A stretch of 64,000 nucleotides of DNA from Rhodospirillaceae bacterium (GTDB taxonomy: Bacteria > Pseudomonadota > Alphaproteobacteria > GCA-2731375), in assembly GCA_018660265.1 (NCBI GenBank), contig JABJKS010000073.1, positions 1-64,000 of the forward strand, written 5' to 3'. The stretch's first letter is position 1, and every line of letters starts with the position of its first letter. Made by a program: the position numbers and the translations under genes. The notes below the pieces were generated by a model. It searched no databases. It was not told the origin of the DNA and saw only the letters and a program-made list of their open reading frames with translations. Shown one piece after another: positions 1 to 64,000 of this stretch.

Positions 1-140
1 AGAGCAGATAGTGGATCGGGTTGAAGATCAGATCCTCCCGCTCATAAGAACGGGGGTGACGGGCGATCTCCTCACTGCCGCAGCCGATGATGACCTCATG
101 GACATAGCCACGGATCCAGACCTCCTGATGGCCGAAGGCG
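1..140 (-). mobile_element. IS21-family IstA transposase fragment
   Basis: Reading the minus strand from about 140 to the window edge gives an open frame in a different phase from the neighbouring ATPase. It contains GHQEVWIRGYVHEV, then CGSEEIARHPRSYERED and a FNPIHYLL segment. These match my knowledge of the C-terminal region of IS21-type IstA transposases (the IARHPRSYER and PLHYL segments). The frame is still open at base 1, so the rest of istA and any istB would lie to the left. The 5' part of istA and an IS terminal repeat are not seen at the junction, so this is an internal piece joined to the ATPase gene rather than a whole IS with its end here. Confidence 0.72.
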
Positions 141-827
141 AATGCCCCGGCTTTCCCGATAGACCAGGGCACAACAGCGATCATTGAACAAATCCGTTGT
201 ACCGCCTGCGATCTTGATTCTATGTCGAATGTAGAGGGCGGTTTCCTCTTTGCTCAAAGCTTCAAGGTCGTAATCGACGGAAATTCGTTGGGCCAGCTGG
301 CGCAATTCCGGTTGGCGCAGTTTTTCCAGCAACTCCGGCTGCCCCACCAGGACCAACTGCATGAACAGATTGTCATCCACATTGATATTGGAAAGCATGC
401 GGATTTCATCCAGGTCGTCGACTGAAAGGTTTTGTGCCTCATCCACAATGAGGGCGACACGGCGATTGGCCTTGTGCTCCGCGCGCAGGAAATTATTCAG
501 GCTTTCGAACAGCGTCACCGTATCCTTGCCCTGGTGTTCCAAGCCAAAAGCATGGCAGATCCAGGGAAAAATATTGTCTGTCACCCGCGAGGTATGGGTC
601 ATCACCCCAATGGTCAAATCGTGGGAGACGCGCTGTAGCAATTTCCGGGTCAATGTGGTTTTGCCGCTACCCACTTCGCCGGTCAGAATAACGATGCTGG
701 CCTCACTCGCCAAGCCGTATTCCAGCATGGTCAGGCCTTTGGTGTGTTTGCGGCTTTTGAACAGGTAGTTCGGATCAGGGTTCAGTGAGAACGGTTTTTC
801 CCTGAAGCCGTAAAATTCCTCATACAT
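96..827 (-). pseudogene. ExeA/GspA-like AAA ATPase, 3' end replaced by IS21 fragment
   Basis: AAA ATPase of the ExeA / exosortase-system-associated type, which in relatives works with secretion or exopolysaccharide export machinery. From the ATG at 827 (preferred over 839 because the family begins MYEEFYGF...KPF) it shows the N-terminal FYGFREKPFSLNPDP motif, Walker A GEVGSGKT (about residues 50-57), Walker B VALIVDEAQ (124-132) and a sensor region LVLVGQPEL. Homology stops at YRESRGI, where families continue PRLIN. The following 15 or so residues are out-of-frame IS21 sequence ending at a chance stop. The C-terminal helical lid and everything after it are therefore lost. The ATPase core is intact, but I infer that the product is non-functional or altered. 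Confidence 0.75.
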
Positions 828-839
828 CGTTATGCTCAC

Positions 840-1372
840 CCATAGTCATATCTGCGACTACAGTCGATGGTATATCCGTCTTTTTGACGATTTCCATGTT
901 CTTTAACCGATCCATAGACCGGTCCCTTGCCCTAAATATGCGCCCCACAAAATTGCTTAATCCTGCCCGTTCTTATGCGGACAATCTCTTCGGAATTATC
1001 GCGGCACCAAATCGTTCCGCTAGCGGTACAAGCCCAATTTCAAAACCTCTTTACCTTCACCCAAAATGAAAATAATGCATATGACATCTATCACACTTGA
1101 CGGAAATTTGCACGTTTCCCAAATGGGCTTCCGCCATGAATAATTGAAGTAACAGACGTATCATAGGTGCAATCCACTTAATCCTGGGTTAACGAAAAAC
1201 TTGTTTAACGCGCTTTAGATTATGCTAATTTATAAAAATGCATATGATTGTAGGCACATAACAAGCCAACCCAAATGTGAAATGGATTGTTTAACTTTTA
1301 TTGTGCATAGTTTATGATGATTCGTGAAAAGCAATAAAAAACGTATCAATGTATTTAAGAGGGCAATTGAAT
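840..1372. other. AT-rich intergenic region with a short direct repeat
   Basis: About 530 bases with no supported gene. It is clearly more AT-rich than the flanking genes. An 11-base direct repeat AATGCATATGA occurs at 1074-1084 and 1237-1247; each copy carries overlapping ATGCAT and CATATG palindromes, so the pair could be a binding site. A divergent promoter pair for the ATPase (left) and the XRE-PilZ gene (right) is expected here, but I cannot assign boxes securely. Confidence 0.5.
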
Positions 1373-1999
1373 ATGACAGATGAAGTAAGGTTTCGCCTAA
1401 AGGCGTTACGAAACCGAACCGGTTTGAGGTCCAAGGATGTCGCTGATAGTTTGGATATGCCGGCTTCGACCTATCAAAAGTACGAAGACCGGCGGCAGGG
1501 CGTATTTCTGCCGTTACATATGGTGGCCAAATTGGTCCTGGCGTTGAAGCCCCATGGCGTAGAGGCTGTGGAAGTTTGGGCGCTGGCAGACCCGGCGGAA
1601 GTTTCTGCCTTTCACCAGGCCTGGACCATTCTGAAAGAAAGTGCCGAAACCCAGGAAGTTGGTGCGACCACGGTCGCGGAAGCAGCCAATTGGAACAGTC
1701 GGGACAGCGGCCATCGTCGGCACGAGCGCTGGACCCCCATGCCGGCCAGAATGGGCCTGAATGGCAGCCGGGATCCTTGCGTGGTGAAGGATATTTCACC
1801 AGGTGGTGCCCGGGTACTGACCGAATTCGCTGATGGCCTGGAACAGGATTCGAACGTGAATTTTGAACTAATCCAATTCGGGCAAATGGCGGCCAAGGTT
1901 GTACACTTGGAAGGCAACGAAATTGGCCTGCGATTTAGTCAGGAAGCAGAAGACGACATGGCGGATTGGCTAACCCCAATGCGAGCTGCACAGCACTAG
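1373..1999 (+). CDS. XRE-family HTH / PilZ domain fusion regulator
   Basis: 208-residue protein joining an N-terminal XRE-type helix-turn-helix (about residues 5-65; SKDVADSLDMPASTYQKYE is a typical recognition-helix region) to a C-terminal PilZ domain (about 113-200). The two PilZ c-di-GMP-binding motifs are both present: RxxxR as RRHER at 115-119 and DxSxxG as DISPGG at 140-145. Known biology: PilZ domains bind c-di-GMP. Inference: a DNA-binding protein whose activity is set by c-di-GMP, possibly controlling the adjacent surface genes. The ATG at 1373 is chosen because AGAGGG lies about 10 bases upstream; an in-frame GTG or ATG further upstream lacks this. The gene stands alone between AT-rich spacers. 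Confidence 0.85.
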   Translation: MTDEVRFRLKALRNRTGLRSKDVADSLDMPASTYQKYEDRRQGVFLPLHMVAKLVLALKPHGVEAVEVWALADPAEVSAFHQAWTILKESAETQEVGATTVAEAANWNSRDSGHRRHERWTPMPARMGLNGSRDPCVVKDISPGGARVLTEFADGLEQDSNVNFELIQFGQMAAKVVHLEGNEIGLRFSQEAEDDMADWLTPMRAAQH

Positions 2000-2182
2000 A
2001 TTAAAAGCCGACAAGGGGTGACGAGCGGTTTGCAGCGGGGAAATTCTAACGAGCGGTGACCGCACGCTTCTCTAAGACCGATGAATTCAGATTTGAATAG
2101 CATCCGTTCGTAAAATGGATGGCGTTGGCGGTCGTGTTGGTATGCGTTAAACCAAGGTTCGGTATTAATGTGTTGTTCACCT

Positions 2183-2206
2183 CAACAATGCATGTTGCCA
2201 TTGTTG
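2183..2206. repeat. Perfect 8-bp inverted repeat upstream of small membrane gene
   Basis: CAACAATG (2183-2190) and CATTGTTG (2199-2206) form a perfect inverted repeat with an 8-base spacer, about 50 bases before the ATG at 2255. It could be an operator or a weak stem-loop. No T-run follows, so it is not a convincing terminator. Confidence 0.45.
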
Positions 2207-2254
2207 CTTGTTTGAACTGTTTCAGACTTTCGCAAAAGGGACACCCGCCAAATT

Positions 2255-2515
2255 ATGGACGATATCGCGCCAGACCCGCGCCCCTACGGTCGGATTAAGA
2301 TCATCGGTTGGATAATCTCCATCATCGGTATGGTCCTGTGGCTCTACGGCTATATGTATGACGGCAGCCCCGGTTTGGTCGATTGGCCACAATATCTGCC
2401 CGACTGGGCCGCCGAATTCGTCCCCAACCTGGAAGCAGAGATCGGTTTCGCCATATCCCTGGTTGGCATGGTGCCTTTGTATTATGTCGCTTTCAAGGAA
2501 ATGAAGGCCGCCTAA
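2255..2515 (+). CDS. Small two-helix membrane protein, unknown function
   Basis: 86 residues; I do not recognise a family. Two hydrophobic segments are visible: about residues 12-31 (IKIIGWIISIIGMVLWLYGY) and about 66-80 (IGFAISLVGMVPLYYVAF). They are separated by a polar, Trp/Pro-rich loop (SPGLVDWPQYLPDW), suggesting an inner-membrane hairpin protein. The start ATG follows AAAAGGGACACC, a usable ribosome-binding site. Codon usage looks like that of neighbouring genes. It is followed at once by two strong stem-loops at 2568-2622, consistent with a single-gene transcript. Confidence 0.6.
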   Translation: MDDIAPDPRPYGRIKIIGWIISIIGMVLWLYGYMYDGSPGLVDWPQYLPDWAAEFVPNLEAEIGFAISLVGMVPLYYVAFKEMKAA

Positions 2516-2567
2516 TTAATTGACGGCGATGCCTTGAAAAATAGCCGGTCGACTGATGTCCCAAACG

Positions 2568-2597
2568 AAAACAGCGGCTCCTAAGAACCGCTGTTTT
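2568..2597. terminator. Bidirectional rho-independent terminator
   Basis: Perfect 10-bp stem AAAACAGCGG / CCGCTGTTTT with a 10-base loop. Read rightwards it ends the 2255-2515 transcript. Read leftwards it ends in TTTTCGTTT and serves the sorting-tail gene at 2634-3365. Confidence 0.8.
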
Positions 2598-2601
2598 GCT
2601 G

Positions 2602-2622
2602 AAGGCCTTTGGTAGAGGCCTT
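2602..2622 (-). terminator. Second stem-loop after the exosortase-substrate gene
   Basis: AAGGCC (2602-2607) pairs with GGCCTT (2617-2622) across a 9-base loop, 12 bases past the stop of the minus-strand gene ending at 2634. It probably acts together with the 2568-2597 terminator. Confidence 0.55.
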
Positions 2623-2633
2623 TTGCAGAGACC

Positions 2634-3365
2634 TTAGGCTGCTACTTTCCTACGACGCCATCCGGCGAAACCCAATGCAGCCAGACCTGTCGCGAGCAAG
2701 GGCAACGCCGCCGGCACCGGCACGGCCACGGGCCATGAGCTCAAGGACAGAGAAATATCGCCCGGATCAATACTGCCAACATGCAAACCAATGCGCCCAT
2801 AACCCTCGCTCGGTCCACCGATTATCACATTAAGAAGCGATGCTTGGGTGACACCATCCAAGAGAAGGAAATCAGTCTCCCAAAACTCGCCTCGCTCAAG
2901 CCAATCGCCGCCAGGGCCCTGCGCATCAAAAGAAACAAATGTATCCCCATCCTCTTCTTCGACTGTGCCGCCCCAATCAGGCGTTGCGGCAGGCAATGAA
3001 GCCGGCGTAGCAGGCATCTTATTATAGAATGCAACTGCCGGGTCCAAAACAACATCATCAACGAGCAAGCCCGAGCGCTGTTCGACGGGATCAGGCAGAG
3101 CGATATAGTTTATAAGCTCTCGTTCGAAATAAATTTCGTGCACCGCCGAGCTAATATCCACAGACGACGTATTCTCGAGCCTGAATGTAGCCGTATCGCC
3201 CACGACTTGCATGCTCAAGGCTAATCCGATATCAGCTAGGGTAAATGTATCTTGGTCTTGCTGAATCTCCAACTCGATATCAACAAACGCCGCTTGCGCG
3301 CTTGTCCCACCTGCCATCAATCCGATCAACGCCGCCGCGCCCAAGATCTTTGAAAATTTCTTCAT
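2634..3365 (-). CDS. Secreted protein with VPxPA-type exosortase sorting tail (1)
   Basis: 243 residues from the ATG at 3365, chosen because AAGGA sits 8 bases upstream and because a clean signal peptide follows (MKKFSKILGAAALIGLMAGG, probable cleavage after AQA near 25); earlier in-frame starts add a non-signal extension. The mature part is an acidic beta-rich domain of no recognised family. The last 27 or so residues read VPVPAALPLLATG..., a hydrophobic helix and WRRRKVAA. This matches the VPLPA/PEP-CTERM class of sorting signals, which exosortases cleave so that the protein is placed on the cell surface or in the polysaccharide matrix. First of three consecutive genes with near-identical tails. 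No exosortase is in the window. Confidence 0.82.
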   Translation of the reverse strand: MKKFSKILGAAALIGLMAGGTSAQAAFVDIELEIQQDQDTFTLADIGLALSMQVVGDTATFRLENTSSVDISSAVHEIYFERELINYIALPDPVEQRSGLLVDDVVLDPAVAFYNKMPATPASLPAATPDWGGTVEEEDGDTFVSFDAQGPGGDWLERGEFWETDFLLLDGVTQASLLNVIIGGPSEGYGRIGLHVGSIDPGDISLSLSSWPVAVPVPAALPLLATGLAALGFAGWRRRKVAA

Positions 3366-3588
3366 CGGGTTAATCCTTGTATTTACCTTAACCGTATACG
3401 GTATTGCCAACGCGCAACGCACTTACGCTTGTGGCCCTCACTACGATCAACCTGGGCTTTTTCCTTAAACGCACCCAGCCTCCCTCTGATATCCAATTGG
3501 ACTATAGACCTCGATGGCCATCACCGCAAGTGTAAAGATATCATTAACAAGGAAAAAATTTCGCCTCGAACTGCCGCCAAGGTGCCTG

Positions 3589-4488
3589 CTAGGCCGCCAC
3601 GCGCTTTCGACGCCAGCCGGCGAAGCCCAATACCGCCAGACCCGTGGCAAACAGGGGCAATGCGGCTGGTACCGGCACCACAGACCCGGACCAGGCGAAA
3701 AGATATTCCGGGGTATTCGTTCCCTCAAATGTCGAAGCCGATGAAAACACCAATTTCACCCAGACTTCGTCCCCAGGGAGATTAACGACAGCACGAAGAA
3801 TTTGCATGTTGTCATCTGTGTTGGGAATATCCATCAACATGATATCGGCGTCGTTCAAATCATCGACTTCCAATGTATCATTTCCGTCGCCATTCGCGTC
3901 ACCCTGAATAGGCAGCTTGTCGCCTGGGGTCGCGGCCGATGCGTGAAAGCTAATCTTGACGGATTCCTTGAAACCATTGGGATCATTTGTTTGGCCCGCG
4001 CCGAACAGATTATCGGCGTTCGTGAGGTCAAGATCTTCAAATTCAAATGTGAACCCGGTTAATCCGGGCGAAAGTGGCTCAACACCGCCATCGTCGGCCA
4101 AATTCTTATAGTGCAGGAACATCGTAAGTGTATCCGTTGCACCATATCCACTGTCATAATATGTTCCGGCTTTTCCCGAACTACCGTCGGGCGGGTCGGT
4201 CACGCCGAAAGTTCCTGTCGCGCTGGAGCTGAGGGGTATATAATATTCAATGTTATAAGGACTGCCGGTTGGATTGCGGCCCTGCCCAAGCTGGACGCCG
4301 GGATTGCCGGGATCCGGCTGACCCGCCGAAACAATATTTGTACCCGCAGCATCAGCCAACGGCGTAACGCCCCCAATGCTATCGACGACAACACCGACAA
4401 CAATGGCATTGGCTATAGAACCGATTGTCAGGCCGCCAAGCGCCAAGGCACTACCGAGTACGAAATTGTGAATTTTACGCATTTTCAT
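3589..4488 (-). CDS. Secreted protein with VPxPA-type exosortase sorting tail (2)
   Basis: 299 residues. Signal peptide MKMRKIHNFVLGSALALGGL... with likely cleavage after ANA near residue 28. The mature region is Gly/Asp/Asn-rich (GDANGDGNDTLEVDDLND resembles a Ca-binding dockerin-like or EF-hand-like loop by eye) and otherwise unrecognised. The C-terminus VPVPAALPLFATG, hydrophobic helix and WRRKRVAA is the sorting tail and is nearly identical to those of the genes on both sides. Known family behaviour: export by Sec, then exosortase processing at the outer surface. Inference: an extracellular matrix or surface protein. The ribosome-binding site is weak. An alternative start two codons downstream (4482) would make no functional difference. 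Confidence 0.82.
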   Translation of the reverse strand: MKMRKIHNFVLGSALALGGLTIGSIANAIVVGVVVDSIGGVTPLADAAGTNIVSAGQPDPGNPGVQLGQGRNPTGSPYNIEYYIPLSSSATGTFGVTDPPDGSSGKAGTYYDSGYGATDTLTMFLHYKNLADDGGVEPLSPGLTGFTFEFEDLDLTNADNLFGAGQTNDPNGFKESVKISFHASAATPGDKLPIQGDANGDGNDTLEVDDLNDADIMLMDIPNTDDNMQILRAVVNLPGDEVWVKLVFSSASTFEGTNTPEYLFAWSGSVVPVPAALPLFATGLAVLGFAGWRRKRVAA

Positions 4489-4680
4489 TACTACACCACA
4501 GAATATGCCGCAGGTACCGCTGTAAACTGCGAAGAAAAGCCAATGCCCTCGACCGCGCCCTAAACGACGGATTGTCGGCTAAGATTCTGTTATCCATATG
4601 TATTTTAACGAAACCGGCTATTGCGCCAACCCAATTGTCTTGCAAAAATACCATTTTGTATTTTTAGCGACAATATATGG

Positions 4681-4714
4681 CTAAAACAAAAACAACGGTC
4701 GTTAGGGCCGCTGT
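4681..4714 (-). terminator. Rho-independent terminator of the third sorting-tail gene
   Basis: On the minus strand ACAGCGG pairs with CCGTTGT (one G-U pair) around a 9-base loop, followed by TTTTTGTTTT. It lies 27 bases past the stop of the gene at 4741-5589. Confidence 0.7.
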
Positions 4715-4740
4715 ATTCGATATTGGAGTAACTTGGCCGT

Positions 4741-5589
4741 TCAGGCAGCAGCTTTTTTTCTGCGCCACCCGGCAAATCCCAACACTGCCAAGCCAGATGC
4801 GAACAAGGGCAGCGCGGCTGGAATCGGCACCGGCGGAAGCCCTACCGCCTCATCCGAAAGATGCAGTTGCATGTTTACGACACTGTCCACGACGGCTTTC
4901 GCCTCATCAGACGACGCCAGCCCTAAAAACATCAGTTCAACGGACGCCGTCCTGTTAAATTCGAGACATTTATCCACAGTACAGATGCCTTGGTCGATAA
5001 GGTACTCCCGAGATGTCGCCCAGGTAAGGCCGTCGGCAGTGCCGTCGCTGTCCTCGTACTGCCATTTCTTATCGAAAACGGGGCTATTTGGTCCGGTTAC
5101 GTTCAACATGAAGTATTCGCTTCCCGTCTGCGTACCATAGTCCATTTTGACGGATTTCACGGTCTTTTCCTTATCATCAAAATGATGCGATCCTGCTAAA
5201 TACGCATCAAGATATTCGATTGGGATGTCGCTACAAGCGCTATCGGGGGTGCCGCCGCTGTACGTGCAGCCATCCGCCCAGATCATGCGTCTGGCATAGT
5301 CCGGGACCTCAAAAAATAGGTTTAGGGAAAAATCAGCGCCGCTTCCGTTAATCTCCCAGGAAAGGGGATTCATGTGTCCGGCAGCTAACGTGTAGATCGA
5401 ATTATGGTCGTTATACCAAACGATCTCTCTCGAGCCGGAATTGGCACCGGTGTATTCGCCAGCCGTCATGATACCATCAACGGTGATCGCCGTAGCAAAC
5501 GCAGGCCCCATGGTGGCAAAGGCCGCACACAGTCCGGCGAGAAGCGGTATAGCGTAGCGCACGCGCATCATCGTTTTTATGGTTTTCAT
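4741..5589 (-). CDS. Secreted protein with VPxPA-type exosortase sorting tail (3)
   Basis: 282 residues from the ATG at 5589, which has GGAG eight bases upstream; the in-frame GTG at 5607 overlaps that site and is unlikely. Signal peptide (MKTIKTMMRVRYAIPLLAGL...) with cleavage near residues 33-35. The mature protein starts ITVDGIMTAGEYTG, which resembles the start of DOMON/CBM9-like sugar-binding folds (weak, by eye). It holds several cysteines (WADGC...SACSD; QGICTVDKCLEF) that could form disulfides. The C-terminal tail VPIPAALPLFASG, hydrophobic helix and WRRKKAAA is shared with the two genes downstream. Probable substrate of an exosortase encoded elsewhere. Confidence 0.82.
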   Translation of the reverse strand: MKTIKTMMRVRYAIPLLAGLCAAFATMGPAFATAITVDGIMTAGEYTGANSGSREIVWYNDHNSIYTLAAGHMNPLSWEINGSGADFSLNLFFEVPDYARRMIWADGCTYSGGTPDSACSDIPIEYLDAYLAGSHHFDDKEKTVKSVKMDYGTQTGSEYFMLNVTGPNSPVFDKKWQYEDSDGTADGLTWATSREYLIDQGICTVDKCLEFNRTASVELMFLGLASSDEAKAVVDSVVNMQLHLSDEAVGLPPVPIPAALPLFASGLAVLGFAGWRRKKAAA

Positions 5590-5692
5590 CTTCGTTATCT
5601 CCGGCACAACGAAAGAAGCAGAAAGTTAATAATACCTTAACCTAACGGCATACGGCGCGCAAACGAAATATCCAAACGGGTTAAGTCAATTT

Positions 5693-5714
5693 TCTAACTC
5701 AATTTTGAATTAGA
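5693..5714. promoter_or_regulatory. Palindromic operator-like site before the catabolic operon
   Basis: TCTAACTCAA-TT-TTGAATTAGA, a 10-bp inverted repeat with one mismatch, sits 60 bases before the first gene of the catabolic run (ATG at 5774). Its size and symmetry suit a dimeric repressor of the MarR or TetR type. Assigning it to the MarR protein encoded at 11228 is only a guess, because the palindrome in front of that gene has a different sequence. Confidence 0.5.
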
Positions 5715-5773
5715 CAGACGGGCCCTGTCGTTCCATCATAGAGCGCTGATTTGTGCCAATTTAGGAGTCTGTT

Positions 5774-6916
5774 ATGAAGTCACCGATCTGCGATTTGCTG
5801 GGGATTGAATTCCCCCTGATCGCCTTCACCCACTGCCGGGATGTGGTGGTGGAAGTCTCGAAAGCGGGCGGTATGGGGGTTTTGGGTGCAGCACCCATGC
5901 GGTTGGACGAATTCAAGACCTCGCTGGATTGGATTGACGACCATATTGACGGCAAACCCTATGGCGTCGATCTGATCGTGCCCAACGCCTATGTGGGCAA
6001 GGACGACGGCGCAACGAAAGCCAAACGACCGGAAATTGACTCCTCCGCCCAGCGGCAATTCGTCCGGGATGTCCTGATCGCCCATGACATCGATGTCTCA
6101 GACATCACCGATGAACGTATGCAACGCAAACCACGCCTGGCCAAGAACGCAGATGCAGCAGGCGCGACGGATATTCTCGATGTCGCCTTTTCCCACCCCA
6201 TCAAGCTGATTGCCAATGCCCTGGGTGTACCGCCCACCTATATGTTGCAGCGGTCCAAGGCCGAAGGTGTGCCTGTCGCCGCCCTGGTGGGAACCAAGGA
6301 ACATGCCATCGCCCAGGCCAAGGCGGGGGTTGATATTCTGGTTGCAGCTGGTGGCGAGGCGGGCGGCCATTGCGGTGAAATCTCCACCCTGGTGCTGATC
6401 CCGGAGGTTTATCGTGCCGTCAAACCCTATGGCGACATCCCTATCCTGGCGGCAGGCGGCATTGTCACCGGCTCACAGATGGCGGCCTGTATGGCCATGG
6501 GGGCGGCCGGTGCCTGGACCGGGTCGGTGTGGTTGACCACGTCGGAAGCGGAGACATTATCCGTCGCCAAGGAAAAAATGCTGGCGGCGAAATCGTCGGA
6601 CACAATTCGGTCCCGCTGCCGCACGGGCAAACCATCAAGGCAACTGAAATCCGCCTGGACCGATGCCTGGGAGGCGGAGGATGCACCCAAGGCCCTGCCC
6701 ATGCCCCTGCAAATCAGCGTCTCGGAAATCGCCATGGACAAGGTGGCAAAACTGGCGGAAAGCGGCCATGAGGGTGCGAAAAAATTGACTTCATATTGGG
6801 TCGGCCAGGGCGTCGGCATGATGAACGAGATTACATCGTCCCGGCAGGTCATGTACGACTTCATGGAAGATTTTATCGAGGCGAGCGAACGCCTTGGCGG
6901 GTTCACGTCTGAATAA
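5774..6916 (+). CDS. Nitronate monooxygenase / 2-nitropropane dioxygenase family
   Basis: 380-residue FMN-dependent TIM-barrel protein of the nitronate monooxygenase family, which oxidises alkyl nitronates in characterised members. Visible hallmarks: GIEFPLIAF and GGMGVLGAAP near the N-terminus, the central AAGGEAGGHCGEIST motif with the family histidine, and the phosphate-binding ILAAGGIVTGSQ plus MGAAGAWTGSVW near residue 230. Start ATG has AGGAG seven bases upstream. It is followed after one base by an acyl-CoA synthetase, so it heads an operon. In such a setting the true substrate may be an enone or related CoA-pathway intermediate rather than a nitronate; this is inference. Confidence 0.85.
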   Translation: MKSPICDLLGIEFPLIAFTHCRDVVVEVSKAGGMGVLGAAPMRLDEFKTSLDWIDDHIDGKPYGVDLIVPNAYVGKDDGATKAKRPEIDSSAQRQFVRDVLIAHDIDVSDITDERMQRKPRLAKNADAAGATDILDVAFSHPIKLIANALGVPPTYMLQRSKAEGVPVAALVGTKEHAIAQAKAGVDILVAAGGEAGGHCGEISTLVLIPEVYRAVKPYGDIPILAAGGIVTGSQMAACMAMGAAGAWTGSVWLTTSEAETLSVAKEKMLAAKSSDTIRSRCRTGKPSRQLKSAWTDAWEAEDAPKALPMPLQISVSEIAMDKVAKLAESGHEGAKKLTSYWVGQGVGMMNEITSSRQVMYDFMEDFIEASERLGGFTSE

Positions 6917-6917
6917 A

Positions 6918-8609
6918 ATGGGCGATACAGCAGATTTCTCCAGCCTAAACGGCCTTAATGGCCTGAATTTGGGCCAAGTACACGACGCCATCGCCGATGC
7001 CATTGGCGATCGGGAGGCGTTGGTTTTTCGTGATCGCCGTTTCACCCATGGGGAGGTGGCGGAACGCAGCCGCCGGTTCGCGAACTTCCTCGTGGCCTTG
7101 GGTATTACCACCCATACGGAGCGGAAAGACCTGGAAAACTGGCAATCGGGCCATGATCATGTGGCCCTGTATATGTACAACGGCAACGAATATCTGGAAT
7201 GCCTGCTGGGTTGCGTAAAGGCGCGGGCGGCGGGCGCGAATATCAATTTCCGTTATGTGGCCGAAGAACTGCGCTATGTGCTGAACGATGCCAACGCCAA
7301 GGCCATTGTCTATCACGCCTGTTTTGCGCCGGTGGTTGCGGCGGTGCTACCCCAGATCGGACCGCAAAAAGCTTTGATCCAGGTGGCGGACAGTTCCGGC
7401 CAGCCATTATTGCCCGGCGCCCTGGATTATGAAGATGTCCTGGCCGCGGCATCGCCCGACAAGCTGGACCTGAACTATTCGCCGGACGATCTGTATCTGC
7501 TCTACACCGGCGGCACCACGGGGATGCCCAAGGGCGTGTTGTGGCGGCAGGGTGATTTTCTGGCCTCACCCCTGGGGGGCAAGCGGGCCGACGGCAGCGT
7601 TATTGATAGCATTGACGAATATGTGGCCGGTGCCCTGAAATCAAAGGGCTATCGCTCCCTGCCCGCGCCGCCCTTTATGCATGGCACCGGGCAATTGATC
7701 GCCCTGGCGGCCTGGACCCGGGGCGACGGCGTGGTTTTACAGAATGTGGTGGAGCATCTGGACCCAGCTGATTTGTTGGAACGGGTGGAGACGGAACGGG
7801 TCAATATGCTGGCCCTGGTGGGCGACGCCTTTGCCCGGCCTATTGTGGAAGAAATGGATCGCAGCAGCCGCGACCTTAGTTCCCTGCGCATTATTTTGAC
7901 CAGTGGCGTCATTCTGTCACCGCCCATCAAGGCGGCGTTGATCGAACGCCTGCCGGACCTGACCATCATCGATACCCTTGGTTCATCAGAAAGCGGGCCG
8001 CATGTGCAGAACATTACCGGGGCCAAAGGGCAATCGGAAGCCGGTCAATCCAGCACCACGGAATTTCGCATTTCCAAAGACACGGTTGTCTTCAATACGG
8101 ACAAGACCGCTTTGCTGTCCCCTGGCCATGAAGGGTTAGGCTGGTTTGCGGTGGGAAAATCCGTGCCTCTGGGATATCTGGGAGATGCGGAAAAGACCGC
8201 GCAAGCTTTCCCCACCTTCAACGGCAAGCGCTATGTGGTGCCCGGCGACCGGGTGCGCCTGATTTCCGATCGCGTGATTGAGTTCCATGGCCGGGACAAC
8301 ATGACGATCAATTCGGGCGGGGAAAAAATATTTGTCGAAGAAGTTGAAAAGGCGGTGCAACATCATCCCAGTGTCGCCGGCGTCATCGTTACCTCACGCC
8401 CCAGTGAACGTTGGGGCAGCGAAGTGATTGCTGTTGTTGCTTTGAAAAACGGCGGAGCGGCATCAGAGGAAGATTTAATGGCGGAGGCGGAAAAGCATAT
8501 CGCCCGCTATAAACTGCCCAAGGGCTTTGTCTTTGTGGAAGAACTACCCCGTGCCGCCAACGGCAAACCGGATTATCAGCGGGCCAAAACTTTGGCCGGC
8601 GAATTGTGA
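6918..8609 (+). CDS. Acyl-CoA synthetase (AMP-forming), FadD-like (1)
   Basis: 563-residue ANL-superfamily enzyme that would activate a carboxylic acid to its CoA thioester through an acyl-adenylate. The P-loop-like core YTGGTTGMPKG is at about residues 196-206, followed by VLWRQ, a signature I associate with FadD3/FadD19-type ligases. GSSESGPH and the C-terminal hinge/lysine region (FHGRDNMTINSGGEK, then PRAANGKPDY) are also present. The start at 6918 avoids overlap with the upstream gene; an ATG at 6894 would overlap it by 23 bases and add 8 non-conserved residues. A paralogue with the same motifs lies at 14638-16287. Substrate unknown. Confidence 0.88.
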   Translation: MGDTADFSSLNGLNGLNLGQVHDAIADAIGDREALVFRDRRFTHGEVAERSRRFANFLVALGITTHTERKDLENWQSGHDHVALYMYNGNEYLECLLGCVKARAAGANINFRYVAEELRYVLNDANAKAIVYHACFAPVVAAVLPQIGPQKALIQVADSSGQPLLPGALDYEDVLAAASPDKLDLNYSPDDLYLLYTGGTTGMPKGVLWRQGDFLASPLGGKRADGSVIDSIDEYVAGALKSKGYRSLPAPPFMHGTGQLIALAAWTRGDGVVLQNVVEHLDPADLLERVETERVNMLALVGDAFARPIVEEMDRSSRDLSSLRIILTSGVILSPPIKAALIERLPDLTIIDTLGSSESGPHVQNITGAKGQSEAGQSSTTEFRISKDTVVFNTDKTALLSPGHEGLGWFAVGKSVPLGYLGDAEKTAQAFPTFNGKRYVVPGDRVRLISDRVIEFHGRDNMTINSGGEKIFVEEVEKAVQHHPSVAGVIVTSRPSERWGSEVIAVVALKNGGAASEEDLMAEAEKHIARYKLPKGFVFVEELPRAANGKPDYQRAKTLAGEL

Positions 8610-8619
8610 GAGCGGAATA

Positions 8620-10155
8620 ATGGATCTAGACCTTACCCCCGTCCTGATCGGTGCGGGACAAGTCACCGAGAAACAGGACGACGTTTCCCTCGCCTCGTCC
8701 CCCATGGACCTGATGCAACAGGCGGTCTGGCGGGCGGTGGACAGCGCCGGCTTTGATCGCGCCCGCATGGCGGATCTGGATACCATCGCCGTGGTCAAAA
8801 GCCTGTTCGAGTTTACCCGCAATTCGCCCCATACCCTGGCTCAGCGCATGGGCGCGAACGATGCCCGGCAATGGATCACGCCGGTGGGTGGCAACATGCC
8901 GCAATACGCGGTCAACCGCTTCGCCGAAGACATCGCCAACGGCCGCGCAAAGTTTGTTTTGCTGGCCGCGACAGAGGCCATGGCCACGGGACGGAAGATC
9001 GTCAAGGCGGGCGGCAAGCCCGATTGGCGGGAAGCGGCAGATACAGACCCCGAGAGCCTGGTTTTTGAGCGGGAACTATGTACACCGCACGAGGCGCTAT
9101 ACGACATCTGGCCGGCCCGCTTTGTCTATCCGATGTTCGAGAATGCCCTGCGCGGGCGCTATGGCCATTCCATCGAAGAACACCAACTGGCCATGGGTAA
9201 GCTGTTTGCCCGCTTTTCCGACGTTGCCGCCGACAACCCCCATGCCTGGTACCCGATCCGCCGCACGGCGGAGGAAATCGCCAGGCCCAGTGCTCAGAAC
9301 CGCTTTGTCAGCTGGCCCTATACCAAGTTCATGAATGCCATGAACCAGGTCAACCAATCCGCTGCCGTCATCATGACCTCCCGCGGCTTCGCCAAGGAAC
9401 TGGGCGTTGCCGACGACAAAATGGTCTACTTGCACGGCTGTGGCGATGCCAATGAATTGTGGCATGTCTCCGAACGGGCGGATTATGCCACCTCGCCGGC
9501 CATACGGGCCATGGGCCGGCAGGCATTGGAGATGGCCGGTCGCGGGGTTGAGGAGATGGACTATATCGACATCTACGCCTGCTTCCCCGTTGCCGTGCAA
9601 ATGGCCCGTGATGAGCTGGGCATTGCCGTGGATGACCCGCGCCCCCTGACCATCACCGGCGGCCTGCCCTATCATGGCGGTGCCAATGCCTACGTGATGA
9701 ACGCCATCGCAGCCATGGTCGATAAAGTGCGGGGCAATCCCGGCACGTTCGGCATTGTCACCGCCAATGGCGGCTATCTAACGGAACACGCCGCCGGGAT
9801 TTATTCCACGGAACCTTCGCCTATACCAAAATCCGGCGAGGCACCCTGGAGCCGGGAAGACCCAGGCATTGATCAGGCAAAGATCGATGCCACGCCGCAT
9901 CCGGATTTGGCGGAGGCAGCGAACGGTGCGGGGGTGATCGAGACCTACACCGTCGGCTTTGGCCGGGACAACCAGCCCAACAAGGGCATCGTCATTGGCC
10001 GCCTGGGCGATGGCAGTGACCCGAACGCGACCCGCTTTTTGGCCAATACGCCCGTGGACCAGGATTTGTTCGCCGCCATGACCGGGGAAGATTTCCTGGG
10101 CGCGCCGGGCAAAGTCAGCCACCAGGATGGCCGCAATATTTTCACGCCGAACTGA
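8620..10155 (+). CDS. SCP2-type thiolase / acetyl-CoA acetyltransferase family
   Basis: 511 residues; larger than classic thiolases and similar to the SCP-x/acetyl-CoA acetyltransferase subgroup. It starts with TPVLIGAGQVTEK and contains PVGGNMPQYAVNRFAEDI, YLHGCGDANE, YIDIYACFPVAVQMARDELG and TANGGYLTEHAAGIYS. Such enzymes cleave 3-ketoacyl-CoA in beta-oxidation. Oddity: by eye I see GGN in place of the usual nucleophilic cysteine context and no C-terminal CxG motif, so thiolytic activity needs checking. The ATG at 8620 follows GAGAGCGG; a longer frame starting at 8527 overlaps the synthetase by 83 bases and is rejected. It ends 13 bases before an enoyl-CoA hydratase. Confidence 0.85.
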   Translation: MDLDLTPVLIGAGQVTEKQDDVSLASSPMDLMQQAVWRAVDSAGFDRARMADLDTIAVVKSLFEFTRNSPHTLAQRMGANDARQWITPVGGNMPQYAVNRFAEDIANGRAKFVLLAATEAMATGRKIVKAGGKPDWREAADTDPESLVFERELCTPHEALYDIWPARFVYPMFENALRGRYGHSIEEHQLAMGKLFARFSDVAADNPHAWYPIRRTAEEIARPSAQNRFVSWPYTKFMNAMNQVNQSAAVIMTSRGFAKELGVADDKMVYLHGCGDANELWHVSERADYATSPAIRAMGRQALEMAGRGVEEMDYIDIYACFPVAVQMARDELGIAVDDPRPLTITGGLPYHGGANAYVMNAIAAMVDKVRGNPGTFGIVTANGGYLTEHAAGIYSTEPSPIPKSGEAPWSREDPGIDQAKIDATPHPDLAEAANGAGVIETYTVGFGRDNQPNKGIVIGRLGDGSDPNATRFLANTPVDQDLFAAMTGEDFLGAPGKVSHQDGRNIFTPN

Positions 10156-10168
10156 GCAGGAGCCTGCC

Positions 10169-10978
10169 ATGTCCATTCTCAACTACGAAGTCAAAGACAG
10201 TATCGCCATCGTCACCTTGAACCGGCCGGAGATGCGCAACGCCCTGAACCCGGAAATGATCGTCGGCCTGGCTGATGCCTGGACGGCTGTGAAAGAAGAC
10301 GACAATGTCCGCGTTGCCATCCTAACCAGCAGCGGTGAAGGCAGCACCTTTTGCGCCGGGGCTGATCTGGGGGAATTGATCCCGTTGCTTTCGGGCGCAA
10401 AGGAACCGGCGGATGATTGGGACCAGCGCATCGCCGATAATCGGCGCATTATTTATCACGCCCTGTTGCGGAACTTCGATACGGAGAAACCGGTGATCGC
10501 CGCCATCAATGGCCACGCCATTGCGGGCGGCATGGAAATCGTCCAGGGCACGGACATGCGGGTTGCCGCACCCGGCGTCAAGATCGGCGTACAGGAAGTG
10601 AAATGGGCGATCTTCCCCGGCGGCGGCTCCACCGTGCGTATGCCCCGGCAAATGCCCTATGCCAAAGCCATGGAGCTGTTGTTGACCGGGGATACCATCA
10701 CCTCGGAAGAAGCGTTGGATCTGGGCTTTCTAAATTACGTGGTGCCCGAAGCTGACGTTCTGGATAAGGCCCTGGAGATCGCCGGCAAAATCGCTGCCAA
10801 CGGCCCCATCGCAGTGAAAGCCATTCGCGCCTCGGCCCGGGCCTGTATCGGCCTGCCGGAGAAAGAGGCCCTGAAGCTGGAGAATAAATATTCCGCCCCC
10901 GTGCTGGCCACGGAAGACGCCCGCGAAGGGCCGCGTGCGTTCAAGGAAAAACGCAAACCGGTCTACAAAGGACGTTAA
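10169..10978 (+). CDS. Enoyl-CoA hydratase/isomerase (crotonase) family
   Basis: 269-residue crotonase-fold enzyme that would hydrate a 2-enoyl-CoA in beta-oxidation. It shows VALITLNRP-type N-terminus (IAIVTLNRPEMRNALN), the oxyanion-hole segments CAGADLGEL and GHAIAGGMEIVQGTDMRVAA, and VGVQEVKWAIFPGGGST, where one catalytic Glu position (QEVKW) is present and the second is replaced by Gly. It may therefore be an isomerase or hydratase variant. The C-terminus EGPRAFKEKRKPVYKGR is typical of the family. CAGGAG lies eight bases before the ATG. Last gene of the first operon; a palindromic repeat follows. Confidence 0.88.
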   Translation: MSILNYEVKDSIAIVTLNRPEMRNALNPEMIVGLADAWTAVKEDDNVRVAILTSSGEGSTFCAGADLGELIPLLSGAKEPADDWDQRIADNRRIIYHALLRNFDTEKPVIAAINGHAIAGGMEIVQGTDMRVAAPGVKIGVQEVKWAIFPGGGSTVRMPRQMPYAKAMELLLTGDTITSEEALDLGFLNYVVPEADVLDKALEIAGKIAANGPIAVKAIRASARACIGLPEKEALKLENKYSAPVLATEDAREGPRAFKEKRKPVYKGR

Positions 10979-11023
10979 GCCGAGCAACACCGGACGGATT
11001 TATCTACTCATTGTCTCGTGGCC

Positions 11024-11132
11024 CTGGATTAACGGGTCAAGCCCGTTAATGACAAGTGTAAGACGATTTTCGCTGTTTTTAGGCATTTGCAGCCACTCCA
11101 CCGTCATTGCCGGACTTCGACCCGGCAATCCA
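11024..11132. repeat. Paired inverted dispersed repeat (copy A)
   Basis: Two palindromic units in opposite orientation: 11024-11054 (CTGGATTAACGGGTCAAG...CCCGTTAATGACA) and 11102-11132, whose complement reads TGGATTGCCGGGTCGAAG...CCGGCAATGACG. The same composite, inverted as a whole, occurs at 26570-26665. Even the spacer is shared: GCTGTTTTTAGGCAT here and, on the other strand, GCTGTTTTTAGCCAT there. This is a small non-coding dispersed element of the REP/BIME or MITE kind. It lies between the first operon and the marR operon and may also stop transcription. Confidence 0.75.
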
Positions 11133-11165
11133 TGTTGCCGCATACCGCGAAAATATTGACATGTA

Positions 11166-11186
11166 GTATGTTTACATACAGTATGT
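11166..11186. promoter_or_regulatory. Overlapping palindromes, probable MarR operator
   Basis: GTATGT-TT-ACATAC (11166-11179) overlaps ACATAC-A-GTATGT (11174-11186), giving three half-sites of one sequence about 40-60 bases before the marR ATG. This arrangement fits autoregulation by the MarR protein encoded next door. Confidence 0.6.
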
Positions 11187-11227
11187 AGGCATATTAATAA
11201 TCAGCCGCTTTCAACGAGGCCCCAGCT

Positions 11228-11740
11228 ATGAAATCCGCCCCGCAGGAAAACGAGCCTGATGCCCTCGACATTCTCGCCCGGCTGGATTGGGCCCGGAACC
11301 CCGGCTTTCTAATCTATGACGTGCAACGCCTGGTAGCCCAGGTGGTCGATGAACGCATGCGCAGCGTCGGCCTAACGAACGCGCAGCTGCGCGCCATCCT
11401 GCACCTTAACCATCAGGAAGGCGTCAGCCAGGTCCATCTGTCAGAGGAAATGGGCATCAAAAAGGCCTCTCTTGGGGTTCTGTTGGAGCGATTGGAGGAA
11501 AAGGATCTGGTGTTGCGCCGGGCCGACCCCAACGACCGGCGCGCCAATCTGATTTATCTGAGCGACAAGGCCAAAGGCCTGTTGGAACCGATTTACGAAA
11601 ACGGCGCAGCGGTCATGAATGACCTGATGGCCGGCCTGAATACGGCGGAGCAGAAGCAACTGGTCAGCCTGTTGCTACGCATCAAAACCAACGCACAGAA
11701 CCTGTCACAAAATTCAGCAACGAACGGGAGCGCGAAATAG
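11228..11740 (+). CDS. MarR-family transcriptional regulator
   Basis: 170-residue winged-helix protein. Dimerisation helices flank the DNA-binding part: LTNAQLRAILHLNHQEGVS, LSEEMGIKKASLGVLLERLEEKDLV (helix-turn-helix, about residues 75-100) and RADPNDRRANLIYLS, the MarR wing with the DxRR motif. Family members usually repress their own operon and release DNA on binding a small aromatic or acyl-CoA ligand. It is the first gene of a nine-gene run of acyl-CoA metabolism, one base before the next start, so it probably senses a pathway substrate or intermediate. Probable operator palindromes lie just upstream at 11166-11186. Confidence 0.92.
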   Translation: MKSAPQENEPDALDILARLDWARNPGFLIYDVQRLVAQVVDERMRSVGLTNAQLRAILHLNHQEGVSQVHLSEEMGIKKASLGVLLERLEEKDLVLRRADPNDRRANLIYLSDKAKGLLEPIYENGAAVMNDLMAGLNTAEQKQLVSLLLRIKTNAQNLSQNSATNGSAK

Positions 11741-11741
11741 C

Positions 11742-12599
11742 GTGGTAACCGATACATTATCCCCCGAAATGGTTGGACACGCGTTTGCGCCGATCACCAT
11801 TTCCTGGCGCGCCAAGGACACCATGCTTTATGCCCTGGGCGTCGGCGCGAAACCCGGCGATGAGCTCGACTTCCTCTATGAAGGGCAGCGCGGATTGGGT
11901 CCAAGGGTGCTGCCCACCTATGCGGTGATCCCCGCCATGCGCGCCATGGGTAATATCCGTCAGCTGGTGAATTTAAAACTTCAACGTCTGCTGCATGGCG
12001 AACAGGGCTTTGAGTTGCTGCGCCCCCTGCCCAGCGAAACCGAGATAACCCTGGAAAGCCAGGTCAGCGAGGTTTGGGACAAGGGTAAGGCCGGGGTTAT
12101 CGGCGTGACCGCCCTGGCCACGGACAAGGACGGCCCTTTGTTTAAAAGCCATTCCACATTGTTTTATATCGGGGGGGGAGGCTTCGGCGGCGAACCGGGG
12201 CCCTCCACCAAGGAGAAGAACCGGCCGCCCGAAAGATCCCCGGATCTGATTATCGACTATGCCACACAGCCGGAACAGGGCGCCTTGTACCGTCTGTCCG
12301 GTGACCGGGTGGCCCTGCATATTGATCCTGAATTTGCCCGGAACGCAGGTTACGATAAACCCTTCATGCATGGCTTGTGCACCTATGGCTTTGTCGGACG
12401 GGCCATTCTGAATGGTCTGTGCGACGGTGATCCGGCACGATTTATCTCCATGACCGGGCGTTTTGCCGACACCGTGCAATTCGAAGATCACATCATTACT
12501 AAATTCTGGCGGAGCGGGATGGGTGAAGCCATCCTTCAGGCTGAGGATCAAAACGGCAATGTCGTTCTAAGCCAGGCCCGCGCAACCTATAGAAGCTGA
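11742..12599 (+). CDS. MaoC-type (R)-specific enoyl-CoA hydratase
   Basis: 285-residue double hot-dog protein of the MaoC / peroxisomal hydratase-2 family; it would hydrate trans-2-enoyl-CoA to the (R)-3-hydroxyacyl-CoA. The hydratase-2 motif is present near residue 195-220: ALHIDPEFARNAGYDKPFMHGLC, with the Asp/His pair expected for catalysis. The N-terminal half (ISWRAKDTMLYALGVGA, LPTYAVIPAM) is the degenerate substrate-binding hot dog. The start is GTG at 11742 with GGGAG about 11 bases upstream; ATG at 11769 is the alternative. A run of eight G (12171-12178) lies inside the gene. Coupled to marR. Confidence 0.88.
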   Translation: MVTDTLSPEMVGHAFAPITISWRAKDTMLYALGVGAKPGDELDFLYEGQRGLGPRVLPTYAVIPAMRAMGNIRQLVNLKLQRLLHGEQGFELLRPLPSETEITLESQVSEVWDKGKAGVIGVTALATDKDGPLFKSHSTLFYIGGGGFGGEPGPSTKEKNRPPERSPDLIIDYATQPEQGALYRLSGDRVALHIDPEFARNAGYDKPFMHGLCTYGFVGRAILNGLCDGDPARFISMTGRFADTVQFEDHIITKFWRSGMGEAILQAEDQNGNVVLSQARATYRS

Positions 12600-12604
12600 A
12601 GACC

Positions 12605-13390
12605 ATGAATTTTGCAGAACGATTGGGCGGCAGCGCCAAAGATGACGGCAAGTGGGAATTTGACCTAAGTGAAGACCTGAACGGCGGCTTTGGCGGCACC
12701 AACGGCGGCAACCTGGCGGCAATCTGTGTTTTCGCCGCCCGTGGCGTAGCCCCTGAGCGCACGCCCGTGGGCCTGGATGCCCGTTTTATCCGCAGCTTTC
12801 GACCCGGCCGGGCCTATGTGGTGCCGACAATATTGAATGCCGGTCGTACGTTGAGCACCATCAGCATCGATATCTTTACCGAAGCAGGCAAGCTGGCAAC
12901 CCGCGGCACCGTCGCCCTGGTCGAGGCGGAGGCCTTGGACGATTTCGATGTCGAGACCGACCAGGGTGCGGACGAAACCTTGATGGCCTATGCGGACGGC
13001 AAACCCTGGCGTCATCCAAGCCCGAAATACCGCATCCCTCTGATTGACACGTTTGAGCCGCGCTTTCTGGGAAAATCCAATGGTGCCATTGCCACCGGCG
13101 TGAAAGTCATTTGGGATGATCCGGCTGCCAGCGTTGAAGCGGCCTGTGTGGCAGCAGACATATCGGTCGGCCCGCCCGTGGCCAGCCAACTGGGGGCGAG
13201 GCCCCTGGCCATTCCCAACCCGGATTTGTCTTTACGCTTTACCGGGCAAACGAGCGCGGCGCGGGAGATGGTTGCCACCTCTCGTCTGGAACATCTGGCG
13301 GGCGGCCTGGCAACCACGTCTCTGGCAGTCCGCGCGGGCGGGGTTCTATTGGCCGTCGGCATCTCCACAACGACCTGTTTGAAAGCCTGA
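12605..13390 (+). CDS. Acyl-CoA thioesterase-like double hot-dog protein
   Basis: 261 residues resembling TesB-like/4HBT_3 thioesterases, which hydrolyse acyl-CoA to free acid and CoA. The N-terminal hot dog holds GGFGGTNGGNLAA and VGLDARFIRSFRPG, a thioesterase-like helix region. The C-terminal half carries ARPLAIPNPDLSLRFTGQ and HLAGGLATTSLAVR, matching the second hot dog and its AxxSLG-like end. The exact substrate cannot be read from sequence. The gene follows the MaoC stop by five bases and probably relieves CoA trapping or releases an end product of the pathway; both are inference. Confidence 0.72.
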   Translation: MNFAERLGGSAKDDGKWEFDLSEDLNGGFGGTNGGNLAAICVFAARGVAPERTPVGLDARFIRSFRPGRAYVVPTILNAGRTLSTISIDIFTEAGKLATRGTVALVEAEALDDFDVETDQGADETLMAYADGKPWRHPSPKYRIPLIDTFEPRFLGKSNGAIATGVKVIWDDPAASVEAACVAADISVGPPVASQLGARPLAIPNPDLSLRFTGQTSAAREMVATSRLEHLAGGLATTSLAVRAGGVLLAVGISTTTCLKA

Positions 13391-13402
13391 GAGGCAAAAC
13401 CA

Positions 13403-14497
13403 ATGGCACAGAAAACAACCTTCGCAATGACCATGACAGCGCCCCGTGTGCTGGAACCAGCCGACATTCCCCTGCCGGATATTGCCGACGACCGGGCCCT
13501 GTTGCGGTTGGAGGCCTGCGGCATTTGCGGCACCGATTGTGAACAGTTCGAAACCGGCATGCGGGTCCCCATGCCCCATATCCCCGGCCACGAACCCTTG
13601 GGTATTATCGAAGACATTGGCGATGGCGCGGCCAAGCGCTGGAACGTTGATGTGGGCGACCGGGTCGCGGTTGAGACCTTGCTGGCCTGTCATATATGCA
13701 AACGCTGTCTGGTCGGCGAATATCATCTGTGCGCCAACCGCCAGGTTTATTCCACCATTCCCGTGGCCCATGAACATGGCCTGTGGGGCGCCTATGCCAA
13801 TCACATGGTGTTGGATAACCGCACCATCCTGCACAAAATGGACAAGAGCATCCCGGCCCAGATAGCCGTGATGTACAATCCCCTTGGTGCCGGTTTCCGC
13901 TGGGCCGTGGAAATTCCCAACACCAGGTACGGTGACAGCATTCTGATCATCGGCCCTGGCCAGCGTGGCCTGGCCGCCGTCATTGCCGCCAAATCAGTTG
14001 GTGCCAAAACAATTATCGTCACCGGCCTGGAAGCCGACCATGCCAAGCTGGAGTTGGCCAAGCTGTACGGTGCGACCCACGTCATCGATGTGGAGAACGA
14101 AAATTTTCGCGACCGGATTAAAGAGATTACGGCAGGTGAGGGTGTCGATACGGTGCTGGATGTCGCGCCCAACGCAACATCAACTGTTGTCGATGCCATG
14201 AATGCGGCGCGGGTTGGCGGCACTATCGTAATGGCCGGGGTAAAGGGTTACAAACCGGTACCGAAGTTCATTTCCGACAAGGTCGTCTTTAAGGAACTAC
14301 GAATTCTGGGCGCGTTCGGGGTCACCACGTCGGGCTACCGCAAAGCCATCGATCTGATCCACAGCGGTGAGGTGCCGTTGGAGAAGATGCACACACATGA
14401 CTTCGCCGTGCGTGATGCGGAGCTGGCCATTCGAACTTTGGGCCGTGAAATCCCCGGAGAAGAATCTATCCATTCCTGCCTGATCCCGGAAACCTGA
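13403..14497 (+). CDS. Zinc-dependent alcohol dehydrogenase (MDR family)
   Basis: 364-residue medium-chain dehydrogenase. The catalytic zinc region is EACGICGTDCEQ with GHEPLGIIEDIG. A structural-zinc lobe (LLACHICKRCLVGEYHLC) supplies the four cysteines. The Rossmann segment is ILIIGPGQRGLAAVIAAKSVGA. It would oxidise an alcohol or reduce an aldehyde/enone using NAD(P)H. Position between the thioesterase and the second acyl-CoA synthetase suggests that it prepares the acid substrate (alcohol to aldehyde), but no aldehyde dehydrogenase is in the window, so this is only a suggestion. Confidence 0.88.
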   Translation: MAQKTTFAMTMTAPRVLEPADIPLPDIADDRALLRLEACGICGTDCEQFETGMRVPMPHIPGHEPLGIIEDIGDGAAKRWNVDVGDRVAVETLLACHICKRCLVGEYHLCANRQVYSTIPVAHEHGLWGAYANHMVLDNRTILHKMDKSIPAQIAVMYNPLGAGFRWAVEIPNTRYGDSILIIGPGQRGLAAVIAAKSVGAKTIIVTGLEADHAKLELAKLYGATHVIDVENENFRDRIKEITAGEGVDTVLDVAPNATSTVVDAMNAARVGGTIVMAGVKGYKPVPKFISDKVVFKELRILGAFGVTTSGYRKAIDLIHSGEVPLEKMHTHDFAVRDAELAIRTLGREIPGEESIHSCLIPET

Positions 14498-14527
14498 ACC
14501 ATGTTCGATATTCATCGAATTGCCATG

Positions 14528-14609
14528 CCGCCCACGCCCCCTTCCCCCAAGGCGCATTTGGCACCCATTAATGGTACTCTGTGGGTGGCCGGGAAGGCGG
14601 CGTGGGCGG
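14528..14609. repeat. GC-rich dispersed hairpin repeat (copy 1)
   Basis: Left arm from 14528 (CCGCCCACGCC...CACCCA, with an 11-base interruption) and right arm 14582-14609 (TGGGTGGCCGGGAAGGCGGC and on) form a long GC-rich hairpin. A closely related element with almost perfect 25-base arms lies at 56962-57026. It fills the gap between the alcohol dehydrogenase and the next synthetase, so the in-frame start at 14581 would translate repeat sequence and is not the true start. Confidence 0.72.
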
Positions 14610-14637
14610 TTCAGCCAACATTGGAAATGTTCATCAG

Positions 14638-16287
14638 ATGAACCTCGCGAAACTACAGGAAGCCATCGCGGCTGCCATTCCAGATACGGAATGTATTATT
14701 TTCGGCCAGCGCCGTTTTACCTGGGCGCAGTTCAATGACCGGACGCGACGTCTGGGCGCATATATGAAGCAGCACGGCCTGGGCTTGCACCAGGAACGCT
14801 CAGAGTTGGAGGCGTGGCAGTCGGGTCAGGATCACATCGCGCTGTATCTTTATAACTGCAATGAATATCTCGAAGCATTGTTGGGCGCGTTTAAATGCCG
14901 GGCCGCCGCCATCAATGTGAACTATCGCTATAAAGGTGAGGAGCTGGTTTATCTGCTGAAGAATTCCGGGGCCCGGGCGATTATCTTCCATGCCCGCTTT
15001 GCCGAAATGCTGCAAGCGTTGCGCGATCAACTACCCGAGATCAAGGTCTGGATCCAGGTTGCGGACGACAGTAATGCACCCTTGATGGCAGGTGCCGTTG
15101 AGTACGAAGCGGCCCTGGCCTCCGTCGCGCCAGAGCCTGGCGATCCCAAATGCAGCGACGATGATCTGTTCATCATTTACACCGGCGGCACGACGGGAAT
15201 GCCAAAGGGCGTGTTGTGGCGGCAGACGGACATCTTCTTTGGTCTGATCGCGCAGACCCCCGTGGGCACCACCCAGGATGAAACCGTGGCGGATGTACAT
15301 AGGCGCGTTGCTGGCGGGCGTTTAGGCAAGGCCATGCCGCTGGCCCCTATGATGCATGCATCCGGCACCTGCATGGCCCTGGGGGCCATGTTCCGGGGCA
15401 GCGCCATTGTGATCCAGGACACCGTGGACCATTTCGATGCGGAGGAGATCGTATCGATCTTTGATCGCGAACGTATTACCCAGGCGACTTTGATCGGTGA
15501 TGCCTTCGCCTTGCCCCTGTTGGCGGAGATGGACCGGGGCGATTATGATCTGTCCGCTATGTCCATGATCAATTCCGGCGGCGCGGTGCTATCGCCGCGC
15601 AACAAGGAACGCCTGCAGGAACATATGCCCGAGATGCTGTTGGTTGACGCAGTTGGTTCGTCCGAGGCCGGGCGTCAGGCGATGAATTTTTCCAAGGGCG
15701 GCAAAACAAAGTCATCGGTCGATTTCAGCATGGATGAAAATGCCCGCGTGATCAGCGCGGACCGCAGCCGCATCCTACACGCCGGTGATGAGGAAGCCGG
15801 CTGGGTGGCACAGCGGGAACCCGTGGCCATGGGCTATCTGAACGATCGGGAGAAGACGGCAACGTCTTTCCCCACTATTGATGGGGAACGCTATGCGGTG
15901 CCGGGCGATAGGGCGCGGATGAACGACGATGGCAGCTATCATTTCCTGGGCCGGGATTCCGTGACGATCAATTCCGGCGGCGAGAAAATTTTCGCCGAGG
16001 AGGTCGAAGTGACCCTGAAATCCCTGAGGGGCATTCTCGATGCCACGGTGGTGGGCATCAAGGATGATGCCTGGGGTCAGAAAGTTGTCGCCATTGTCTC
16101 AACCACCGGGGATGTGACGATCAGCGAAGATCAGGCCAGGGAGCATTGCAAGGCCATGATCGCATCCTACAAAGCGCCGAAGAACGTCATCTTTGTGGAC
16201 GAGGTCTATCGCGCCGCCAACGGCAAGGCCAGCTATGAATGGGCCCGTGACGTGGCCAGCAAGGCCCTAAGTGAGGCAAGCTCATGA
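14638..16287 (+). CDS. Acyl-CoA synthetase (AMP-forming), FadD-like (2)
   Basis: 549 residues; paralogue of the synthetase at 6918, sharing LEAWQSGQDHIALYLYNCNEY-type text, the YTGGTTGMPKG core (about 181-191) followed by VLWRQ, and the C-terminal DSVTINSGGEKIFAEEVE and YRAANGKASY segments. The start at 14638 (MNLAKLQEAIAAAI) is preferred because GGAA is 11 bases upstream and because upstream codons lie inside the dispersed hairpin repeat. Ends in an ATGA overlap with the first acyl-CoA dehydrogenase, implying translational coupling. The substrate is probably different from that of copy 1; the closeness of the two has not been measured. Confidence 0.87.
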   Translation: MNLAKLQEAIAAAIPDTECIIFGQRRFTWAQFNDRTRRLGAYMKQHGLGLHQERSELEAWQSGQDHIALYLYNCNEYLEALLGAFKCRAAAINVNYRYKGEELVYLLKNSGARAIIFHARFAEMLQALRDQLPEIKVWIQVADDSNAPLMAGAVEYEAALASVAPEPGDPKCSDDDLFIIYTGGTTGMPKGVLWRQTDIFFGLIAQTPVGTTQDETVADVHRRVAGGRLGKAMPLAPMMHASGTCMALGAMFRGSAIVIQDTVDHFDAEEIVSIFDRERITQATLIGDAFALPLLAEMDRGDYDLSAMSMINSGGAVLSPRNKERLQEHMPEMLLVDAVGSSEAGRQAMNFSKGGKTKSSVDFSMDENARVISADRSRILHAGDEEAGWVAQREPVAMGYLNDREKTATSFPTIDGERYAVPGDRARMNDDGSYHFLGRDSVTINSGGEKIFAEEVEVTLKSLRGILDATVVGIKDDAWGQKVVAIVSTTGDVTISEDQAREHCKAMIASYKAPKNVIFVDEVYRAANGKASYEWARDVASKALSEASS

Positions 16288-17402
16288 ATTTTGATTTCTC
16301 GCCGGAACAGGAATTGCTGCGGGATCAGGCACGAAGTTTTCTCGCTGCGAATTGCGGCGCGCCCTTGGCCCGTAAACTACTGGACGGCAACGTGGCCGCC
16401 GGCGACGACCTCTATCGACAAATGGCCGAATTGGGTTGGATCGGGACGGGGGTGCCGGAGGAATATGGCGGGTTTGGTGCCGGCGGGTTGGAGCTTTGCG
16501 TGCTGGCAGAAGAACTTGGCCGCGGTCTGGCCCCCGCACCAATCGCCACGGCGACCTATCTTGCCATACCGCTTTTATTGCTGGCGGGCAGTGAAGCGCA
16601 AAAAAGGAAATATCTCACCCCCCTGGTGGGGGGTGAATTGACCGTCACCATCGCCGTCAACGAAGGCCCCCGCAACGCGACGCCCAGGAACGTTGCCACC
16701 ATGGCCGAGAACAATTTGATCACCGGCGTGAAATATCCCGTGGCGGACGGCGCGCGGGCCGATCTGGCGTTGGTGTTATGTGCAGATCAGGGTGGCGGCA
16801 GTTTTTATCTGGTCGCCCTGAACGAACCCGGCGTGGTGCGGGAGGATATCCCGGCACAAGACCCCAGCCGGCCGCAGGCAAAGGTGAGCTTCGATGGCGC
16901 CCAGGGCAAAGCTGTGGGCAAGCCGGGGGAGGGCTGGGCCCTGTTGGCAAAGATCTATGATCACGCCGCCGTGCTGTATGCCTTCGAGCAAATGGGCGGG
17001 GCCCATGCGGCCCTGGATCAGGCCTGTGACTACGCCCGCGCGCGATTTGCCTTTGGCCGGGCCATCGGCAGCTATCAAGGGGTCAAGCATAAGCTGGCCG
17101 ATATGTATGTGGCGGCGACGTTGGCCAAATCCAACTGCTATTACGCCGCCTGGGCCTTGAGTACGGATGCGGCGGAACTGCCCCTGGCGGCGGCGACGGC
17201 GCGGGTCAGTGCGACCAAGGCGTTCGATATGTGCGCCAGCGAAAACATCCAGATCCACGGCGGCATGGGCTGTACCTGGGAAGTTGATTGTCATTTGTAT
17301 TATCGGCGCGCCCGATCTTTGGCGGTCAACATCGGCAGCAATTTGGTCTGGGAAGAAAAGCTGGTTCGGGCCCTTGAAACCCGACCTGAGGAGGCCGCCT
17401 GA
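16284..17402 (+). CDS. Acyl-CoA dehydrogenase, short subunit-like
   Basis: 372-residue flavoprotein of the acyl-CoA dehydrogenase family. It begins MNFDFSPEQELLRDQARSFL. The C-terminal signature is ENIQIHGGMGCTWEVDCHLY followed by RRA; the TWE glutamate is the candidate catalytic base, as in FadE28-type steroid side-chain enzymes. It overlaps the synthetase by four bases and the next dehydrogenase by one. Two dissimilar adjacent dehydrogenases are known to form alpha2beta2 heterotetramers in sterol and bile-acid breakdown; here that is inferred from arrangement and motifs only. Confidence 0.87.
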   Translation: MNFDFSPEQELLRDQARSFLAANCGAPLARKLLDGNVAAGDDLYRQMAELGWIGTGVPEEYGGFGAGGLELCVLAEELGRGLAPAPIATATYLAIPLLLLAGSEAQKRKYLTPLVGGELTVTIAVNEGPRNATPRNVATMAENNLITGVKYPVADGARADLALVLCADQGGGSFYLVALNEPGVVREDIPAQDPSRPQAKVSFDGAQGKAVGKPGEGWALLAKIYDHAAVLYAFEQMGGAHAALDQACDYARARFAFGRAIGSYQGVKHKLADMYVAATLAKSNCYYAAWALSTDAAELPLAAATARVSATKAFDMCASENIQIHGGMGCTWEVDCHLYYRRARSLAVNIGSNLVWEEKLVRALETRPEEAA

Positions 17403-18673
17403 TGGATTTTTCAGATACGACGGAGGAAGCCGCCTTTCGGATGGAGGCGCGCGCCTGGCTGGATGCCAACGCCACGCCAAAGGCACACCCCAACCAAACC
17501 TGGGCTTCGGTGCTGGAAGATAAAACCCGGGATAATATCGTCCGCCTGTGCAAGGAATTTCAATCGAGGCGCCACGCGGATGGTTGGGCCTGCCTGCACT
17601 GGCCGAAAGAATACGGTGGCCGCGGCTGCACCGCGATTGAACGGGTGATCTATGGCCAGGAAGAAAGCCGCTACATCGTCCCCCGTGGCGTCGTCGAAAT
17701 TGGCCAGGGCATGGCCGGACCGATCCTGATGAAATATGCCACGGCAGATCAGAAGGCGCGTTATCTACCGCCCATGGCAACGGGCGAAGAGATTTGGTGC
17801 CAGATATTCTCGGAGGCATCCGCCGGTTCCGATCTGGCGGGGCTCCGCATGGCCGCGACGAAAGACGGTGACGCCGATGATGCGGACTGGATATTGGACG
17901 GCGAGAAAATCTGGACCTCCGGCGCGCACTATAGCGATTTCGGCATCACCATCGCGCGCTCCGACGGGGCCGTCGCAAAGCACAAGGGCCTGACGTTTTT
18001 CTTTATCGATATGAAATCGCCGGGCATCTCTATCGCGCCGATCCGGCAAATCTCCGGCAGCTCTCATTTCAACAGCGTGCGTTTTGACAATGTCCGAGTG
18101 CCCGATGCCCAACGCCTGGGCGCGGTGGGTGAAGGTTGGAAGGTGGCGCTGGCGACTTTGATGAACGAACGGGTTTCCGTGGGCGAGGCACCAGGACCTG
18201 ATTTTGAACAGATCTTTGCCCTGGCGCAGACTGTTGAATTAAACGACCGACCGGCCATCGAAAACCAGATGGTGCGTTCGAAGTTGGCGCACTGGTATTG
18301 TGAGACGGCTGGGTTGAAGAATACCCGCATGCGCTCCGTCTCGGCCCTGTCGCGGGGGGAGACGCCGGGACCGGAAAATTCCATCACCAAATTGGTCTCT
18401 GCCACGAAGGCCCAGGACATAGCACGCTTTGGCGCGGATCTAATGGATCAATGCGCCGTGATCACCGACCCTGATTTAGTGCTTGGCGATGGCCGCTTCC
18501 AGCAATCTTACATGCAGTCCCCGGCCATGCGCATTGCAGGCGGCACGGACGAAATCCTGCGCAATATCATCGCGGAACATGTTCTAAAGCTGCCGTCCGA
18601 ACCGCGCGCGGACAAGGGCCTGGCATTCAGTGAGATTCCAACCGGTAATGTAGCTGGCGAAACGGGGCCATAA
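17402..18673 (+). CDS. Acyl-CoA dehydrogenase, partner subunit-like
   Basis: 423 residues. FAD and substrate motifs: IWCQIFSEASAGSDLAGLR (the family signature 1 region), DGEKIWTSGAHYSDFG and VRVPDAQRLGAVGEGWKVAL. The C-terminus has QSPAMRIAGGTDEILRNIIA, typical of FadE26/FadE29-type partners, where the usual base glutamate context differs from subunit 1. Its start overlaps the preceding stop (TGATG), giving tight translational coupling. With the upstream gene it probably makes a mixed dehydrogenase for a branched or ring-bearing acyl-CoA; this is inference. Confidence 0.87.
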   Translation: MDFSDTTEEAAFRMEARAWLDANATPKAHPNQTWASVLEDKTRDNIVRLCKEFQSRRHADGWACLHWPKEYGGRGCTAIERVIYGQEESRYIVPRGVVEIGQGMAGPILMKYATADQKARYLPPMATGEEIWCQIFSEASAGSDLAGLRMAATKDGDADDADWILDGEKIWTSGAHYSDFGITIARSDGAVAKHKGLTFFFIDMKSPGISIAPIRQISGSSHFNSVRFDNVRVPDAQRLGAVGEGWKVALATLMNERVSVGEAPGPDFEQIFALAQTVELNDRPAIENQMVRSKLAHWYCETAGLKNTRMRSVSALSRGETPGPENSITKLVSATKAQDIARFGADLMDQCAVITDPDLVLGDGRFQQSYMQSPAMRIAGGTDEILRNIIAEHVLKLPSEPRADKGLAFSEIPTGNVAGETGP

Positions 18674-18675
18674 AT

Positions 18676-20208
18676 ATGAGCGGAAACATCATTCTCGGTG
18701 AGCGGGAGGTTTCGACCCCTGAAATGCTGCAACGCGCCGCCCGCGCCGCCACCGGCCTGAAACGCCAGTTTGGCGTCGGCGAAGGTGACACCGTCGCCAT
18801 TCTGATGCGTAATGACTTCGGTTTTCTGGAAGCGACATTTGCCGCCAATCGTGTGGGTGCCTATGCGGTGCCCGTGAACTGGCATTTCCAGGATGCGGAG
18901 ATCGCCCATATTCTAAAAGATGCGGCGGCCAAGGTTCTGGTCCTGCATGCGGACTTGCACGCCAACCTGGATCTGTCCGTCCTGCCCGATGATATGGCCA
19001 TATTGGTTGCGCCGACACCGCCCGAATTGCAGGAAAGTTACGGCCTTGCCGCCGATCAATGCGATGTGGCGGAGGGGCAGATCAACTGGTCGACCTGGCT
19101 GGAACAGTTTGAGCCGTCGGATGAACCACCAGCGGCCGAGCGGTCCTCGATGATCTATACCTCCGGCACCACGGGTCGGCCCAAGGGGGTAAAGCGCCAG
19201 CCCATGGAGGCGAAGCATCACGAACGTATCCAAGGCCGTCTCAAACTGACCGGGGCCGCGCCTCACAAGGTCAACCTGATGAACGGCCCGATGTATCATT
19301 CAGCGCCCAATGCACAAAGCCTGGGCTGCATTCGGGCGGGAGGCACATTGGTATTACAACCGCGCTTTGATCCAGAAGATCTGTTGCGCCTGATTGAAAA
19401 GCACAAGGTCAGCCACATGCATATGGTACCCACCATGTTCGTACGTCTGATCAAGTTGCCCGATGCGGTCAAGGCCCGCTATGACCTGTCGTCATTGGAA
19501 TGGATCCTGCATGCCGCAGCACCCTGCCCGGCGCAGGTGAAACGTCAGATGATCGATTGGTGGGGGCCGATCATCAACGAATACTATGGGGCCACGGAAA
19601 CCGGCATGGTGGTGTTCTGCAACACGGAACAATGGTTGGATCATCCTGGCACGGTGGGCGGTCTGTTACCGGGCGTCGAGCTGAAGATCTTGGATGATGA
19701 TCGGAACGAACTACCGCGGGGCGAGGTCGGTGAGATCTTTGCCTATTTCGCCGGTTTCCCGGATTTCGTTTATCAGAACAACGATACAGAGTACGAAAAG
19801 AACCAGATGGGGCAGCTATTTTCGGTCGGCGATGTGGGCTACCTGACCGAGGACGACTTTCTGTTTATTTCAGACCGCAAGCGGGACATGGTGATTTCAG
19901 GCGGGGTAAATATTTATCCCAGCGAGATCGAGGCCCTGATCGTCACCCACCCGAACATACAGGATTGCGCCGTCTTTGGCATTCCCGACGAAGAATTTGG
20001 CGAGTCCCTGGCAGCCGTTGTCGAACCGACGGCACCAAATGCCGTGACGGCGGAAGAGGTTCAGGACTTCGTCCGCGACAACATGGCCCGCTATAAAGTT
20101 CCCCGGCTGGTTGAGCTTGATAGTAACATGCCACGAGAAGACAGCGGCAAAATCCGGAAACGGGAATTACGCCAAAAATACTGGGAAGACGCCGGGCGCA
20201 GTATTTGA
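18676..20208 (+). CDS. Acyl-CoA synthetase (AMP-forming), third copy
   Basis: 510-residue ANL enzyme, clearly different from the two earlier ones. The core is IYTSGTTGRPKGVKR at about 159-173 and the second motif is NEYYGATETG. The hinge and lysine region is ISDRKRDMVISGGVNIYPSE...DSGKIRKRELR. It starts with a short N-terminus (MSGNIILGEREVSTPEMLQRA). It lies three bases after the dehydrogenase stop and 28 bases before an SDR. It probably activates a second acid in the same pathway, such as a side-chain or ring-cleavage product; the substrate is unknown. Confidence 0.87.
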   Translation: MSGNIILGEREVSTPEMLQRAARAATGLKRQFGVGEGDTVAILMRNDFGFLEATFAANRVGAYAVPVNWHFQDAEIAHILKDAAAKVLVLHADLHANLDLSVLPDDMAILVAPTPPELQESYGLAADQCDVAEGQINWSTWLEQFEPSDEPPAAERSSMIYTSGTTGRPKGVKRQPMEAKHHERIQGRLKLTGAAPHKVNLMNGPMYHSAPNAQSLGCIRAGGTLVLQPRFDPEDLLRLIEKHKVSHMHMVPTMFVRLIKLPDAVKARYDLSSLEWILHAAAPCPAQVKRQMIDWWGPIINEYYGATETGMVVFCNTEQWLDHPGTVGGLLPGVELKILDDDRNELPRGEVGEIFAYFAGFPDFVYQNNDTEYEKNQMGQLFSVGDVGYLTEDDFLFISDRKRDMVISGGVNIYPSEIEALIVTHPNIQDCAVFGIPDEEFGESLAAVVEPTAPNAVTAEEVQDFVRDNMARYKVPRLVELDSNMPREDSGKIRKRELRQKYWEDAGRSI

Positions 20209-20236
20209 CCGGTCGTGCGGGAAAGGGTTTGATGAT

Positions 20237-21094
20237 ATGGGACGTCTGCTGGGTAAAGTTGCACTGATCACCGGGGGTACGTCGGGTATGGGCGTGGTCA
20301 CGGCCCAACGATTTGCCGACGAAGGCGCGCAGGTGGTCCTGACCGGTAGGTCCAAGGAACGGGGCGAGGCCGTGGCCGGTGAAATTGGCGGGAATGCCCG
20401 CTTCATCGCCATGGATGCAGGTGATGAGGGCCAGATCAAGGCCGCGATCGACTTCGCCGTTGCGACCTTTGGCCGCCTGGATTGCCTGTTCAACAACGCC
20501 GGGTCGATAGCCCATCCGGCCCGTATCGAAAAAATCACCACAGAGCAGTTCAATGCTGAGATGTCGACCCTGGTGGGCGGTGTTCTGTTCGCCATGAAGC
20601 ACGCCATTCCCATCATGCGGCAGCAGGGCGGGGGGTCGATCATCAACAATGCCTCCACCGCAGGGCACCGGACGGGTCACGGCCCCGTCCTCTATTCCAT
20701 CGCCAAGGCTGCCGTTTTGCATCTGACCCGGGTCGTTGCCCTGCAGATTGCCGATAGCACCATCCGGGTCAATTCCATTTCCCCCGCCTGTGTCGCCACG
20801 CCGATGTTTTCCATCGGCACCGACATGACCCAGGAACAATCCGCCGCCTCCATGCCGATTATCGAAAGGGAACTGGCCAAGATCGTACCCCTGGGCCGGG
20901 CCGGCAGTTCAGCGGACGTTGCGGCAACCCTGGTTTTCTTGGCCAGCGATGAAAGCGCCTATATCACGGCCCAGGACATCGCCGTGGATGGCGGCCTGAT
21001 CGCCGGCTATACCCAGGGGGAAATGATCGACAAATTCGGCGGCATGCGCCAAGCCCTGCTGGATGAACTGGCAGAGATGACGAAGGCCGAATAG
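20237..21094 (+). CDS. Short-chain dehydrogenase/reductase (SDR)
   Basis: 285-residue classical SDR. Cofactor motif TGGTSGMG (TGxxxGxG) near residue 12, NNAG in LFNNAGSIAH, catalytic Ser in NNASTAGH, and YSIAKAAV giving the YxxxK pair. The C-terminus DIAVDGGLIAGYTQGE is usual. It would oxidise a hydroxyacyl-CoA or alcohol intermediate, completing the hydratase-dehydrogenase-thiolase steps of this cluster. The ATG at 20237 is chosen because it begins MGRLLGKVALITGG; a longer frame from 20111 only reads into the preceding gene. Last gene of the island, convergent with the Mrp gene. Confidence 0.9.
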   Translation: MGRLLGKVALITGGTSGMGVVTAQRFADEGAQVVLTGRSKERGEAVAGEIGGNARFIAMDAGDEGQIKAAIDFAVATFGRLDCLFNNAGSIAHPARIEKITTEQFNAEMSTLVGGVLFAMKHAIPIMRQQGGGSIINNASTAGHRTGHGPVLYSIAKAAVLHLTRVVALQIADSTIRVNSISPACVATPMFSIGTDMTQEQSAASMPIIERELAKIVPLGRAGSSADVAATLVFLASDESAYITAQDIAVDGGLIAGYTQGEMIDKFGGMRQALLDELAEMTKAE

Positions 21095-21116
21095 AGGTTT
21101 AGAGGCTTAGATAAGC

Positions 21117-22229
21117 TTAGAGGCGCTGTTTCACTTCCTCCGCGATGGTCATAAAGGCCTGGGCCTCCACTGAATCCGGTGATGATGCAACAATAGGTAT
21201 GCCCGCGTCAGAGGTTTCCCGCAGGCTGATATGCAGGGGAATTTCGCCCAGGAAATCACAGTTCAGTTCCTTTGCCGTCGCCCGCGCGCCGCCATGGCCG
21301 AAAATTTCGGCTCGTTCGCCACAGCTGGGGCAGTGGAAATAGCTCATATTCTCGATCATCCCCATGACGGGCACGTCGGTCTGGCGAAACATATTCAGAC
21401 CCTTACGGGCATCGATCAGGGCAATATCCTGAGGTGTGGAAACGATTATGGCACCCTTTAGGGGCACTTTTTGCGCCATGGTCAGCTGTGCGTCGCCGGT
21501 ACCAGGGGGCATATCCACCAAAAGCAGATCCAGTTCGCCCCATTTTACATCACCGAATAGCTGCTCCAACGCACCCATGACCATGGGGCCGCGCCAGATG
21601 GTGGGCTGATCGGGATCGACTAAAAAGCCAATGGACATACAGGCGATGCCATGTCCCTGCATGGTCTCCAACTTATCGCCATCCGACCGCGGTTGCCCCG
21701 TGATGCCCAGCATGCGCGGCATGGACGGCCCGTAGATATCCGCATCCAGGATACCCACTTTCAGGCCGAGGCGATGCAGGGCGATGGCCAGATTGACGGT
21801 TACGGTGGATTTACCCACACCACCCTTGCCCGAGGCGACGGCAACCACGGCATTGATGCCGGGCAATTCCATTTTTTGCGCCCCAGGGCTGCCATGACGG
21901 CCAAACTGGGGCGCCTGTTTTGGCGGGGCTGCTGGTGCGGATGCCGCGTCTGCAGGTGCCGGGGCCGCAGGTGCGGGCGGGGCTTCCGCCGTCAGCACCG
22001 CCGTGACCGACAGTGCGCCGGGCAAATCCGCCACGACCTGTTCGCAGGCCAGACGCAGGCTTTCCATTTCAGGTGCGCGCGCGGCCTCAATCTCGATCGA
22101 AAACATCACATTTCCGTCCCGCACCACCAGACCTGTGATCATGCCAAGGTCAACTACATTGCCGCTGCGGGCCGGGTCCCCAACCCGTTTCAATGCCCCC
22201 AATACTTCGTCTTCGCTTACCCGCGCCAT
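21117..22229 (-). CDS. apbC: Mrp/NBP35 family Fe-S cluster carrier ATPase (ApbC)
   Basis: 370 residues. The N-terminal FSCA/DUF59-like domain (about 1-80) is joined by an Ala/Pro-rich linker (about 82-108) to a P-loop ATPase with the deviant Walker A SGKGGVGKST at 133-142, DADIYGPSMPRMLG, and VDMPPGTGDAQLT. The CPSC pair near residue 300 (YFHCPSCGE) is the dimer-bridging Fe-S site. Known role: carries and delivers Fe-S clusters to apo-enzymes in the cytoplasm. Divergently placed from hflKC, as in many alphaproteobacteria. Only 22 bases separate its stop from the convergent SDR, and I see no strong terminator there. Confidence 0.93.
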   Translation of the reverse strand: MARVSEDEVLGALKRVGDPARSGNVVDLGMITGLVVRDGNVMFSIEIEAARAPEMESLRLACEQVVADLPGALSVTAVLTAEAPPAPAAPAPADAASAPAAPPKQAPQFGRHGSPGAQKMELPGINAVVAVASGKGGVGKSTVTVNLAIALHRLGLKVGILDADIYGPSMPRMLGITGQPRSDGDKLETMQGHGIACMSIGFLVDPDQPTIWRGPMVMGALEQLFGDVKWGELDLLLVDMPPGTGDAQLTMAQKVPLKGAIIVSTPQDIALIDARKGLNMFRQTDVPVMGMIENMSYFHCPSCGERAEIFGHGGARATAKELNCDFLGEIPLHISLRETSDAGIPIVASSPDSVEAQAFMTIAEEVKQRL

Positions 22230-22394
22230 TCCCTGCTCCCGACTTCAAAAAATCCCCTGTCCGGCACACATTGCGCCGAACGCCGCAAGGTGTCATATAA
22301 CGTCTAAATAGGCTGTGGCATAGCGCCCCGGCACGGATTTGTACGAACTAGAATTTTAACTTGTCATTAGTCTTAATTGGGGATTGGAAAATTC

Positions 22395-23534
22395 ATGCCG
22401 TGGAGCAATCAAGGTGGCGGTGGCAGTGGTGGTAGCGGCGGTGGCGGCGGCGGCGGCTGGCAAGGTGGTGGTCGTGGCCCTTGGGGCCAGGGCGGCGGTG
22501 GCGGCGGTGGTCAACCGCCCAACCTGGAAGAGCTGTTACGCAAGGGCCAGGACCGTTTCAAAGGTGTCTTGCCCGGCGGTAATTGGGGCGGTCGGGGTAT
22601 TTTCCTGATCCTGCTGGTTTTGGTCGCGGCGTGGGCGTTTACTGGTTTTTACCGCGTTGGCCCGGATGAACAGGGCGTTGTCTTGCGGTTTGGCAAGTTT
22701 ACTGAGAGCACAGCACCGGGGCTGCATTATCATTTGCCGGCGCCTATTGAAAGCGCTCTGACGCCGAAGGTCACGCGGGTGAACCGGGTTGAAGTCGGGT
22801 TCCAAAGTTCAGGTGATTTTGGCCGCTCTTCAGCCCTGCGTAATCTGCCTGAAGAAAGCCTGATGCTGACCGGTGACGAGAACATCGTCGACATCAATTT
22901 CACCGTATTGTGGCAGATCAGCAATGCCGGGCATTTCTTGTTCAACATTCAGCGCCCGGAAAATACCGTCAAGGCGGTGGCCGAAAGTGTCATGCGCGAA
23001 GTTGTCGGCCGGTCCCAAATCAACGCCGTCCTATCCGAAGGCCGGAACGAGGTTGAACTTCAGACCTTGGAGTTGATGCAAAAGACCCTGGACGAATATA
23101 AGGCGGGCATCGTTGTTACCCAGGTCAAACTGGCCAAGGCCGATCCGCCTGCCGCCGTCATTGACGCCTTCCGCGATGTCCAGGCGGCCCGCGCCGATGA
23201 GGAGCGGCTGGTAAACGAAGCCAAGGCATATTCCAACGATATTCTGCCTCGTGCCCGTGGTGAGGCCGAACGCATCCGTCAGGAAGCTGAAGGTTATCAG
23301 AAACAAACCGTAGCCCAGGCAGAGGGTGAAGTTTCCCGTTATCTGGCCATTCAAAAGGAATACCAGCTGGCCCCGGACGTGACCCGGAAACGGCTGTATC
23401 TGGAAACCATGGAAGAAGTCCTGCAAGGCACGACCAAGATCGTCATCGACAATGAAGGCGGCAGCCAAGGTGTTCTGCCCTATCTGCCATTGCCCGAACT
23501 ACAACGCGGCAAATCAAATACGGGGGCAAAATAA
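22395..23534 (+). CDS. hflK: HflK, modulator of FtsH protease
   Basis: 379 residues. A very Gly-rich N-terminus (about 5-45, GGGGSGG and GGGGGGG tracts) precedes one transmembrane helix (GIFLILLVLVAAWAFTGFY) and a band-7/SPFH domain starting VGPDEQGVVLRFGKF. HflK with HflC forms a membrane complex that encloses and regulates FtsH. The ATG at 22395 has GGA six bases upstream; a TTG at 22377 would add six residues and is less likely. The next gene hflC starts within the stop codon (TAATG). Confidence 0.95.
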   Translation: MPWSNQGGGGSGGSGGGGGGGWQGGGRGPWGQGGGGGGGQPPNLEELLRKGQDRFKGVLPGGNWGGRGIFLILLVLVAAWAFTGFYRVGPDEQGVVLRFGKFTESTAPGLHYHLPAPIESALTPKVTRVNRVEVGFQSSGDFGRSSALRNLPEESLMLTGDENIVDINFTVLWQISNAGHFLFNIQRPENTVKAVAESVMREVVGRSQINAVLSEGRNEVELQTLELMQKTLDEYKAGIVVTQVKLAKADPPAAVIDAFRDVQAARADEERLVNEAKAYSNDILPRARGEAERIRQEAEGYQKQTVAQAEGEVSRYLAIQKEYQLAPDVTRKRLYLETMEEVLQGTTKIVIDNEGGSQGVLPYLPLPELQRGKSNTGAK

Positions 23535-24424
23535 TGAACCGGAATGTCGCAACAATTCTCGCCATCATCCTGGTCATCCTGGGGATCATTGGTTACGGCA
23601 GTGTCTTTTCCGTACATGAAACGCAACAGGCCCTGGTGCTGCAATTTGGTAATCCTGTGAAGGCGGTCCAGGAATCCGGCCTTAATTTCAAAACGCCGTT
23701 TGTGCAAGACGTGCAGTTCATGGAAAAACGTATCCTCGATTTTGATGCCCCGCCCGTCGAAGCGGTCGCGGCGGATAAAAAGCGGATCGTGGTGGACGCC
23801 TATGCCCGTTTCCGCATTGCCGATCCGTTGAAGTTCTATCAGACGGTCAATAATGAAGTGACAGCCCGCAACCGGCTGGCACCGCTGATTAACTCCAGCC
23901 TGCGAAACGCTATTGGCCGGGTGAAGTTGGAACAGATGCTATCGGGCGAGCGTGGCAAGCTGATGCATGAAATTCGCGGCCTGGTGAACACCGAAGCGTT
24001 GAAGCTGGGCATCGAGATTGTCGATGTGCGGATCAAGCGTGCCGATCTGCCGGCTGCCAATAGTCAGGCTGTTTTTGATCTGATGCGGGCGGAGCGGAAG
24101 CGTATCGCCACCGAGATCCGCGCCGAAGGGGCGGAGCGTAGCCAGAAGATTACCGCCAATGCGGATCGCCTGCGGACCGTTCTATTGGCCAATGCGCAAA
24201 AATCATCGCAGATCATTCGCGGTGAAGGTGATGCCCTGCGAAACAAAGTCTTCGCCGATGCTTATTCCAAGGATCCGGAGTTCTTTGCCTTTTATCGCAC
24301 CTTGCAAGCCTATCGTACGTCGATGAAATCGGACGATACGACAATGGTATTGTCGCCGACGTCGGATTTTTTCTCATATTTCGGCAATCCGTTCGGGAAA
24401 ACATCGAAGGCCGGCGCACAATAA
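23534..24424 (+). CDS. hflC: HflC, modulator of FtsH protease
   Basis: 296 residues. An N-terminal transmembrane helix (VATILAIILVILGIIGYGSVF) is followed by the SPFH domain (VHETQQALVLQFGNPV; KKRIVVDAYARFRIADPLKFYQ). The long helical C-terminal part has ERKRIATEIRAEGAERSQKI and ends DFFSYFGNPFGKTSKAGAQ. It partners HflK, to which it is coupled by a one-base overlap. Followed by a large palindrome and then the small DUF2065 gene commonly seen with hflKC. Confidence 0.95.
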   Translation: MNRNVATILAIILVILGIIGYGSVFSVHETQQALVLQFGNPVKAVQESGLNFKTPFVQDVQFMEKRILDFDAPPVEAVAADKKRIVVDAYARFRIADPLKFYQTVNNEVTARNRLAPLINSSLRNAIGRVKLEQMLSGERGKLMHEIRGLVNTEALKLGIEIVDVRIKRADLPAANSQAVFDLMRAERKRIATEIRAEGAERSQKITANADRLRTVLLANAQKSSQIIRGEGDALRNKVFADAYSKDPEFFAFYRTLQAYRTSMKSDDTTMVLSPTSDFFSYFGNPFGKTSKAGAQ

Positions 24425-24446
24425 TCAGCAGCGCCGCGACAGCTTA

Positions 24447-24506
24447 GAGCAAATTTCGGTCACTTGGATCAGCTCCCCCGATCCAAGTGACCGATTCAAT
24501 TGCTCT
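24447..24506. repeat. Long intergenic hairpin, TAGAGC-headed
   Basis: A 15-bp perfect stem (TCGGTCACTTGGATC at 24456-24470 with its complement at 24480-24494) is extended by AGAGCAA (24447-24453) pairing TTGCTCT (24500-24506), ending in TCTTTT. It may end hflKC transcription or stabilise its 3' end. The head TTAGAGCAAATTT resembles palindromes at 33706 and 41860 (complement). Confidence 0.65.
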
Positions 24507-24585
24507 TCTTTTAGGGATCTGAGCATGCCTAAGGGAAACAGGCCCCAGCGGATCGTGGAGACTGGATCAAGGAGACTGGATCGCG

Positions 24586-24777
24586 ATGCTTGATCTGCTG
24601 ATGGTACTGGGTCTGTTTCTGGCCCTGGAGGGCGGCCTATATGCCGCCTTTCCCGCCGGTATGAAGCGCATGATGGCGATCATGATCCAGCAGCCCGATG
24701 ATGCCCTGCGCATGAGCGGCCTTGGCGTCGCCACCTTTGGCGTCGGCCTGGTCTGGGTGGTTAAGACCTTTCTGTAG
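24586..24777 (+). CDS. DUF2065 (YjeT-like) small membrane protein
   Basis: 63 residues with two hydrophobic helices (LLMVLGLFLALEGGLYAAF and GLGVATFGVGLVWVVKTF) linked by a short basic turn containing PAGMKRMM, characteristic of the DUF2065/YjeT family that sits beside hflKC in many proteobacteria. Its function is not established. A tandem GGAGACTGGATC repeat lies just upstream and includes the likely ribosome-binding site. Confidence 0.85.
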   Translation: MLDLLMVLGLFLALEGGLYAAFPAGMKRMMAIMIQQPDDALRMSGLGVATFGVGLVWVVKTFL

Positions 24778-25029
24778 CCGCCTGGGTGGAGCGCTGAATT
24801 GTTGCTAATTCACAACCATGTGAACGACAGTTCGTTAAACAATTTGATGAATAATCGTTATTGCCATTGTTTCGACATATTTGCAGCCAACATCACAGTC
24901 TGGTAGCAGACAATGGCACCCGAACTAAAGCAACTGGCTTGTAAGGCGTCATGGGAAGCCATACTTTTATGTCAATATACGGGGTGCGGATTTGACATGC
25001 CCGCCTCATACGCGTAATGGAGAATTTTC

Positions 25030-26562
25030 GTGATCGGCACATTAATACCCAATAGCTGGACCAGCCCCTTCCCCGCAGCGTCAACGATCGCCGCCACAAC
25101 GGCGACAATTGGACTGCTGCTGCTGCCCGTATCGGGCCAGGCCCGTGGCGCACCGGACAGTTTCGCAGATTTATCCGCCTCCCTATCCCCGGCAGTGGTC
25201 AATATCTCAACCACCCAGGTTATCAAGGGCAAGGATAAAAAGAACCAACCTGAATTCATGGTCCCGCCCGGTTCTCCGTTCGAAGAATTCTTCAAAGAGT
25301 TCCTGGAACGCAACCGGCCGAAAAATCGCGGCCCCCGGCGGGCAACCTCCCTTGGTTCGGGCTTTATCATTGATGCCTCGGGCCTGGTTGTGACCAACAA
25401 CCATGTCATCGCCGAAGCGGACGAAATCTCTGTCCGTCTGTCGGACGGCACGCAATTGAAGGCGGTTCTGGTGGGACGCGATGCCAAAACGGATCTGGCA
25501 TTGCTGAAGGTCGAACCGAAAGACAAGCTGCCCGCACTGAAGTGGGGTAACTCGGACAAGTCCCGGGTTGGAGATTGGGTGCTGGCCATCGGCAATCCGT
25601 TCGGCCTGGGGGGTTCGGTCACCGCCGGTATCATTTCGGCCCGTGGCCGGGATATCAATTCCGGGCCCTACGATGATTTCTTCCAAACCGATGCGGCCAT
25701 CAACCGTGGCAACTCGGGCGGGCCGCTGTTCAATATGAACGGCGAAGTGATCGGCATCAATACGGCGATCTATTCCCCGACGGGGGGCAGTGTGGGCATT
25801 GGCTTTGCCATTCCCTCTACCCTGGCCAACCGTGTGATCAAGCAGTTGGCTGAATTTGGCCGCACCCGGCGCGGCTGGCTGGGTGTGCGCATCCAAACCG
25901 TGACAGAAGAAATTGCCGAGGGCCTGGGTCTGGATAAAGCCTCCGGTGCGCTGGTCGCAGGCGTGGGTAAAACAGGCCCCGCGGGCAAGGCTGGCATTGA
26001 GCCAGGTGATGTAATCCTGCGGTTTGACGATACGGAAGTCGATGAAATGCGAGCCCTGCCCCGGATCGTCGCCAACACCCGCATCGGTAAGACCGTCAAA
26101 GTTGATGTCTGGCGCAAAGGCGAAAAGGTCACCTTGGACGTCGCCATCGCCGAGATGGAGGAAAACACCGAAAAGGTCGCCATGAGCGCTGGCAATGCCA
26201 AGCCGGAACCGGCCAAGGATGTTGAATTGCTGGGTATGCGCCTGTCAGCCTTGACGCCGGAAGCACGGGAAACCTTCAAGGTGGATGAGGAGGCCAATGG
26301 CGTCCTGGTGCTGGAAGTTGCCGGCGACAGCTCTGCCGCCAAGAATGGCATTCAACCCGGCGACCTGCTGGTTGAAGTGCAGCAGAACCCGGTCGCCACC
26401 CCCGGCGATGTGGCGAAACAAATTGTACAGATCCGCAAAGGCAATGAAGCCCGGAAGTCAAAGAAAATGAAATCTGTGTTGTTGTTGGTGCAGCGCGCCA
26501 CCAATCGCCGCTTTGTCGCCGTGCAACTGGACAAGACAATGCCCAAGAAGGACAAGGAATAG
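25030..26562 (+). CDS. degP: Do-family periplasmic serine protease (DegP/HtrA/MucD-like)
   Basis: 510 residues. The Sec signal peptide includes ATIGLLLLPVSGQARGA. The trypsin-like domain holds the triad His125 (TNNHVI), Asp155 (KTDLALL) and Ser229 (RGNSGGP). Two PDZ domains follow: one begins RRGWLGVRIQTVTEEIAEGLG, the other near VELLGMRLSALTPEARETF. It degrades or refolds damaged envelope proteins. GTG start with GGAG seven bases upstream. The hflKC-DUF2065-degP neighbourhood groups membrane and periplasmic proteostasis functions. A dispersed repeat follows the stop. Confidence 0.94.
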   Translation: MIGTLIPNSWTSPFPAASTIAATTATIGLLLLPVSGQARGAPDSFADLSASLSPAVVNISTTQVIKGKDKKNQPEFMVPPGSPFEEFFKEFLERNRPKNRGPRRATSLGSGFIIDASGLVVTNNHVIAEADEISVRLSDGTQLKAVLVGRDAKTDLALLKVEPKDKLPALKWGNSDKSRVGDWVLAIGNPFGLGGSVTAGIISARGRDINSGPYDDFFQTDAAINRGNSGGPLFNMNGEVIGINTAIYSPTGGSVGIGFAIPSTLANRVIKQLAEFGRTRRGWLGVRIQTVTEEIAEGLGLDKASGALVAGVGKTGPAGKAGIEPGDVILRFDDTEVDEMRALPRIVANTRIGKTVKVDVWRKGEKVTLDVAIAEMEENTEKVAMSAGNAKPEPAKDVELLGMRLSALTPEARETFKVDEEANGVLVLEVAGDSSAAKNGIQPGDLLVEVQQNPVATPGDVAKQIVQIRKGNEARKSKKMKSVLLLVQRATNRRFVAVQLDKTMPKKDKE

Positions 26563-26569
26563 TCGCCAT

Positions 26570-26665
26570 CTGGATTGCCGGATCAAGTCCGGCAATGACA
26601 AACCGGAACGAACAATGGCTAAAAACAGCTAAATCGTCATACCCGTGCTTGACACGGGTATCCAG
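26570..26665. repeat. Paired inverted dispersed repeat (copy B)
   Basis: Units at 26570-26600 (CTGGATTGCCGGATCAAG, then TCCGGCAATGACA) and 26635-26665 (complement CTGGATACCCGTGTCAAG, then CACGGGTATGACG) face each other. Between them lies a spacer that matches the spacer of 11024-11132 on the opposite strand. It fills the convergent degP-serB gap and could terminate both transcripts by its stem-loops. Confidence 0.75.
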
Positions 26666-26697
26666 AGCAGGGGCCCAGGTATTTGCCGCAACAAGCT

Positions 26698-27573
26698 CTA
26701 TGAATTGAACTGGTCGATCTGATAGCCCTGAAAATATAGCAGGGCCGTCAGGTCGCCATGTTCGATCCGGGCATCCGCCGCCTGGGTCAGCAACGGTTTG
26801 CCGTGATAGGAAACACCAAGTGCTGCGGCCTGGACCATGGCCAGGTCATTGGCACCATCACCGACCGCAAGGGTCTTGTCCGGGGCGATGCCGTGTTCAG
26901 CCGCCAGGGATTGAAGGGCCGCCAATTTCTCCTCCGGCCCCAAAACCGGTTCTTCCACCGCGCCTGTCAGATGCCCATCCGCGATCTTTAATATATTGGC
27001 CTGATGATGCTCAAAACCGGCAGCGGCTGCGACCCGTTCGGTGAAATAGGTGAAGCCGCCCGATACCAACGCCGTGGCTGCGTCATGCGCCTTCATGGTT
27101 GCAACAAGTTCCCGCGCCCCGGGGGTCAATCGGATGCGCTGATCATAGATTGCCTGCAATTCCGCCACCGCCAGGCCAGATAGCATCCTGGCCCGTTCGT
27201 GCAATGCATCGGCAAAACTAATCTCCCCCGCCATGGCCCGTTCCGTGATGGCGGCAACACGGTCTTTTTGCCCAATCAGATCGGCCATCTCGTCAATGCA
27301 TTCCGTGGTGATGATGGTGGAGTCCATATCCGCGACCAGCAATTGCTTGCGCCGGGCCGGGCCGTTTTCCTGACAGAACAGATCTACCGGCGCATCTACC
27401 AGGGCCCGGCGCACAGCGTCTTCAACCGCACCAAGTGGACCTGAATACAGCAGATCACAGGCGAGCGCCGGGGCCAGCCAACGGACGCTGACATCGCCCG
27501 GCAGCCGGGCACGGGCATCTCGGACATGGTCGTCCGTCAACGGCTTCGCTATAAGGGTCAGAACCTGGGACAT
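26698..27573 (-). CDS. serB: Phosphoserine phosphatase SerB
   Basis: 291-residue HAD-family enzyme making L-serine from phosphoserine. Motif I DMDST is at 82-86 with nucleophile Asp82 and acid/base Asp84. Motif II is ALVSGGFTYF, and motif III/IV region is AVGDGANDLAMVQAA. The cap region TECIDEMADLIG carries the substrate-binding Glu. The N-terminal 75 or so residues form the usual ACT-like regulatory extension. It is divergent from miaA, only 62 bases apart; that gap holds a direct repeat of GGCCCGTTAATTA. Confidence 0.94.
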   Translation of the reverse strand: MSQVLTLIAKPLTDDHVRDARARLPGDVSVRWLAPALACDLLYSGPLGAVEDAVRRALVDAPVDLFCQENGPARRKQLLVADMDSTIITTECIDEMADLIGQKDRVAAITERAMAGEISFADALHERARMLSGLAVAELQAIYDQRIRLTPGARELVATMKAHDAATALVSGGFTYFTERVAAAAGFEHHQANILKIADGHLTGAVEEPVLGPEEKLAALQSLAAEHGIAPDKTLAVGDGANDLAMVQAAALGVSYHGKPLLTQAADARIEHGDLTALLYFQGYQIDQFNS

Positions 27574-27635
27574 TTTGAACCGTAAATTTTGGCCCGTTAA
27601 TTAGTGGCCCGTTAATTATTGGACTATGCTGCACT

Positions 27636-28586
27636 ATGGATAAAGTCATCCTGGATGCCATCCTGATAGCCGGACCAACGGCCAGCGGCAAGTCCCGTTT
27701 GGCAATTGAGTTGGCCCAGGCCCTCAACGGGGTCATCATCAACGCAGACAGCATGCAGGTCTATGAGGAATTGCGCGTCCTGACAGCCCGGCCCGACGCG
27801 CGGGAGGAGGCCGCTGCGCCCCACCGTCTGTATGGCATAACATCCGCCGATAAAGCTTTTTCCGTCGGCCAGTGGCTGGAGCTGGCACTGGCAGAGGCCG
27901 CCGCCGCGCGCAGCGCCGGACAGGTGCCTATATTTGTTGGCGGCACGGGGCTTTATTTTCAGGCCCTGACCGAAGGTATGGCCGAAATTCCGCCAATTCC
28001 GGAAGATATCCGCCAGAACGCCCGGACTAAATTGAACGAACTGGGCCCGTTGGGCCTGCACAGTGCCCTGGAAACACTGGACCCGGTCATGGCGGAGCGG
28101 CTGAAACCCACGGATTCCCAACGATTGGTACGGGCCTACGAAGTGATCACGGGCACTGGCGTCTCTCTGGCAACCTGGCAGCAACAGCCCAGCACAACAC
28201 CAACCCTGCCACAGCCCTGGCACGGTTTTGTCCTGAACTGGCCCCGTGACGTGCTCTACCAACGCTGTGACGAACGTCTGGTCAGCATGTTGGCCCAGGG
28301 TGCCCTTGCGGAGGTCGAGGGCCTCGCCGCCATGAATCTCGCCCCGGCGCTACCCGCCATGAAGGCCCTTGGGGTGCCGGACCTGATCCGCCTGATCCAA
28401 GGTGAAAAAAGCCGGGATGTGGCCCTGGCCGCAGCCCAACAGGCCACCCGGCGGTATGCAAAACGACAAATGACGTGGTTTAGAAACAAGATGTGTTCGT
28501 GGACGAGCCTAAATGCGCAAGATTCGGAAAGATTATCAAAAATTATCATTCCATTTATAACACAAAATCAGTTGACGGGCCCTTAA
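27636..28586 (+). CDS. miaA: tRNA dimethylallyltransferase MiaA
   Basis: 316 residues. P-loop GPTASGKS at 13-20, then NADSMQVYEELRVLTARP, the family's tRNA/DMAPP site, GGTGLYFQALTEGMA, and the C-terminal ATRRYAKRQMTWFRNK. It transfers an isopentenyl group from DMAPP to A37 of tRNAs reading UNN codons. The stop overlaps the predicted ilvB promoter at 28572-28600. Gene order serB/miaA/ilvB is typical of the lineage. Confidence 0.95.
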   Translation: MDKVILDAILIAGPTASGKSRLAIELAQALNGVIINADSMQVYEELRVLTARPDAREEAAAPHRLYGITSADKAFSVGQWLELALAEAAAARSAGQVPIFVGGTGLYFQALTEGMAEIPPIPEDIRQNARTKLNELGPLGLHSALETLDPVMAERLKPTDSQRLVRAYEVITGTGVSLATWQQQPSTTPTLPQPWHGFVLNWPRDVLYQRCDERLVSMLAQGALAEVEGLAAMNLAPALPAMKALGVPDLIRLIQGEKSRDVALAAAQQATRRYAKRQMTWFRNKMCSWTSLNAQDSERLSKIIIPFITQNQLTGP

Positions 28587-28600
28587 TCTGGTACTATGTT
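28572..28600 (+). promoter_or_regulatory. Sigma-70-type promoter for ilvB
   Basis: TTGACG (28572-28577), 17-base spacer, TATGTT (28595-28600). This gives a leader of about 130 bases before the ilvB ATG, long enough for attenuation control. It overlaps the last codons of miaA. Confidence 0.55.
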
Positions 28601-28674
28601 GCGCCGGCTTACGTAGGTTCCAGGCTGGAAATCGGCTGGAAATCGGCTGGAATTCTGGCGTGAGGCATTTCGTC

Positions 28675-28698
28675 AAAGCCTCTCTACCGAGGGGCTTT
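28675..28698 (+). promoter_or_regulatory. Stem-loop in the ilvB leader, possible attenuator
   Basis: AAAGCCTC pairs with GAGGGGCTTT-type sequence (8 bp, one G-U pair) 40 bases before ilvB. It sits just after three tandem GGCTGGAA(ATC) units. The T-run after the stem is poor (GTTGCATTATT) and no branched-chain-codon leader peptide is obvious, so attenuation is only possible, not shown. Confidence 0.35.
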
Positions 28699-28736
28699 GT
28701 TGCATTATTCAACATTATTCAGCACGGGAAAAGATC

Positions 28737-30566
28737 ATGTCCGGTACGGAACAGAGTACTGATTTGGCGACGGCAGAACGTGAAACCCCCGAAGCAACGG
28801 CGGTGGAAACCTATAGCGGCGCGGAAATTCTTATCCGGGCCCTGACCGATCAAGGTGTAGAGGTCATTTTTGGCTATCCCGGCGGCGCTGTCCTACCCAT
28901 TTATGATGCTCTGTTCGCGCAGAATAATATTCGTCATATTCTGGTGCGTCAGGAAGGTGGCGCGGTGCATGCAGCGGAAGGTTATGCCCGTTCCACCGGC
29001 AAACCCGGCGTTGTTCTGGTCACCTCCGGCCCGGGCGCGACAAACGCGGTTACCGGCCTGACCGATGCCATGATGGATTCCATTCCGATCGTCTGTCTGA
29101 CGGGCCAGGTCGCCTCGCACCTGATCGGCAACGATGCCTTCCAGGAGGCTGATACCATCGGCATTACCCGGCCCTGCACAAAGCATAATTACCTCGTGCA
29201 GGACGCAAATGAAATGGGCCGTGTGGTGCACGAGGCATTTTATGTCGCGACCAATGGACGGCCCGGCCCCGTGGTGATCGATCTGCCCAAGGATATCTGC
29301 GTCAATCAAGGCGTCTACGAAACGCCGGACCTGGAAAACCTGCAGCACAAAACCTATCGCCCGCCCCAACAGGGTGGCCAGGATGCAGTCGAAGCCGCCG
29401 TGGCATTAATTGCGGGTGCGAAACGACCGATCTTTTATACCGGCGGCGGCTTAATCAATTCAGGCCCGGCCGCATGCGCCAAATTGCAGGAATTGGTCAA
29501 GCTGACCGGCTATCCCATCACCAATACATTGATGGGGCTGGGTGCCTTTCCCGCATCTGATCAGCAGTTTTTGGGCATGCTGGGTATGCACGGCACGTAC
29601 GAGGCCAATCACGCCATGCATGATTGCGACGTGATGATCTGTCTTGGGGCCCGCTTTGACGACCGTATTACCGGTCGTCTGGACGCGTTTTCACCCAATT
29701 CGAAGAAAATCCACGTTGATGTGGATCCTTCCTCCATCAACAAGAATATCTCCGTCGATATTCCGATCATTGGTGATGTGGGCCAGGTTATCGAACAAAT
29801 GCTGGCGGTCTGGAAAAAGCGCAACTATGTCCCGGACGCGACAGCCTTGCAGGATTGGTGGACAACTATTCAGAAATGGCGCACCCGTAATTGCCTGGAC
29901 TATACCCAGGGCAGGGACGTGATCATGCCCCAGCACGCCATTCAACGGCTGTATGATCTGACCAAGGATCAGGACACCTACATCACCACGGAAGTGGGGC
30001 AGCATCAGATGTGGGCCGCGCAGTATTATAAGTTTGAGGAACCAAACCGTTGGATGACGTCCGGCGGGCTGGGCACCATGGGCTATGGTCTGCCGGCCGC
30101 CGTGGGCGTTCAAGTGGCGCACCCGGGCTCCCTGGTGGTGGATATCTCCGGTGAGGCATCCTTCATGATGAACCTGCAGGAAATTTCCACGGCTATGCAG
30201 TACAAACTGCCCCTGAAGGTTTTCATTCTGAACAATCGTTGGATGGGCATGGTGCGGCAATGGCAACAGCTATTGCACGGCAGCCGTTTTTCCGAAACTT
30301 ACAGCGAAGCCTTGCCCGATTTCGTCAAACTGGCGGAATGTTTCGGGGCGACGGGTATGGTGATCGAAAAGCCCGGCGATCTTGATGACGGCATTCATAG
30401 AATGCTGGATACGGATGGCCTAGTGATCGCCGATGTACGTGTGGCGCAAGAGGAAAACTGTTTCCCCATGGTGCCCTCGGGTGCCGCCCATAACGAAATG
30501 ATCCTGGCATCCGATCAGGCGGAAGACAAACCCGCGCCCACCTCCGACGGGATGGCCCTGGTTTAA
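28737..30566 (+). CDS. ilvB: Acetolactate synthase large subunit
   Basis: 609-residue ThDP- and FAD-dependent enzyme catalysing the first common step of valine, leucine and isoleucine synthesis. It shows FGYPGGAVLPIYDAL, the RQEGGAVHAAEGYAR catalytic-Glu region, SGPGATNAVTGL, and the ThDP motif region GGLGTMGYGLPAA then DISGEASFMMNLQE and NNRWMGMVRQWQ. An extra N-terminal stretch of about 28 polar residues precedes the conserved start. It is followed by ilvN after 106 bases and forms the ilvBN-ilvC set. Confidence 0.96.
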   Translation: MSGTEQSTDLATAERETPEATAVETYSGAEILIRALTDQGVEVIFGYPGGAVLPIYDALFAQNNIRHILVRQEGGAVHAAEGYARSTGKPGVVLVTSGPGATNAVTGLTDAMMDSIPIVCLTGQVASHLIGNDAFQEADTIGITRPCTKHNYLVQDANEMGRVVHEAFYVATNGRPGPVVIDLPKDICVNQGVYETPDLENLQHKTYRPPQQGGQDAVEAAVALIAGAKRPIFYTGGGLINSGPAACAKLQELVKLTGYPITNTLMGLGAFPASDQQFLGMLGMHGTYEANHAMHDCDVMICLGARFDDRITGRLDAFSPNSKKIHVDVDPSSINKNISVDIPIIGDVGQVIEQMLAVWKKRNYVPDATALQDWWTTIQKWRTRNCLDYTQGRDVIMPQHAIQRLYDLTKDQDTYITTEVGQHQMWAAQYYKFEEPNRWMTSGGLGTMGYGLPAAVGVQVAHPGSLVVDISGEASFMMNLQEISTAMQYKLPLKVFILNNRWMGMVRQWQQLLHGSRFSETYSEALPDFVKLAECFGATGMVIEKPGDLDDGIHRMLDTDGLVIADVRVAQEENCFPMVPSGAAHNEMILASDQAEDKPAPTSDGMALV

Positions 30567-30672
30567 ATTTAGTTTAGATTTGGCATTGATCAGTATTCGG
30601 ATTTTGTAAGTTTGAACGGCCCCCAACTGCGGTTACCGCAATCGCGTCGGGTTCGTTCTGTTTGAGGTTAGC

Positions 30673-31188
30673 ATGAGTGAAAAGCCAGATATCGCACCAA
30701 AACACACCATCGCGGTCCTTGTGGACAACGAACCTGGTGTCCTGGCCCGTGTGGTGGGTCTGTTTTCCGGGCGCGGTTACAATATTGAAAGCCTGACCGT
30801 AGCAGAGGTGGATGCCAGGTCGGACCGGTCCCGCATCACCATTGTCACCTCGGGCGATGAGATGATCATCAATCAGATCCGGGCCCAGCTGGAACGCTTG
30901 GTGCCGGTCTTCAACGTCGTCGACCTGACCGAAGAAGGCCCCTCGGTTGAGCGGGAACTGGCCTTGATCAAAGTCGTCGCCAGTGGTGAAAATCGGATCG
31001 AGGCATTGCGGGTCGCGGATATATTCCGGGCCCGGGCCGTGGATTCCACCCTCGGCTCCTTTGTCTTTGAAGTCACCGGTGACAGCGGCAAGGTCAATGC
31101 GTTTATTGATCTGATGCAACCCCTTGGTCTGGCAGAAGTGTCCCGAACCGGCGTTGTTGCCATTGCGCGCGGCGCGGACGCAATGTAG
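30673..31188 (+). CDS. ilvN: Acetolactate synthase small (regulatory) subunit
   Basis: 171 residues. The N-terminal ACT domain (HTIAVLVDNEPGVLARVVGLFSGRGYNIESLTV) binds valine for feedback inhibition; the C-terminal domain includes VDSTLGSFVFEVTGDSGKVNAFIDLMQPLG. GAGG lies before the ATG. The 106-base gap after ilvB contains a near-perfect 13-base palindrome TGCGGTTACCGCA (30628-30640) of unknown meaning. Confidence 0.96.
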   Translation: MSEKPDIAPKHTIAVLVDNEPGVLARVVGLFSGRGYNIESLTVAEVDARSDRSRITIVTSGDEMIINQIRAQLERLVPVFNVVDLTEEGPSVERELALIKVVASGENRIEALRVADIFRARAVDSTLGSFVFEVTGDSGKVNAFIDLMQPLGLAEVSRTGVVAIARGADAM

Positions 31189-31281
31189 ATAGGCCGCAAC
31201 AACACGTATTAAACAATAACCCGCAAAATTTGTAACCCGTCGGGCCAACCGACGTCATCAACAGCGAAGAGGAATTTTACC

Positions 31282-32301
31282 ATGCGCGTGTACTATGACC
31301 GCGATGCCGACGTGAACCTGATCAAAAACAAGAACGTGGCAATTTTCGGCTATGGCAGCCAGGGCCATGCCCATGCCAATAACCTGAAAGATTCGGGCTG
31401 TGAAAACGTCGTCGTCGCCCTGCGCGCCGGCAGCGGCTCCATCGCCAAGGCGGAAGCCGCCGGTTTCAAAGTCATGACACCGGGAGAGGCTGCAGCCTGG
31501 GCCGATCTGGCCATGGTGCTGACACCGGATGAAGGCCAAGCCGATCTGTGGGTCGATGACCTGCATGACAACATGCGCCCCGGTACGGCCATCGCTTTCG
31601 CCCACGGCCTGTCCATCCACTTCAATTTGATTGAGCCCCGGGCCGATATGGATGTCTTCATGATCGCGCCAAAAGGCCCCGGCCATACGGTACGTTCGGA
31701 ATATGTTCGTGGTGCAGGCGTGCCTTGCCTGGTCGCCGTCGAACAGAACGCCTCGGGCAATGCCCTGGAAATCGGCCTTAGCTATTCCTCCGCCATCGGC
31801 GGCGGTCGTGCGGGCACCATCGAAACGACTTTCCGTGAAGAATGTGAAACCGATCTGTTCGGTGAGCAGACCGTGCTGTGCGGCGGCGTGTGCGAGTTGA
31901 TGCGGGCCGGCTTTGAAATTCTGGTGGAGGCGGGCTATGCGCCTGAAATGGCCTATTTCGAATGCATGCACGAAATGAAACTTATTGTTGATCTGATTTA
32001 TGAAGGCGGCATTGCCAACATGAACTATTCCATCTCCAACACGGCGGAATACGGTGAATACATCACCGGGCCGGCGATCATCGACGATCACGTTAAGGAC
32101 AATATGCGCCAAGCCTTGGCGCGTATTCAGTCGGGCGAATTCGCCGCCAACTGGATGCTGGAGAACAAGGTAAATCAGGCCTCCTTCAAGGCCCGGCGTC
32201 GCCGCTCATCCGAGCATCTTTCCGAGGAAGTTGGCGAAAAACTGCGCGCCATGATGCCGTGGATTGCCGAAGGCCGGTTGGTCGACAAATCTAAAAACTA
32301 A
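31282..32301 (+). CDS. ilvC: Ketol-acid reductoisomerase (class I)
   Basis: 339 residues, the usual class I length. N-terminal Rossmann motif [31 protein letters not shown], and the C-terminal knotted helical domain with metal/substrate residues in [17 protein letters not shown] and [19 protein letters not shown]. It converts acetolactate to dihydroxyisovalerate with NADPH and Mg. AGAGGA precedes the ATG. A strong terminator follows at 32386. Confidence 0.97.
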
Positions 32302-32660
32302 CTGGGATATGTTAAATCGACTGATTTAGCGGCCGAAAATTGCTCTCAATCAGCCTCGAAGACAACCCATATTAGTGTACATAGCGACCCCGCACCTGGA
32401 AATCCGGGGGCGGGGTCGTCATCTTTCCACTTGCGGCACTGGTCGAATTAGTCGTAATAACTAATTGGAATCGGTAAATAATGCCGGTTCTCCGATTCTG
32501 CTTTTTGGGTTTGGTGCCGACTGGCGATTGGTGCCTTATTGTTGCCCAATTTGTTCGTTACGCCGGTAGCGTTCGATTAACCTTAGGATTTGGTTAACGG
32601 GATTCCGTTACTATTATCCGGTGAATGACAACAGAGGCCTAAGGGCCGGGGGCAAACTAA
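32302..32660 (+). other. Intergenic region between ilvC and mreB
   Basis: About 360 bases without a gene. It holds the ilvC terminator (32386-32417) and then an AT-richer stretch that should contain the mreB promoter; candidate boxes (for example TTAACC/TTAACG-rich sequence near 32575-32600) are too vague to assign. Confidence 0.5.
32386..32417 (+). terminator. Rho-independent terminator after ilvC
   Basis: GACCCCGC (32386-32393) pairs perfectly with GCGGGGTC (32410-32417), with partial pairing inside the loop, followed by GTCATCTTT. Confidence 0.75.
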
Positions 32661-33706
<1,046 letters not shown>

Positions 33707-33707
<1 letters not shown>

Positions 33708-33806
33708 AGCGCATTTGAATTGGGTGCGCTCGGAATCTTGAGAATAGAGAAATTGGATCAATTTCTCTGGAAGCGAGTGCGCTTTACGTGAGCGCGTTCT
33801 GGTGAG
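33707..33806. repeat. Cluster of palindromes between mreB and mreC
   Basis: Starting within the mreB stop codon: GAGCGCA...TGCGCTC (33707-33731), a perfect AGAGAAATTG-GAT-CAATTTCTCT (33746-33768), then GTGCGCT...AGCGCG near 33778-33795. These may lower transcription past mreB or be a dispersed repeat; its head TAGAGCGCATTT resembles those at 24445 and 41860. Confidence 0.6.
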
Positions 33807-33892
33807 GGCCCCTTGCCATCAGTGAACTGCCTATCTTTTGCAGGCAGCCTTGGCAGGGCAACAGGACAGACGGGACGAGGCAGGATTAAGCT

Positions 33893-34831
33893 GTGGCGAA
33901 AGGGCCAAGATTAAGTACGTTGTCACGGGTCGCGGCACCGGCGCGCGGTGTTGCCCAACGCTTTGGCCTGGTGTTGTTGATGGCTACCGCCCTGGCTTTG
34001 CTGATCCTTGGTAAAACCCATGGCGATGCCATTCGTCAGTTGCGTGTCATGGCGGTCGAGGTTGTGGCGCCCATTTTGGAAGTTTTAAGCGCCCCGGTTA
34101 TCTCCGCCCGCCACGCAGTTGCCGAAGTGCAAGGTTTATGGAGCACGAACCAGGACAATCAAGCCTTGCGTGAACAAGTTGCGCGGTTGTCAAAATGGCA
34201 AACCATCGCCCGTAACCTGGAACAGGAAAACGCCAGCCTGCGTGCCTTGCTAAATCCGGCCCGCGACCCTGGTGCCATGTTCATCTCGGCCCGGGTTATC
34301 GGTGATACGGGCGGGTTGTTCGTACAATCCGTATTGCTCAACGCCGGGCGACGTAACGGCGTGACGGCAGGTCAGGCGGTAACCACCAGGCTGGGACTGG
34401 CCGGACGGGTGGTCGAGGCGGGACAACGTTCCGCCCGCTTGTTGCTGTTGACCGATCTGAACAGCCGGGTGCCCGTGGTGTTGGAGAAATCGCGCCATCG
34501 GGCCGTCCTTGCCGGCGACAACTCGGCCCGCCCGCGTCTGACCTTCCTGCCCGCCAACGCAAAAGTCAGCCCCGGCGACCGGGTGGTAACATCGGGTCAT
34601 GCAGGCGTCTTCCCCCCCGGCCTGCCGGTTGGCATTGTCTCCTCGGTCTCGGAAGGCGAGGCGCGCATTCAACCATTTCTGGATTGGGCCCGCCTGGAAT
34701 ACGTCACCATATTGCGTTATCGCGCTCTGCCCCAGGGAGATATCCTACGCCGGGATGAGATCGCCCGGACTGTACAACAACCAGCCGCACAATCGATACC
34801 GACCGGCAATATGGTTGAACCGTTACCGTAA
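33893..34831 (+). CDS. mreC: Rod-shape-determining protein MreC
   Basis: 312 residues. A short cytoplasmic N-terminus, one transmembrane helix (FGLVLLMATALALLILG), a coiled coil (about 85-120, DNQALREQVARLSKWQTIARN) and the periplasmic beta domain with VNAGRRNGVTAGQAV-like text and SARLLLLTDLNSRVPVVLEKS. It links MreB to PBP2 in the elongasome. GTG start with AGGA nine bases upstream. Its stop abuts the mreD ATG. Confidence 0.93.
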   Translation: MAKGPRLSTLSRVAAPARGVAQRFGLVLLMATALALLILGKTHGDAIRQLRVMAVEVVAPILEVLSAPVISARHAVAEVQGLWSTNQDNQALREQVARLSKWQTIARNLEQENASLRALLNPARDPGAMFISARVIGDTGGLFVQSVLLNAGRRNGVTAGQAVTTRLGLAGRVVEAGQRSARLLLLTDLNSRVPVVLEKSRHRAVLAGDNSARPRLTFLPANAKVSPGDRVVTSGHAGVFPPGLPVGIVSSVSEGEARIQPFLDWARLEYVTILRYRALPQGDILRRDEIARTVQQPAAQSIPTGNMVEPLP

Positions 34832-35344
34832 ATGGAAACGCATCTGGCGCATAGGGTTGCCAATTATGCCCGGGCCGGGATCCCCGTAGCCGTATCCCTA
34901 CTTCTTGTCCTGGCGGCGATATTGCCCTATGGGCTGCCGAAATCCTCGCTCGCGGCACCAATACTGGCCCTGATCTCAGTCTACTATTGGAGTGTCTTTC
35001 GACCCGAATTGATGCCCGCAGGCGCGGCCTTCCTGATCGGCCTGATGGTTGATGTGTTAAGCGGTGGGCCGCCGGGTCTGAACGCCCTGGTCCTGATCCT
35101 GGTACATTGGGCGGCCTCCGGGCAGCGCCGGGTTCTGGCCGGAAAATCCTTTGCCGTTGCCTGGCTGGGCTATTTGCTTATCGCTGCAGGTGCCGCGATT
35201 ATCAACTGGTTCTTCGCCTCGTTGTTTCATACAACGGCCATTGAATCCGTGCCCCTGGTTGTCAGCCACGCCATTGGTACCGCGGCCTACCCCCTGGTCG
35301 CCCTGTTTCTCGCCCGTATGCAGCTTCTAATTCGGCAGGGGTAG
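34832..35344 (+). CDS. mreD: Rod-shape-determining protein MreD
   Basis: 170 residues, strongly hydrophobic with about five transmembrane helices (for example VAVSLLLVLAAILPYGL and LVLILVHWAASGQ...). It contains the family's FLIGLMVDVLSGGPPGLNALV segment. It is an inner-membrane component of the elongasome, placed directly after mreC with no gap and six bases before mrdA. Confidence 0.92.
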   Translation: METHLAHRVANYARAGIPVAVSLLLVLAAILPYGLPKSSLAAPILALISVYYWSVFRPELMPAGAAFLIGLMVDVLSGGPPGLNALVLILVHWAASGQRRVLAGKSFAVAWLGYLLIAAGAAIINWFFASLFHTTAIESVPLVVSHAIGTAAYPLVALFLARMQLLIRQG

Positions 35345-35350
35345 CGGATC

Positions 35351-37363
35351 ATGCGGATACCAGGCTTGGAACGAGACGGCAGCCGGCACAAGACCTTCAA
35401 CCGGCGTCTGGCGCTATTGGGTGGCGGCAAACTGACCCTGGCGGCGGTTCTCATGGGGCGGATGTACTATTTACAGGTCCTGGAGTCGGACCAATATCAT
35501 ATGCTGGCAGAGGAAAACCGCATTTCAATGCGTCTCCTGGCCCCGCCGCGGGGCTTGATCATGGATCGATTTGGCCGGGAATTGGCGTCTAACCGGCAGA
35601 ACTATCGTGTTGTTTTGATAGCGGAACAAACAAAAGGCGTCGCCGATACCCTTGATCGTCTGGCCCATATCGTACCGATAAATTCGCATCAACGACGCCG
35701 GGTGCTGCGCGAGGTTAAGCGCAAGCGCCCGTTTGTTCCGATCAAAGTGGCGGAGAACCTGACCTGGGAACAATTCGCCCGCATCAACGTGTTACTGCCC
35801 GATCTACCGGGCGTACAGCCCGATGTGGGTGAAGGCCGATATTATCCCGTTGGCGTCGAAACCGCCCATATAGTCGGCTATGTCTCCTCCGTCTCCGAAG
35901 CCGATCTGACCGGCGATCCCTTGCTGGAATTGCCGGGTTTCCGTATCGGCAAAAACGGCATTGAAAAAGTCTATGATGAAAGCCTGCGCGGCAAGGCCGG
36001 CAATTCCAGGGTTGAGGTCAATGCCTATGGCCGGGAGATCCGGGAATTAGCCCGCCAGGACGGCCAGCCCGGCCATGATGTGGTCCTCACCATCGATGCG
36101 GATTTGCAGGAGAAGATTTCCCGCCGCTTGCGTGATGAAAGCGCGGCCGCCGTCGTCATGGATATTCATCAGGGCGATATCCTGGCCATGGTATCGGCCC
36201 CCAGCTACGACCCCAACGCCTTCAACCTTGGCATGTCCACCAAGGCCTGGCGGACACTAATACAACATCCGCGCAAGCCGTTGATCAATAAGGCTATCGC
36301 CGGACAATACCCACCCGGTTCCACCTTTAAGATGCTGGTCGCCCTGGCCGCCATGGAAGCCGGCATTGCCGGACCAGGACATGAAGTTTTCTGCAATGGC
36401 GTTATAAGATTGGGCAAAAGCAAGTTTCATTGTTGGCGTCACCGATATGGCGGCCATGGCATGATGGATATGAAACAGGCCATCGCGCAGTCTTGCGATA
36501 TCTATTTCTATGACCTGGCCCGGCGTATCGGCGTCGATCGTATCGGTGCCATGGCCCGGCGCTTTGGCCTGGGCGAGGCCCTTGATATTGAACTGGTGGG
36601 AGAGCGCGAAGGCCTGGTCCCCAGCAAGGACTGGAAGTTGGCCGTAACCGGTGTGCCCTGGCAATTGGGCGAGACTTTGATTACCGGCATTGGCCAAGCC
36701 TATTTACTGGCCACGCCGTTGCAATTGGCGGTCATGACAGCGCGTCTGGCCAATGGCGGCATTGCGGTAAGGCCTAAATTGTCCCGGCATCTGAAACCAC
36801 AGGACGATGCCGAAGGGGCAGGGGAAGACGCCGACGACGACAGGACCTCGCAGAATGATGGCAACAACATCCGAACGACCGATGAAGGTGCCCCGCCCAT
36901 AGGTGTATCAGCGGCGAATTTGCAGATCATTACCGACGCCATGTCCGAGGTCGTAAACGGCCGCCGCGGCACGGCACGGAAATACAAATTGGATAAAGAA
37001 TTGGGGATGAAAATGGCCGGTAAAACCGGCACGGCACAAGTCCGCCGCATCACCAAGGCAGAACGTAAGGCAGGCGGCAAGTTGGGCAAGGGAACGCCTT
37101 GGAAGGAACGGGACCATGCCCTGTTTACTGCCTTTGCACCGGTCGGGGCGCCACGTTATGCAACAGCGGTGGTGGTGGAGCATGGCGGATCGGGCACCTA
37201 TGCCGCGAAATTGACCAAAGACATCATGGCCGAAGTGCTGCGCGCCGACCCCCTGGCCCGCTCCGCCATGGGCCGGACCTCCCATGCGCCCAACAACGCT
37301 ACCGATCGCCCGAACAACGCAGACAACGCAGACAACACAGGTAACAAGGAGCGGAAAACCTAA
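35351..37363 (+). CDS. mrdA: Penicillin-binding protein 2 (peptidoglycan transpeptidase)
   Basis: 670 residues. Short cytoplasmic start, one transmembrane helix, pedestal domain (PPRGLIMDRFGRELASNRQNY), and the transpeptidase with STFK nucleophile near residue 323, SCD (SxN-type) in AQSCDIYFYDLA, and KTGTA near 557. It cross-links peptidoglycan during cell elongation with RodA. The last 30 or so residues form an Asn/Asp-rich low-complexity tail (NNATDRPNNADNADN...), and a second acidic insert (EGAGEDADDDRTSQ) lies before the KTG motif; both are beyond the usual family core. Confidence 0.95.
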   Translation: MRIPGLERDGSRHKTFNRRLALLGGGKLTLAAVLMGRMYYLQVLESDQYHMLAEENRISMRLLAPPRGLIMDRFGRELASNRQNYRVVLIAEQTKGVADTLDRLAHIVPINSHQRRRVLREVKRKRPFVPIKVAENLTWEQFARINVLLPDLPGVQPDVGEGRYYPVGVETAHIVGYVSSVSEADLTGDPLLELPGFRIGKNGIEKVYDESLRGKAGNSRVEVNAYGREIRELARQDGQPGHDVVLTIDADLQEKISRRLRDESAAAVVMDIHQGDILAMVSAPSYDPNAFNLGMSTKAWRTLIQHPRKPLINKAIAGQYPPGSTFKMLVALAAMEAGIAGPGHEVFCNGVIRLGKSKFHCWRHRYGGHGMMDMKQAIAQSCDIYFYDLARRIGVDRIGAMARRFGLGEALDIELVGEREGLVPSKDWKLAVTGVPWQLGETLITGIGQAYLLATPLQLAVMTARLANGGIAVRPKLSRHLKPQDDAEGAGEDADDDRTSQNDGNNIRTTDEGAPPIGVSAANLQIITDAMSEVVNGRRGTARKYKLDKELGMKMAGKTGTAQVRRITKAERKAGGKLGKGTPWKERDHALFTAFAPVGAPRYATAVVVEHGGSGTYAAKLTKDIMAEVLRADPLARSAMGRTSHAPNNATDRPNNADNADNTGNKERKT

Positions 37364-37366
37364 ACC

Positions 37367-38512
37367 ATGTCACTAGGCGGACCCATGGGGCGGCAGGTTG
37401 ATCTGACCCTGCTGCAAAAACTGGCACAGATAAACTGGCTGCTGATCGTGCTGATCACCATGATCGCCGGTGTCGGTTTTGCCATGCTGTATTCCGCCGC
37501 CAACGGCAATATTGACCCCTGGGCCTCGCGCCAGATGATCCGTTATAGCGCCGGACTGGGCCTGATGCTGCTGATCGCCCTGATCGATATCCGCACCTGG
37601 TTGCGTCATGCCTATTTGATCTATGGGGCCGCCCTGTTGTTGCTTTTGGCGGTGGAAGTGATGGGCGTCGTGGGCATGGGCGCGCGACGCTGGGTCGATC
37701 TGGGCCTGTTCCAGCTGCAACCGTCCGAGGTGATGAAGATTGCCCTGGTCCTGGCCCTGGCTCGTTTCTATCACGGCCTACCCATGGAAGAGGTAGGGCG
37801 CATTCGTTGGCTGCTGGCACCTGCCGCAATGATCCTGGTGCCCGTGGCCCTGGTGATGCGCCAACCTGATCTGGGCACGGCGATCCTGTTGATGGCGACG
37901 GCGACGGCGATCCTGCTATTGGCAGGGGTCAGACTGTGGAAGTTTGCCGTCGCCCTGGGCGCGGTTCTGTTGGCTATACCCCTGGCATGGCGCTTCATGC
38001 TGCATGGCTATCAAAAAGACCGGGTCCTCACCTACCTGAATCCGGAGCGTGACCCTTTGGGTGCCGGCTATCATATTATGCAGTCCAAGATCGCGCTGGG
38101 TTCGGGTGGGGTGTTCGGCAAAGGGTTCATGCAGGGCACGCAAAGCCATTTGGCATTTCTGCCCGAACGCCAGACAGATTTCATCTTTACCATGCTGGCG
38201 GAAGAATTCGGCCTCGTCGGCTGCTTTTCTCTGTTAAGCCTGTATATCCTGGTCATTGCCTACGGCTATGCCATCGCCATTCGTTCCCGCAATCAATTTG
38301 GACGCCTCTTGGCGACGGGCGTGATCTCCACCTTCTTTTTGTATCTGTTCATCAACATGGCCATGGTTATGGGCCTGATCCCCGTGGTTGGCGTTCCCTT
38401 GCCCCTGGTCTCCTATGGCGGCACTTCGATGATTTCTCTATTGATCGGCTTCGGCCTGCTGCTCAGCGTCTATGTACACCGGGATATAGTCATCCCGCGA
38501 CGACCCAGCTAG
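37367..38512 (+). CDS. rodA: RodA, SEDS-family peptidoglycan glycosyltransferase
   Basis: 381 residues with about ten transmembrane helices. SEDS motifs include KIALVLALARFYHGLP, QPDLGTAILLMATA, GAGYHIMQSKIALGSGGVFGKG (the family's periplasmic loop) and VVGVPLPLVSYGGTSM near the C-terminus. It polymerises lipid II together with PBP2. Starts three bases after mrdA; an internal ATG at 37385 is a possible alternative. The 3' end overlaps the convergent Lrp gene by four bases. Confidence 0.95.
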   Translation: MSLGGPMGRQVDLTLLQKLAQINWLLIVLITMIAGVGFAMLYSAANGNIDPWASRQMIRYSAGLGLMLLIALIDIRTWLRHAYLIYGAALLLLLAVEVMGVVGMGARRWVDLGLFQLQPSEVMKIALVLALARFYHGLPMEEVGRIRWLLAPAAMILVPVALVMRQPDLGTAILLMATATAILLLAGVRLWKFAVALGAVLLAIPLAWRFMLHGYQKDRVLTYLNPERDPLGAGYHIMQSKIALGSGGVFGKGFMQGTQSHLAFLPERQTDFIFTMLAEEFGLVGCFSLLSLYILVIAYGYAIAIRSRNQFGRLLATGVISTFFLYLFINMAMVMGLIPVVGVPLPLVSYGGTSMISLLIGFGLLLSVYVHRDIVIPRRPS

Positions 38513-38967
38513 ATCAACTTCAACGGCAGGGCCGTGGTGTACTTAATCTGCTGCATTGAGAAGCTGGACGAGACATCGTTGAGGCCGTCAATTTCGATCA
38601 GACGTTTGTAAAATTCGTCGTAGGCAGGCATATCGGCGACCAGAACCCGCAGCAAATAATCCCAATTTCCTGCCAGGCGGTTGACCTCCAATACCTCTTC
38701 CATGGCCATAATACCGGCGGTGAATTGATCCAACCAATCGGTGCCGTGACGGGCAATGCGCAGGTGTACGAACACCGTCAGGCCCAGGTCCAGCTGCGCG
38801 GCATCCAACAATGCCACCCTGGCCCTGATAACGCCGTTCGCCTCCAACTTTTGAATGCGCCGCCAACAAGGTGTTGGCGACAGCCCCACACGTTCGGCCA
38901 CCACCGCCACGGCGAGAGAGGCGTCTTCCTGCAGCTCATGCAAAATTCGATAATCAAAGTCGTCCAT
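38509..38967 (-). CDS. Lrp/AsnC-family transcriptional regulator
   Basis: 152 residues. N-terminal winged HTH (DDFDYRILHELQEDASLAVAVVAERVGLSPTPCWRRIQKLEANGVI) and C-terminal RAM domain (TVFVHLRIARHGTDWLDQF... VNRLAGNWDYLLRVLVADMPAYDEF) that binds an amino-acid effector and builds octamers. The target is unknown. The AT-rich 170 bases upstream, shared with the divergent DUF6356 gene, suit Lrp binding and suggest control of that gene or of itself. Confidence 0.93.
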   Translation of the reverse strand: MDDFDYRILHELQEDASLAVAVVAERVGLSPTPCWRRIQKLEANGVIRARVALLDAAQLDLGLTVFVHLRIARHGTDWLDQFTAGIMAMEEVLEVNRLAGNWDYLLRVLVADMPAYDEFYKRLIEIDGLNDVSSSFSMQQIKYTTALPLKLI

Positions 38968-39139
38968 GATATTTTACCAATTATTAACAAAATAAGGAAA
39001 ATTCATTCGAATATATGGCAATTAATTAGAAAATATATCTATAATATTCCTATTTTCATGCCATCTTTGCAAGATAATACTTTCCGCGACAGGCCATAAT
39101 GACCGAATTCTACAGCAAGACAATATGGGGAAGTATTTC

Positions 39140-39403
39140 ATGGCGCGCATCTCATTTACGGAACATCCCGCCTCGGTCAATGAAACTTACGGCGAACATT
39201 TTATGGTCGCTTCAGGCTTTGGCGTGACATTGCTGGTGGCCGGCTGCGCCTGCCTGCTGCACGGCATTTTTCCCTTCATGTTTGGCCGCACCGGCTCCAA
39301 CGCAGTGACCGGTCTGTATAAGCGCATGGTCAGCCACCGGGTTGGCGGCGAAGCCCCGTTGCCGGGCGCGGATCTATCCCTTGATAGCGCGTTGGAGCGC
39401 TAA
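39140..39403 (+). CDS. DUF6356-like small protein with one membrane segment
   Basis: 87 residues from the ATG at 39140 (GGGGAAG seven bases upstream). FTEHPASVNETYGEHFMVA at the start, then a hydrophobic stretch (FGVTLLVAGCACLLHGIFPFMF) and a basic TGLYKRMVSHR turn. I recognise the pattern as the DUF6356 family, small proteins of unknown function in alphaproteobacteria, sometimes mislabelled as capsule proteins. It is divergent from the Lrp regulator and convergent with the next gene. Confidence 0.72.
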   Translation: MARISFTEHPASVNETYGEHFMVASGFGVTLLVAGCACLLHGIFPFMFGRTGSNAVTGLYKRMVSHRVGGEAPLPGADLSLDSALER

Positions 39404-39417
39404 TACAGAAACTTCAG

Positions 39418-40812
39418 CTATTCGTTTTCGGCCAGGAAGTTCCGGATTTCGTCTACGAATTCCGGCCAAGCGGGTTCGTCTTCCAATATTAAGTGGTTAT
39501 CGCCTTCCAGGGCGACAAACCGGGCACCGGGGATCATGGCGGCCATACGACGGCCCTCCGAGAAGGGCACGATCCCATCATTTTTACAATGTAATACCAG
39601 AGTCGGAATATCGACCTTAGCCAAAAGATCCGTCACATCTACATTGTCGTTGGCCAGACGAAGGCGCACCGCGTTTTCCGGCGATACGGAAACTCGTTGC
39701 AACTCGTTGAACCAATCCCATTGTTCGGCTGATCCGCCAGGCAGAAAACTGGAGGTAAACATTTGCCGAAATGCTGGGTTTTCCTGCCCCCAACCAGTTT
39801 GTATCAAGGTGCGCATGGCAATGGCTTGATCTTTCGATGCGGCGGAGCCCCGCTTCTCGCTGCCACGGGCGAAACCGCCGTATAGGATAAGGTGGCTGAC
39901 GCGGCCGGGATTCCGTACGGCATAGGCAATGGAGATGGCGCAGCCTTGGGAGATGCCCAGTAATGGAAAGCGGTCCAACTTCGCCGCATCAATAACCGTG
40001 GACAGGTCAGCGACGAAAGCTTCGAAAGAGACATCCTCTACATCCCAATCCGAGAGACCATTAGCTCTTTGATCAAACCGGATTAGCGTGTGCTCACGGC
40101 TCAACTCTTCCAGCGTATGACGCCAAATTGGGCTTTTCCAATCATACTCCAGATGGCTCATCCAATGCGGCGCCCTGACCAACGGTGGGCCCGAACCCGC
40201 GGTCGCATAGGCGATGCCGGCACCATCAGGGGCGGTACAAAAATGAATAATCTGATCCAGGGGTACCGTCGCCGTATTGGCGTTTTCTGCCCTGCCATCC
40301 CATTTCCAACAGCTTACCGGGCGCTCTATATTTTTCAGCTGCTGTTCGCCGATACTAATAATATCGACGTCCACCCGGCCAACGACCTGACTGTGCACGC
40401 TATCGGACAGTAACAGCCCACCTGCCGGTGCCAGACTTTCCAGACGGGCTGCAATATTGACGCCATCGCCGAATATGTCGTCGCCTTCAATGACAATGTC
40501 GCCCAAATTGACGCCGATGCGGAATTCAATTTCATTGTCGGCGCTATGGTTGCGTACCGCCATGGCTTTTTGAAAGGCGACAGCGCAGGATACCGCATCA
40601 ACTACGGAACTAAACTCAGCCAAGGCACCATCCCCCATCATCTTGGCAATGCGGCCATTGTGTTCCGCGATGGCGGGATTGAAATGCTCGCCTCAAATGT
40701 CACGCAGGGTGGCCAGGGTACCCGCTTCATCGATACCCACCATCTTGCTATAGCCCACGACATCAGCCGCCAGAATTGCCGCCAGTCGCCGCGTAACATC
40801 CCCGCCTGACAT
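39418..40812 (-). pseudogene. Adenylate cyclase-alpha/beta hydrolase fusion interrupted by in-frame TGA
   Basis: The full frame runs from an ATG at 40812 (GGGAGA seven bases upstream) and reads MSGGDVTRRLAAILAADVVG... to a TGA at 40695-40693 (codon 40), in a place where relatives read LRDI-Arg-xEHFNPAIAEHNG; CGA to TGA is the simplest change. Reading then resumes in the same frame to 39418. The cyclase domain (KMMGDGALAEF, DGVNIAARLES) is followed by an alpha/beta hydrolase with nucleophile elbow GISQG, acid in HCKNDG and GDNH. Translation from the internal ATG at 40641 would give 407 residues lacking the first metal Asp (residue 17), so cyclase activity should be lost while the hydrolase remains whole. 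Confidence 0.82.
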
Positions 40813-40882
40813 AAAGCTCTCCCCTGTGTTTCTAATTATGCCACTATATCCTAGTGCCCGCGACGCCACTAGAGGAGCCGTT

Positions 40883-41737
40883 TTGCCAAGTATCGAAGTC
40901 TACGGAGTAAAGGCCCATTATACCAAAATTGGAACGGCGGGGCCCCTCGTGTTGATGGTACATGCGGCGACCAATCATGGGGCCCAGTGGGACCTGGTGC
41001 GCGCAGCCATGGGCCCGGACTATCGTTATCTGTTGCCGGATTTGTTCAATAGTGGCGGCACCGCGCCCTGGCCGCAAAAACGCCTGCGACGGGATCTGAA
41101 TTTCGATGACGAGGCGGATATCGTGCTGTCCATGCTGATGGCAATCGATGAACCGGTCCATTTGGTAGGTCATTCCTATGGCGGTGCTGTTGCCTTGCGC
41201 GCGGCAATTCGAAGTACCGCAAATCCTGATGGCGGACCGGTCCGCTCTCTCTGCCTGATCGAACCGGGGGGCTGCCCCTTGCTGGCGGAGGCGGAACGGT
41301 TTCGGGACTATGAAGAATACGTCGGCGTGATGCGCGAATTTTTGCGCGCCGTGGATGCTGGCGAGCCGGTCTCTGCCTGGCGCGATTTCCTCAACTATTA
41401 TCGCGGTCACAGGGATGCCTGGGATAGTCTGGACAAAAGTGTCCAGGACAGAATTGTCGCGAAGACCGAAACGCAACGCCAGGTCTATGCTGCCCAGATG
41501 AGCAATCCAACGACCTTGGCCGAGCTTCGCAACTTGAAAATGGAAACCTTGGTCATAACGGGTGGGCAGACCACCGCGCCGGAACGGGCCGTCTGTGAGG
41601 TTCTGGTACAGTATCTGCCGCATGCCCGGCTGCACATTATACCAAATGCCGGCCACCCCATGCCGGCATCCCACCCAAAGGCCGTCGCCGCCGCGCTTTC
41701 ACGGCATATAGATGACAGCGAATTATTCCGCCCCTAA
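40883..41737 (+). CDS. Alpha/beta hydrolase
   Basis: 284 residues if it starts at the TTG at 40883, which has AGAGGAG about six bases upstream and gives MPSIEVYGVKAHYTKIG, a typical family start. In-frame GTG 40826 and ATG 40838 lack a ribosome-binding site and add unconserved residues. Fold marks: LVLMVHAATNHGAQWD (oxyanion loop region), nucleophile LVGHSYGGAVALRAA, and His in PNAGHPMPASHP. Substrate unknown. Divergent from the cyclase-hydrolase gene; the two hydrolases are not obviously copies of each other. Confidence 0.82.
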   Translation: MPSIEVYGVKAHYTKIGTAGPLVLMVHAATNHGAQWDLVRAAMGPDYRYLLPDLFNSGGTAPWPQKRLRRDLNFDDEADIVLSMLMAIDEPVHLVGHSYGGAVALRAAIRSTANPDGGPVRSLCLIEPGGCPLLAEAERFRDYEEYVGVMREFLRAVDAGEPVSAWRDFLNYYRGHRDAWDSLDKSVQDRIVAKTETQRQVYAAQMSNPTTLAELRNLKMETLVITGGQTTAPERAVCEVLVQYLPHARLHIIPNAGHPMPASHPKAVAAALSRHIDDSELFRP

Positions 41738-41833
41738 CGCAGCTTTCAAGTAATTTGTATCGTCCCCGTCGCCCAATTGGCGCGATCTGGGCGATTGGCC
41801 TAATTACTCTTATCTTAAGGGCCCCAACGCCCT

Positions 41834-41858
41834 GAGCACGTTCAAAAGAAACATGCTC
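41834..41858. repeat. Imperfect palindrome, TAGAGC-headed on the minus strand
   Basis: GAGCACGTTC-AAAAG-AAACATGCTC, followed by TA, so the complement begins TAGAGCATGTTTC. It lies 30 bases before the MFS gene. It may be a short dispersed repeat or an operator for the efflux operon. Confidence 0.5.
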
Positions 41859-41887
41859 TAATGACCATTGCCTGATATCTTGACGCT

Positions 41888-43408
41888 ATGACCATTGCCC
41901 CCGAAGGGGTCACGACGATACCGGCCTCGCGCCGGTTTATCATTTTGGCCACATGCTCCGCCGCGACCATGCTGTACGCCATGGCGATCACCATCGCCAA
42001 TGTTGTGCTGCCGCAGATGCGTGGTGCCCTGTCCGCGACCCCGGATCAGATTGCCTGGGTGATTACCTTTAATCTGGTTGCCACTGCGGTAATGACGCCG
42101 GTTTCTGGCTGGCTGTCGAACCGTTTTGGCCGGCGCAATGTCTTGTTGGTCGCTTGCTTTGGCTTCACCGTCGCCTCTGTTCTGTGCGGTCTGGCCGATA
42201 GCCTGGAGGCTTTGGTGCTTTTCCGCGTTCTGCAAGGTGCCTTTGGCGCGCCTTTGGTGCCGGTATCACAAACCATCATCCTGGATACGTTTCCCCGCGA
42301 ACAGCACAGCATGGCCACGGCCCTATGGGGTGTGGGGGTGGTCCTGGGACCAATTATCGGACCAACCTTTGGCGGTGCCATTGCCGAGGAATACAGCTGG
42401 CGCTGGGTCTTCTTCATGATCGTGCCATTCGGTATCCTGACCCTTGGTGCCATCTCGATGTTCATCACAAAGCGGCCCGTACGTCCGCCAAGTCCGCCCC
42501 TGGATTGGCTGGGCTTTTTTGCCTTGGCCGCGGCCTTGGCATCATTCCAGTTCATGTTTGATCGCGGTCAGCGGAATTCCTGGTTTGATTCACCGGAAAC
42601 AATTGTCGAATGCACCATCGGTTTCCTGGCGCTGTATATTTTTATCGTCCATATTTCCTCATCGCCACGGCCATTTATCAATCCACGGTTATTTCTAAAT
42701 CGAAATTATTGTCTTGGTCTGGCACTGGCGTTCATGTTCGGCATGTTGAATTTCGTGCCCTTGGTGTTGATGCCGTCTATGTTGCAGGACCTGCGCGGCT
42801 ATCCCGATTCCACCATCGGCATCCTGTTGGCGATCCGGGGGGCGGGTAATTTTCTGTCCTTTCTGTTGGTCATTCCCCTGGCTAAATGGAACGCAAAATT
42901 CACCCTGGCATTTGGCTTTGTCTGTCAGGGGGTCTCCGGCTATGCCATATCCCAGCTTGATATCAACCTGACTTATTTCGACGTGGCCTGGACCGGTGCC
43001 CTGCAAGGTATGGGGATCGGAATGTCCTGGGTACCCCTGACCCTGATCATGTTTTCCACGGTGCGCCCGGAATTCCTCGACGATGCGTCGGCGATCTTTC
43101 ACATGCTGCGCAACTTCGCCTCGTCTCTGTTTATCTCCATCTGCGTCGCCGTGGTGATCCGTTCCATCTATATCAACAGCGCCGAACTGGGTGCGCCCCT
43201 GTCGGAGTTTTCAAAGATGTTGTCCTGGCCCTGGGTAACCGGGGCTCTGGATATGGACTCGGTTCAGGGCCTGGCGGCTGCCTCGAATGAGGTGAAGCGA
43301 CAGGCGGCGTTAATCGGATATCTGAACGCGTTCCGCCTTTATGCCATCATCGCCTTTCTACCTCTGCCGTTGATTCTATTGGCCCACATGCCGAAAAAGG
43401 GGACTTAA
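41888..43408 (+). CDS. DHA2-family MFS drug/proton antiporter (EmrB/QacA type)
   Basis: 506 residues, about 14 transmembrane helices. The family motif A is GWLSNRFGRRNVLL, motif C region ALWGVGVVLGPIIGPTFGG, and ITIANVVLPQMRGALSATPDQIAW is the DHA2 helix-1 region. It would export a lipophilic or amphiphilic compound. It starts an operon with an amidohydrolase (6-base gap) and a CobW GTPase. No membrane-fusion (EmrA) partner is adjacent. Regulator not obvious, but a palindrome lies at 41834. Confidence 0.9.
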   Translation: MTIAPEGVTTIPASRRFIILATCSAATMLYAMAITIANVVLPQMRGALSATPDQIAWVITFNLVATAVMTPVSGWLSNRFGRRNVLLVACFGFTVASVLCGLADSLEALVLFRVLQGAFGAPLVPVSQTIILDTFPREQHSMATALWGVGVVLGPIIGPTFGGAIAEEYSWRWVFFMIVPFGILTLGAISMFITKRPVRPPSPPLDWLGFFALAAALASFQFMFDRGQRNSWFDSPETIVECTIGFLALYIFIVHISSSPRPFINPRLFLNRNYCLGLALAFMFGMLNFVPLVLMPSMLQDLRGYPDSTIGILLAIRGAGNFLSFLLVIPLAKWNAKFTLAFGFVCQGVSGYAISQLDINLTYFDVAWTGALQGMGIGMSWVPLTLIMFSTVRPEFLDDASAIFHMLRNFASSLFISICVAVVIRSIYINSAELGAPLSEFSKMLSWPWVTGALDMDSVQGLAAASNEVKRQAALIGYLNAFRLYAIIAFLPLPLILLAHMPKKGT

Positions 43409-43414
43409 AAGACA

Positions 43415-45070
43415 ATGACCGAGATTACTGTCTATACGGCGCGGCTGGTCCGCACCATGGAACCGGCCCTGCCGCTGGCCACAGCAGTGGCCGTGCGCGG
43501 TGATCAGATAATCGAGGTCGGCAGCCTGGAGACCATGCAGCCGTGGTTGGAGGCCCACCCCCATCGCATCGATGACCGGTTCAAGGATCATGTCATCATG
43601 CCCGGTTTTATCGATCCGCACCTGCATCCTTCGATGGCGGCATTGCTGCTGCCCATGCATTTCACGACGGCCCTGGAATGGCACCTACCCTGGCAGGATG
43701 TGCCCGCCACGCGCGGCAACAATGAATTCCTGGACCGCCTGAAAGAGATCGACCTGTCTATGGAGGACCCGGACGAGCCATTGTTTGCCTGGGGCCATCA
43801 CCCGATCTGGCATGACGAAGTTTATCGCCAAACCTTGAACGGTATCTCGTCCAGCCGGCCGGTTATCGTCTGGCATCGGGGTTTCCACACTTTGGTCGTC
43901 AACGATGCGACGATCAAATGGATGGGGATGGACGAGGCGGAGGGCGAAAGGCATCCCCAGGTCAACATGGCCGAAGGACGCTTTTTTGAAACCGGCCTGG
44001 CCCTGGCCTTTCGCTATTTCAATTCATTTACCCTGGCGCCAAAGCGATTTGCCGAGGGGTTGGAGCGGTTGCGCCAGGTGGTGCATTTCGGTGGCCATAC
44101 GACAATCGGCGATATGGCAGCCGGCATGTTCGATTTGGAAATGGAATGGCCGGCCCTGGTTAAGGCGTTGGAGCGGGATGACACCCCATTCCGGGTCCAG
44201 ATGATCCCACCGGGCACGCCCCTGGGCGGCGGCCTAAAGGAAAGCGAAAAGTTGATCGAACGCGCCGTCGGTCTGCGGGAACGCAATACCCATCGCCTGC
44301 GATTCTATGATCATGTGAAGTTGTTTGCCGACGGCGGCTTTTATGCCGGCCTGATGCAGCTGGGCCCGCCCGGTGCGATTGAAGAGCATCACGGGGAATG
44401 GATGACCCCACCGGAAACTTTTGAGGCCGTAGCCCGGGCGTTCTGGAATGAAGGCTTTAAAATCCATGTCCATTGTTCCGGCGACCTTGGCGTGGAGCTG
44501 GCCCTGGATACGTTGGAGAAACTGCAGTGGGAACGACCCCGTTTCGACCATCGCTTCACCATAGAGCATTTCGGTGTATCGACGCCGGAACAGGTTCGCC
44601 GCATGGCCGCGTTGGGCGCCTGCGCCTCGGTCAATATCTATTATGTGCACGAGCTGGGGGATGCCTATTGGAAGAACAAGCTGGGTCACGAAAGGGCCTC
44701 GCAAATGTCCCGCCTGGGCACCCTGGCGCGCCATAATGTGCCCACTGCCCTGCATACGGATTTCACCATGGCACCTGCATTGCCTCTGAACAGCGCCTGG
44801 GTCGCGGTCAACCGGATTAGCGAAGCCGGCCATGTCATGGGCCCGGAGGAATGCCTGACACTGGACCAGGCCATGCGCGCCATTACCGTCGATGCGGCCT
44901 ATGTCCTGGGGCTGGAGCACGAGATCGGAACAATCCGGGCCGGCAAAAAAGCCGATTTCACAATTCTGGAGCAAGACCCCTATGAAGTGGGTGGGGAGAA
45001 TTTGCGGGAGATTCCCATCTGGGGCACGGTGTTTGAAGGACGCCCCTTTCCCATCAAGCACAAAAAATGA
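43415..45070 (+). CDS. Amidohydrolase, YtcJ / amidohydrolase-3 type
   Basis: 551-residue metal-dependent hydrolase. The N-terminal small beta domain (TVYTARLVRTMEPALPLATAVAVRGDQIIEVG) is followed by the metal motif GFIDPHLHPS. Further ligands appear in HVHCSGDLGVELALDTLE, TIEHFGVST and the Asp of LHTDFTMAP. The C-terminus LEHEIGTIRAGKKADFTILEQDPY closes the beta sandwich. It likely hydrolyses an amide or ester; the substrate is unknown. Its last bases overlap the CobW-type gene by four, so metal insertion by that protein is a reasonable idea. Confidence 0.9.
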   Translation: MTEITVYTARLVRTMEPALPLATAVAVRGDQIIEVGSLETMQPWLEAHPHRIDDRFKDHVIMPGFIDPHLHPSMAALLLPMHFTTALEWHLPWQDVPATRGNNEFLDRLKEIDLSMEDPDEPLFAWGHHPIWHDEVYRQTLNGISSSRPVIVWHRGFHTLVVNDATIKWMGMDEAEGERHPQVNMAEGRFFETGLALAFRYFNSFTLAPKRFAEGLERLRQVVHFGGHTTIGDMAAGMFDLEMEWPALVKALERDDTPFRVQMIPPGTPLGGGLKESEKLIERAVGLRERNTHRLRFYDHVKLFADGGFYAGLMQLGPPGAIEEHHGEWMTPPETFEAVARAFWNEGFKIHVHCSGDLGVELALDTLEKLQWERPRFDHRFTIEHFGVSTPEQVRRMAALGACASVNIYYVHELGDAYWKNKLGHERASQMSRLGTLARHNVPTALHTDFTMAPALPLNSAWVAVNRISEAGHVMGPEECLTLDQAMRAITVDAAYVLGLEHEIGTIRAGKKADFTILEQDPYEVGGENLREIPIWGTVFEGRPFPIKHKK

Positions 45071-46005
45071 GTCCGGCTGATGATCACCAACTGATGATCC
45101 CTGTCACAGTCATAGGCGGCTATCTTGGTGCCGGTAAAACGACCCTGATCAATGGCCTGCTGGGGGGAGACCATGGCCGCCGCCTGGCGGTTCTGGTCAA
45201 TGATTTCGGCGAGATCAATATCGATGCCGCCCTGATCACGGCCCATGATGGCGATACGATCAGCCTGGCCAACGGCTGCGTCTGTTGCACCATTGCCGAT
45301 GCCCTGGGCACGGCCCTGGACAATGTCCTCGGCCTGACGCCCGCGCCCGATCATATCGTGATAGAGGCCAGCGGCGTTGCCAACCCGGCCAAAATTGCCA
45401 TGTACGGTCAGGGCTGGCCCGGCCTGCGCCTTGATGGGATTGTCACTGTCGTTGACGGGGATAGCGTACGGGCGCGCTCTACGGATAAATTCGTCGGCAC
45501 GACGGTCATGCAGCAGTTGGCGGCTGCTGAATTATTGATACTCAACAAAATGGATCTGCTGTCTGAGCGGCAGCATATGGACTTACAACAATGGCTGCGT
45601 GGAACCTCCCCCCAGGCCACCATCGTCGAAACCATCTTCGGGCAACTGCCGGCGGAAATACTGTTGGGCCAATATGGGGACGGGATATCCTTGCCCGATG
45701 GCGCGGAAAGTCATGGAGATTTCGAAACGGCGGCATTCCGTACCGACAGGCCCCTTGACCGTGCGCGGCTGATGTCTCAGATCGCGGCCTGGCCAGCAGG
45801 TGTCCTGCGTGCCAAAGGTTTGCTTCATCTTACCGACGATCCGGCCCATCGTTATATCCTGCAGCTGGTGGGCAAGCGTTGTACTTTGGAAATGGGTCCG
45901 CCTTGGTTGGCCGAACGACCGGACTCTCAAATTGTCGTGATCAGCGCCGGGCTGGACATGGCATCTGACTGGTTGGAAGCATCTCTGTCGGCAGTCTGCC
46001 TGTGA
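45067..46005 (+). CDS. CobW/ZNG1-family GTPase, putative metallochaperone
   Basis: 312 residues. P-loop GGYLGAGKTTLI near residue 18, switch region LVNDFGEINIDAAL, the metal-binding GCVCCTI (CxCC) motif near residue 78, IEASGVANP and LNKMDLL (NKxD guanine motif). The C-terminal CobW_C domain includes VLRAKGLLHLTDDP and GKRCTLEMG. Characterised relatives pass Zn to client enzymes with GTP hydrolysis. ATGA overlap with the amidohydrolase makes that enzyme the likely client. Confidence 0.9.
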   Translation: MSPADDHQLMIPVTVIGGYLGAGKTTLINGLLGGDHGRRLAVLVNDFGEINIDAALITAHDGDTISLANGCVCCTIADALGTALDNVLGLTPAPDHIVIEASGVANPAKIAMYGQGWPGLRLDGIVTVVDGDSVRARSTDKFVGTTVMQQLAAAELLILNKMDLLSERQHMDLQQWLRGTSPQATIVETIFGQLPAEILLGQYGDGISLPDGAESHGDFETAAFRTDRPLDRARLMSQIAAWPAGVLRAKGLLHLTDDPAHRYILQLVGKRCTLEMGPPWLAERPDSQIVVISAGLDMASDWLEASLSAVCL

Positions 46006-46037
46006 TCTGGCCAAACCCCACAAACTAAAGCCCTGTC

Positions 46038-47150
46038 TTACATACGGTTTTCCCGACGGATCGTGGTGCGTTCCTTCTCACCTTCGAGATAGTACAGTTC
46101 TTTCTCACCAAACCCTTTGACCGTATGTGTGCCGCGCTCTTCCATAATAAAATCATCCCGGAGCAGGTCATAGGTCTCTGTCGATACGGTAATCTGCATG
46201 GATTCCGACATGCTTTCCATGCGCGCGGCCAGGTTCACGCCGGGGCCAAAGATATCGTAGACGTATTTTTGAATGCCGACGATGGATCCGATGACAGAAC
46301 CTGTGGCAATGCCGATACGGCAATTCCAGGTCCGGGTATGGGCTGCATTGCGCCGATCCAGATATCGCCGCAATCGTAGGGCGACACGGGCCATATCAGC
46401 GGCATGGTCGGGAGAGGTTTCAGGCAGACCCGAGACGCACATATAGCCATCGCCCATGGTCTTGATCCGCTCACAGCCAAACATTTCCACGATCCGGTCA
46501 AAGGCCGAAAAGATATCGTTCAATTCGGCCACCAACTCGCCGGGTTCCCGGCTGACGGCCATTTCCGTGAAGTCGACAAAATCCAATAACAGGATCGTCG
46601 CGTTGTCATAACGTTGCGGCGTCACGGTGCCGTAGTCCTTCATCTCCTCGTAGACGGAACGGGGCATAATGTTCAGCAACAGACGCTCCACCCGATCCTT
46701 TTCCTTTTGCAATTCCCGGGTATTGCGTTCGGCAACCTCGGAATAGGATTCCAGCATGAACTCGGCTCGTTTTTGCGCCGTCATGTCCCGACATTCGACT
46801 ACAGCAAATTCATCGCCACCATCAAAGCCGCGCATGGTGATCTCCAAAAAGGTCGAGCGGGCACCATCCCGCAGTTCGAAATCCTGACGATACGAACGGT
46901 TACCTTTGATGCGGTCCCGCGCCCGATCCGCGCGGAATTCGTTCAAACGGCTGTCGAGGGGAGCATCAGTGTCACCGTTCGGCGGGCACCACTTGAAGAA
47001 GCGGCCGTTCTCGAAAACAATGCGCCAATCAGCCACGGTCACAACGGCTACGCCTGTTTCCAGGTCACGCAGTAAATCGCCCAGGCTTTCTTCCGGAAAG
47101 GCGACGGGCACGGCGGGGGTATCTAATTCAGTGGCGGCAGCTTCTGACAT
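46038..47150 (-). CDS. PAS domain-containing class III adenylate cyclase
   Basis: 370 residues, no membrane segments. PAS-like domain about 25-125, signalling coiled coil about 130-172 (NTRELQKEKDRVERLLLNIM), cyclase domain about 180-365. Metal aspartates are Asp190 (LLLDFVDFT) and Asp234 (KTMGDGY). Lys230 and Asp299 (YVYDIFG) are the ATP-selecting pair, and Asn306/Arg310 (VNLAARMES) the transition-state residues. So I predict cAMP, not cGMP. The ATG at 47150 has GGAG eight bases before it; a GTG at 47177 overlaps the upstream globin stop. It directly follows the truncated haemoglobin gene, with which it is probably co-translated. Confidence 0.9.
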   Translation of the reverse strand: MSEAAATELDTPAVPVAFPEESLGDLLRDLETGVAVVTVADWRIVFENGRFFKWCPPNGDTDAPLDSRLNEFRADRARDRIKGNRSYRQDFELRDGARSTFLEITMRGFDGGDEFAVVECRDMTAQKRAEFMLESYSEVAERNTRELQKEKDRVERLLLNIMPRSVYEEMKDYGTVTPQRYDNATILLLDFVDFTEMAVSREPGELVAELNDIFSAFDRIVEMFGCERIKTMGDGYMCVSGLPETSPDHAADMARVALRLRRYLDRRNAAHTRTWNCRIGIATGSVIGSIVGIQKYVYDIFGPGVNLAARMESMSESMQITVSTETYDLLRDDFIMEERGTHTVKGFGEKELYYLEGEKERTTIRRENRM

Positions 47151-47176
47151 AATGACAGCTCCTATTGCGGCATTCA

Positions 47177-47536
47177 CTAGTGGCGAACGACAAAATTGAC
47201 CCGATTGTTGAAGTTCTGCACCACCTCGTTGACATCTTCATCATTGAGGTCGAAATCCTCGAGTGTTTCCTGCAAAAGCTCCATCATCTCGTCGAATTCC
47301 GCCCGCGTTATGGTAAAACGGGCATGGGCGCGTTCCAGTTCCTGGTTGGAATAGCTGGCGGGCCCACCCATCAGCGATGCGATGAATTTTGTTTGGTGAT
47401 CAATCTGGCGGCGCATATCGATATTTTCGAAATATTTGCTCAACTCCGGTGAATCGAGAACCTTATCGTAAAAAGACGAAACAACCTTGCTGATGCTTCC
47501 AAAGCCGCCATAACGTTCAAAGGTGGATTTTGTCAT
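47177..47536 (-). CDS. Truncated haemoglobin, group I-like
   Basis: 119 residues from the ATG at 47536 (ATG at 47551 adds MKDRI; neither has a strong ribosome-binding site). Two-over-two globin marks: STFERYGGFGSISKVVSSFYDKVL with Tyr23 at B10, HQTKFIASLMGGPASYS over the haem, and AHARFTITRAEFD with proximal His71 (F8). Known members bind O2, NO or CO. Position 26 bases before the PAS-adenylate cyclase and downstream of a two-component regulator suggests a haem-based sensor or NO/O2 scavenger that feeds cAMP signalling. That link is inferred. Confidence 0.9.
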   Translation of the reverse strand: MTKSTFERYGGFGSISKVVSSFYDKVLDSPELSKYFENIDMRRQIDHQTKFIASLMGGPASYSNQELERAHARFTITRAEFDEMMELLQETLEDFDLNDEDVNEVVQNFNNRVNFVVRH

Positions 47537-47683
47537 TATTCTATCTTTCATTTCTTGGTGCCCAGATTTTCAAAAAATGCCGGCCATCTCTGCAACTTGC
47601 CGTCCAAAATGGCTGGTGCGGCTGTTGACGGTTATGAATTTAGGTGTGGCGGGTATCTGTTTGATGTCTGCCAACGCGGCGAA

Positions 47684-47704
47684 TTGTTTCAATTGTTTCA
47701 GTCG
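47684..47704. repeat. 21-bp direct repeat, copy 1
   Basis: TTGTTTCAATTGTTTCAGTCG, identical to 48770-48790. Contains two GTTTCA units and the CAATTG palindrome. The two copies lie on either side of the OmpR-type regulator gene. Confidence 0.6.
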
Positions 47705-47724
47705 CGAAGGTTTGGATAGGACAT

Positions 47725-47753
47725 AAAAAAAGACGCCGGAAACAGGCGCCTTT
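47725..47753 (-). terminator. Rho-independent terminator of the response regulator
   Basis: On the minus strand AAAGGCGCC pairs with GGCGTCTTT-type sequence (one mismatch) around TGTTTCC and is followed by a run of seven T. It lies 20 bases past the regulator stop at 47774, so the globin-cyclase pair needs its own promoter. Confidence 0.75.
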
Positions 47754-47773
47754 GAAATCCGAGTGGTCTGAAA

Positions 47774-48490
47774 TCAAGTCGGGGCGTAAGTATAACCCAT
47801 GCCGCGTACGGTCTTGATGACCTGGGGTTTGGCCGGGTCCATTTCGATCTTGCGCCGCAGGCGGGCAATACGAATATCGATGGACCGATCATAGGGTTCC
47901 CAATTTTTGTGGTGCGCAAATTCCAGCAACTGATCCCGGGTTAAGACCCTGTTCGGACGTTCGACAAAAGCACACAGCAAGTCATACTCCATTGCTGTAA
48001 TTGAAATCTCGCCACCGGCCTGATCGAACAGACGATGGGTATCCAAATCCAGATGGCAACTGCCGAAACGTACGCGCTGTTTTTCTGTAGCCGCCTGATC
48101 TGGAGTGCCGGAGTTCAGGCGGGTACGGCGCAGAACGGTTTTGATCCGCGCAAACAACTCCCGCAGATCAACAGGCTTCGCCAGATAGTCATCCGCACCC
48201 ATTTCCAGGCCGACAATTCTATCCATCACTTCATTGGCTGCGGTCAGCATAATAATTGGTACGTCGGAGCTTTCCCGTAGAAAGCGCGCCAAGGTCAGGC
48301 CGTCTTCTCCGGGCATGTTTATGTCCAAAATGACCAAATCGATCGCTTCACCTGAAGCGATAACCTCGCGCAAAGTGGCCCCGCCCATGGCAGGGGTGAC
48401 GCGGAAATTCTTGAGTTCAAGATATTCCTGCAAAGTATCACGGATACCCTGCTCGTCATCCACGACAACAATATGATCCATTTCAACCAT
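47774..48490 (-). CDS. OmpR-family DNA-binding response regulator
   Basis: 238 residues. Receiver domain with acidic pair (VVVDDEQ), phospho-Asp in LVILDINMPGEDG, Thr in MLTAAN and Lys in LAKPVDL. The C-terminal winged helix has LDTHRLFDQAGGEISITAMEYDLLCAFVERP and RSIDIRIARLRRKIE, ending VRGMGYTYAPT. ATG at 48490 has AAGGA eight bases upstream. The hybrid kinase gene lies 314 bases upstream in the same direction and is the likely partner. Confidence 0.94.
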   Translation of the reverse strand: MVEMDHIVVVDDEQGIRDTLQEYLELKNFRVTPAMGGATLREVIASGEAIDLVILDINMPGEDGLTLARFLRESSDVPIIMLTAANEVMDRIVGLEMGADDYLAKPVDLRELFARIKTVLRRTRLNSGTPDQAATEKQRVRFGSCHLDLDTHRLFDQAGGEISITAMEYDLLCAFVERPNRVLTRDQLLEFAHHKNWEPYDRSIDIRIARLRRKIEMDPAKPQVIKTVRGMGYTYAPT

Positions 48491-48804
48491 GACCAATGTC
48501 CTTCAACCTGGTGCCATCAAGACCGAAGCAGGAAAAGCTGCGTGATCTTACGGGCCATAGCTTGGGTATAAGCCGCGAACGCACAAAGCACCGTCATATA
48601 GGGGTCAATATTTTTTAATTCATAACCAGCCGTGCCATGCGTGTGCATGCCGCTGCTAAATGTCGAGGTATACATTGTTCTTGCTCCGGCCTTAACCGTT
48701 CAATCCTACGTTCGATGGTCTTAATGTGCCTCGGCTCAATGTCAGCCCTATGTCCATATTGCCGGGGTTTTGTTTCAATTGTTTCAGTCGGCCAATTGAA
48801 CCAA
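48491..48804 (-). other. Intergenic region between kinase and response regulator
   Basis: About 310 bases. The only clear structure is the second copy of the 21-bp repeat (48770-48790). Short frames here are antisense shadows. The spacing suggests that the regulator has its own promoter. Confidence 0.45.
48770..48790. repeat. 21-bp direct repeat, copy 2
   Basis: Same sequence as 47684-47704, 15 bases beyond the hybrid kinase stop. Followed by GCCAATTGAACCAATTATG, another CAATTG-type context. Confidence 0.6.
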
Positions 48805-51800
48805 TTATGTCGTCGCCAAAATTTGCAGAATGAGGGTACGCACATCGCCCGGCGTAATGGGTTTTTCAATATAGGGGCGACCGCTGCCGCGTAGAAAAGA
48901 TGCCATGTGCTCACTTAAGGTATCGCCGGTCAAAAAGCCTATGCGGTTGAGCAGGTGCGGATGATCCCGGCGCAGGTTTTCAAAAAATGCCGGGCCATCC
49001 ATTTCCGGCATTCGAAGGTCGCTGAGGATAACGTCAAACTGTTGTCCCCACAGCAGGGCCAGGCCTTCCCGTCCATTGCCGGCGATGGTCGTCTGATGGC
49101 CGTCCAATTCCAGAATATCAGAAAGCAAATTGGCGACGCTGGCCTCATCGTCGACGATCAATACCGATAGCTTCGATGTCGAGGGCGCAGAGCTTCCCGA
49201 GGCTTCCGCTCTGGGCTGATCCTCGGATACTGCCGGCAGACGCATAACAAAAGTGGTCCCTGATGCCGGGCCGCTTTGTAGTTTTATACGGCCCCCATGA
49301 GAGCGCAAGATACGATGACAGAGGGCCAGGCCGATGCCGGTGCCATCGCCGACTTCTTTGGTGGTAAAGAACGGTTCGAATATACGCCGGCGGATATCGT
49401 CAGGGATGCCTGGTCCATTGTCCCGGATTTTCACCACCACCATTTTTGCTTCCGGTCGATATAGCGTGACGATGCCCAGTTCTCTTGCACCCGTGGTCTC
49501 GCGTAGGGCATGCTCGGCATTCACCATGAGATTGATGAAAACCTGAATAATCTGATCCCCGTCCACCAAAACATTCGGCAATTCCGGGGCGAGTTTCTGG
49601 ACCACCGTAATGTTGGAGGCGCGCAGGGAATAGCCGGCGACTTCCAGGGCCAGATCAATCAACTCGTTGACACTGGTCGGTGCGCTTTCACCGGGTTGCT
49701 GGCGGGCCATGGACAGAAATGTTTTTACAATGCGGGCGCAGCGATCGGCTGAATTGACGATCCGTTCCGCCCGTGCGGCGACGGCTTCATCGTTGGTGGT
49801 TTCCTGCAATAACAGGGCCTGCCCGACCACAACAGAGAGCGGATTGTTCAGTTCATGGGAGACGCTGGCCAGCAATTCACCCATGGCAATCATCTTCTCG
49901 CTGACATGCAGGACTTCCCGCTGACGGGTCATCTCTTCTTCCAAGGCGCGGTATTCGGTAAGGTCCAGAATGGCCGAGACGATCATCTGTTCGCCCCGGT
50001 TTTCCACCAGCCGGGCTGAGTAAGAGGCCCAAAAATTCCTGCCGTCCCCGTCACAAAATTGGATAGCGCGATCTTGCACCAACCCGGTGTCTTGCAGTTC
50101 CAGCCAAATTCGGTCCCGGTCTGATTTGTCGGCCCAGTAGTCGCGGGCCACTGGGTTGTCGCCTTCGCCACCACGGCGGAAAAGTTCTTTCGAGGCCGGG
50201 CTTTCATACAAAATGTGACTGTCATGGCCACGGCTGACCGTAATGGGTGCGGGGCAACCTTCCAGGATTTGCCGAACCGAGGCCTCACTTTCCCGCAAGG
50301 CCCGCTGCATTACCTTGCTTTTCGAAATGTCGGCCAGGGTGATCACCATGCCGCCCTGGCGCGTGGGTTGGGAGGAATATTGAAACCATTTATCATTCGC
50401 CAGGCGGTATTCAAAACCAAACCGGGCGTTGCCCTTGCGGCGGTCGTCGATATGGCTCTGGATAAATTTCTCAATCTCCGCATGTTCGCCATGAAATTGT
50501 CCACGCGCCATCCCGGTCCGAATAAGCGCCTCAAAGGTCTGGCCAGGTCTGATCACATCCGCGCAGGTCTTGTTGAAGTCACAGTAACGGCTGTTGAAGG
50601 TCACCAAGCGATCATCCTGGTCATAAAGGGCAAAACCTTCGGATAAAGATTCGATCGCATCCTCAAGCGTTTCATTGGCTTTGTTGAGAGCGATTTCGCG
50701 TTCCTGTTGTTCCGTGACATCAACGATGGAAGTGATGTGCACTTCCCGGCCGCCATGAACGATCAGCCTGGCCGTTATGGCGATCCAGAAAAGGACGCCG
50801 TCGGGGCGTTTGTATCTGATGCGACGGTTATGCAAGGCACCGTCACGTCGCAGTTCCGCAATGACCGCGGCCCGATCATCGGGGTCAGCGTACAAATCCT
50901 GGACACGGAAATTTTGGTCGGAACCCCAGTCCTGGCCGAATAGTTCCGAGGCTGCCGGGCTTTGATACAAAACATTTCCCGTTTCCACATCCACCAGAAT
51001 TACCGGTAGGGGATGGCTTTCCACCAGCATGCGGAAATGCTCCGCACTTTCCTGCATCTCAAGTTCCAGCTTCTTTTGGGCATGAATGTTGGTCACCAAG
51101 ATAATTTGGCCGCCCTCCATTGTCGGGGCCAGGGTGACCCGAACCCAATAGCCCGCAGACATTTTTAGCTCAATACCGGGGCCCGCGGGTTGGCTGATGC
51201 GGTGCATGATCCGCTCCACCCATTCGGTCGTTTGCTCGGTCTTTTCACCGTCAAAGGTTTCGATATTTTGCAGAATATCTTCAACCAAACGACGCCGTGG
51301 GTGACCGATAAATCGCTCCGGCCCATAGCCGGCGGAAATAGCCAGAATGGAATTGCAGGCAATGACACGGTCGTCACGGTCGGTGACACAAAAGCCGCCG
51401 TCAATATTTTCAACGGATTTCTGATAAACCTGCAGCGGGTTTCCGTCCGCCATTTCGTCGCTGATATCGATCATGCAGCCGGCCAGGCTGTTTTCGTCGC
51501 CGGCTATTAAGCGCAGGTCATCGCGGTACCAGATATACACGCCATCAGATCGCCGAAAACGATAACGGCAACTAGCCCGCCCGCTTGTTTGCAACGACTG
51601 GCAGGCCTTGCGATAGCTGGGTAAATCGTCTGCATGGATTTGGGCATCCCGATAGTCGGGGTTGGAGAGCATTTGCGCGACCGTATGGCCGGTCAGCCCC
51701 TCGATATTCTCCGAGATGTAGTGCAACGGGAAATCGCCCAATGAGCCCGTGGCAGCGGTGGCGGCGGTAGCGGTATAAAGAATTACCGGGGAATGGGCCG

Positions 51801-51861
51801 CCGCCAGGGCCAACTGGCCCGCAGTCTGTGCTTTGGTAAGCGGCCTTTGCGATGACGACAT
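48805..51861 (-). CDS. Soluble hybrid histidine kinase with about five PAS domains
   Basis: 1018 residues, no signal peptide or membrane helix, so cytoplasmic sensing. PAS-type domains at roughly 25-135, 147-260, 272-390, 395-510 and 520-635; the third carries [16 protein letters not shown] and the fifth [16 protein letters not shown], which look like duplicates. The phosphoacceptor His is in [14 protein letters not shown] near residue 665. The ATPase has [10 protein letters not shown] (N box), [14 protein letters not shown] and [10 protein letters not shown]-terminal receiver ([10 protein letters not shown]; Asp in [11 protein letters not shown]) completes a hybrid. It probably passes phosphate to the OmpR-type regulator downstream, perhaps directly or through an unseen HPt. 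Confidence 0.93.
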
Positions 51862-51940
51862 GGCGGAGCATCCATTTAGTTGACTAAAGCAACTGGTTTG
51901 TTGATAATATCAAATTGTCACTTAATGCCAGGATAGAAAG

Positions 51941-52921
51941 ATGACGGCGAAAAGCAAGAACCCTGCCACGGCAACACCAGGACCTAAAAATGAAATAGAC
52001 CCTGAACGGGTTGCCGCTGTGCGTGTTTTCAACCGATTTTACACCAACCAAATCGGCATCCTGCGTGAAGGCTTAATGGACAGCAATTTTCCCCTGGCGG
52101 AAGCACGGGTGCTCTACGAACTGGATGCCCGTGGTGAGACAACGGCCAAAGCACTTAGCCAGGACCTCTCCCTGGACCCCGGATATCTTAGCCGTATTCT
52201 GCGCGATCTGGGATCGCAGGGCTTGGTGGACAAGCATCCCGCACCCGATGACCGGCGCAAGAATATTTTGCGCCTCAGCCCGGCTGGTTCCCAAGAATTT
52301 GCCGGGCTGGAAATGCTTTCGCGGGCTGCCAACGGCAAACTCCTGGCCCCGCTGTCGGAGGCGGATCAGATCCGTCTGGTCGCCGCCATGGAACAGATCA
52401 GAAATCTGCTGGCCCCCAATCGAGATGGCAGCGACAGGCGAAGGGCATTCACCCTGCGGGGCCATCGCCCCGGCGACCTGGGCAAGGTCATCGCGCTGCA
52501 CGGCAGGCTGTATCCCGAAATGTTTGGCTGGGACCATACGTTTGAGGCATTGGTTGCGACCATTGCAGCGGATTTTATCACCAACTTTGACCCGGATTGG
52601 GAATGTAGCTGGATTGCCGAAGTTGACGGTGTCTTTGCCGGTTCCGCCTTCGTCGTCAAGGTGGACGAGAATGTCTCAAAGTTGCGGTTGATGATCCTGG
52701 ATCAAAAGGCCCAGGGCCTTGGTCTCGGCCGGGCCCTGTTGAACGCCTGCATCCAATTCGCGCAATCCAAGGGCTACAAGAAGATGACCCTGTGGACCAA
52801 TGATGTGCAAACGGCCGCTCGCGCCCTCTATGCCACGGGCGGCTTTGTATTGGTGCAGGCGGAGCCGGGCCACGATTTTGGCGTCGACCTGGTAGCGGAA
52901 ACCTGGGAACGGCAGCTTTGA
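51941..52921 (+). CDS. MarR-GNAT fusion protein
   Basis: 326 residues. MarR-like winged HTH in the first 150 or so (FPLAEARVLYELDARGETTAKALSQ; LDPGYLSRILRDLGSQGLV; PAPDDRRKNILRLS), then a GNAT acetyltransferase (about 165-320) with the acetyl-CoA loop KAQGLGLGRALLNACI and ARALYATGGFVLV. A known architecture in which the transferase domain may sense or modify a ligand; the target is unknown. It is divergent from the kinase gene (79 bases) and overlaps the DMT exporter by four bases, so it probably regulates or serves that exporter. Confidence 0.9.
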   Translation: MTAKSKNPATATPGPKNEIDPERVAAVRVFNRFYTNQIGILREGLMDSNFPLAEARVLYELDARGETTAKALSQDLSLDPGYLSRILRDLGSQGLVDKHPAPDDRRKNILRLSPAGSQEFAGLEMLSRAANGKLLAPLSEADQIRLVAAMEQIRNLLAPNRDGSDRRRAFTLRGHRPGDLGKVIALHGRLYPEMFGWDHTFEALVATIAADFITNFDPDWECSWIAEVDGVFAGSAFVVKVDENVSKLRLMILDQKAQGLGLGRALLNACIQFAQSKGYKKMTLWTNDVQTAARALYATGGFVLVQAEPGHDFGVDLVAETWERQL

Positions 52922-53835
52922 GCCGGGAAGGCGGCCTGGCAATTATCGCCGGGATCGTCATGGGCGTCCTGGTCGGTGCGGCCATGGTGGCCACCCGATA
53001 TGTCATTGGGCAAAGCGATCCGGCCTCCCTCGCCCTATTGCGCTATTCCATTGGCGCGGTGGGTTTGATCCTGCCCGTCCTGTTGATCCGCCGCGTTGCG
53101 TTTGCCCGGAGGGATCTGTTGCCCATTGCTTTGTTGGGCATCGGCCAGTTCGGCATTCTTATCGCCCTGCTGAATTACGGTCTGCAATTCATCGGCTCCG
53201 GCCTGGGCGCGCTGTTGTTTGCCACCTTCCCGGTGATGACCATGGTCCTGGCCGCCGCCTTGCGATTGGAGGCGTTGACCCTTCTCAAATCTGCCGGCGT
53301 TCTGCTGACGGTAATCGGCGTCGGCCTGGCGGTATCCGACGATACTGTATTGCCCGGTTTCAGCGGCGACAATTTATTGGCGGTCGTGGCCATCTTAGCA
53401 GCGGCCCTGACCGGGGCCATTTGTTCGGTTTTCTATCGACCATACCTACAAAAGTATCCGCCCCTACAGGTTAGTCTGTTTGCCATGTTTGCATCCGTGG
53501 CGTTTCTGGTTCTGCCAGCTGCAGGTGAAGGTTTTTTTGTTGCCCTGCCAAGCTTCACGCCGGGGGGTTGGGCCGCGGTGCTGTTCATCGGCTTCTGCTC
53601 CAGCCTGGGATACTACGCCTGGCTGTTTGCCTTGAAGCACGCCACGCCGACACGGGTTGCCATGTTCCTGGCCCTGGGCCCCGTCACTGCCACCGCCCTT
53701 GGTACGGCGTTGTTGGATGAACCACTTACCTTGCTTTTCATGGCCGGTCTGGCGGCGGTGATCGCGGGATTGTGGGTGGCGCACATACCCACCAAAGCAT
53801 TTCCGACGAGGAAATGCTCAGACCCTAAAAAATAG
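52918..53835 (+). CDS. EamA/DMT-family transporter
   Basis: 305 residues, ten predicted transmembrane helices in two EamA repeats (for example LAIIAGIVMGVLVGAAMVAT, LLPIALLGIGQFGILIALLN; second repeat from AVVAILAAALTGAICSVFY). The end TLLFMAGLAAVIAGLWVAH is typical. It would export an amino acid, metabolite or drug. Likely start TTG at 52918 overlapping the MarR-GNAT stop (TTGA); ATG at 52960 is the alternative but would cut helix 1. Confidence 0.86.
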   Translation: MSREGGLAIIAGIVMGVLVGAAMVATRYVIGQSDPASLALLRYSIGAVGLILPVLLIRRVAFARRDLLPIALLGIGQFGILIALLNYGLQFIGSGLGALLFATFPVMTMVLAAALRLEALTLLKSAGVLLTVIGVGLAVSDDTVLPGFSGDNLLAVVAILAAALTGAICSVFYRPYLQKYPPLQVSLFAMFASVAFLVLPAAGEGFFVALPSFTPGGWAAVLFIGFCSSLGYYAWLFALKHATPTRVAMFLALGPVTATALGTALLDEPLTLLFMAGLAAVIAGLWVAHIPTKAFPTRKCSDPKK

Positions 53836-53923
53836 GGCAATTGCAGGTCGGAATTGCTCTGGGGCTGGGCGGGAATAGGCAGAACTGTTAGTGTTGCCCC
53901 TGTTCTTTGAGGGAGAGTTCACT

Positions 53924-54664
53924 GTGCCTAGACGCGTCGCCTTAATCACCGATACCAGCCTGCACCTCGGCCCCGACCTGGCCCGCATCCTGGCAAAGCG
54001 GGACCATGATCTGATTTTGGGGAACCCCCTGCCGGGTTTGGTGGCGGAAGTAGAAGCATTGGGCGCTTCCGTGGTCGCGCTCGACGGCATGGAAGATCTG
54101 GGCGACGGCCACAACATTGCCCGTCTGATCGATGCCGGTCTGCAACGTTTCGCCCGCCTGGACGCGGCCTGTGTGCGCACCGGGGTCATTATCGGCGGGG
54201 CCTTTCTGGAAGCCACGTTGGATCAGTTGCAGACCCTGCAGCGGGCCAATCAGGAGGCCGTCTTTCATACCCTGCAAGCCTTAATGGGCGTCATGGTCCC
54301 CACGGGCCAGGGGCAGATCCTGATTATTACCTCCGCCACGGGTAAACGGTTGATGCCGAATTCGTCGTTGTATAGCGCCACCCGCGCAGGTGCCAATATG
54401 ATGGTCAAAGCCGCCGCCATGGAAGTGGCCGACAAAGGCGTCAGCATCAATGCCCTGGGGACGGCCTTCCTCGACTATCCCGGCTTTATCAAGGCGACCG
54501 GCTCGGATGATCCCGAAGTGCGAAAAAAGGTCGAAGGCATGGTGCCCATGAAACGCTTTGGGCAACCGGCGGAGATCGCACATTTCGCCGCCGGGCTGCT
54601 GGACGGCGGCAACCAGTTCCAAACCGGGCAATTTTTTTCCATGAGTGGCGGTTGGAGCGATTAG
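53924..54664 (+). CDS. Degenerate SDR-family protein
   Basis: 246 residues from the GTG at 53924 (GGGAG eight bases upstream). Overall SDR fold by length and by ITSATGKRLMPNSSLYSATRAGAN, VADKGVSINALG and the FFSMSGGWSD end. The coenzyme motif is TDTSLHLG, with none of the usual TGxxxGxG glycines. The catalytic pair is Tyr150-x-x-x-Arg154 instead of YxxxK, and NNAG is absent (VRTGVIIGG). It probably binds no NAD(P) in the normal way and may be a non-catalytic relative. It is followed after 16 bases by a methyltransferase. Confidence 0.8.
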   Translation: MPRRVALITDTSLHLGPDLARILAKRDHDLILGNPLPGLVAEVEALGASVVALDGMEDLGDGHNIARLIDAGLQRFARLDAACVRTGVIIGGAFLEATLDQLQTLQRANQEAVFHTLQALMGVMVPTGQGQILIITSATGKRLMPNSSLYSATRAGANMMVKAAAMEVADKGVSINALGTAFLDYPGFIKATGSDDPEVRKKVEGMVPMKRFGQPAEIAHFAAGLLDGGNQFQTGQFFSMSGGWSD

Positions 54665-54680
54665 CAATAAGGGGCGCATA

Positions 54681-55550
54681 ATGAGTGACAAAGTACCGAC
54701 AGGCGCGATGGGCGGACAAGTTGAATACTGGAATTCGGACGCCGGGAATAAATGGGTTGCCAATCAGGAAAGATTGGATCGGCAATTGGGCATTTTGACC
54801 GACCGTCTGTTCGAGCATACGGACATTCAGGTCGGCGAGCGCATCATTGATATTGGCTGTGGAACCGGTGCCACCATTCTTCGTTCGGCACCAGCCACCG
54901 GCACCGGCGGCACGGTACTGGGGCTTGATATCTCCCACCCCATGCTGGATCTGGCCCGCAAGCGGTCCAAAGAACAAGGTGGCATGGCGCATCTGGAATT
55001 GAGGATTGCCGATGCCCAGAACGAAACCTTTGATCCAGGCGGCTACGATTTAATAATGTCACGCTTCGGTGTGATGTTTTTTGATGACCCTGTAGCTGCC
55101 TTCGCCAACCTGTTGTCCGCCTTACGTCCGGGCGGTCGCCTCTGTTTTGTCTGCTGGGGGCCCCTTGCCAACAACCCTTGGTTCAACATTCCGCGTACGG
55201 CAGCGATCCAATATCTGGGCACACCCGCGCCCGCGCCACCGCGCGCGGCTGGGCCCATGGCCTTTGCCGAAACCGACTATGTCATGGATATTCTCACCGG
55301 CGCCGGATATGCGGATATTCGGATCGAGACCGAAACATGCGACCTAGTCGGCGCTGCCACGGTCAAGGAAACGGCCAACATCTCCCTAAACACCGGCCCA
55401 GCCTATAGATTGTTGAAGTCGCAAAACGCATCACCCGAAATCGTCGCGTCTATTGAGGCTGATATCGAGACGGCTTTCGCACCCTATCTGCAATCTGATG
55501 CTGTGAAGGTTCCCGCCGAGCTGCATTTCGTTCACGCCAAAAAGGTTTGA
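54681..55550 (+). CDS. Class I SAM-dependent methyltransferase
   Basis: 289 residues from the ATG at 54681 (AAGGGG nine bases upstream; a longer frame from 54645 overlaps the previous gene). The SAM site IIDIGCGTGATILRSA is near residue 55, LGLDISHPMLDLARKRS holds the acidic ribose ligand, and MSRFGVMFFDDPVAAFANL is the usual post-II motif of the Ubi/COQ5-like class. N-terminal GGQVEYWNSDAGNKWVANQE is common in small-molecule methyltransferases. Substrate unknown. Confidence 0.88.
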   Translation: MSDKVPTGAMGGQVEYWNSDAGNKWVANQERLDRQLGILTDRLFEHTDIQVGERIIDIGCGTGATILRSAPATGTGGTVLGLDISHPMLDLARKRSKEQGGMAHLELRIADAQNETFDPGGYDLIMSRFGVMFFDDPVAAFANLLSALRPGGRLCFVCWGPLANNPWFNIPRTAAIQYLGTPAPAPPRAAGPMAFAETDYVMDILTGAGYADIRIETETCDLVGAATVKETANISLNTGPAYRLLKSQNASPEIVASIEADIETAFAPYLQSDAVKVPAELHFVHAKKV

Positions 55551-55552
55551 TC

Positions 55553-56938
55553 ATGGCCGACGTACATTATTTGGGTATTACCGAGGTTGGCAAATTATTG
55601 CGCCAGGGAGACCTGGGCGTGGTGGAGCTAACCCAAACTATGCTGGACCGCATTGAGCGCCTGGATGCTGACTTGAACAGCTATATTACCGTGACGGTAG
55701 AGACTGCCCTGAGCCAGGCTACGATAGCAGAGCGGGAATTGCGCAGCGGCCGGGATCGCGGTCCCTTGCACGGCATCCCCATTGCCCTGAAAGACCTGAT
55801 CGAAACCAAGGACATCCGCACCACCTTCGCCTCCCGCGCCTACAGCGACTATGTCCCCACCGCCGATGCCGCCGCGACCCGGGCCTTGGCGGAGGCCGGC
55901 GCGGTGCTGTTGGGTAAAACCAATCTTTCCGAAGGCGCGGCAGACAGCTCGTCGCAATCCTCGGCCTTCGGCGGGCCGCGTAATCCCTGGAATACGGACT
56001 ATATTACCGGTGGTTCGTCGGGCGGGTCAGGTGCGGCAGTAGCCGCCGGGTTAGCCTTTGCCGCCCTGGGCAGCGATACCGGCATGTCGATCCGCCAGCC
56101 GTCGGCCCTGTGCGGGATCGTCGGCTTGAAACCGACTTTTGGCAGGGTCTCGAAACAAGGCGCCATGACATTATCGGATTCCCTCGATCACCTGGGCCCG
56201 ATGACCCGGTCCGTGGAAGATGCGGCCCTGGTCCTTCAGGTTCTGGCAGGTTTCGACCCTGATGATCCCTGCAGTGTGGATCTGCCGGTGCCTGATTATT
56301 TGGCCGCCATGTCAGCGGTACGGATTAAGGGCGCGCGCCTGGCCATTCCCCGAAATGATCTTTTTACCAACACGGACCCGGAGTGGATCGCCGCCACGGA
56401 AGCCGCCATCGCGCTATTTAGGGATCTGGGCGCGGTGGTGGAAGAGATAACCCTGCCCGATCTGGACGGCTTGTTAAGCCTTGGAAACCTGATCGTGGTG
56501 ACAGAGGCGGCGGCCTATCATCGGCAGCGGTTCGCCGAGAGGCCGGAGGATTTCGGCCCTGAGCTGACCCAGGTTATCGGCAGAGGGGAAAGCTATAACG
56601 CCGCCGACTATATTTTGGCGCAACAAAACCGCCAGGCAGCGAAGGCCGCTTATCTGGCAGCATTCGAAGGCTTTGACGCCATGGTGCTGCCAACCACCAC
56701 CCTGGCAGCCTGCCCGGTTGCCGAAGACGCCTATCCCCTGGTGCGGCCCCGGTCCCGCAACACCCTGCCGTTCAACACCCTGGGTTGGCCGGGCATATCC
56801 GTACCCTGCGGCCTGGCCGAAAACGGCATGCCCATGGGCCTGCAGATCGTCGGCCAGCCATTTGCCGAAGCCACTGTCCTGGCCCTGGCAAATGCTTATG
56901 AAGATGCCACGGACTGGCCCCGCCACGCGCCTGTCTAG
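55553..56938 (+). CDS. Amidase (amidase-signature family)
   Basis: 461 residues. Ser-cisSer-Lys triad: Lys in GIPIALKDLIETK, cis-Ser in ITGGSSGGSGAAVAAG, nucleophile Ser in GSDTGMSIRQPSALCG (the family usually has GGSIR; here GMSIR). Then GLKPTFGRVS and, near the end, FNTLGWPGISVPCG. GatA-like fold, but with no GatB/GatC neighbours, so a catabolic amidase is more likely. Starts two bases after the methyltransferase stop. A dispersed hairpin follows. Confidence 0.88.
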   Translation: MADVHYLGITEVGKLLRQGDLGVVELTQTMLDRIERLDADLNSYITVTVETALSQATIAERELRSGRDRGPLHGIPIALKDLIETKDIRTTFASRAYSDYVPTADAAATRALAEAGAVLLGKTNLSEGAADSSSQSSAFGGPRNPWNTDYITGGSSGGSGAAVAAGLAFAALGSDTGMSIRQPSALCGIVGLKPTFGRVSKQGAMTLSDSLDHLGPMTRSVEDAALVLQVLAGFDPDDPCSVDLPVPDYLAAMSAVRIKGARLAIPRNDLFTNTDPEWIAATEAAIALFRDLGAVVEEITLPDLDGLLSLGNLIVVTEAAAYHRQRFAERPEDFGPELTQVIGRGESYNAADYILAQQNRQAAKAAYLAAFEGFDAMVLPTTTLAACPVAEDAYPLVRPRSRNTLPFNTLGWPGISVPCGLAENGMPMGLQIVGQPFAEATVLALANAYEDATDWPRHAPV

Positions 56939-56961
56939 GGTCTTTCCATCACGCCGGACCA

Positions 56962-57026
56962 GCCCACGCCCCCTCCCAGCCACCCACTGGATCATCCTTA
57001 ATGGGTGGCCGGGAGGGGGCGTGGGC
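56962..57026. repeat. GC-rich dispersed hairpin repeat (copy 2)
   Basis: Arms of 25 bases (56962-56986 and 57002-57026), complementary at 24 of 25 positions, with a 15-base loop. The arms read GCCCACGCCCCCTCCC and on, ending GCCACCCA. Related to 14528-14609. It separates the convergent amidase and LLM genes and would act as a strong bidirectional transcription barrier. Confidence 0.78.
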
Positions 57027-57058
57027 GGCTTGGAATTTCTATTCCATGGAGAGAGAAC

Positions 57059-57928
57059 CTACACGTCGGCGTATTTCTCTACCACATCCCGCCAACCCAA
57101 GACTTCCTCCGGCGTGCCCAGGCGGGTTTGCAATCCGGCCATGGGGGTGACGGGTACCAACAGGCGGTCAACGCCGGCAGCGGCCAGGGGCGCGATCTCA
57201 TCCAGATCATCCGGCATGGATGTGGTGATTTCAATCGCATCCGGATCACGGCCATGTTCGATGGCGCTTTCCTTGGCGATGGCAATCAGTTCCGCCGGTG
57301 CGCCCCGGGCCGGGAAAAAGCCATCGCCCAGACGACCGGCCCGCCGGGCCGCCGGTTTGGAATGGCCGCCGACAATAATCGGCACGCTGCCATTTACCGG
57401 TTGCGGGCGACAATAGATATTTTCGAAGCTGGCGAAGTCGCCTTTGTAGGTGGATTTCTCCTGGCCCCATAGGGCCCGCATAGCGGCGACATAGTCATCC
57501 GTGCGGGGGCCCCGGTCATCAAAAGGCGTGCCGATGGCATCGAATTCTTCCCGCATCCAGCCGACCCCGATGCCCAACAGCACCCGACCACCGGACATGT
57601 AATCCAGGGTGGCGATCTGTTTGCCGGTGATCACCGGGTTGTGCTGGGGCAGGATCAAAATGCCCGTGGCCAATTTGATCCGCGTGGTGGCTGCGGCCAC
57701 ATAGGCCATCCAGATCAACGGATCGGGCAGGGGAACATCATCCTTACCGCCCGCCATCTTGCCATCGTCGGAGTATGGATAGGCCGATTGATAGCCTTCG
57801 GGAACAATGGTGTGTTCAACGGTCCAGGCGGATTCAAAGCCTGCTTCCTCACCTGCCTGTACCAGCTCCACCGCTTTTGCGGGGTCCACGTAGCGGCCGG
57901 TGTTGCAATAACGCAATCCGAATTTCAT
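57059..57928 (-). CDS. LLM-class flavin/F420-dependent oxidoreductase
   Basis: 289-residue luciferase-like TIM barrel. Marks include MKFGLRYCNTGRYVDPAK, GFESAWTVEHTIVPEGY, TGILILPQHNPVITGKQ, GRVLLGIGVGWMREEFDA and VPIIVGGHSKPAARRAGRLGDG. Members use FMNH2 or F420H2 for monooxygenation or reduction; which one cannot be read here. GGGAGA precedes the ATG. Last gene of a minus-strand operon (amidohydrolase, TauE exporter, LLM enzyme) suggesting breakdown of a small organic or organosulfur compound, which is inference. Confidence 0.88.
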   Translation of the reverse strand: MKFGLRYCNTGRYVDPAKAVELVQAGEEAGFESAWTVEHTIVPEGYQSAYPYSDDGKMAGGKDDVPLPDPLIWMAYVAAATTRIKLATGILILPQHNPVITGKQIATLDYMSGGRVLLGIGVGWMREEFDAIGTPFDDRGPRTDDYVAAMRALWGQEKSTYKGDFASFENIYCRPQPVNGSVPIIVGGHSKPAARRAGRLGDGFFPARGAPAELIAIAKESAIEHGRDPDAIEITTSMPDDLDEIAPLAAAGVDRLLVPVTPMAGLQTRLGTPEEVLGWRDVVEKYADV

Positions 57929-57952
57929 AGCTTCATTCTCCCATTTAAAACT

Positions 57953-58735
57953 CTAAAGGTTCAAAAAACGCGACGCCGCCATCCACAACAGACGCACGCC
58001 AAAGATTGTCAGCAGAATAGTTAGGGCAAGGCGAAAGCGATCATCGCCCATGCGGTGGAGCACTCGCCGCCCCACCAGTGTACCGATAAATCCGGTGACA
58101 ATCATACCGCCGATCAAGGGTAGATAGGGCGCATAGTTAAATCCCAGAATACCAAACACGGCAATTTTCAGGCCATGTTGAAAGACCATACAGCCTGCCT
58201 GGGTGCCGACATGGGCCATACGGTCCAGGTTCAGGCTTTTCAAAATGGCGGCCACCAATGGCCCGGTGCCGCCAATGAACATGGTCAAAAAGCCCGACGC
58301 CCCGCCACCTAACCACAAAGTGGCCCGGCCAAACCCGAACGAGGTCTTGCCCCAGGCCGACCACAGGACGAACGACCCCACGGCCAGGAACAACAGCCAA
58401 TCCGGCAGGCGCACCGCGATCATGCCGCCGATGGCAGCACCCACCGCGCCGCCGATTGTGATAGGCAACAGCGCCGGCCAGTGGATATAGCGGGCCATGA
58501 CCGTGGATCGGGAAATGTTGGAACCGATCTGGATCACCCCGTGTACCGGGATCAGGGCCACGGCCGGCACGATCGTCGCCATCACCGCAAGCAATACCAT
58601 GCCGCCGCCCAATCCGAACGCGGCGGAGATGAACGAGGTTACCGCACTAAGCCCCAGCAGCAGGAAGGCCACCCATGGCGCAATTTCACCGGGCAGCAAA
58701 CTTTGATACTGGTCCGCCCAATCAATAATGCTCAA
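57953..58735 (-). CDS. TauE/SafE-family anion (sulfite) exporter
   Basis: 260 residues with about eight transmembrane helices. Family marks: VTSFISAAFGLGGGMVLLAVMA, PVHGVIQIGSNISRSTVM and the second-half GGGASGFLTMFIGGTGPLVAAIL. It exports sulfite or other organic sulfonate/acid anions in known members. Apparent TTG start at 58735, nine bases after the amidohydrolase stop. The LLM oxidoreductase follows 24 bases later. A sulfonate substrate for the operon would fit all three genes but is not shown. Confidence 0.87.
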   Translation of the reverse strand: MSIIDWADQYQSLLPGEIAPWVAFLLLGLSAVTSFISAAFGLGGGMVLLAVMATIVPAVALIPVHGVIQIGSNISRSTVMARYIHWPALLPITIGGAVGAAIGGMIAVRLPDWLLFLAVGSFVLWSAWGKTSFGFGRATLWLGGGASGFLTMFIGGTGPLVAAILKSLNLDRMAHVGTQAGCMVFQHGLKIAVFGILGFNYAPYLPLIGGMIVTGFIGTLVGRRVLHRMGDDRFRLALTILLTIFGVRLLWMAASRFLNL

Positions 58736-58744
58736 CGATCCAGC

Positions 58745-59779
58745 CTAAACCGGATCGTCCAGGCGATAAACCCGATTTGCCGTATCATGATATAGCGCCG
58801 CCTTTTCACCGGCGGTATAATCCGCTGTCAGATGCTTAAAACTGTTCCACAGGACATTGTAGCTGCAGGAACACATATCCACCGGAAAATTGGATTCAAA
58901 CATACAGCGGTCGACACCGAATTGTTCGATGGCATGGTCATAGTAGGGCCGGGTCGCCTGCATCAATTCTTCCGACCCCGGCGGCCGATCCCGTTCGTGC
59001 CAGCCAAAGCCGTTCAATTCCATATTGATGCCGCCCAACTTGGCCACCACGTTCTGACAGCGGGCCAACTCGGTCACGTCCGTTTGCCATTGGGCAAAAT
59101 CATCATTCCGCTTGCCTGCGTAGGGCCCGATGCCAAGGGGGCCGCCGAAATGATCCAGAATAATCGTAGTATCGGGGAACGCCTGGGCCAACTCCGTCAG
59201 CTCCTTAATCTGGGTGTGGAAGCACCAGCCTTCAAAGCTCATATTATGCTTTGCCAGCTGGGCAAATCCCTGGCGGAAGTTTTCCTGTTGGTACAGATGT
59301 TCGGGCGGCTCGCAACGCGCGTTCGGCACATCCGGCGAAGGATCCCAGGTACAGGAATGGCGGATGCCGCGAAATCTGCCGCCGCCCGCCTTGATGTGGG
59401 CCGCCAGAACAGGGGCCACGTCATCGCCCAGACACAGGTCCGCATGGCCGACGATGCCGGCGGCAACCCGTGCTGTGCCGTATTCGCCGCCGGCGCTCAT
59501 GGCGGCAATGCCGTTGACGAATTCCGTCTCGCCAATCATGCGCATGGGCACCGGGCCGTCCGTCTTAATCATCGAACCGCATTCAATGAACACGGTGGAG
59601 ACGATGTTATGGCCGCAATTCAGGTCTTCCAGAATTTCGTCCAGCAGATAGCGGTGCGCCACCCGTTCGTGCTTGAATTCCCAAAGATGGTGGTGCGGAT
59701 CACAGATCGGTAAATCCGGCTCCAGCGTTTCTTCCACCACTTGCGCCAGCCATTCGGCATTTGTTGGTTTCGTTGCCAT
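58745..59779 (-). CDS. Amidohydrolase-2 family metal-dependent hydrolase
   Basis: 344 residues. The metal motif is LPICDPHHHLWEF near residue 30, then FIECGSM, a His in LDHFGGPLG, and Asp region CMFESNFPVDM. This matches the amidohydrolase_2 family (lactonases such as LigI-type and decarboxylases). Strong ribosome-binding site GGAGGAG. First gene of the amidohydrolase-TauE-LLM operon. It probably hydrolyses a lactone or decarboxylates an acid from a ring-cleavage pathway; the exact reaction is unknown. Confidence 0.88.
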   Translation of the reverse strand: MATKPTNAEWLAQVVEETLEPDLPICDPHHHLWEFKHERVAHRYLLDEILEDLNCGHNIVSTVFIECGSMIKTDGPVPMRMIGETEFVNGIAAMSAGGEYGTARVAAGIVGHADLCLGDDVAPVLAAHIKAGGGRFRGIRHSCTWDPSPDVPNARCEPPEHLYQQENFRQGFAQLAKHNMSFEGWCFHTQIKELTELAQAFPDTTIILDHFGGPLGIGPYAGKRNDDFAQWQTDVTELARCQNVVAKLGGINMELNGFGWHERDRPPGSEELMQATRPYYDHAIEQFGVDRCMFESNFPVDMCSCSYNVLWNSFKHLTADYTAGEKAALYHDTANRVYRLDDPV

Positions 59780-59908
59780 CGTAATTCTCCTCCCAAGAGC
59801 AATTCAGCCACCAATGTTTGGCTGTTCCGGGGACGAGGTCAAGAGATTTGGCGACAGGGTTATTTGTTTTAAGCTAAATTGCGGCGACTGAACGCGGACG
59901 GAAAGCCC

Positions 59909-61045
59909 ATGCCTGACAATGATACGCTGATCGATGCCATCACCAATCTGCTGTCCCCATTGCTGAATGCGATGGAGGCGCTCAGCTATGTGGCACGCCA
60001 TTTGCACCCACCGGAACTGACGGCGCTGGTGGCCAGTGTGGGGGAGGTTGACCCACCCTTGCGCCAGGGGTTGGCGGAATTTCGCAATCTTGAGTGGCCC
60101 GAGCATCTGGCAGGCTTTGCCGAGCGGATGATAACGGCGGGCGATGCGGTCTGCCTTGGCTTCGACGGTTTGCGGGCCGCAGCCCAGATGCCGGATGGTA
60201 CTTTCGAGGCCTATCGCGGCATTCGCCAGAACGCCAAGGCCTTTGCCGCCCTTTACCCCATCGCCACCACCTTGCCGCCCATAAATCGTTTTTTTCTGGA
60301 TGATGCCGGGCGGGCGGATGAGGCGTTGGTTTCAAGGCTGGCCATGGTTGATGCGGCCCGGGAAAATGTCGGCGTCATCCATATCAAAAACGACAAAAAT
60401 CGGGATGGGGAACCCGGCAACCCCCGCGGCGGTTTTTCCATGTATGTGCCGGAATATTACGACCCTGATGTTGCCTGCCCCCTGATCATGGCCCTGCACG
60501 GGGGCAGCGGCCATGGCCGGGACTTCCTGTGGTCCTGGTTGCGCGATGCCCGCAGCCGGGGGGCCATTGTCATCACCCCAACCTCAATTGAAGGCACCTG
60601 GTCATTGATGGAGCCGGAAGCTGACCATGAGAACATCGCGCGCATTCTGGCCTTTGCCCAGGAACAATGGAACATCGATCCGGCCCATCTGCTGCTGACC
60701 GGGATGAGTGACGGCGGCACCTTCAGCTATATTTCGGGCCTGCAAAGCACATCGCCCTTCACCCATCTGGCGCCCATATCCGCCTCGTTCCATCCCATGT
60801 TGTTGGAAATGATGGACGCGGACCGGATCAGGGACCTACCCATCTATCTGACCCACGGCGCGCAGGATTGGATGTTTCCCATTGATATCGCCCGCAATGC
60901 CCAACAGGCCCTGACGGCTGCGGGGGCAAAATTGCAGTATCGGGAAATTGCCGATCTGTCCCATACCTATCCTAGCGATGAAAATCCGCGCATTTTGGAT
61001 TGGCTATTCGCCAGTCCACTCGGCGCTCCATCCACTAACGGCTAG
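59909..61045 (+). CDS. Phospholipase/carboxylesterase-like hydrolase with extra N-terminal domain
   Basis: 378 residues from the ATG at 59909 (GGAAAG six bases upstream). The C-terminal 210 or so residues are an alpha/beta hydrolase of the phospholipase/carboxylesterase kind: PLIMALHGGSGHGRDFLW (oxyanion), nucleophile LLLTGMSDGGTFSY, Asp in THGAQDWMFP and His in LSHTYPSDENP. The first 160 residues form a helical region of no family known to me (LLSPLLNAMEALSYVARHLHPPEL...). Possibly a polyhydroxyalkanoate- or ester-degrading enzyme; cytoplasmic, since no signal peptide is seen. Confidence 0.8.
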   Translation: MPDNDTLIDAITNLLSPLLNAMEALSYVARHLHPPELTALVASVGEVDPPLRQGLAEFRNLEWPEHLAGFAERMITAGDAVCLGFDGLRAAAQMPDGTFEAYRGIRQNAKAFAALYPIATTLPPINRFFLDDAGRADEALVSRLAMVDAARENVGVIHIKNDKNRDGEPGNPRGGFSMYVPEYYDPDVACPLIMALHGGSGHGRDFLWSWLRDARSRGAIVITPTSIEGTWSLMEPEADHENIARILAFAQEQWNIDPAHLLLTGMSDGGTFSYISGLQSTSPFTHLAPISASFHPMLLEMMDADRIRDLPIYLTHGAQDWMFPIDIARNAQQALTAAGAKLQYREIADLSHTYPSDENPRILDWLFASPLGAPSTNG

Positions 61046-61116
61046 CGCGACGCAGCGTCTTCCGTTAACATTTTCCATATTCAGACAAACAACCAAAGAT
61101 ATGGGGAGATGGGAAA

Positions 61117-61545
61117 ATGGCAGACGCACAAAAAGGCGCGTGTTTTTGTGGCGCGGTAGAATTTGAAGTTTCCGGTGAGCCGGCGGCAATGGGCTATTGC
61201 CACTGCGTTGATTGTTCAACCTGGGCCGCAGCCCCGATCAATTCGTTCAGCCTGTTCCCACTGGGCAGTGTGACGGTCACCAAAGGCGAAGACAACATCG
61301 GCAGCTTTTCCAAACACCCGAATTCAGAGCGCAAATTCTGCAAAACCTGCGGCGGACATTTATTCTCCGACCACCCGCCCATGGGTCTGGTGGATGTCTA
61401 TGCCAACGTGATGCCCGGTTTCAAACATGAACCGGCCCTGCATGTGCATTATCAAAACAAGTCCGTTTCCGTGAACGACGGCCTGCCCAAGTTCAAAGAC
61501 ATGCCCGCAGACTTCGGCGGCTCCGGCGATACACTGCCTGATTAA
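61117..61545 (+). CDS. GFA family protein (glutathione-dependent formaldehyde-activating-like)
   Basis: 142 residues of the CENP-V/GFA fold. Zinc cysteines: GACFCGAVEFEV, GYCHCVDCSTW and FCKTCGGHLF. Characterised relatives bind glutathione adducts, but most family members have unknown function. GGGGAGATGGG lies just before the ATG. Stands alone. Confidence 0.9.
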   Translation: MADAQKGACFCGAVEFEVSGEPAAMGYCHCVDCSTWAAAPINSFSLFPLGSVTVTKGEDNIGSFSKHPNSERKFCKTCGGHLFSDHPPMGLVDVYANVMPGFKHEPALHVHYQNKSVSVNDGLPKFKDMPADFGGSGDTLPD

Positions 61546-61672
61546 ACCAAGACCGGCTACACCAGTATAATTGGGTGAATGCGTTTCGATGTAGAGAAGC
61601 AGGCATTCAAAGGGGTCCTATCGAATTACTCTGATCCTTTTGTTTTGATGGTGTTGGTGCGGCCTGCCATGC

Positions 61673-62389
61673 TCATGTCTTCTTGCAGAAATACAGCGCG
61701 ATATAGGGCGGCATGTTGTTGTGAGGCTCGCCGCTCCCCGCCGTTTCAGTGTTTTTGCCCATTCGGACGGCTAGATTGTCATTTGCAACTCGCTTTTTGG
61801 GAATGAAAGTACCTTCTTTCCCCAGAATATCTGTACCAAAGATATTGGAAGGGGCCGGATGGGTATGCTTCGGCATCTCATCGAGCGTCAGTTTGTGCGT
61901 TTCCTCGCCTCCCACTGCTTTGGTCTTATCATCCTGAAACGTCGGATAGCTATCGAGTGGTTTCCCGTTCATATCGGCATTGCTATGGTTTCCTGCTCCA
62001 ATGACGAAACGGCCTGAAGCGGGCTTGAAAAGTTGCCATCCTGGCGGGCATGCGCCGGCATTAACTGTATCAGCTTGAGCGGACCTATCTTCAGATCGGT
62101 CAAAAGCGACGACAGCCCCATGCAACAGGTCCTCGAGGTGAAATTGGGATGGGTCGCCGTTTTTACCTCGAGGACCTGCCTCACCTTGGGGGCCAGTAGG
62201 GCCTTCAGGTCCCGGAGGCCCCTCAACGGATGCGGACTGAATGCGCTTATCGACAAACCCTTCTAGCCAGTTCAACGCACCCACAGTGCCGATCACCGCT
62301 GCCACGACAACGCCGAGTACAAAGGCGATAAAGCTGCGTTCCCATAACTTTTTTGGCTCTGGCTGGCCCGGCGTGCCCATTTCCGTCAT
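61673..62389 (-). CDS. Membrane-anchored collagen-like protein with phage tail-collar-like C-terminus
   Basis: 238 residues. A short cytoplasmic N-terminus, one transmembrane helix (about 20-42), then eight Gly-X-Y triplets at 57-80 (GPPGPEGPTGPQGEAGPRGK and on), and a C-terminal domain with CPPGWQLFKPASGRFVIGAG, EETHKLTLDEMPKHTH and PHNNMPPYIALYFCKK. That last set is the pattern of phage tail-collar/tail-fibre tip domains (the EMPxHxH and NxPPYxxL motifs). GGGA six bases before ATG. Inference: a trimeric surface spike with a collagen stalk and a tail-fibre-like knob. No other phage gene is near, so it looks domesticated. Confidence 0.83.
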   Translation of the reverse strand: MTEMGTPGQPEPKKLWERSFIAFVLGVVVAAVIGTVGALNWLEGFVDKRIQSASVEGPPGPEGPTGPQGEAGPRGKNGDPSQFHLEDLLHGAVVAFDRSEDRSAQADTVNAGACPPGWQLFKPASGRFVIGAGNHSNADMNGKPLDSYPTFQDDKTKAVGGEETHKLTLDEMPKHTHPAPSNIFGTDILGKEGTFIPKKRVANDNLAVRMGKNTETAGSGEPHNNMPPYIALYFCKKT

Positions 62390-62673
62390 TCTGTTCCCTT
62401 TCCTCTCATTAGCATCTCATAACGTCCTTTATGATATGCTACTGGAGCTCGCCTAAAAAGGGAAACCGCCTTTCAACTTCGCGCAACAAATCGAGGTGGC
62501 CAGAAGGAGTCAGAGTAATGTGATTTTGACTACCTCGGTGAATTTCGGATAGACGTGCACCACGATTGCAGCCGCAGGACACGCTGGTCGTTGCCCTGTG
62601 TTCCCATTTCGGCCCCGACGGGTTAGAACGGATGGGGCATAACAAGCCTTATGAATATGGGAGAAGAAACATC
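62390..62673. other. Intergenic region, no supported gene
   Basis: About 280 bases between the divergent collagen-like and NIPSNAP genes. A 68-codon minus-strand frame (62439-62645) has no recognisable family and no ribosome-binding site that I can see. Both flanking promoters should be here but are not evident. Confidence 0.4.
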
Positions 62674-63000
62674 ATGATCTATGAATTGCGCATTTATCAC
62701 TGTGTGCCGGGCCGTCTGCCGGATTTGTTGAAGCGGTTTGAGACCATCACCCTGCCGATCTGGGAACGTCATGGCATTCGCCAGGCCGGTTTCTGGACAA
62801 CTTTAATTGGCGAATCCAACCAGGACCTGACCTATATGCTGGCCTGGGAATCCATGGCCGAGCGGGAGGAGAAATTCGGCGCTTTTGCCGTCGATCCCGA
62901 ATGGCTGGAAAAACGTGCCGGCACCGAAGCCAATGGCCAGATCGTCGCCTCGCTGTCCAGCCAGTTCCTGGCACCGACGGCTTTCTCGTCTGTGAAATAG
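62674..63000 (+). CDS. NIPSNAP family protein
   Basis: 108 residues from the ATG at 62674 (GGGAGAAG nine bases upstream; the frame extends upstream to 62566 but those codons are not conserved). MIYELRIYHCVPGRLPDLLKRF, the HGIRQAGFWTT strand and YMLAWESMAEREEKFGAF are the ferredoxin-like NIPSNAP signature. Function in bacteria is mostly unknown; often near catabolic or polyketide genes. Its stop abuts the stop of the convergent ICMT gene. Confidence 0.9.
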   Translation: MIYELRIYHCVPGRLPDLLKRFETITLPIWERHGIRQAGFWTTLIGESNQDLTYMLAWESMAEREEKFGAFAVDPEWLEKRAGTEANGQIVASLSSQFLAPTAFSSVK

Positions 63001-63498
63001 TCACCTGCGATCCAGCAGCGCCCTGTTCTCGACCCGAATGCGATGGGTCAGCAACAGGGCGTTGAGGATCGAAAAGGTGATCGCGATGCCAAACGCTGAA
63101 TAGGCCAAAGGCAGCACGGCGATTTCAGCAATCACCAAGACATAATTGGGGTGGCGCAGCCAACGATACGGCCCCGTTTTGATCAAGGGCGCGTCCGCCA
63201 CGGTGATGATCCGCGTGGTCCAATAAGGGCCCAGGGTCACAACAATCCAGACACGCCCCAACTGCAGCACAGCAAACAGCGCCAGCCAACCCCAGTTCAG
63301 GACCGGTGCCGCCAGGGCGATCCAGACCGCCAATGTCACCAACCAACCACCGTGCACCAAAAAGAAGAACGGATAATGCCCCGCGCCAATCTCAACACCG
63401 CCCCTGTCCCGTAGCTGGGCTTCGTTCCGGCGGCTGTATAACAGCTCCCCCAGGCGCTGGGCCGCGACCAAAAGCAGAATGATCCAGGCTATGCTCAA
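63001..63498 (-). CDS. Isoprenylcysteine carboxyl methyltransferase (ICMT)-like membrane protein
   Basis: 165 residues with about four or five transmembrane helices. ICMT marks: RRNEAQLRDRGGVEIG, the C-terminal SAM-binding core LIKTGPYRWLRHPNYV (the GPYxxxRHPxY motif) and LLTHRIRVENRAL. In bacteria such proteins are often coded beside type III polyketide synthases and methylate the phenolic lipid product. Its start overlaps the polyketide synthase stop by four bases, so the two are co-translated. Confidence 0.9.
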   Translation of the reverse strand: MSIAWIILLLVAAQRLGELLYSRRNEAQLRDRGGVEIGAGHYPFFFLVHGGWLVTLAVWIALAAPVLNWGWLALFAVLQLGRVWIVVTLGPYWTTRIITVADAPLIKTGPYRWLRHPNYVLVIAEIAVLPLAYSAFGIAITFSILNALLLTHRIRVENRALLDRR

Positions 63499-64000
63499 GA
63501 GGTTTCCATCAGGGCGAAGGCAGCAGTGAAGCCAGGCCCCATGCTGGTCAACAACAGCCGCTGATCCTGTTTCAGGCCGGCACGGCGCAATTCCTGCAAT
63601 ACGAACAACACGGTGACGGCAGACATATTACCGTGGCGGCGCATCACCTCCCGGCTTGGGATCAGACCGCCGGGGGGCAGATCAAAGACGACCTCCAACG
63701 CATCAAGCACTTTGGCCCCGCCCGGATGGGCCACGAAATGATTGATCTGTTGCCGGGTCAGATCGTGGCGGTTGAGGAATTCGTCCAGGGCACCGCGAAA
63801 GTCTTCTTCGATAAGGAGAGGAATATCACGGGAGAAAATGACCTTCAGGCCGTCATTGCCCGCATCCCAACCCATCACATCCAAAGTATCGGGCCAGGTA
63901 TGCTCCCCCCATGCGGTGACCGCCGGGCCGGTCCCGTCCGTGGAGATTACCGCCGCAGCCGCGCCATCGCCGAACAAAGCCGTGGCAATAATATTGCTTT
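63495..64000 (-). CDS. Type III polyketide synthase, C-terminal part (5' end beyond window)
   Basis: About 168 residues are visible; the frame stays open to base 64000. Text: ATALFGDGAAAAVIS (the FGDGA loop), FFSRDIP-like VIFSRDIPLLIEEDF, catalytic His in NHFVAHPGGAKVLDALE and Asn in MRRHGNMSAVTVLFVL, then GPGFTAAFALMET. The nucleophilic Cys lies outside. These enzymes extend acyl-CoA with malonyl-CoA to give pyrones or alkylresorcinols. With the ICMT-like protein it suggests a methylated phenolic or pyrone lipid. Confidence 0.93.
   Translation of the reverse strand, partial: SNIIATALFGDGAAAAVISTDGTGPAVTAWGEHTWPDTLDVMGWDAGNDGLKVIFSRDIPLLIEEDFRGALDEFLNRHDLTRQQINHFVAHPGGAKVLDALEVVFDLPPGGLIPSREVMRRHGNMSAVTVLFVLQELRRAGLKQDQRLLLTSMGPGFTAAFALMETS

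Follow-up and report, generated by a model that had tools for sequence, protein, structure and literature searches.

Back-to-back genes for a truncated haemoglobin and a class III cyclase suggest a two-piece gas or redox sensor in many bacteria

Introduction

Single-domain truncated haemoglobins (trHbs) are present in many bacteria, often without a settled role. In the 64,000-nucleotide stretch of Rhodospirillaceae DNA analysed here (the window), a trHb gene is directly followed by a gene for a PAS-containing class III cyclase, and an OmpR-type regulator and a hybrid kinase are encoded upstream, which raises the question of whether globin and cyclase work as one device and, if so, which of them senses. 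The back-to-back genes, here and in many other bacteria, suggest a two-piece gas or redox sensor. A globin subfamily that is nearly always encoded with one cyclase provides a concrete, testable partner, and if the reading is true, haem chemistry would be linked to cAMP in free-living bacteria.

Results

All four genes lie on the minus strand in the order that an earlier note on this DNA had described, namely the hybrid kinase (48805..51861), the regulator (47774..48490), the globin (47177..47536) and the cyclase (46038..47150), with the globin first in the pair (46038-47536). The globin start at 47536 is likely, because two relatives begin with MTKSTFERYGG, and the cyclase ATG, with AGGAG ahead of it, stands 26 nt past the globin stop. 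The earlier note had also placed a terminator at 47725; a terminator-like stem-loop (minus strand, 47729..47753) does occupy the regulator/globin interval and is the longest of four found, but by count it is weak, since shuffled sequences give 3.0 ± 1.8 such stems.

The globin matches Pfam Bac_globin (6.5e-20), the solved structures closest to it are those of group 1 trHbs (3aq5, 1.4e-15), and its score against Pfam Protoglobin, 24.1 bits, is under the cut-off of 25. Tyr28 and His76 (numbering of the 124-residue ORF), which we take to be the B10 and F8 residues, are both present as formerly claimed, and together with the family match, Gln E11 and paired glycines they place the protein in group 1 (N); Gln E7 and His E10 are also found. 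With the ligand residues present, the globin is predicted to bind haem. His E10, a potential sixth haem ligand in the paired globins, occurs in all 79 of them versus 6 of 27 other trHbs, and Asp E9 in 78 of 79 versus none of the 27, so defined that they exclude L101 and L124, two family members without a visible cyclase that both carry Asp E9 and His E10. Asp E9 and Thr E12 mark the paired family, which is uncommon, as a globin at E ≤ 1e-25 is found in 5 of 397 genomes of the phylum sample.

Loss of the adjacency in relatives had been set beforehand as a finding that would refute the idea, but the adjacency is conserved. Among the named loci, which are the best 80 of 209 confirmed globin relatives, the cyclase is directly downstream on the same strand in 79, and the remaining one (L101) ends its contig. 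In the reverse direction, cyclase relatives at E ≤ 1e-60 occur in 15 of 289 class genomes, and every one of the 15 matches adjoins a globin match, although in 3 of them the cyclase match contains one or two stop codons. The genes overlap or are separated by at most 45 nt in 76 of 76 measured pairs, a count for which the start codon was picked near the stop and which omits two loci with broken cyclase frames (L044, L058) and one gene fusion (L048). The two trees, built from 77 of the 79 pairs, point to co-inheritance as well: all 12 globin splits with support ≥ 0.95 are present in the cyclase tree, and 31 of 74 splits are common to both versus 0.16 (at most 2) when labels are shuffled, while equally supported cyclase splits conflict with 2 of 20 globin splits at ≥ 0.9 and with 17 of 41 at ≥ 0.8. 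Globin and cyclase genes are a conserved unit, and no other neighbour is widely shared, the largest neighbour clusters reaching 9 of the 79 loci.

The pair is also seen on metagenome-assembled contigs titled Chloroflexota, Nitrospinota, Gemmatimonadota, Actinomycetota and Polyangiaceae, a placement by record title; because of this naming, and because the loci from Polyangiaceae (L107) and Anaerolineae (L118) nest within alphaproteobacterial clades, binning errors are possible and a spread outside Proteobacteria is not relied on.

Globin and cyclase have an ORF each in the window, as they do in 78 of the 79 paired loci. The sole fusion, L048, joins them in a single ORF with the haem-protein domain before the PAS, helix and catalytic parts; it is known from one 6,116-base contig of a metagenome-assembled genome, and the end of its globin is absent. 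An AlphaFold2 model of the fusion, folded from a 25-row alignment (A7), has confident domains and a pTM of 0.46, at which no domain contact or interface is readable. Mixed globin and cyclase alignments (A3, A5, A6) were dropped as one block was misplaced; 2 of 70 random row sets aligned properly.

The globin could instead be an enzyme that removes NO, as an NO dioxygenase, or peroxide, with the cyclase PAS domain sensing something else, so that the two would share one stress response and no contact. Tyr B10, Gln E7 and Gln E11, all present in the window globin, form a residue set known from NO dioxygenases. In a close family globin with His E10 (G053), the adjoining gene is a Rieske dioxygenase and no cyclase is present, and some trHbs do act on NO, such as Chlamydomonas THB1, for which excerpts of PMC4620153 describe NO scavenging with electrons from nitrate reductase, and others described in excerpts of PMC3820574. 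We nevertheless regard the enzyme explanation as unlikely, if a serious competitor: the pairing is near-obligate in both directions, one locus fuses the partners, no widely shared third gene offers a possible reductase, and 63 of 79 paired relatives have Leu at E7.

The cyclase matches Pfam Guanylate_cyc (8.9e-51), and its catalytic domain spans residues 175-358 (minus strand, 46074..46625). The class III adenylate cyclase residues are all found, namely the metal-binding Asp189 and Asp233, the Lys229/Asp298 pair that had been claimed to select ATP, and Asn305/Arg309 (numbering without Met). Across the 72 relatives counted alongside the window protein, D189, D233 and D298 are kept in all 72, N305 in 66 and R309 in 67, and position 229 is Lys in 55 and Arg in 17. 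Lys/Asp is the ATP-type combination in the residue rule that separates GTP- from ATP-selecting cyclases, and from these residues the enzyme is predicted, probably correctly, to make cAMP.

Pfam does not recognise the claimed PAS domain in the window cyclase, but a PAS-like fold occupies residues 32-121 of the AlphaFold2 model (minus strand, 46785..47054), and PAS_8 is matched in 15 of 73 family members. A long signalling (coiled-coil) helix follows at residues 123-160 (minus strand, 46668..46781) with a weak match to the C-terminal part of HNOBA, a family matched at E ≤ 0.01 in 58 of the 73 members, the window protein being under the Pfam cut-off. The predicted fold resembles soluble guanylate cyclase across PAS, coiled coil and catalytic domain in that order: against the alpha-1 chain (8hbe_A), model residues 18-357 align on 274-660 with Z 24.8 and an rmsd of 13.1 over 317 residues. 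No HNOB (H-NOX) match was found by Pfam in either protein of the pair, and the cyclase begins just ahead of its PAS domain.

This PAS-like domain could itself be the true sensor, to which the globin passes haem, electrons or a ligand. A fairly common Cys119 (49 of 72 relatives) speaks for this, but it is variable, and no PAS column has His in more than 11 of the 72; we consider a sensing PAS domain quite improbable. In 71 pairs, globin distances fit those of the catalytic domain no worse than those of the PAS domain, and no PAS-specific co-evolution with the globin was seen; partial correlations favour the catalytic domain, and thus lend no support to docking on PAS.

The upstream proteins correspond to the five-PAS hybrid kinase and OmpR regulator first reported: the regulator matches Response_reg and Trans_reg_C, and the kinase has four Pfam PAS domains (48-125, 151-195, 274-384, 403-516) and a fifth by self-similarity (about 530-651), followed by HisKA, HATPase and a C-terminal receiver. 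Relatives of both adjoin the pair at no fewer than 8 of the 80 loci, a lower bound because 6 kb or more upstream and 5 kb or more downstream are visible at only 53 loci, and the kinase-regulator neighbourhood of the pair is not general. A site with a TGAAACA direct repeat, TGAAACAATTGAAACA, lies on the minus strand both 5' of the pair (47685..47700) and past the kinase stop, 5' of the regulator gene (48771..48786), and recurs at both places in relatives L040 and L042, one copy having one mismatch. With at most one mismatch, the motif lies in the 1.2 kb ahead of the globin gene at 5 of 8 loci that have the kinase-regulator genes versus 2 of 71 without, and its reversed pattern, in the same search, at 0 of 79. 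Its count within the window is not beyond chance, since three sites with up to two mismatches compare with 1.3 expected and 18 of 100 shuffles reach three; of 24 exact copies in 377 class genomes, 15 are near no kinase or regulator relative. Since the site stands at both places, as it does in two relatives, control of the pair by the regulator through these candidate sites is probable, and the former suggestion that the pair is its target gains support from the motif common to both upstream regions. An effect of the globin, or of its ligand state, on the hybrid kinase, with the cyclase as no more than a downstream gene, is the least probable explanation: it has the neighbouring genes, the promoter motif common to some of those loci and a precedent in NosP-NahK, where, according to part of PMC8846402, a free-standing haem protein controls a kinase, but at 71 of 79 paired loci no kinase-regulator genes are seen nearby and all 79 keep the cyclase.

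Discussion

Based on these findings, we consider it fairly probable that the pair is an adenylate cyclase split over two chains and regulated by haem, in which a globin takes the role of H-NOX and whose amount the kinase and regulator set. The two genes would encode a non-covalent enzyme with the truncated globin as sensor subunit. At rest, His F8 and probably His E10 as well would coordinate the haem; when O2 or NO binds, or the redox state changes, His E10 would be displaced and the globin would change shape. The globin, docked onto the PAS/signalling-helix part, could then relay this change through the helix, so that the cyclase dimer alters its cAMP output. The neighbouring kinase and OmpR-type regulator of this genus would set the amount of the pair via the TGAAACA direct-repeat site, which also precedes the regulator's own gene.

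A truncated globin paired with an adenylate-type class III cyclase appears to be a new combination. Among the matches listed in a full-text literature search, whose coverage leaves most subscription papers outside, no trHb-adenylate cyclase pair was recognised. trHb domains occur as parts of CheA kinases and of a cyclase-AAA regulator; among the matches listed, "truncated hemoglobin" was not found in CheA papers. In PMC1592074 the term appears in the reference list only, and multidomain trHbs are the subject of a paper (10.1002/iub.1630) cited in the available part of PMC7082302.

The earlier view that the arrangement differs from the usual single-chain haem sensors holds for this pairing but not for separateness as such, as known stand-alone haem sensors also have a partner enzyme on another chain, namely H-NOX with diguanylate cyclases or HnoK and NosP with NahK (PMC8846402, in the portion available). 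Like the pair, these encode a small haem sensor apart from the signalling enzyme, with the conserved gene linkage found here; in the pair, however, the sensor fold is a truncated globin and the output a class III cyclase, presumably producing cAMP.

Globin-coupled sensors offer a second comparison, and HemAC of Leishmania is one with an adenylate cyclase output. In this class a globin governs the signalling output (excerpt of PMC8846402) from the same chain, whereas in the window pair the 2/2 truncated globin forms a chain of its own, with no covalent link to the output.

Cyanobacterial GlbN and Chlamydomonas THB1 are hexacoordinate group 1 trHbs that resemble the paired globins in a basic E10 residue able to bind haem iron; their shape alters when this E10 ligand leaves (PMC11904497, PMC7082302, in part). 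However, the available parts of these sources mention no cyclase partner for them, and Asp E9 and Thr E12 set the paired family apart. The trHb of Roseobacter denitrificans was rejected as a characterised member, being a group II protein with Trp G8 (excerpt of PMC4319818).

Soluble guanylate cyclase, the animal NO receptor, shares with the pair the order of PAS, long helix and catalytic domain and the structural match, and with L048 also a haem-protein domain ahead of them in one chain. However, the pair lacks H-NOX and has a truncated globin, usually a separate chain, as haem protein; its cyclase carries the ATP-type rather than GTP-selecting residues; and it is bacterial and presumed to form a homodimer. 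Whether the pair is a widespread bacterial counterpart of that receptor, in which an own-chain hexacoordinate truncated globin replaces H-NOX in gating a PAS/coiled-coil adenylate cyclase and which, with the trHbs in CheA kinases and the cyclase-AAA regulator, would form a broad overlooked signalling class, seems to us evenly balanced. If true, it would be a second, independently built haem-protein/PAS/coiled-coil/cyclase layout beside the animal NO receptor.

A conserved globin-cyclase gene pair

In the minus-strand order of transcription, a five-PAS hybrid kinase (48805-51861) is followed by an OmpR-type regulator (47774-48490), a truncated haemoglobin (trHb; 47177-47536; Pfam Bac_globin, 6.5e-20) and a cyclase (46038-47150; Pfam Guanylate_cyc, 8.9e-51), so the coordinates and Pfam matches bear out the gene order described in the earlier note; an NCBIfam cut-off was reached by neither member of the globin-cyclase pair. 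The cyclase starts 26 nt past the globin stop, with AGGAG ahead of its start. A 52-residue ORF (48517-48675, minus strand), for which a Pfam search returned zero matches, sits between the kinase and the regulator, and the fetched loci L040 and L042 carry similar ORFs in the same position (21 and 37% identity). Elsewhere on this strand, another class III cyclase domain (40333-40779) contains an in-frame TGA and runs on into an ORF (39418-40641) comprising a cyclase-domain end and an alpha/beta hydrolase, which together look like a broken or misread gene.

A scan of named genomes with an 11-globin alignment gave 209 confirmed relatives, and at 79 of the best 80 of these 209 loci a cyclase relative, detected by a cyclase profile, lies directly downstream on the same strand; at the remaining one, L101, the contig runs out just past the globin. 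The adjacency that the earlier note had asked to be sought in relatives is thus conserved. The cyclase frame is broken at two loci (L044 and L058), and the intergenic distance ranges from -23 to 45 nt across all 76 measured pairs, with 33 overlapping, although choosing the start codon near the stop biases these counts towards tight coupling. Among the class genomes, 86 of 387 have some globin-profile match, and 19 of the 20 top-ranking hits (E <= 3e-37) have the cyclase after them; the exception, in genome G053, adjoins a Rieske dioxygenase gene and has no cyclase. That globin (L031:4980-5435, beside the dioxygenase gene at 3516-4892) is a close family member with E9 Asp and E10 His. At the weaker fetched loci L140-L149 the cyclase follows once in ten, only at L144, whose globin is a fragment belonging to the family. 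Reciprocally, cyclase relatives at E <= 1e-60 were found in 15 of 289 class genomes, and all 15 adjoin a globin hit of the 387-genome scan. The window's own genome holds 33 cyclase-family matches, so a cyclase could neighbour a globin by chance once, but hardly at 79 loci. The same genome has 11 cyclic-nucleotide-binding matches (10 above cut-off) and by its gene content is rich in cyclic-nucleotide signalling.

Trees of 77 pairs were compared, and all 12 globin splits with support of at least 0.95 recur in the cyclase tree, while conflicts with equally supported cyclase splits affect 2 of the 20 globin splits at >= 0.9 and 17 of the 41 at >= 0.8. Of all 74 splits, 31 are common to both trees, versus a mean of 0.16 and a maximum of 2 with shuffled labels. 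Among ORFs called by a simple method, no third widely shared neighbour was found, the largest clusters of neighbours covering 9 of 79 loci. The two genes look to have travelled largely together, by inheritance or by transfer.

Residues and domain build of the two proteins

The closest solved structures to the window globin are group 1 trHbs, and alignment to the top match, 3aq5, gives Tyr B10, Gln E7, His E10, Gln E11 and His F8; the Tyr B10 and His F8 noted earlier are thereby confirmed. Two variant chains among the structural matches differ at the sites corresponding to E7 and E11. All 79 paired globins have Tyr at B10, His at E10, Gln at E11 and His at F8; 78 carry Asp at E9, and E7 is Leu in 63 and Gln in 14. 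Of 27 other trHbs, 6 have His and 13 have Lys at E10, and none has Asp at E9. In trHbs, His or Lys at E10 can ligate the haem iron, and ligand release reshapes the protein (PMC4720485, PMC7082302, PMC11904497), which by analogy makes His E10 a plausible switch in the paired globin, and we infer that this globin would be hexacoordinate.

The cyclase retains the metal Asp residues, an Asn/Arg pair and the ATP-selecting Lys/Asp pair pointed out in the earlier note. An AF2 model from 73 sequences (pLDDT 84.9, pTM 0.56) comprises, ahead of the catalytic domain, a PAS-like domain (32-121) and a single long helix (123-160). By Foldseek and VIA-align its top matches are catalytic domains, and its near-full-length match is the soluble guanylate cyclase (sGC) 8hbe_A (Z 24.8, to which the catalytic domain contributes much; 317 residues aligned, placing 18-357 of the model on 274-660), with an rmsd of 13.1, so the domain angles differ. 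HNOBA, the PAS/helix part of sGC, is matched weakly in Pfam by 58 of 73 members, the window cyclase falling under the cut-off. No conserved PAS His was found, His occurring in at most 11 of 72 relatives in every PAS-region column, and thus the PAS domain itself offers no obvious haem site. At L048, on a 6,116-base MAG contig titled Nitrospinae, globin and cyclase form a single ORF of 447 residues, in which the globin part ends before its last helix and the opening helix of the cyclase comes straight after; this fusion was found on a single contig and could reflect misassembly.

A candidate regulator motif upstream of the pair

Direct repeats are often bound by OmpR-type regulators, and a direct-repeat site, TGAAACAATTGAAACA, lies about 150 nt upstream of the globin, with a second copy past the kinase stop, ahead of the regulator gene. 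Exact GAAACANNTGAAACA occurs three times in the 5.5 Mb genome, twice at this locus, and with at most one mismatch 13 times versus 3 for the reversed pattern; allowing two mismatches, the window count was within chance. The motif was spotted by eye in an alignment, so its counts are descriptive. It precedes both regulator and pair at L040 (one mismatch in the pair copy) and at L042, where a 304-codon ORF of no assigned family (7068-7982), lying between motif and globin, may be part of the operon. Related sites with 0-2 mismatches lie upstream of the kinase-regulator genes and the pair at the Roseobacter-type loci L112, L113 and L116, the pair-side site of L116 preceding an alpha/beta hydrolase gene ahead of the globin. 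In the 1.2 kb ahead of the globin, the motif occurs at 5 of 8 loci with the kinase-regulator genes versus 2 of 71 without, and the reversed motif at none of 79. Exact TGAAACANTTGAAACA has 24 copies in 21 of 377 class genomes: six (four genomes, the window's included) adjoin a relative of the regulator with 73% identity or more, two more (in G312 and G188) lie near a kinase relative, one lies near a remote match to the kinase, and the other 15 have neither gene close by. As the earlier note proposed, the pair is probably a target of the regulator in this genus, where the shared motif suggests that the regulator controls both itself and the pair; such control is not general to the family, because 8 of 80 loci show kinase and regulator beside the pair (flanks being short in 27).

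A putative split haem-regulated adenylate cyclase

The pair is most likely a split haem-regulated adenylate cyclase, a reading favoured by the conserved partnership, by the fusion and by the resemblance to sGC in build. The globin would dock onto the PAS/helix part of the cyclase, and a haem ligand or redox change, gated by His E10, would alter cyclase activity. As to the docking site, co-evolution tested domain by domain gave no preference for the PAS domain, and a model of the fusion did not fix the interface. The main rival is that the globin removes NO or peroxide and is merely co-transcribed with the cyclase.

Truncated globins also occur within other signalling proteins. Four CheA-type chemotaxis kinases (L171:1360-4956, with two trHb domains; L169:2213-5317; L170:393-3341; L173:2182-5157) all carry Hpt, Bac_globin, H-kinase_dim, HATPase, CheW and receiver domains in Pfam, and the globin could serve these kinases as an integral sensor of gas or redox state; one ORF, L168:1663-3570, has a truncated globin at its C-terminus along with class III cyclase, sigma-54 AAA+ and Fis-type HTH domains.

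The earlier note held the pair to be unlike the usual single-chain haem sensors. This stands in so far as no description of an adenylate cyclase with a truncated globin as partner was found in the full-text literature searched, mostly without subscription journals, but the separation of sensor and enzyme has precedents: stand-alone haem sensors with partner enzymes, H-NOX and NosP, are known alongside globin sensors fused to their output (PMC8846402).
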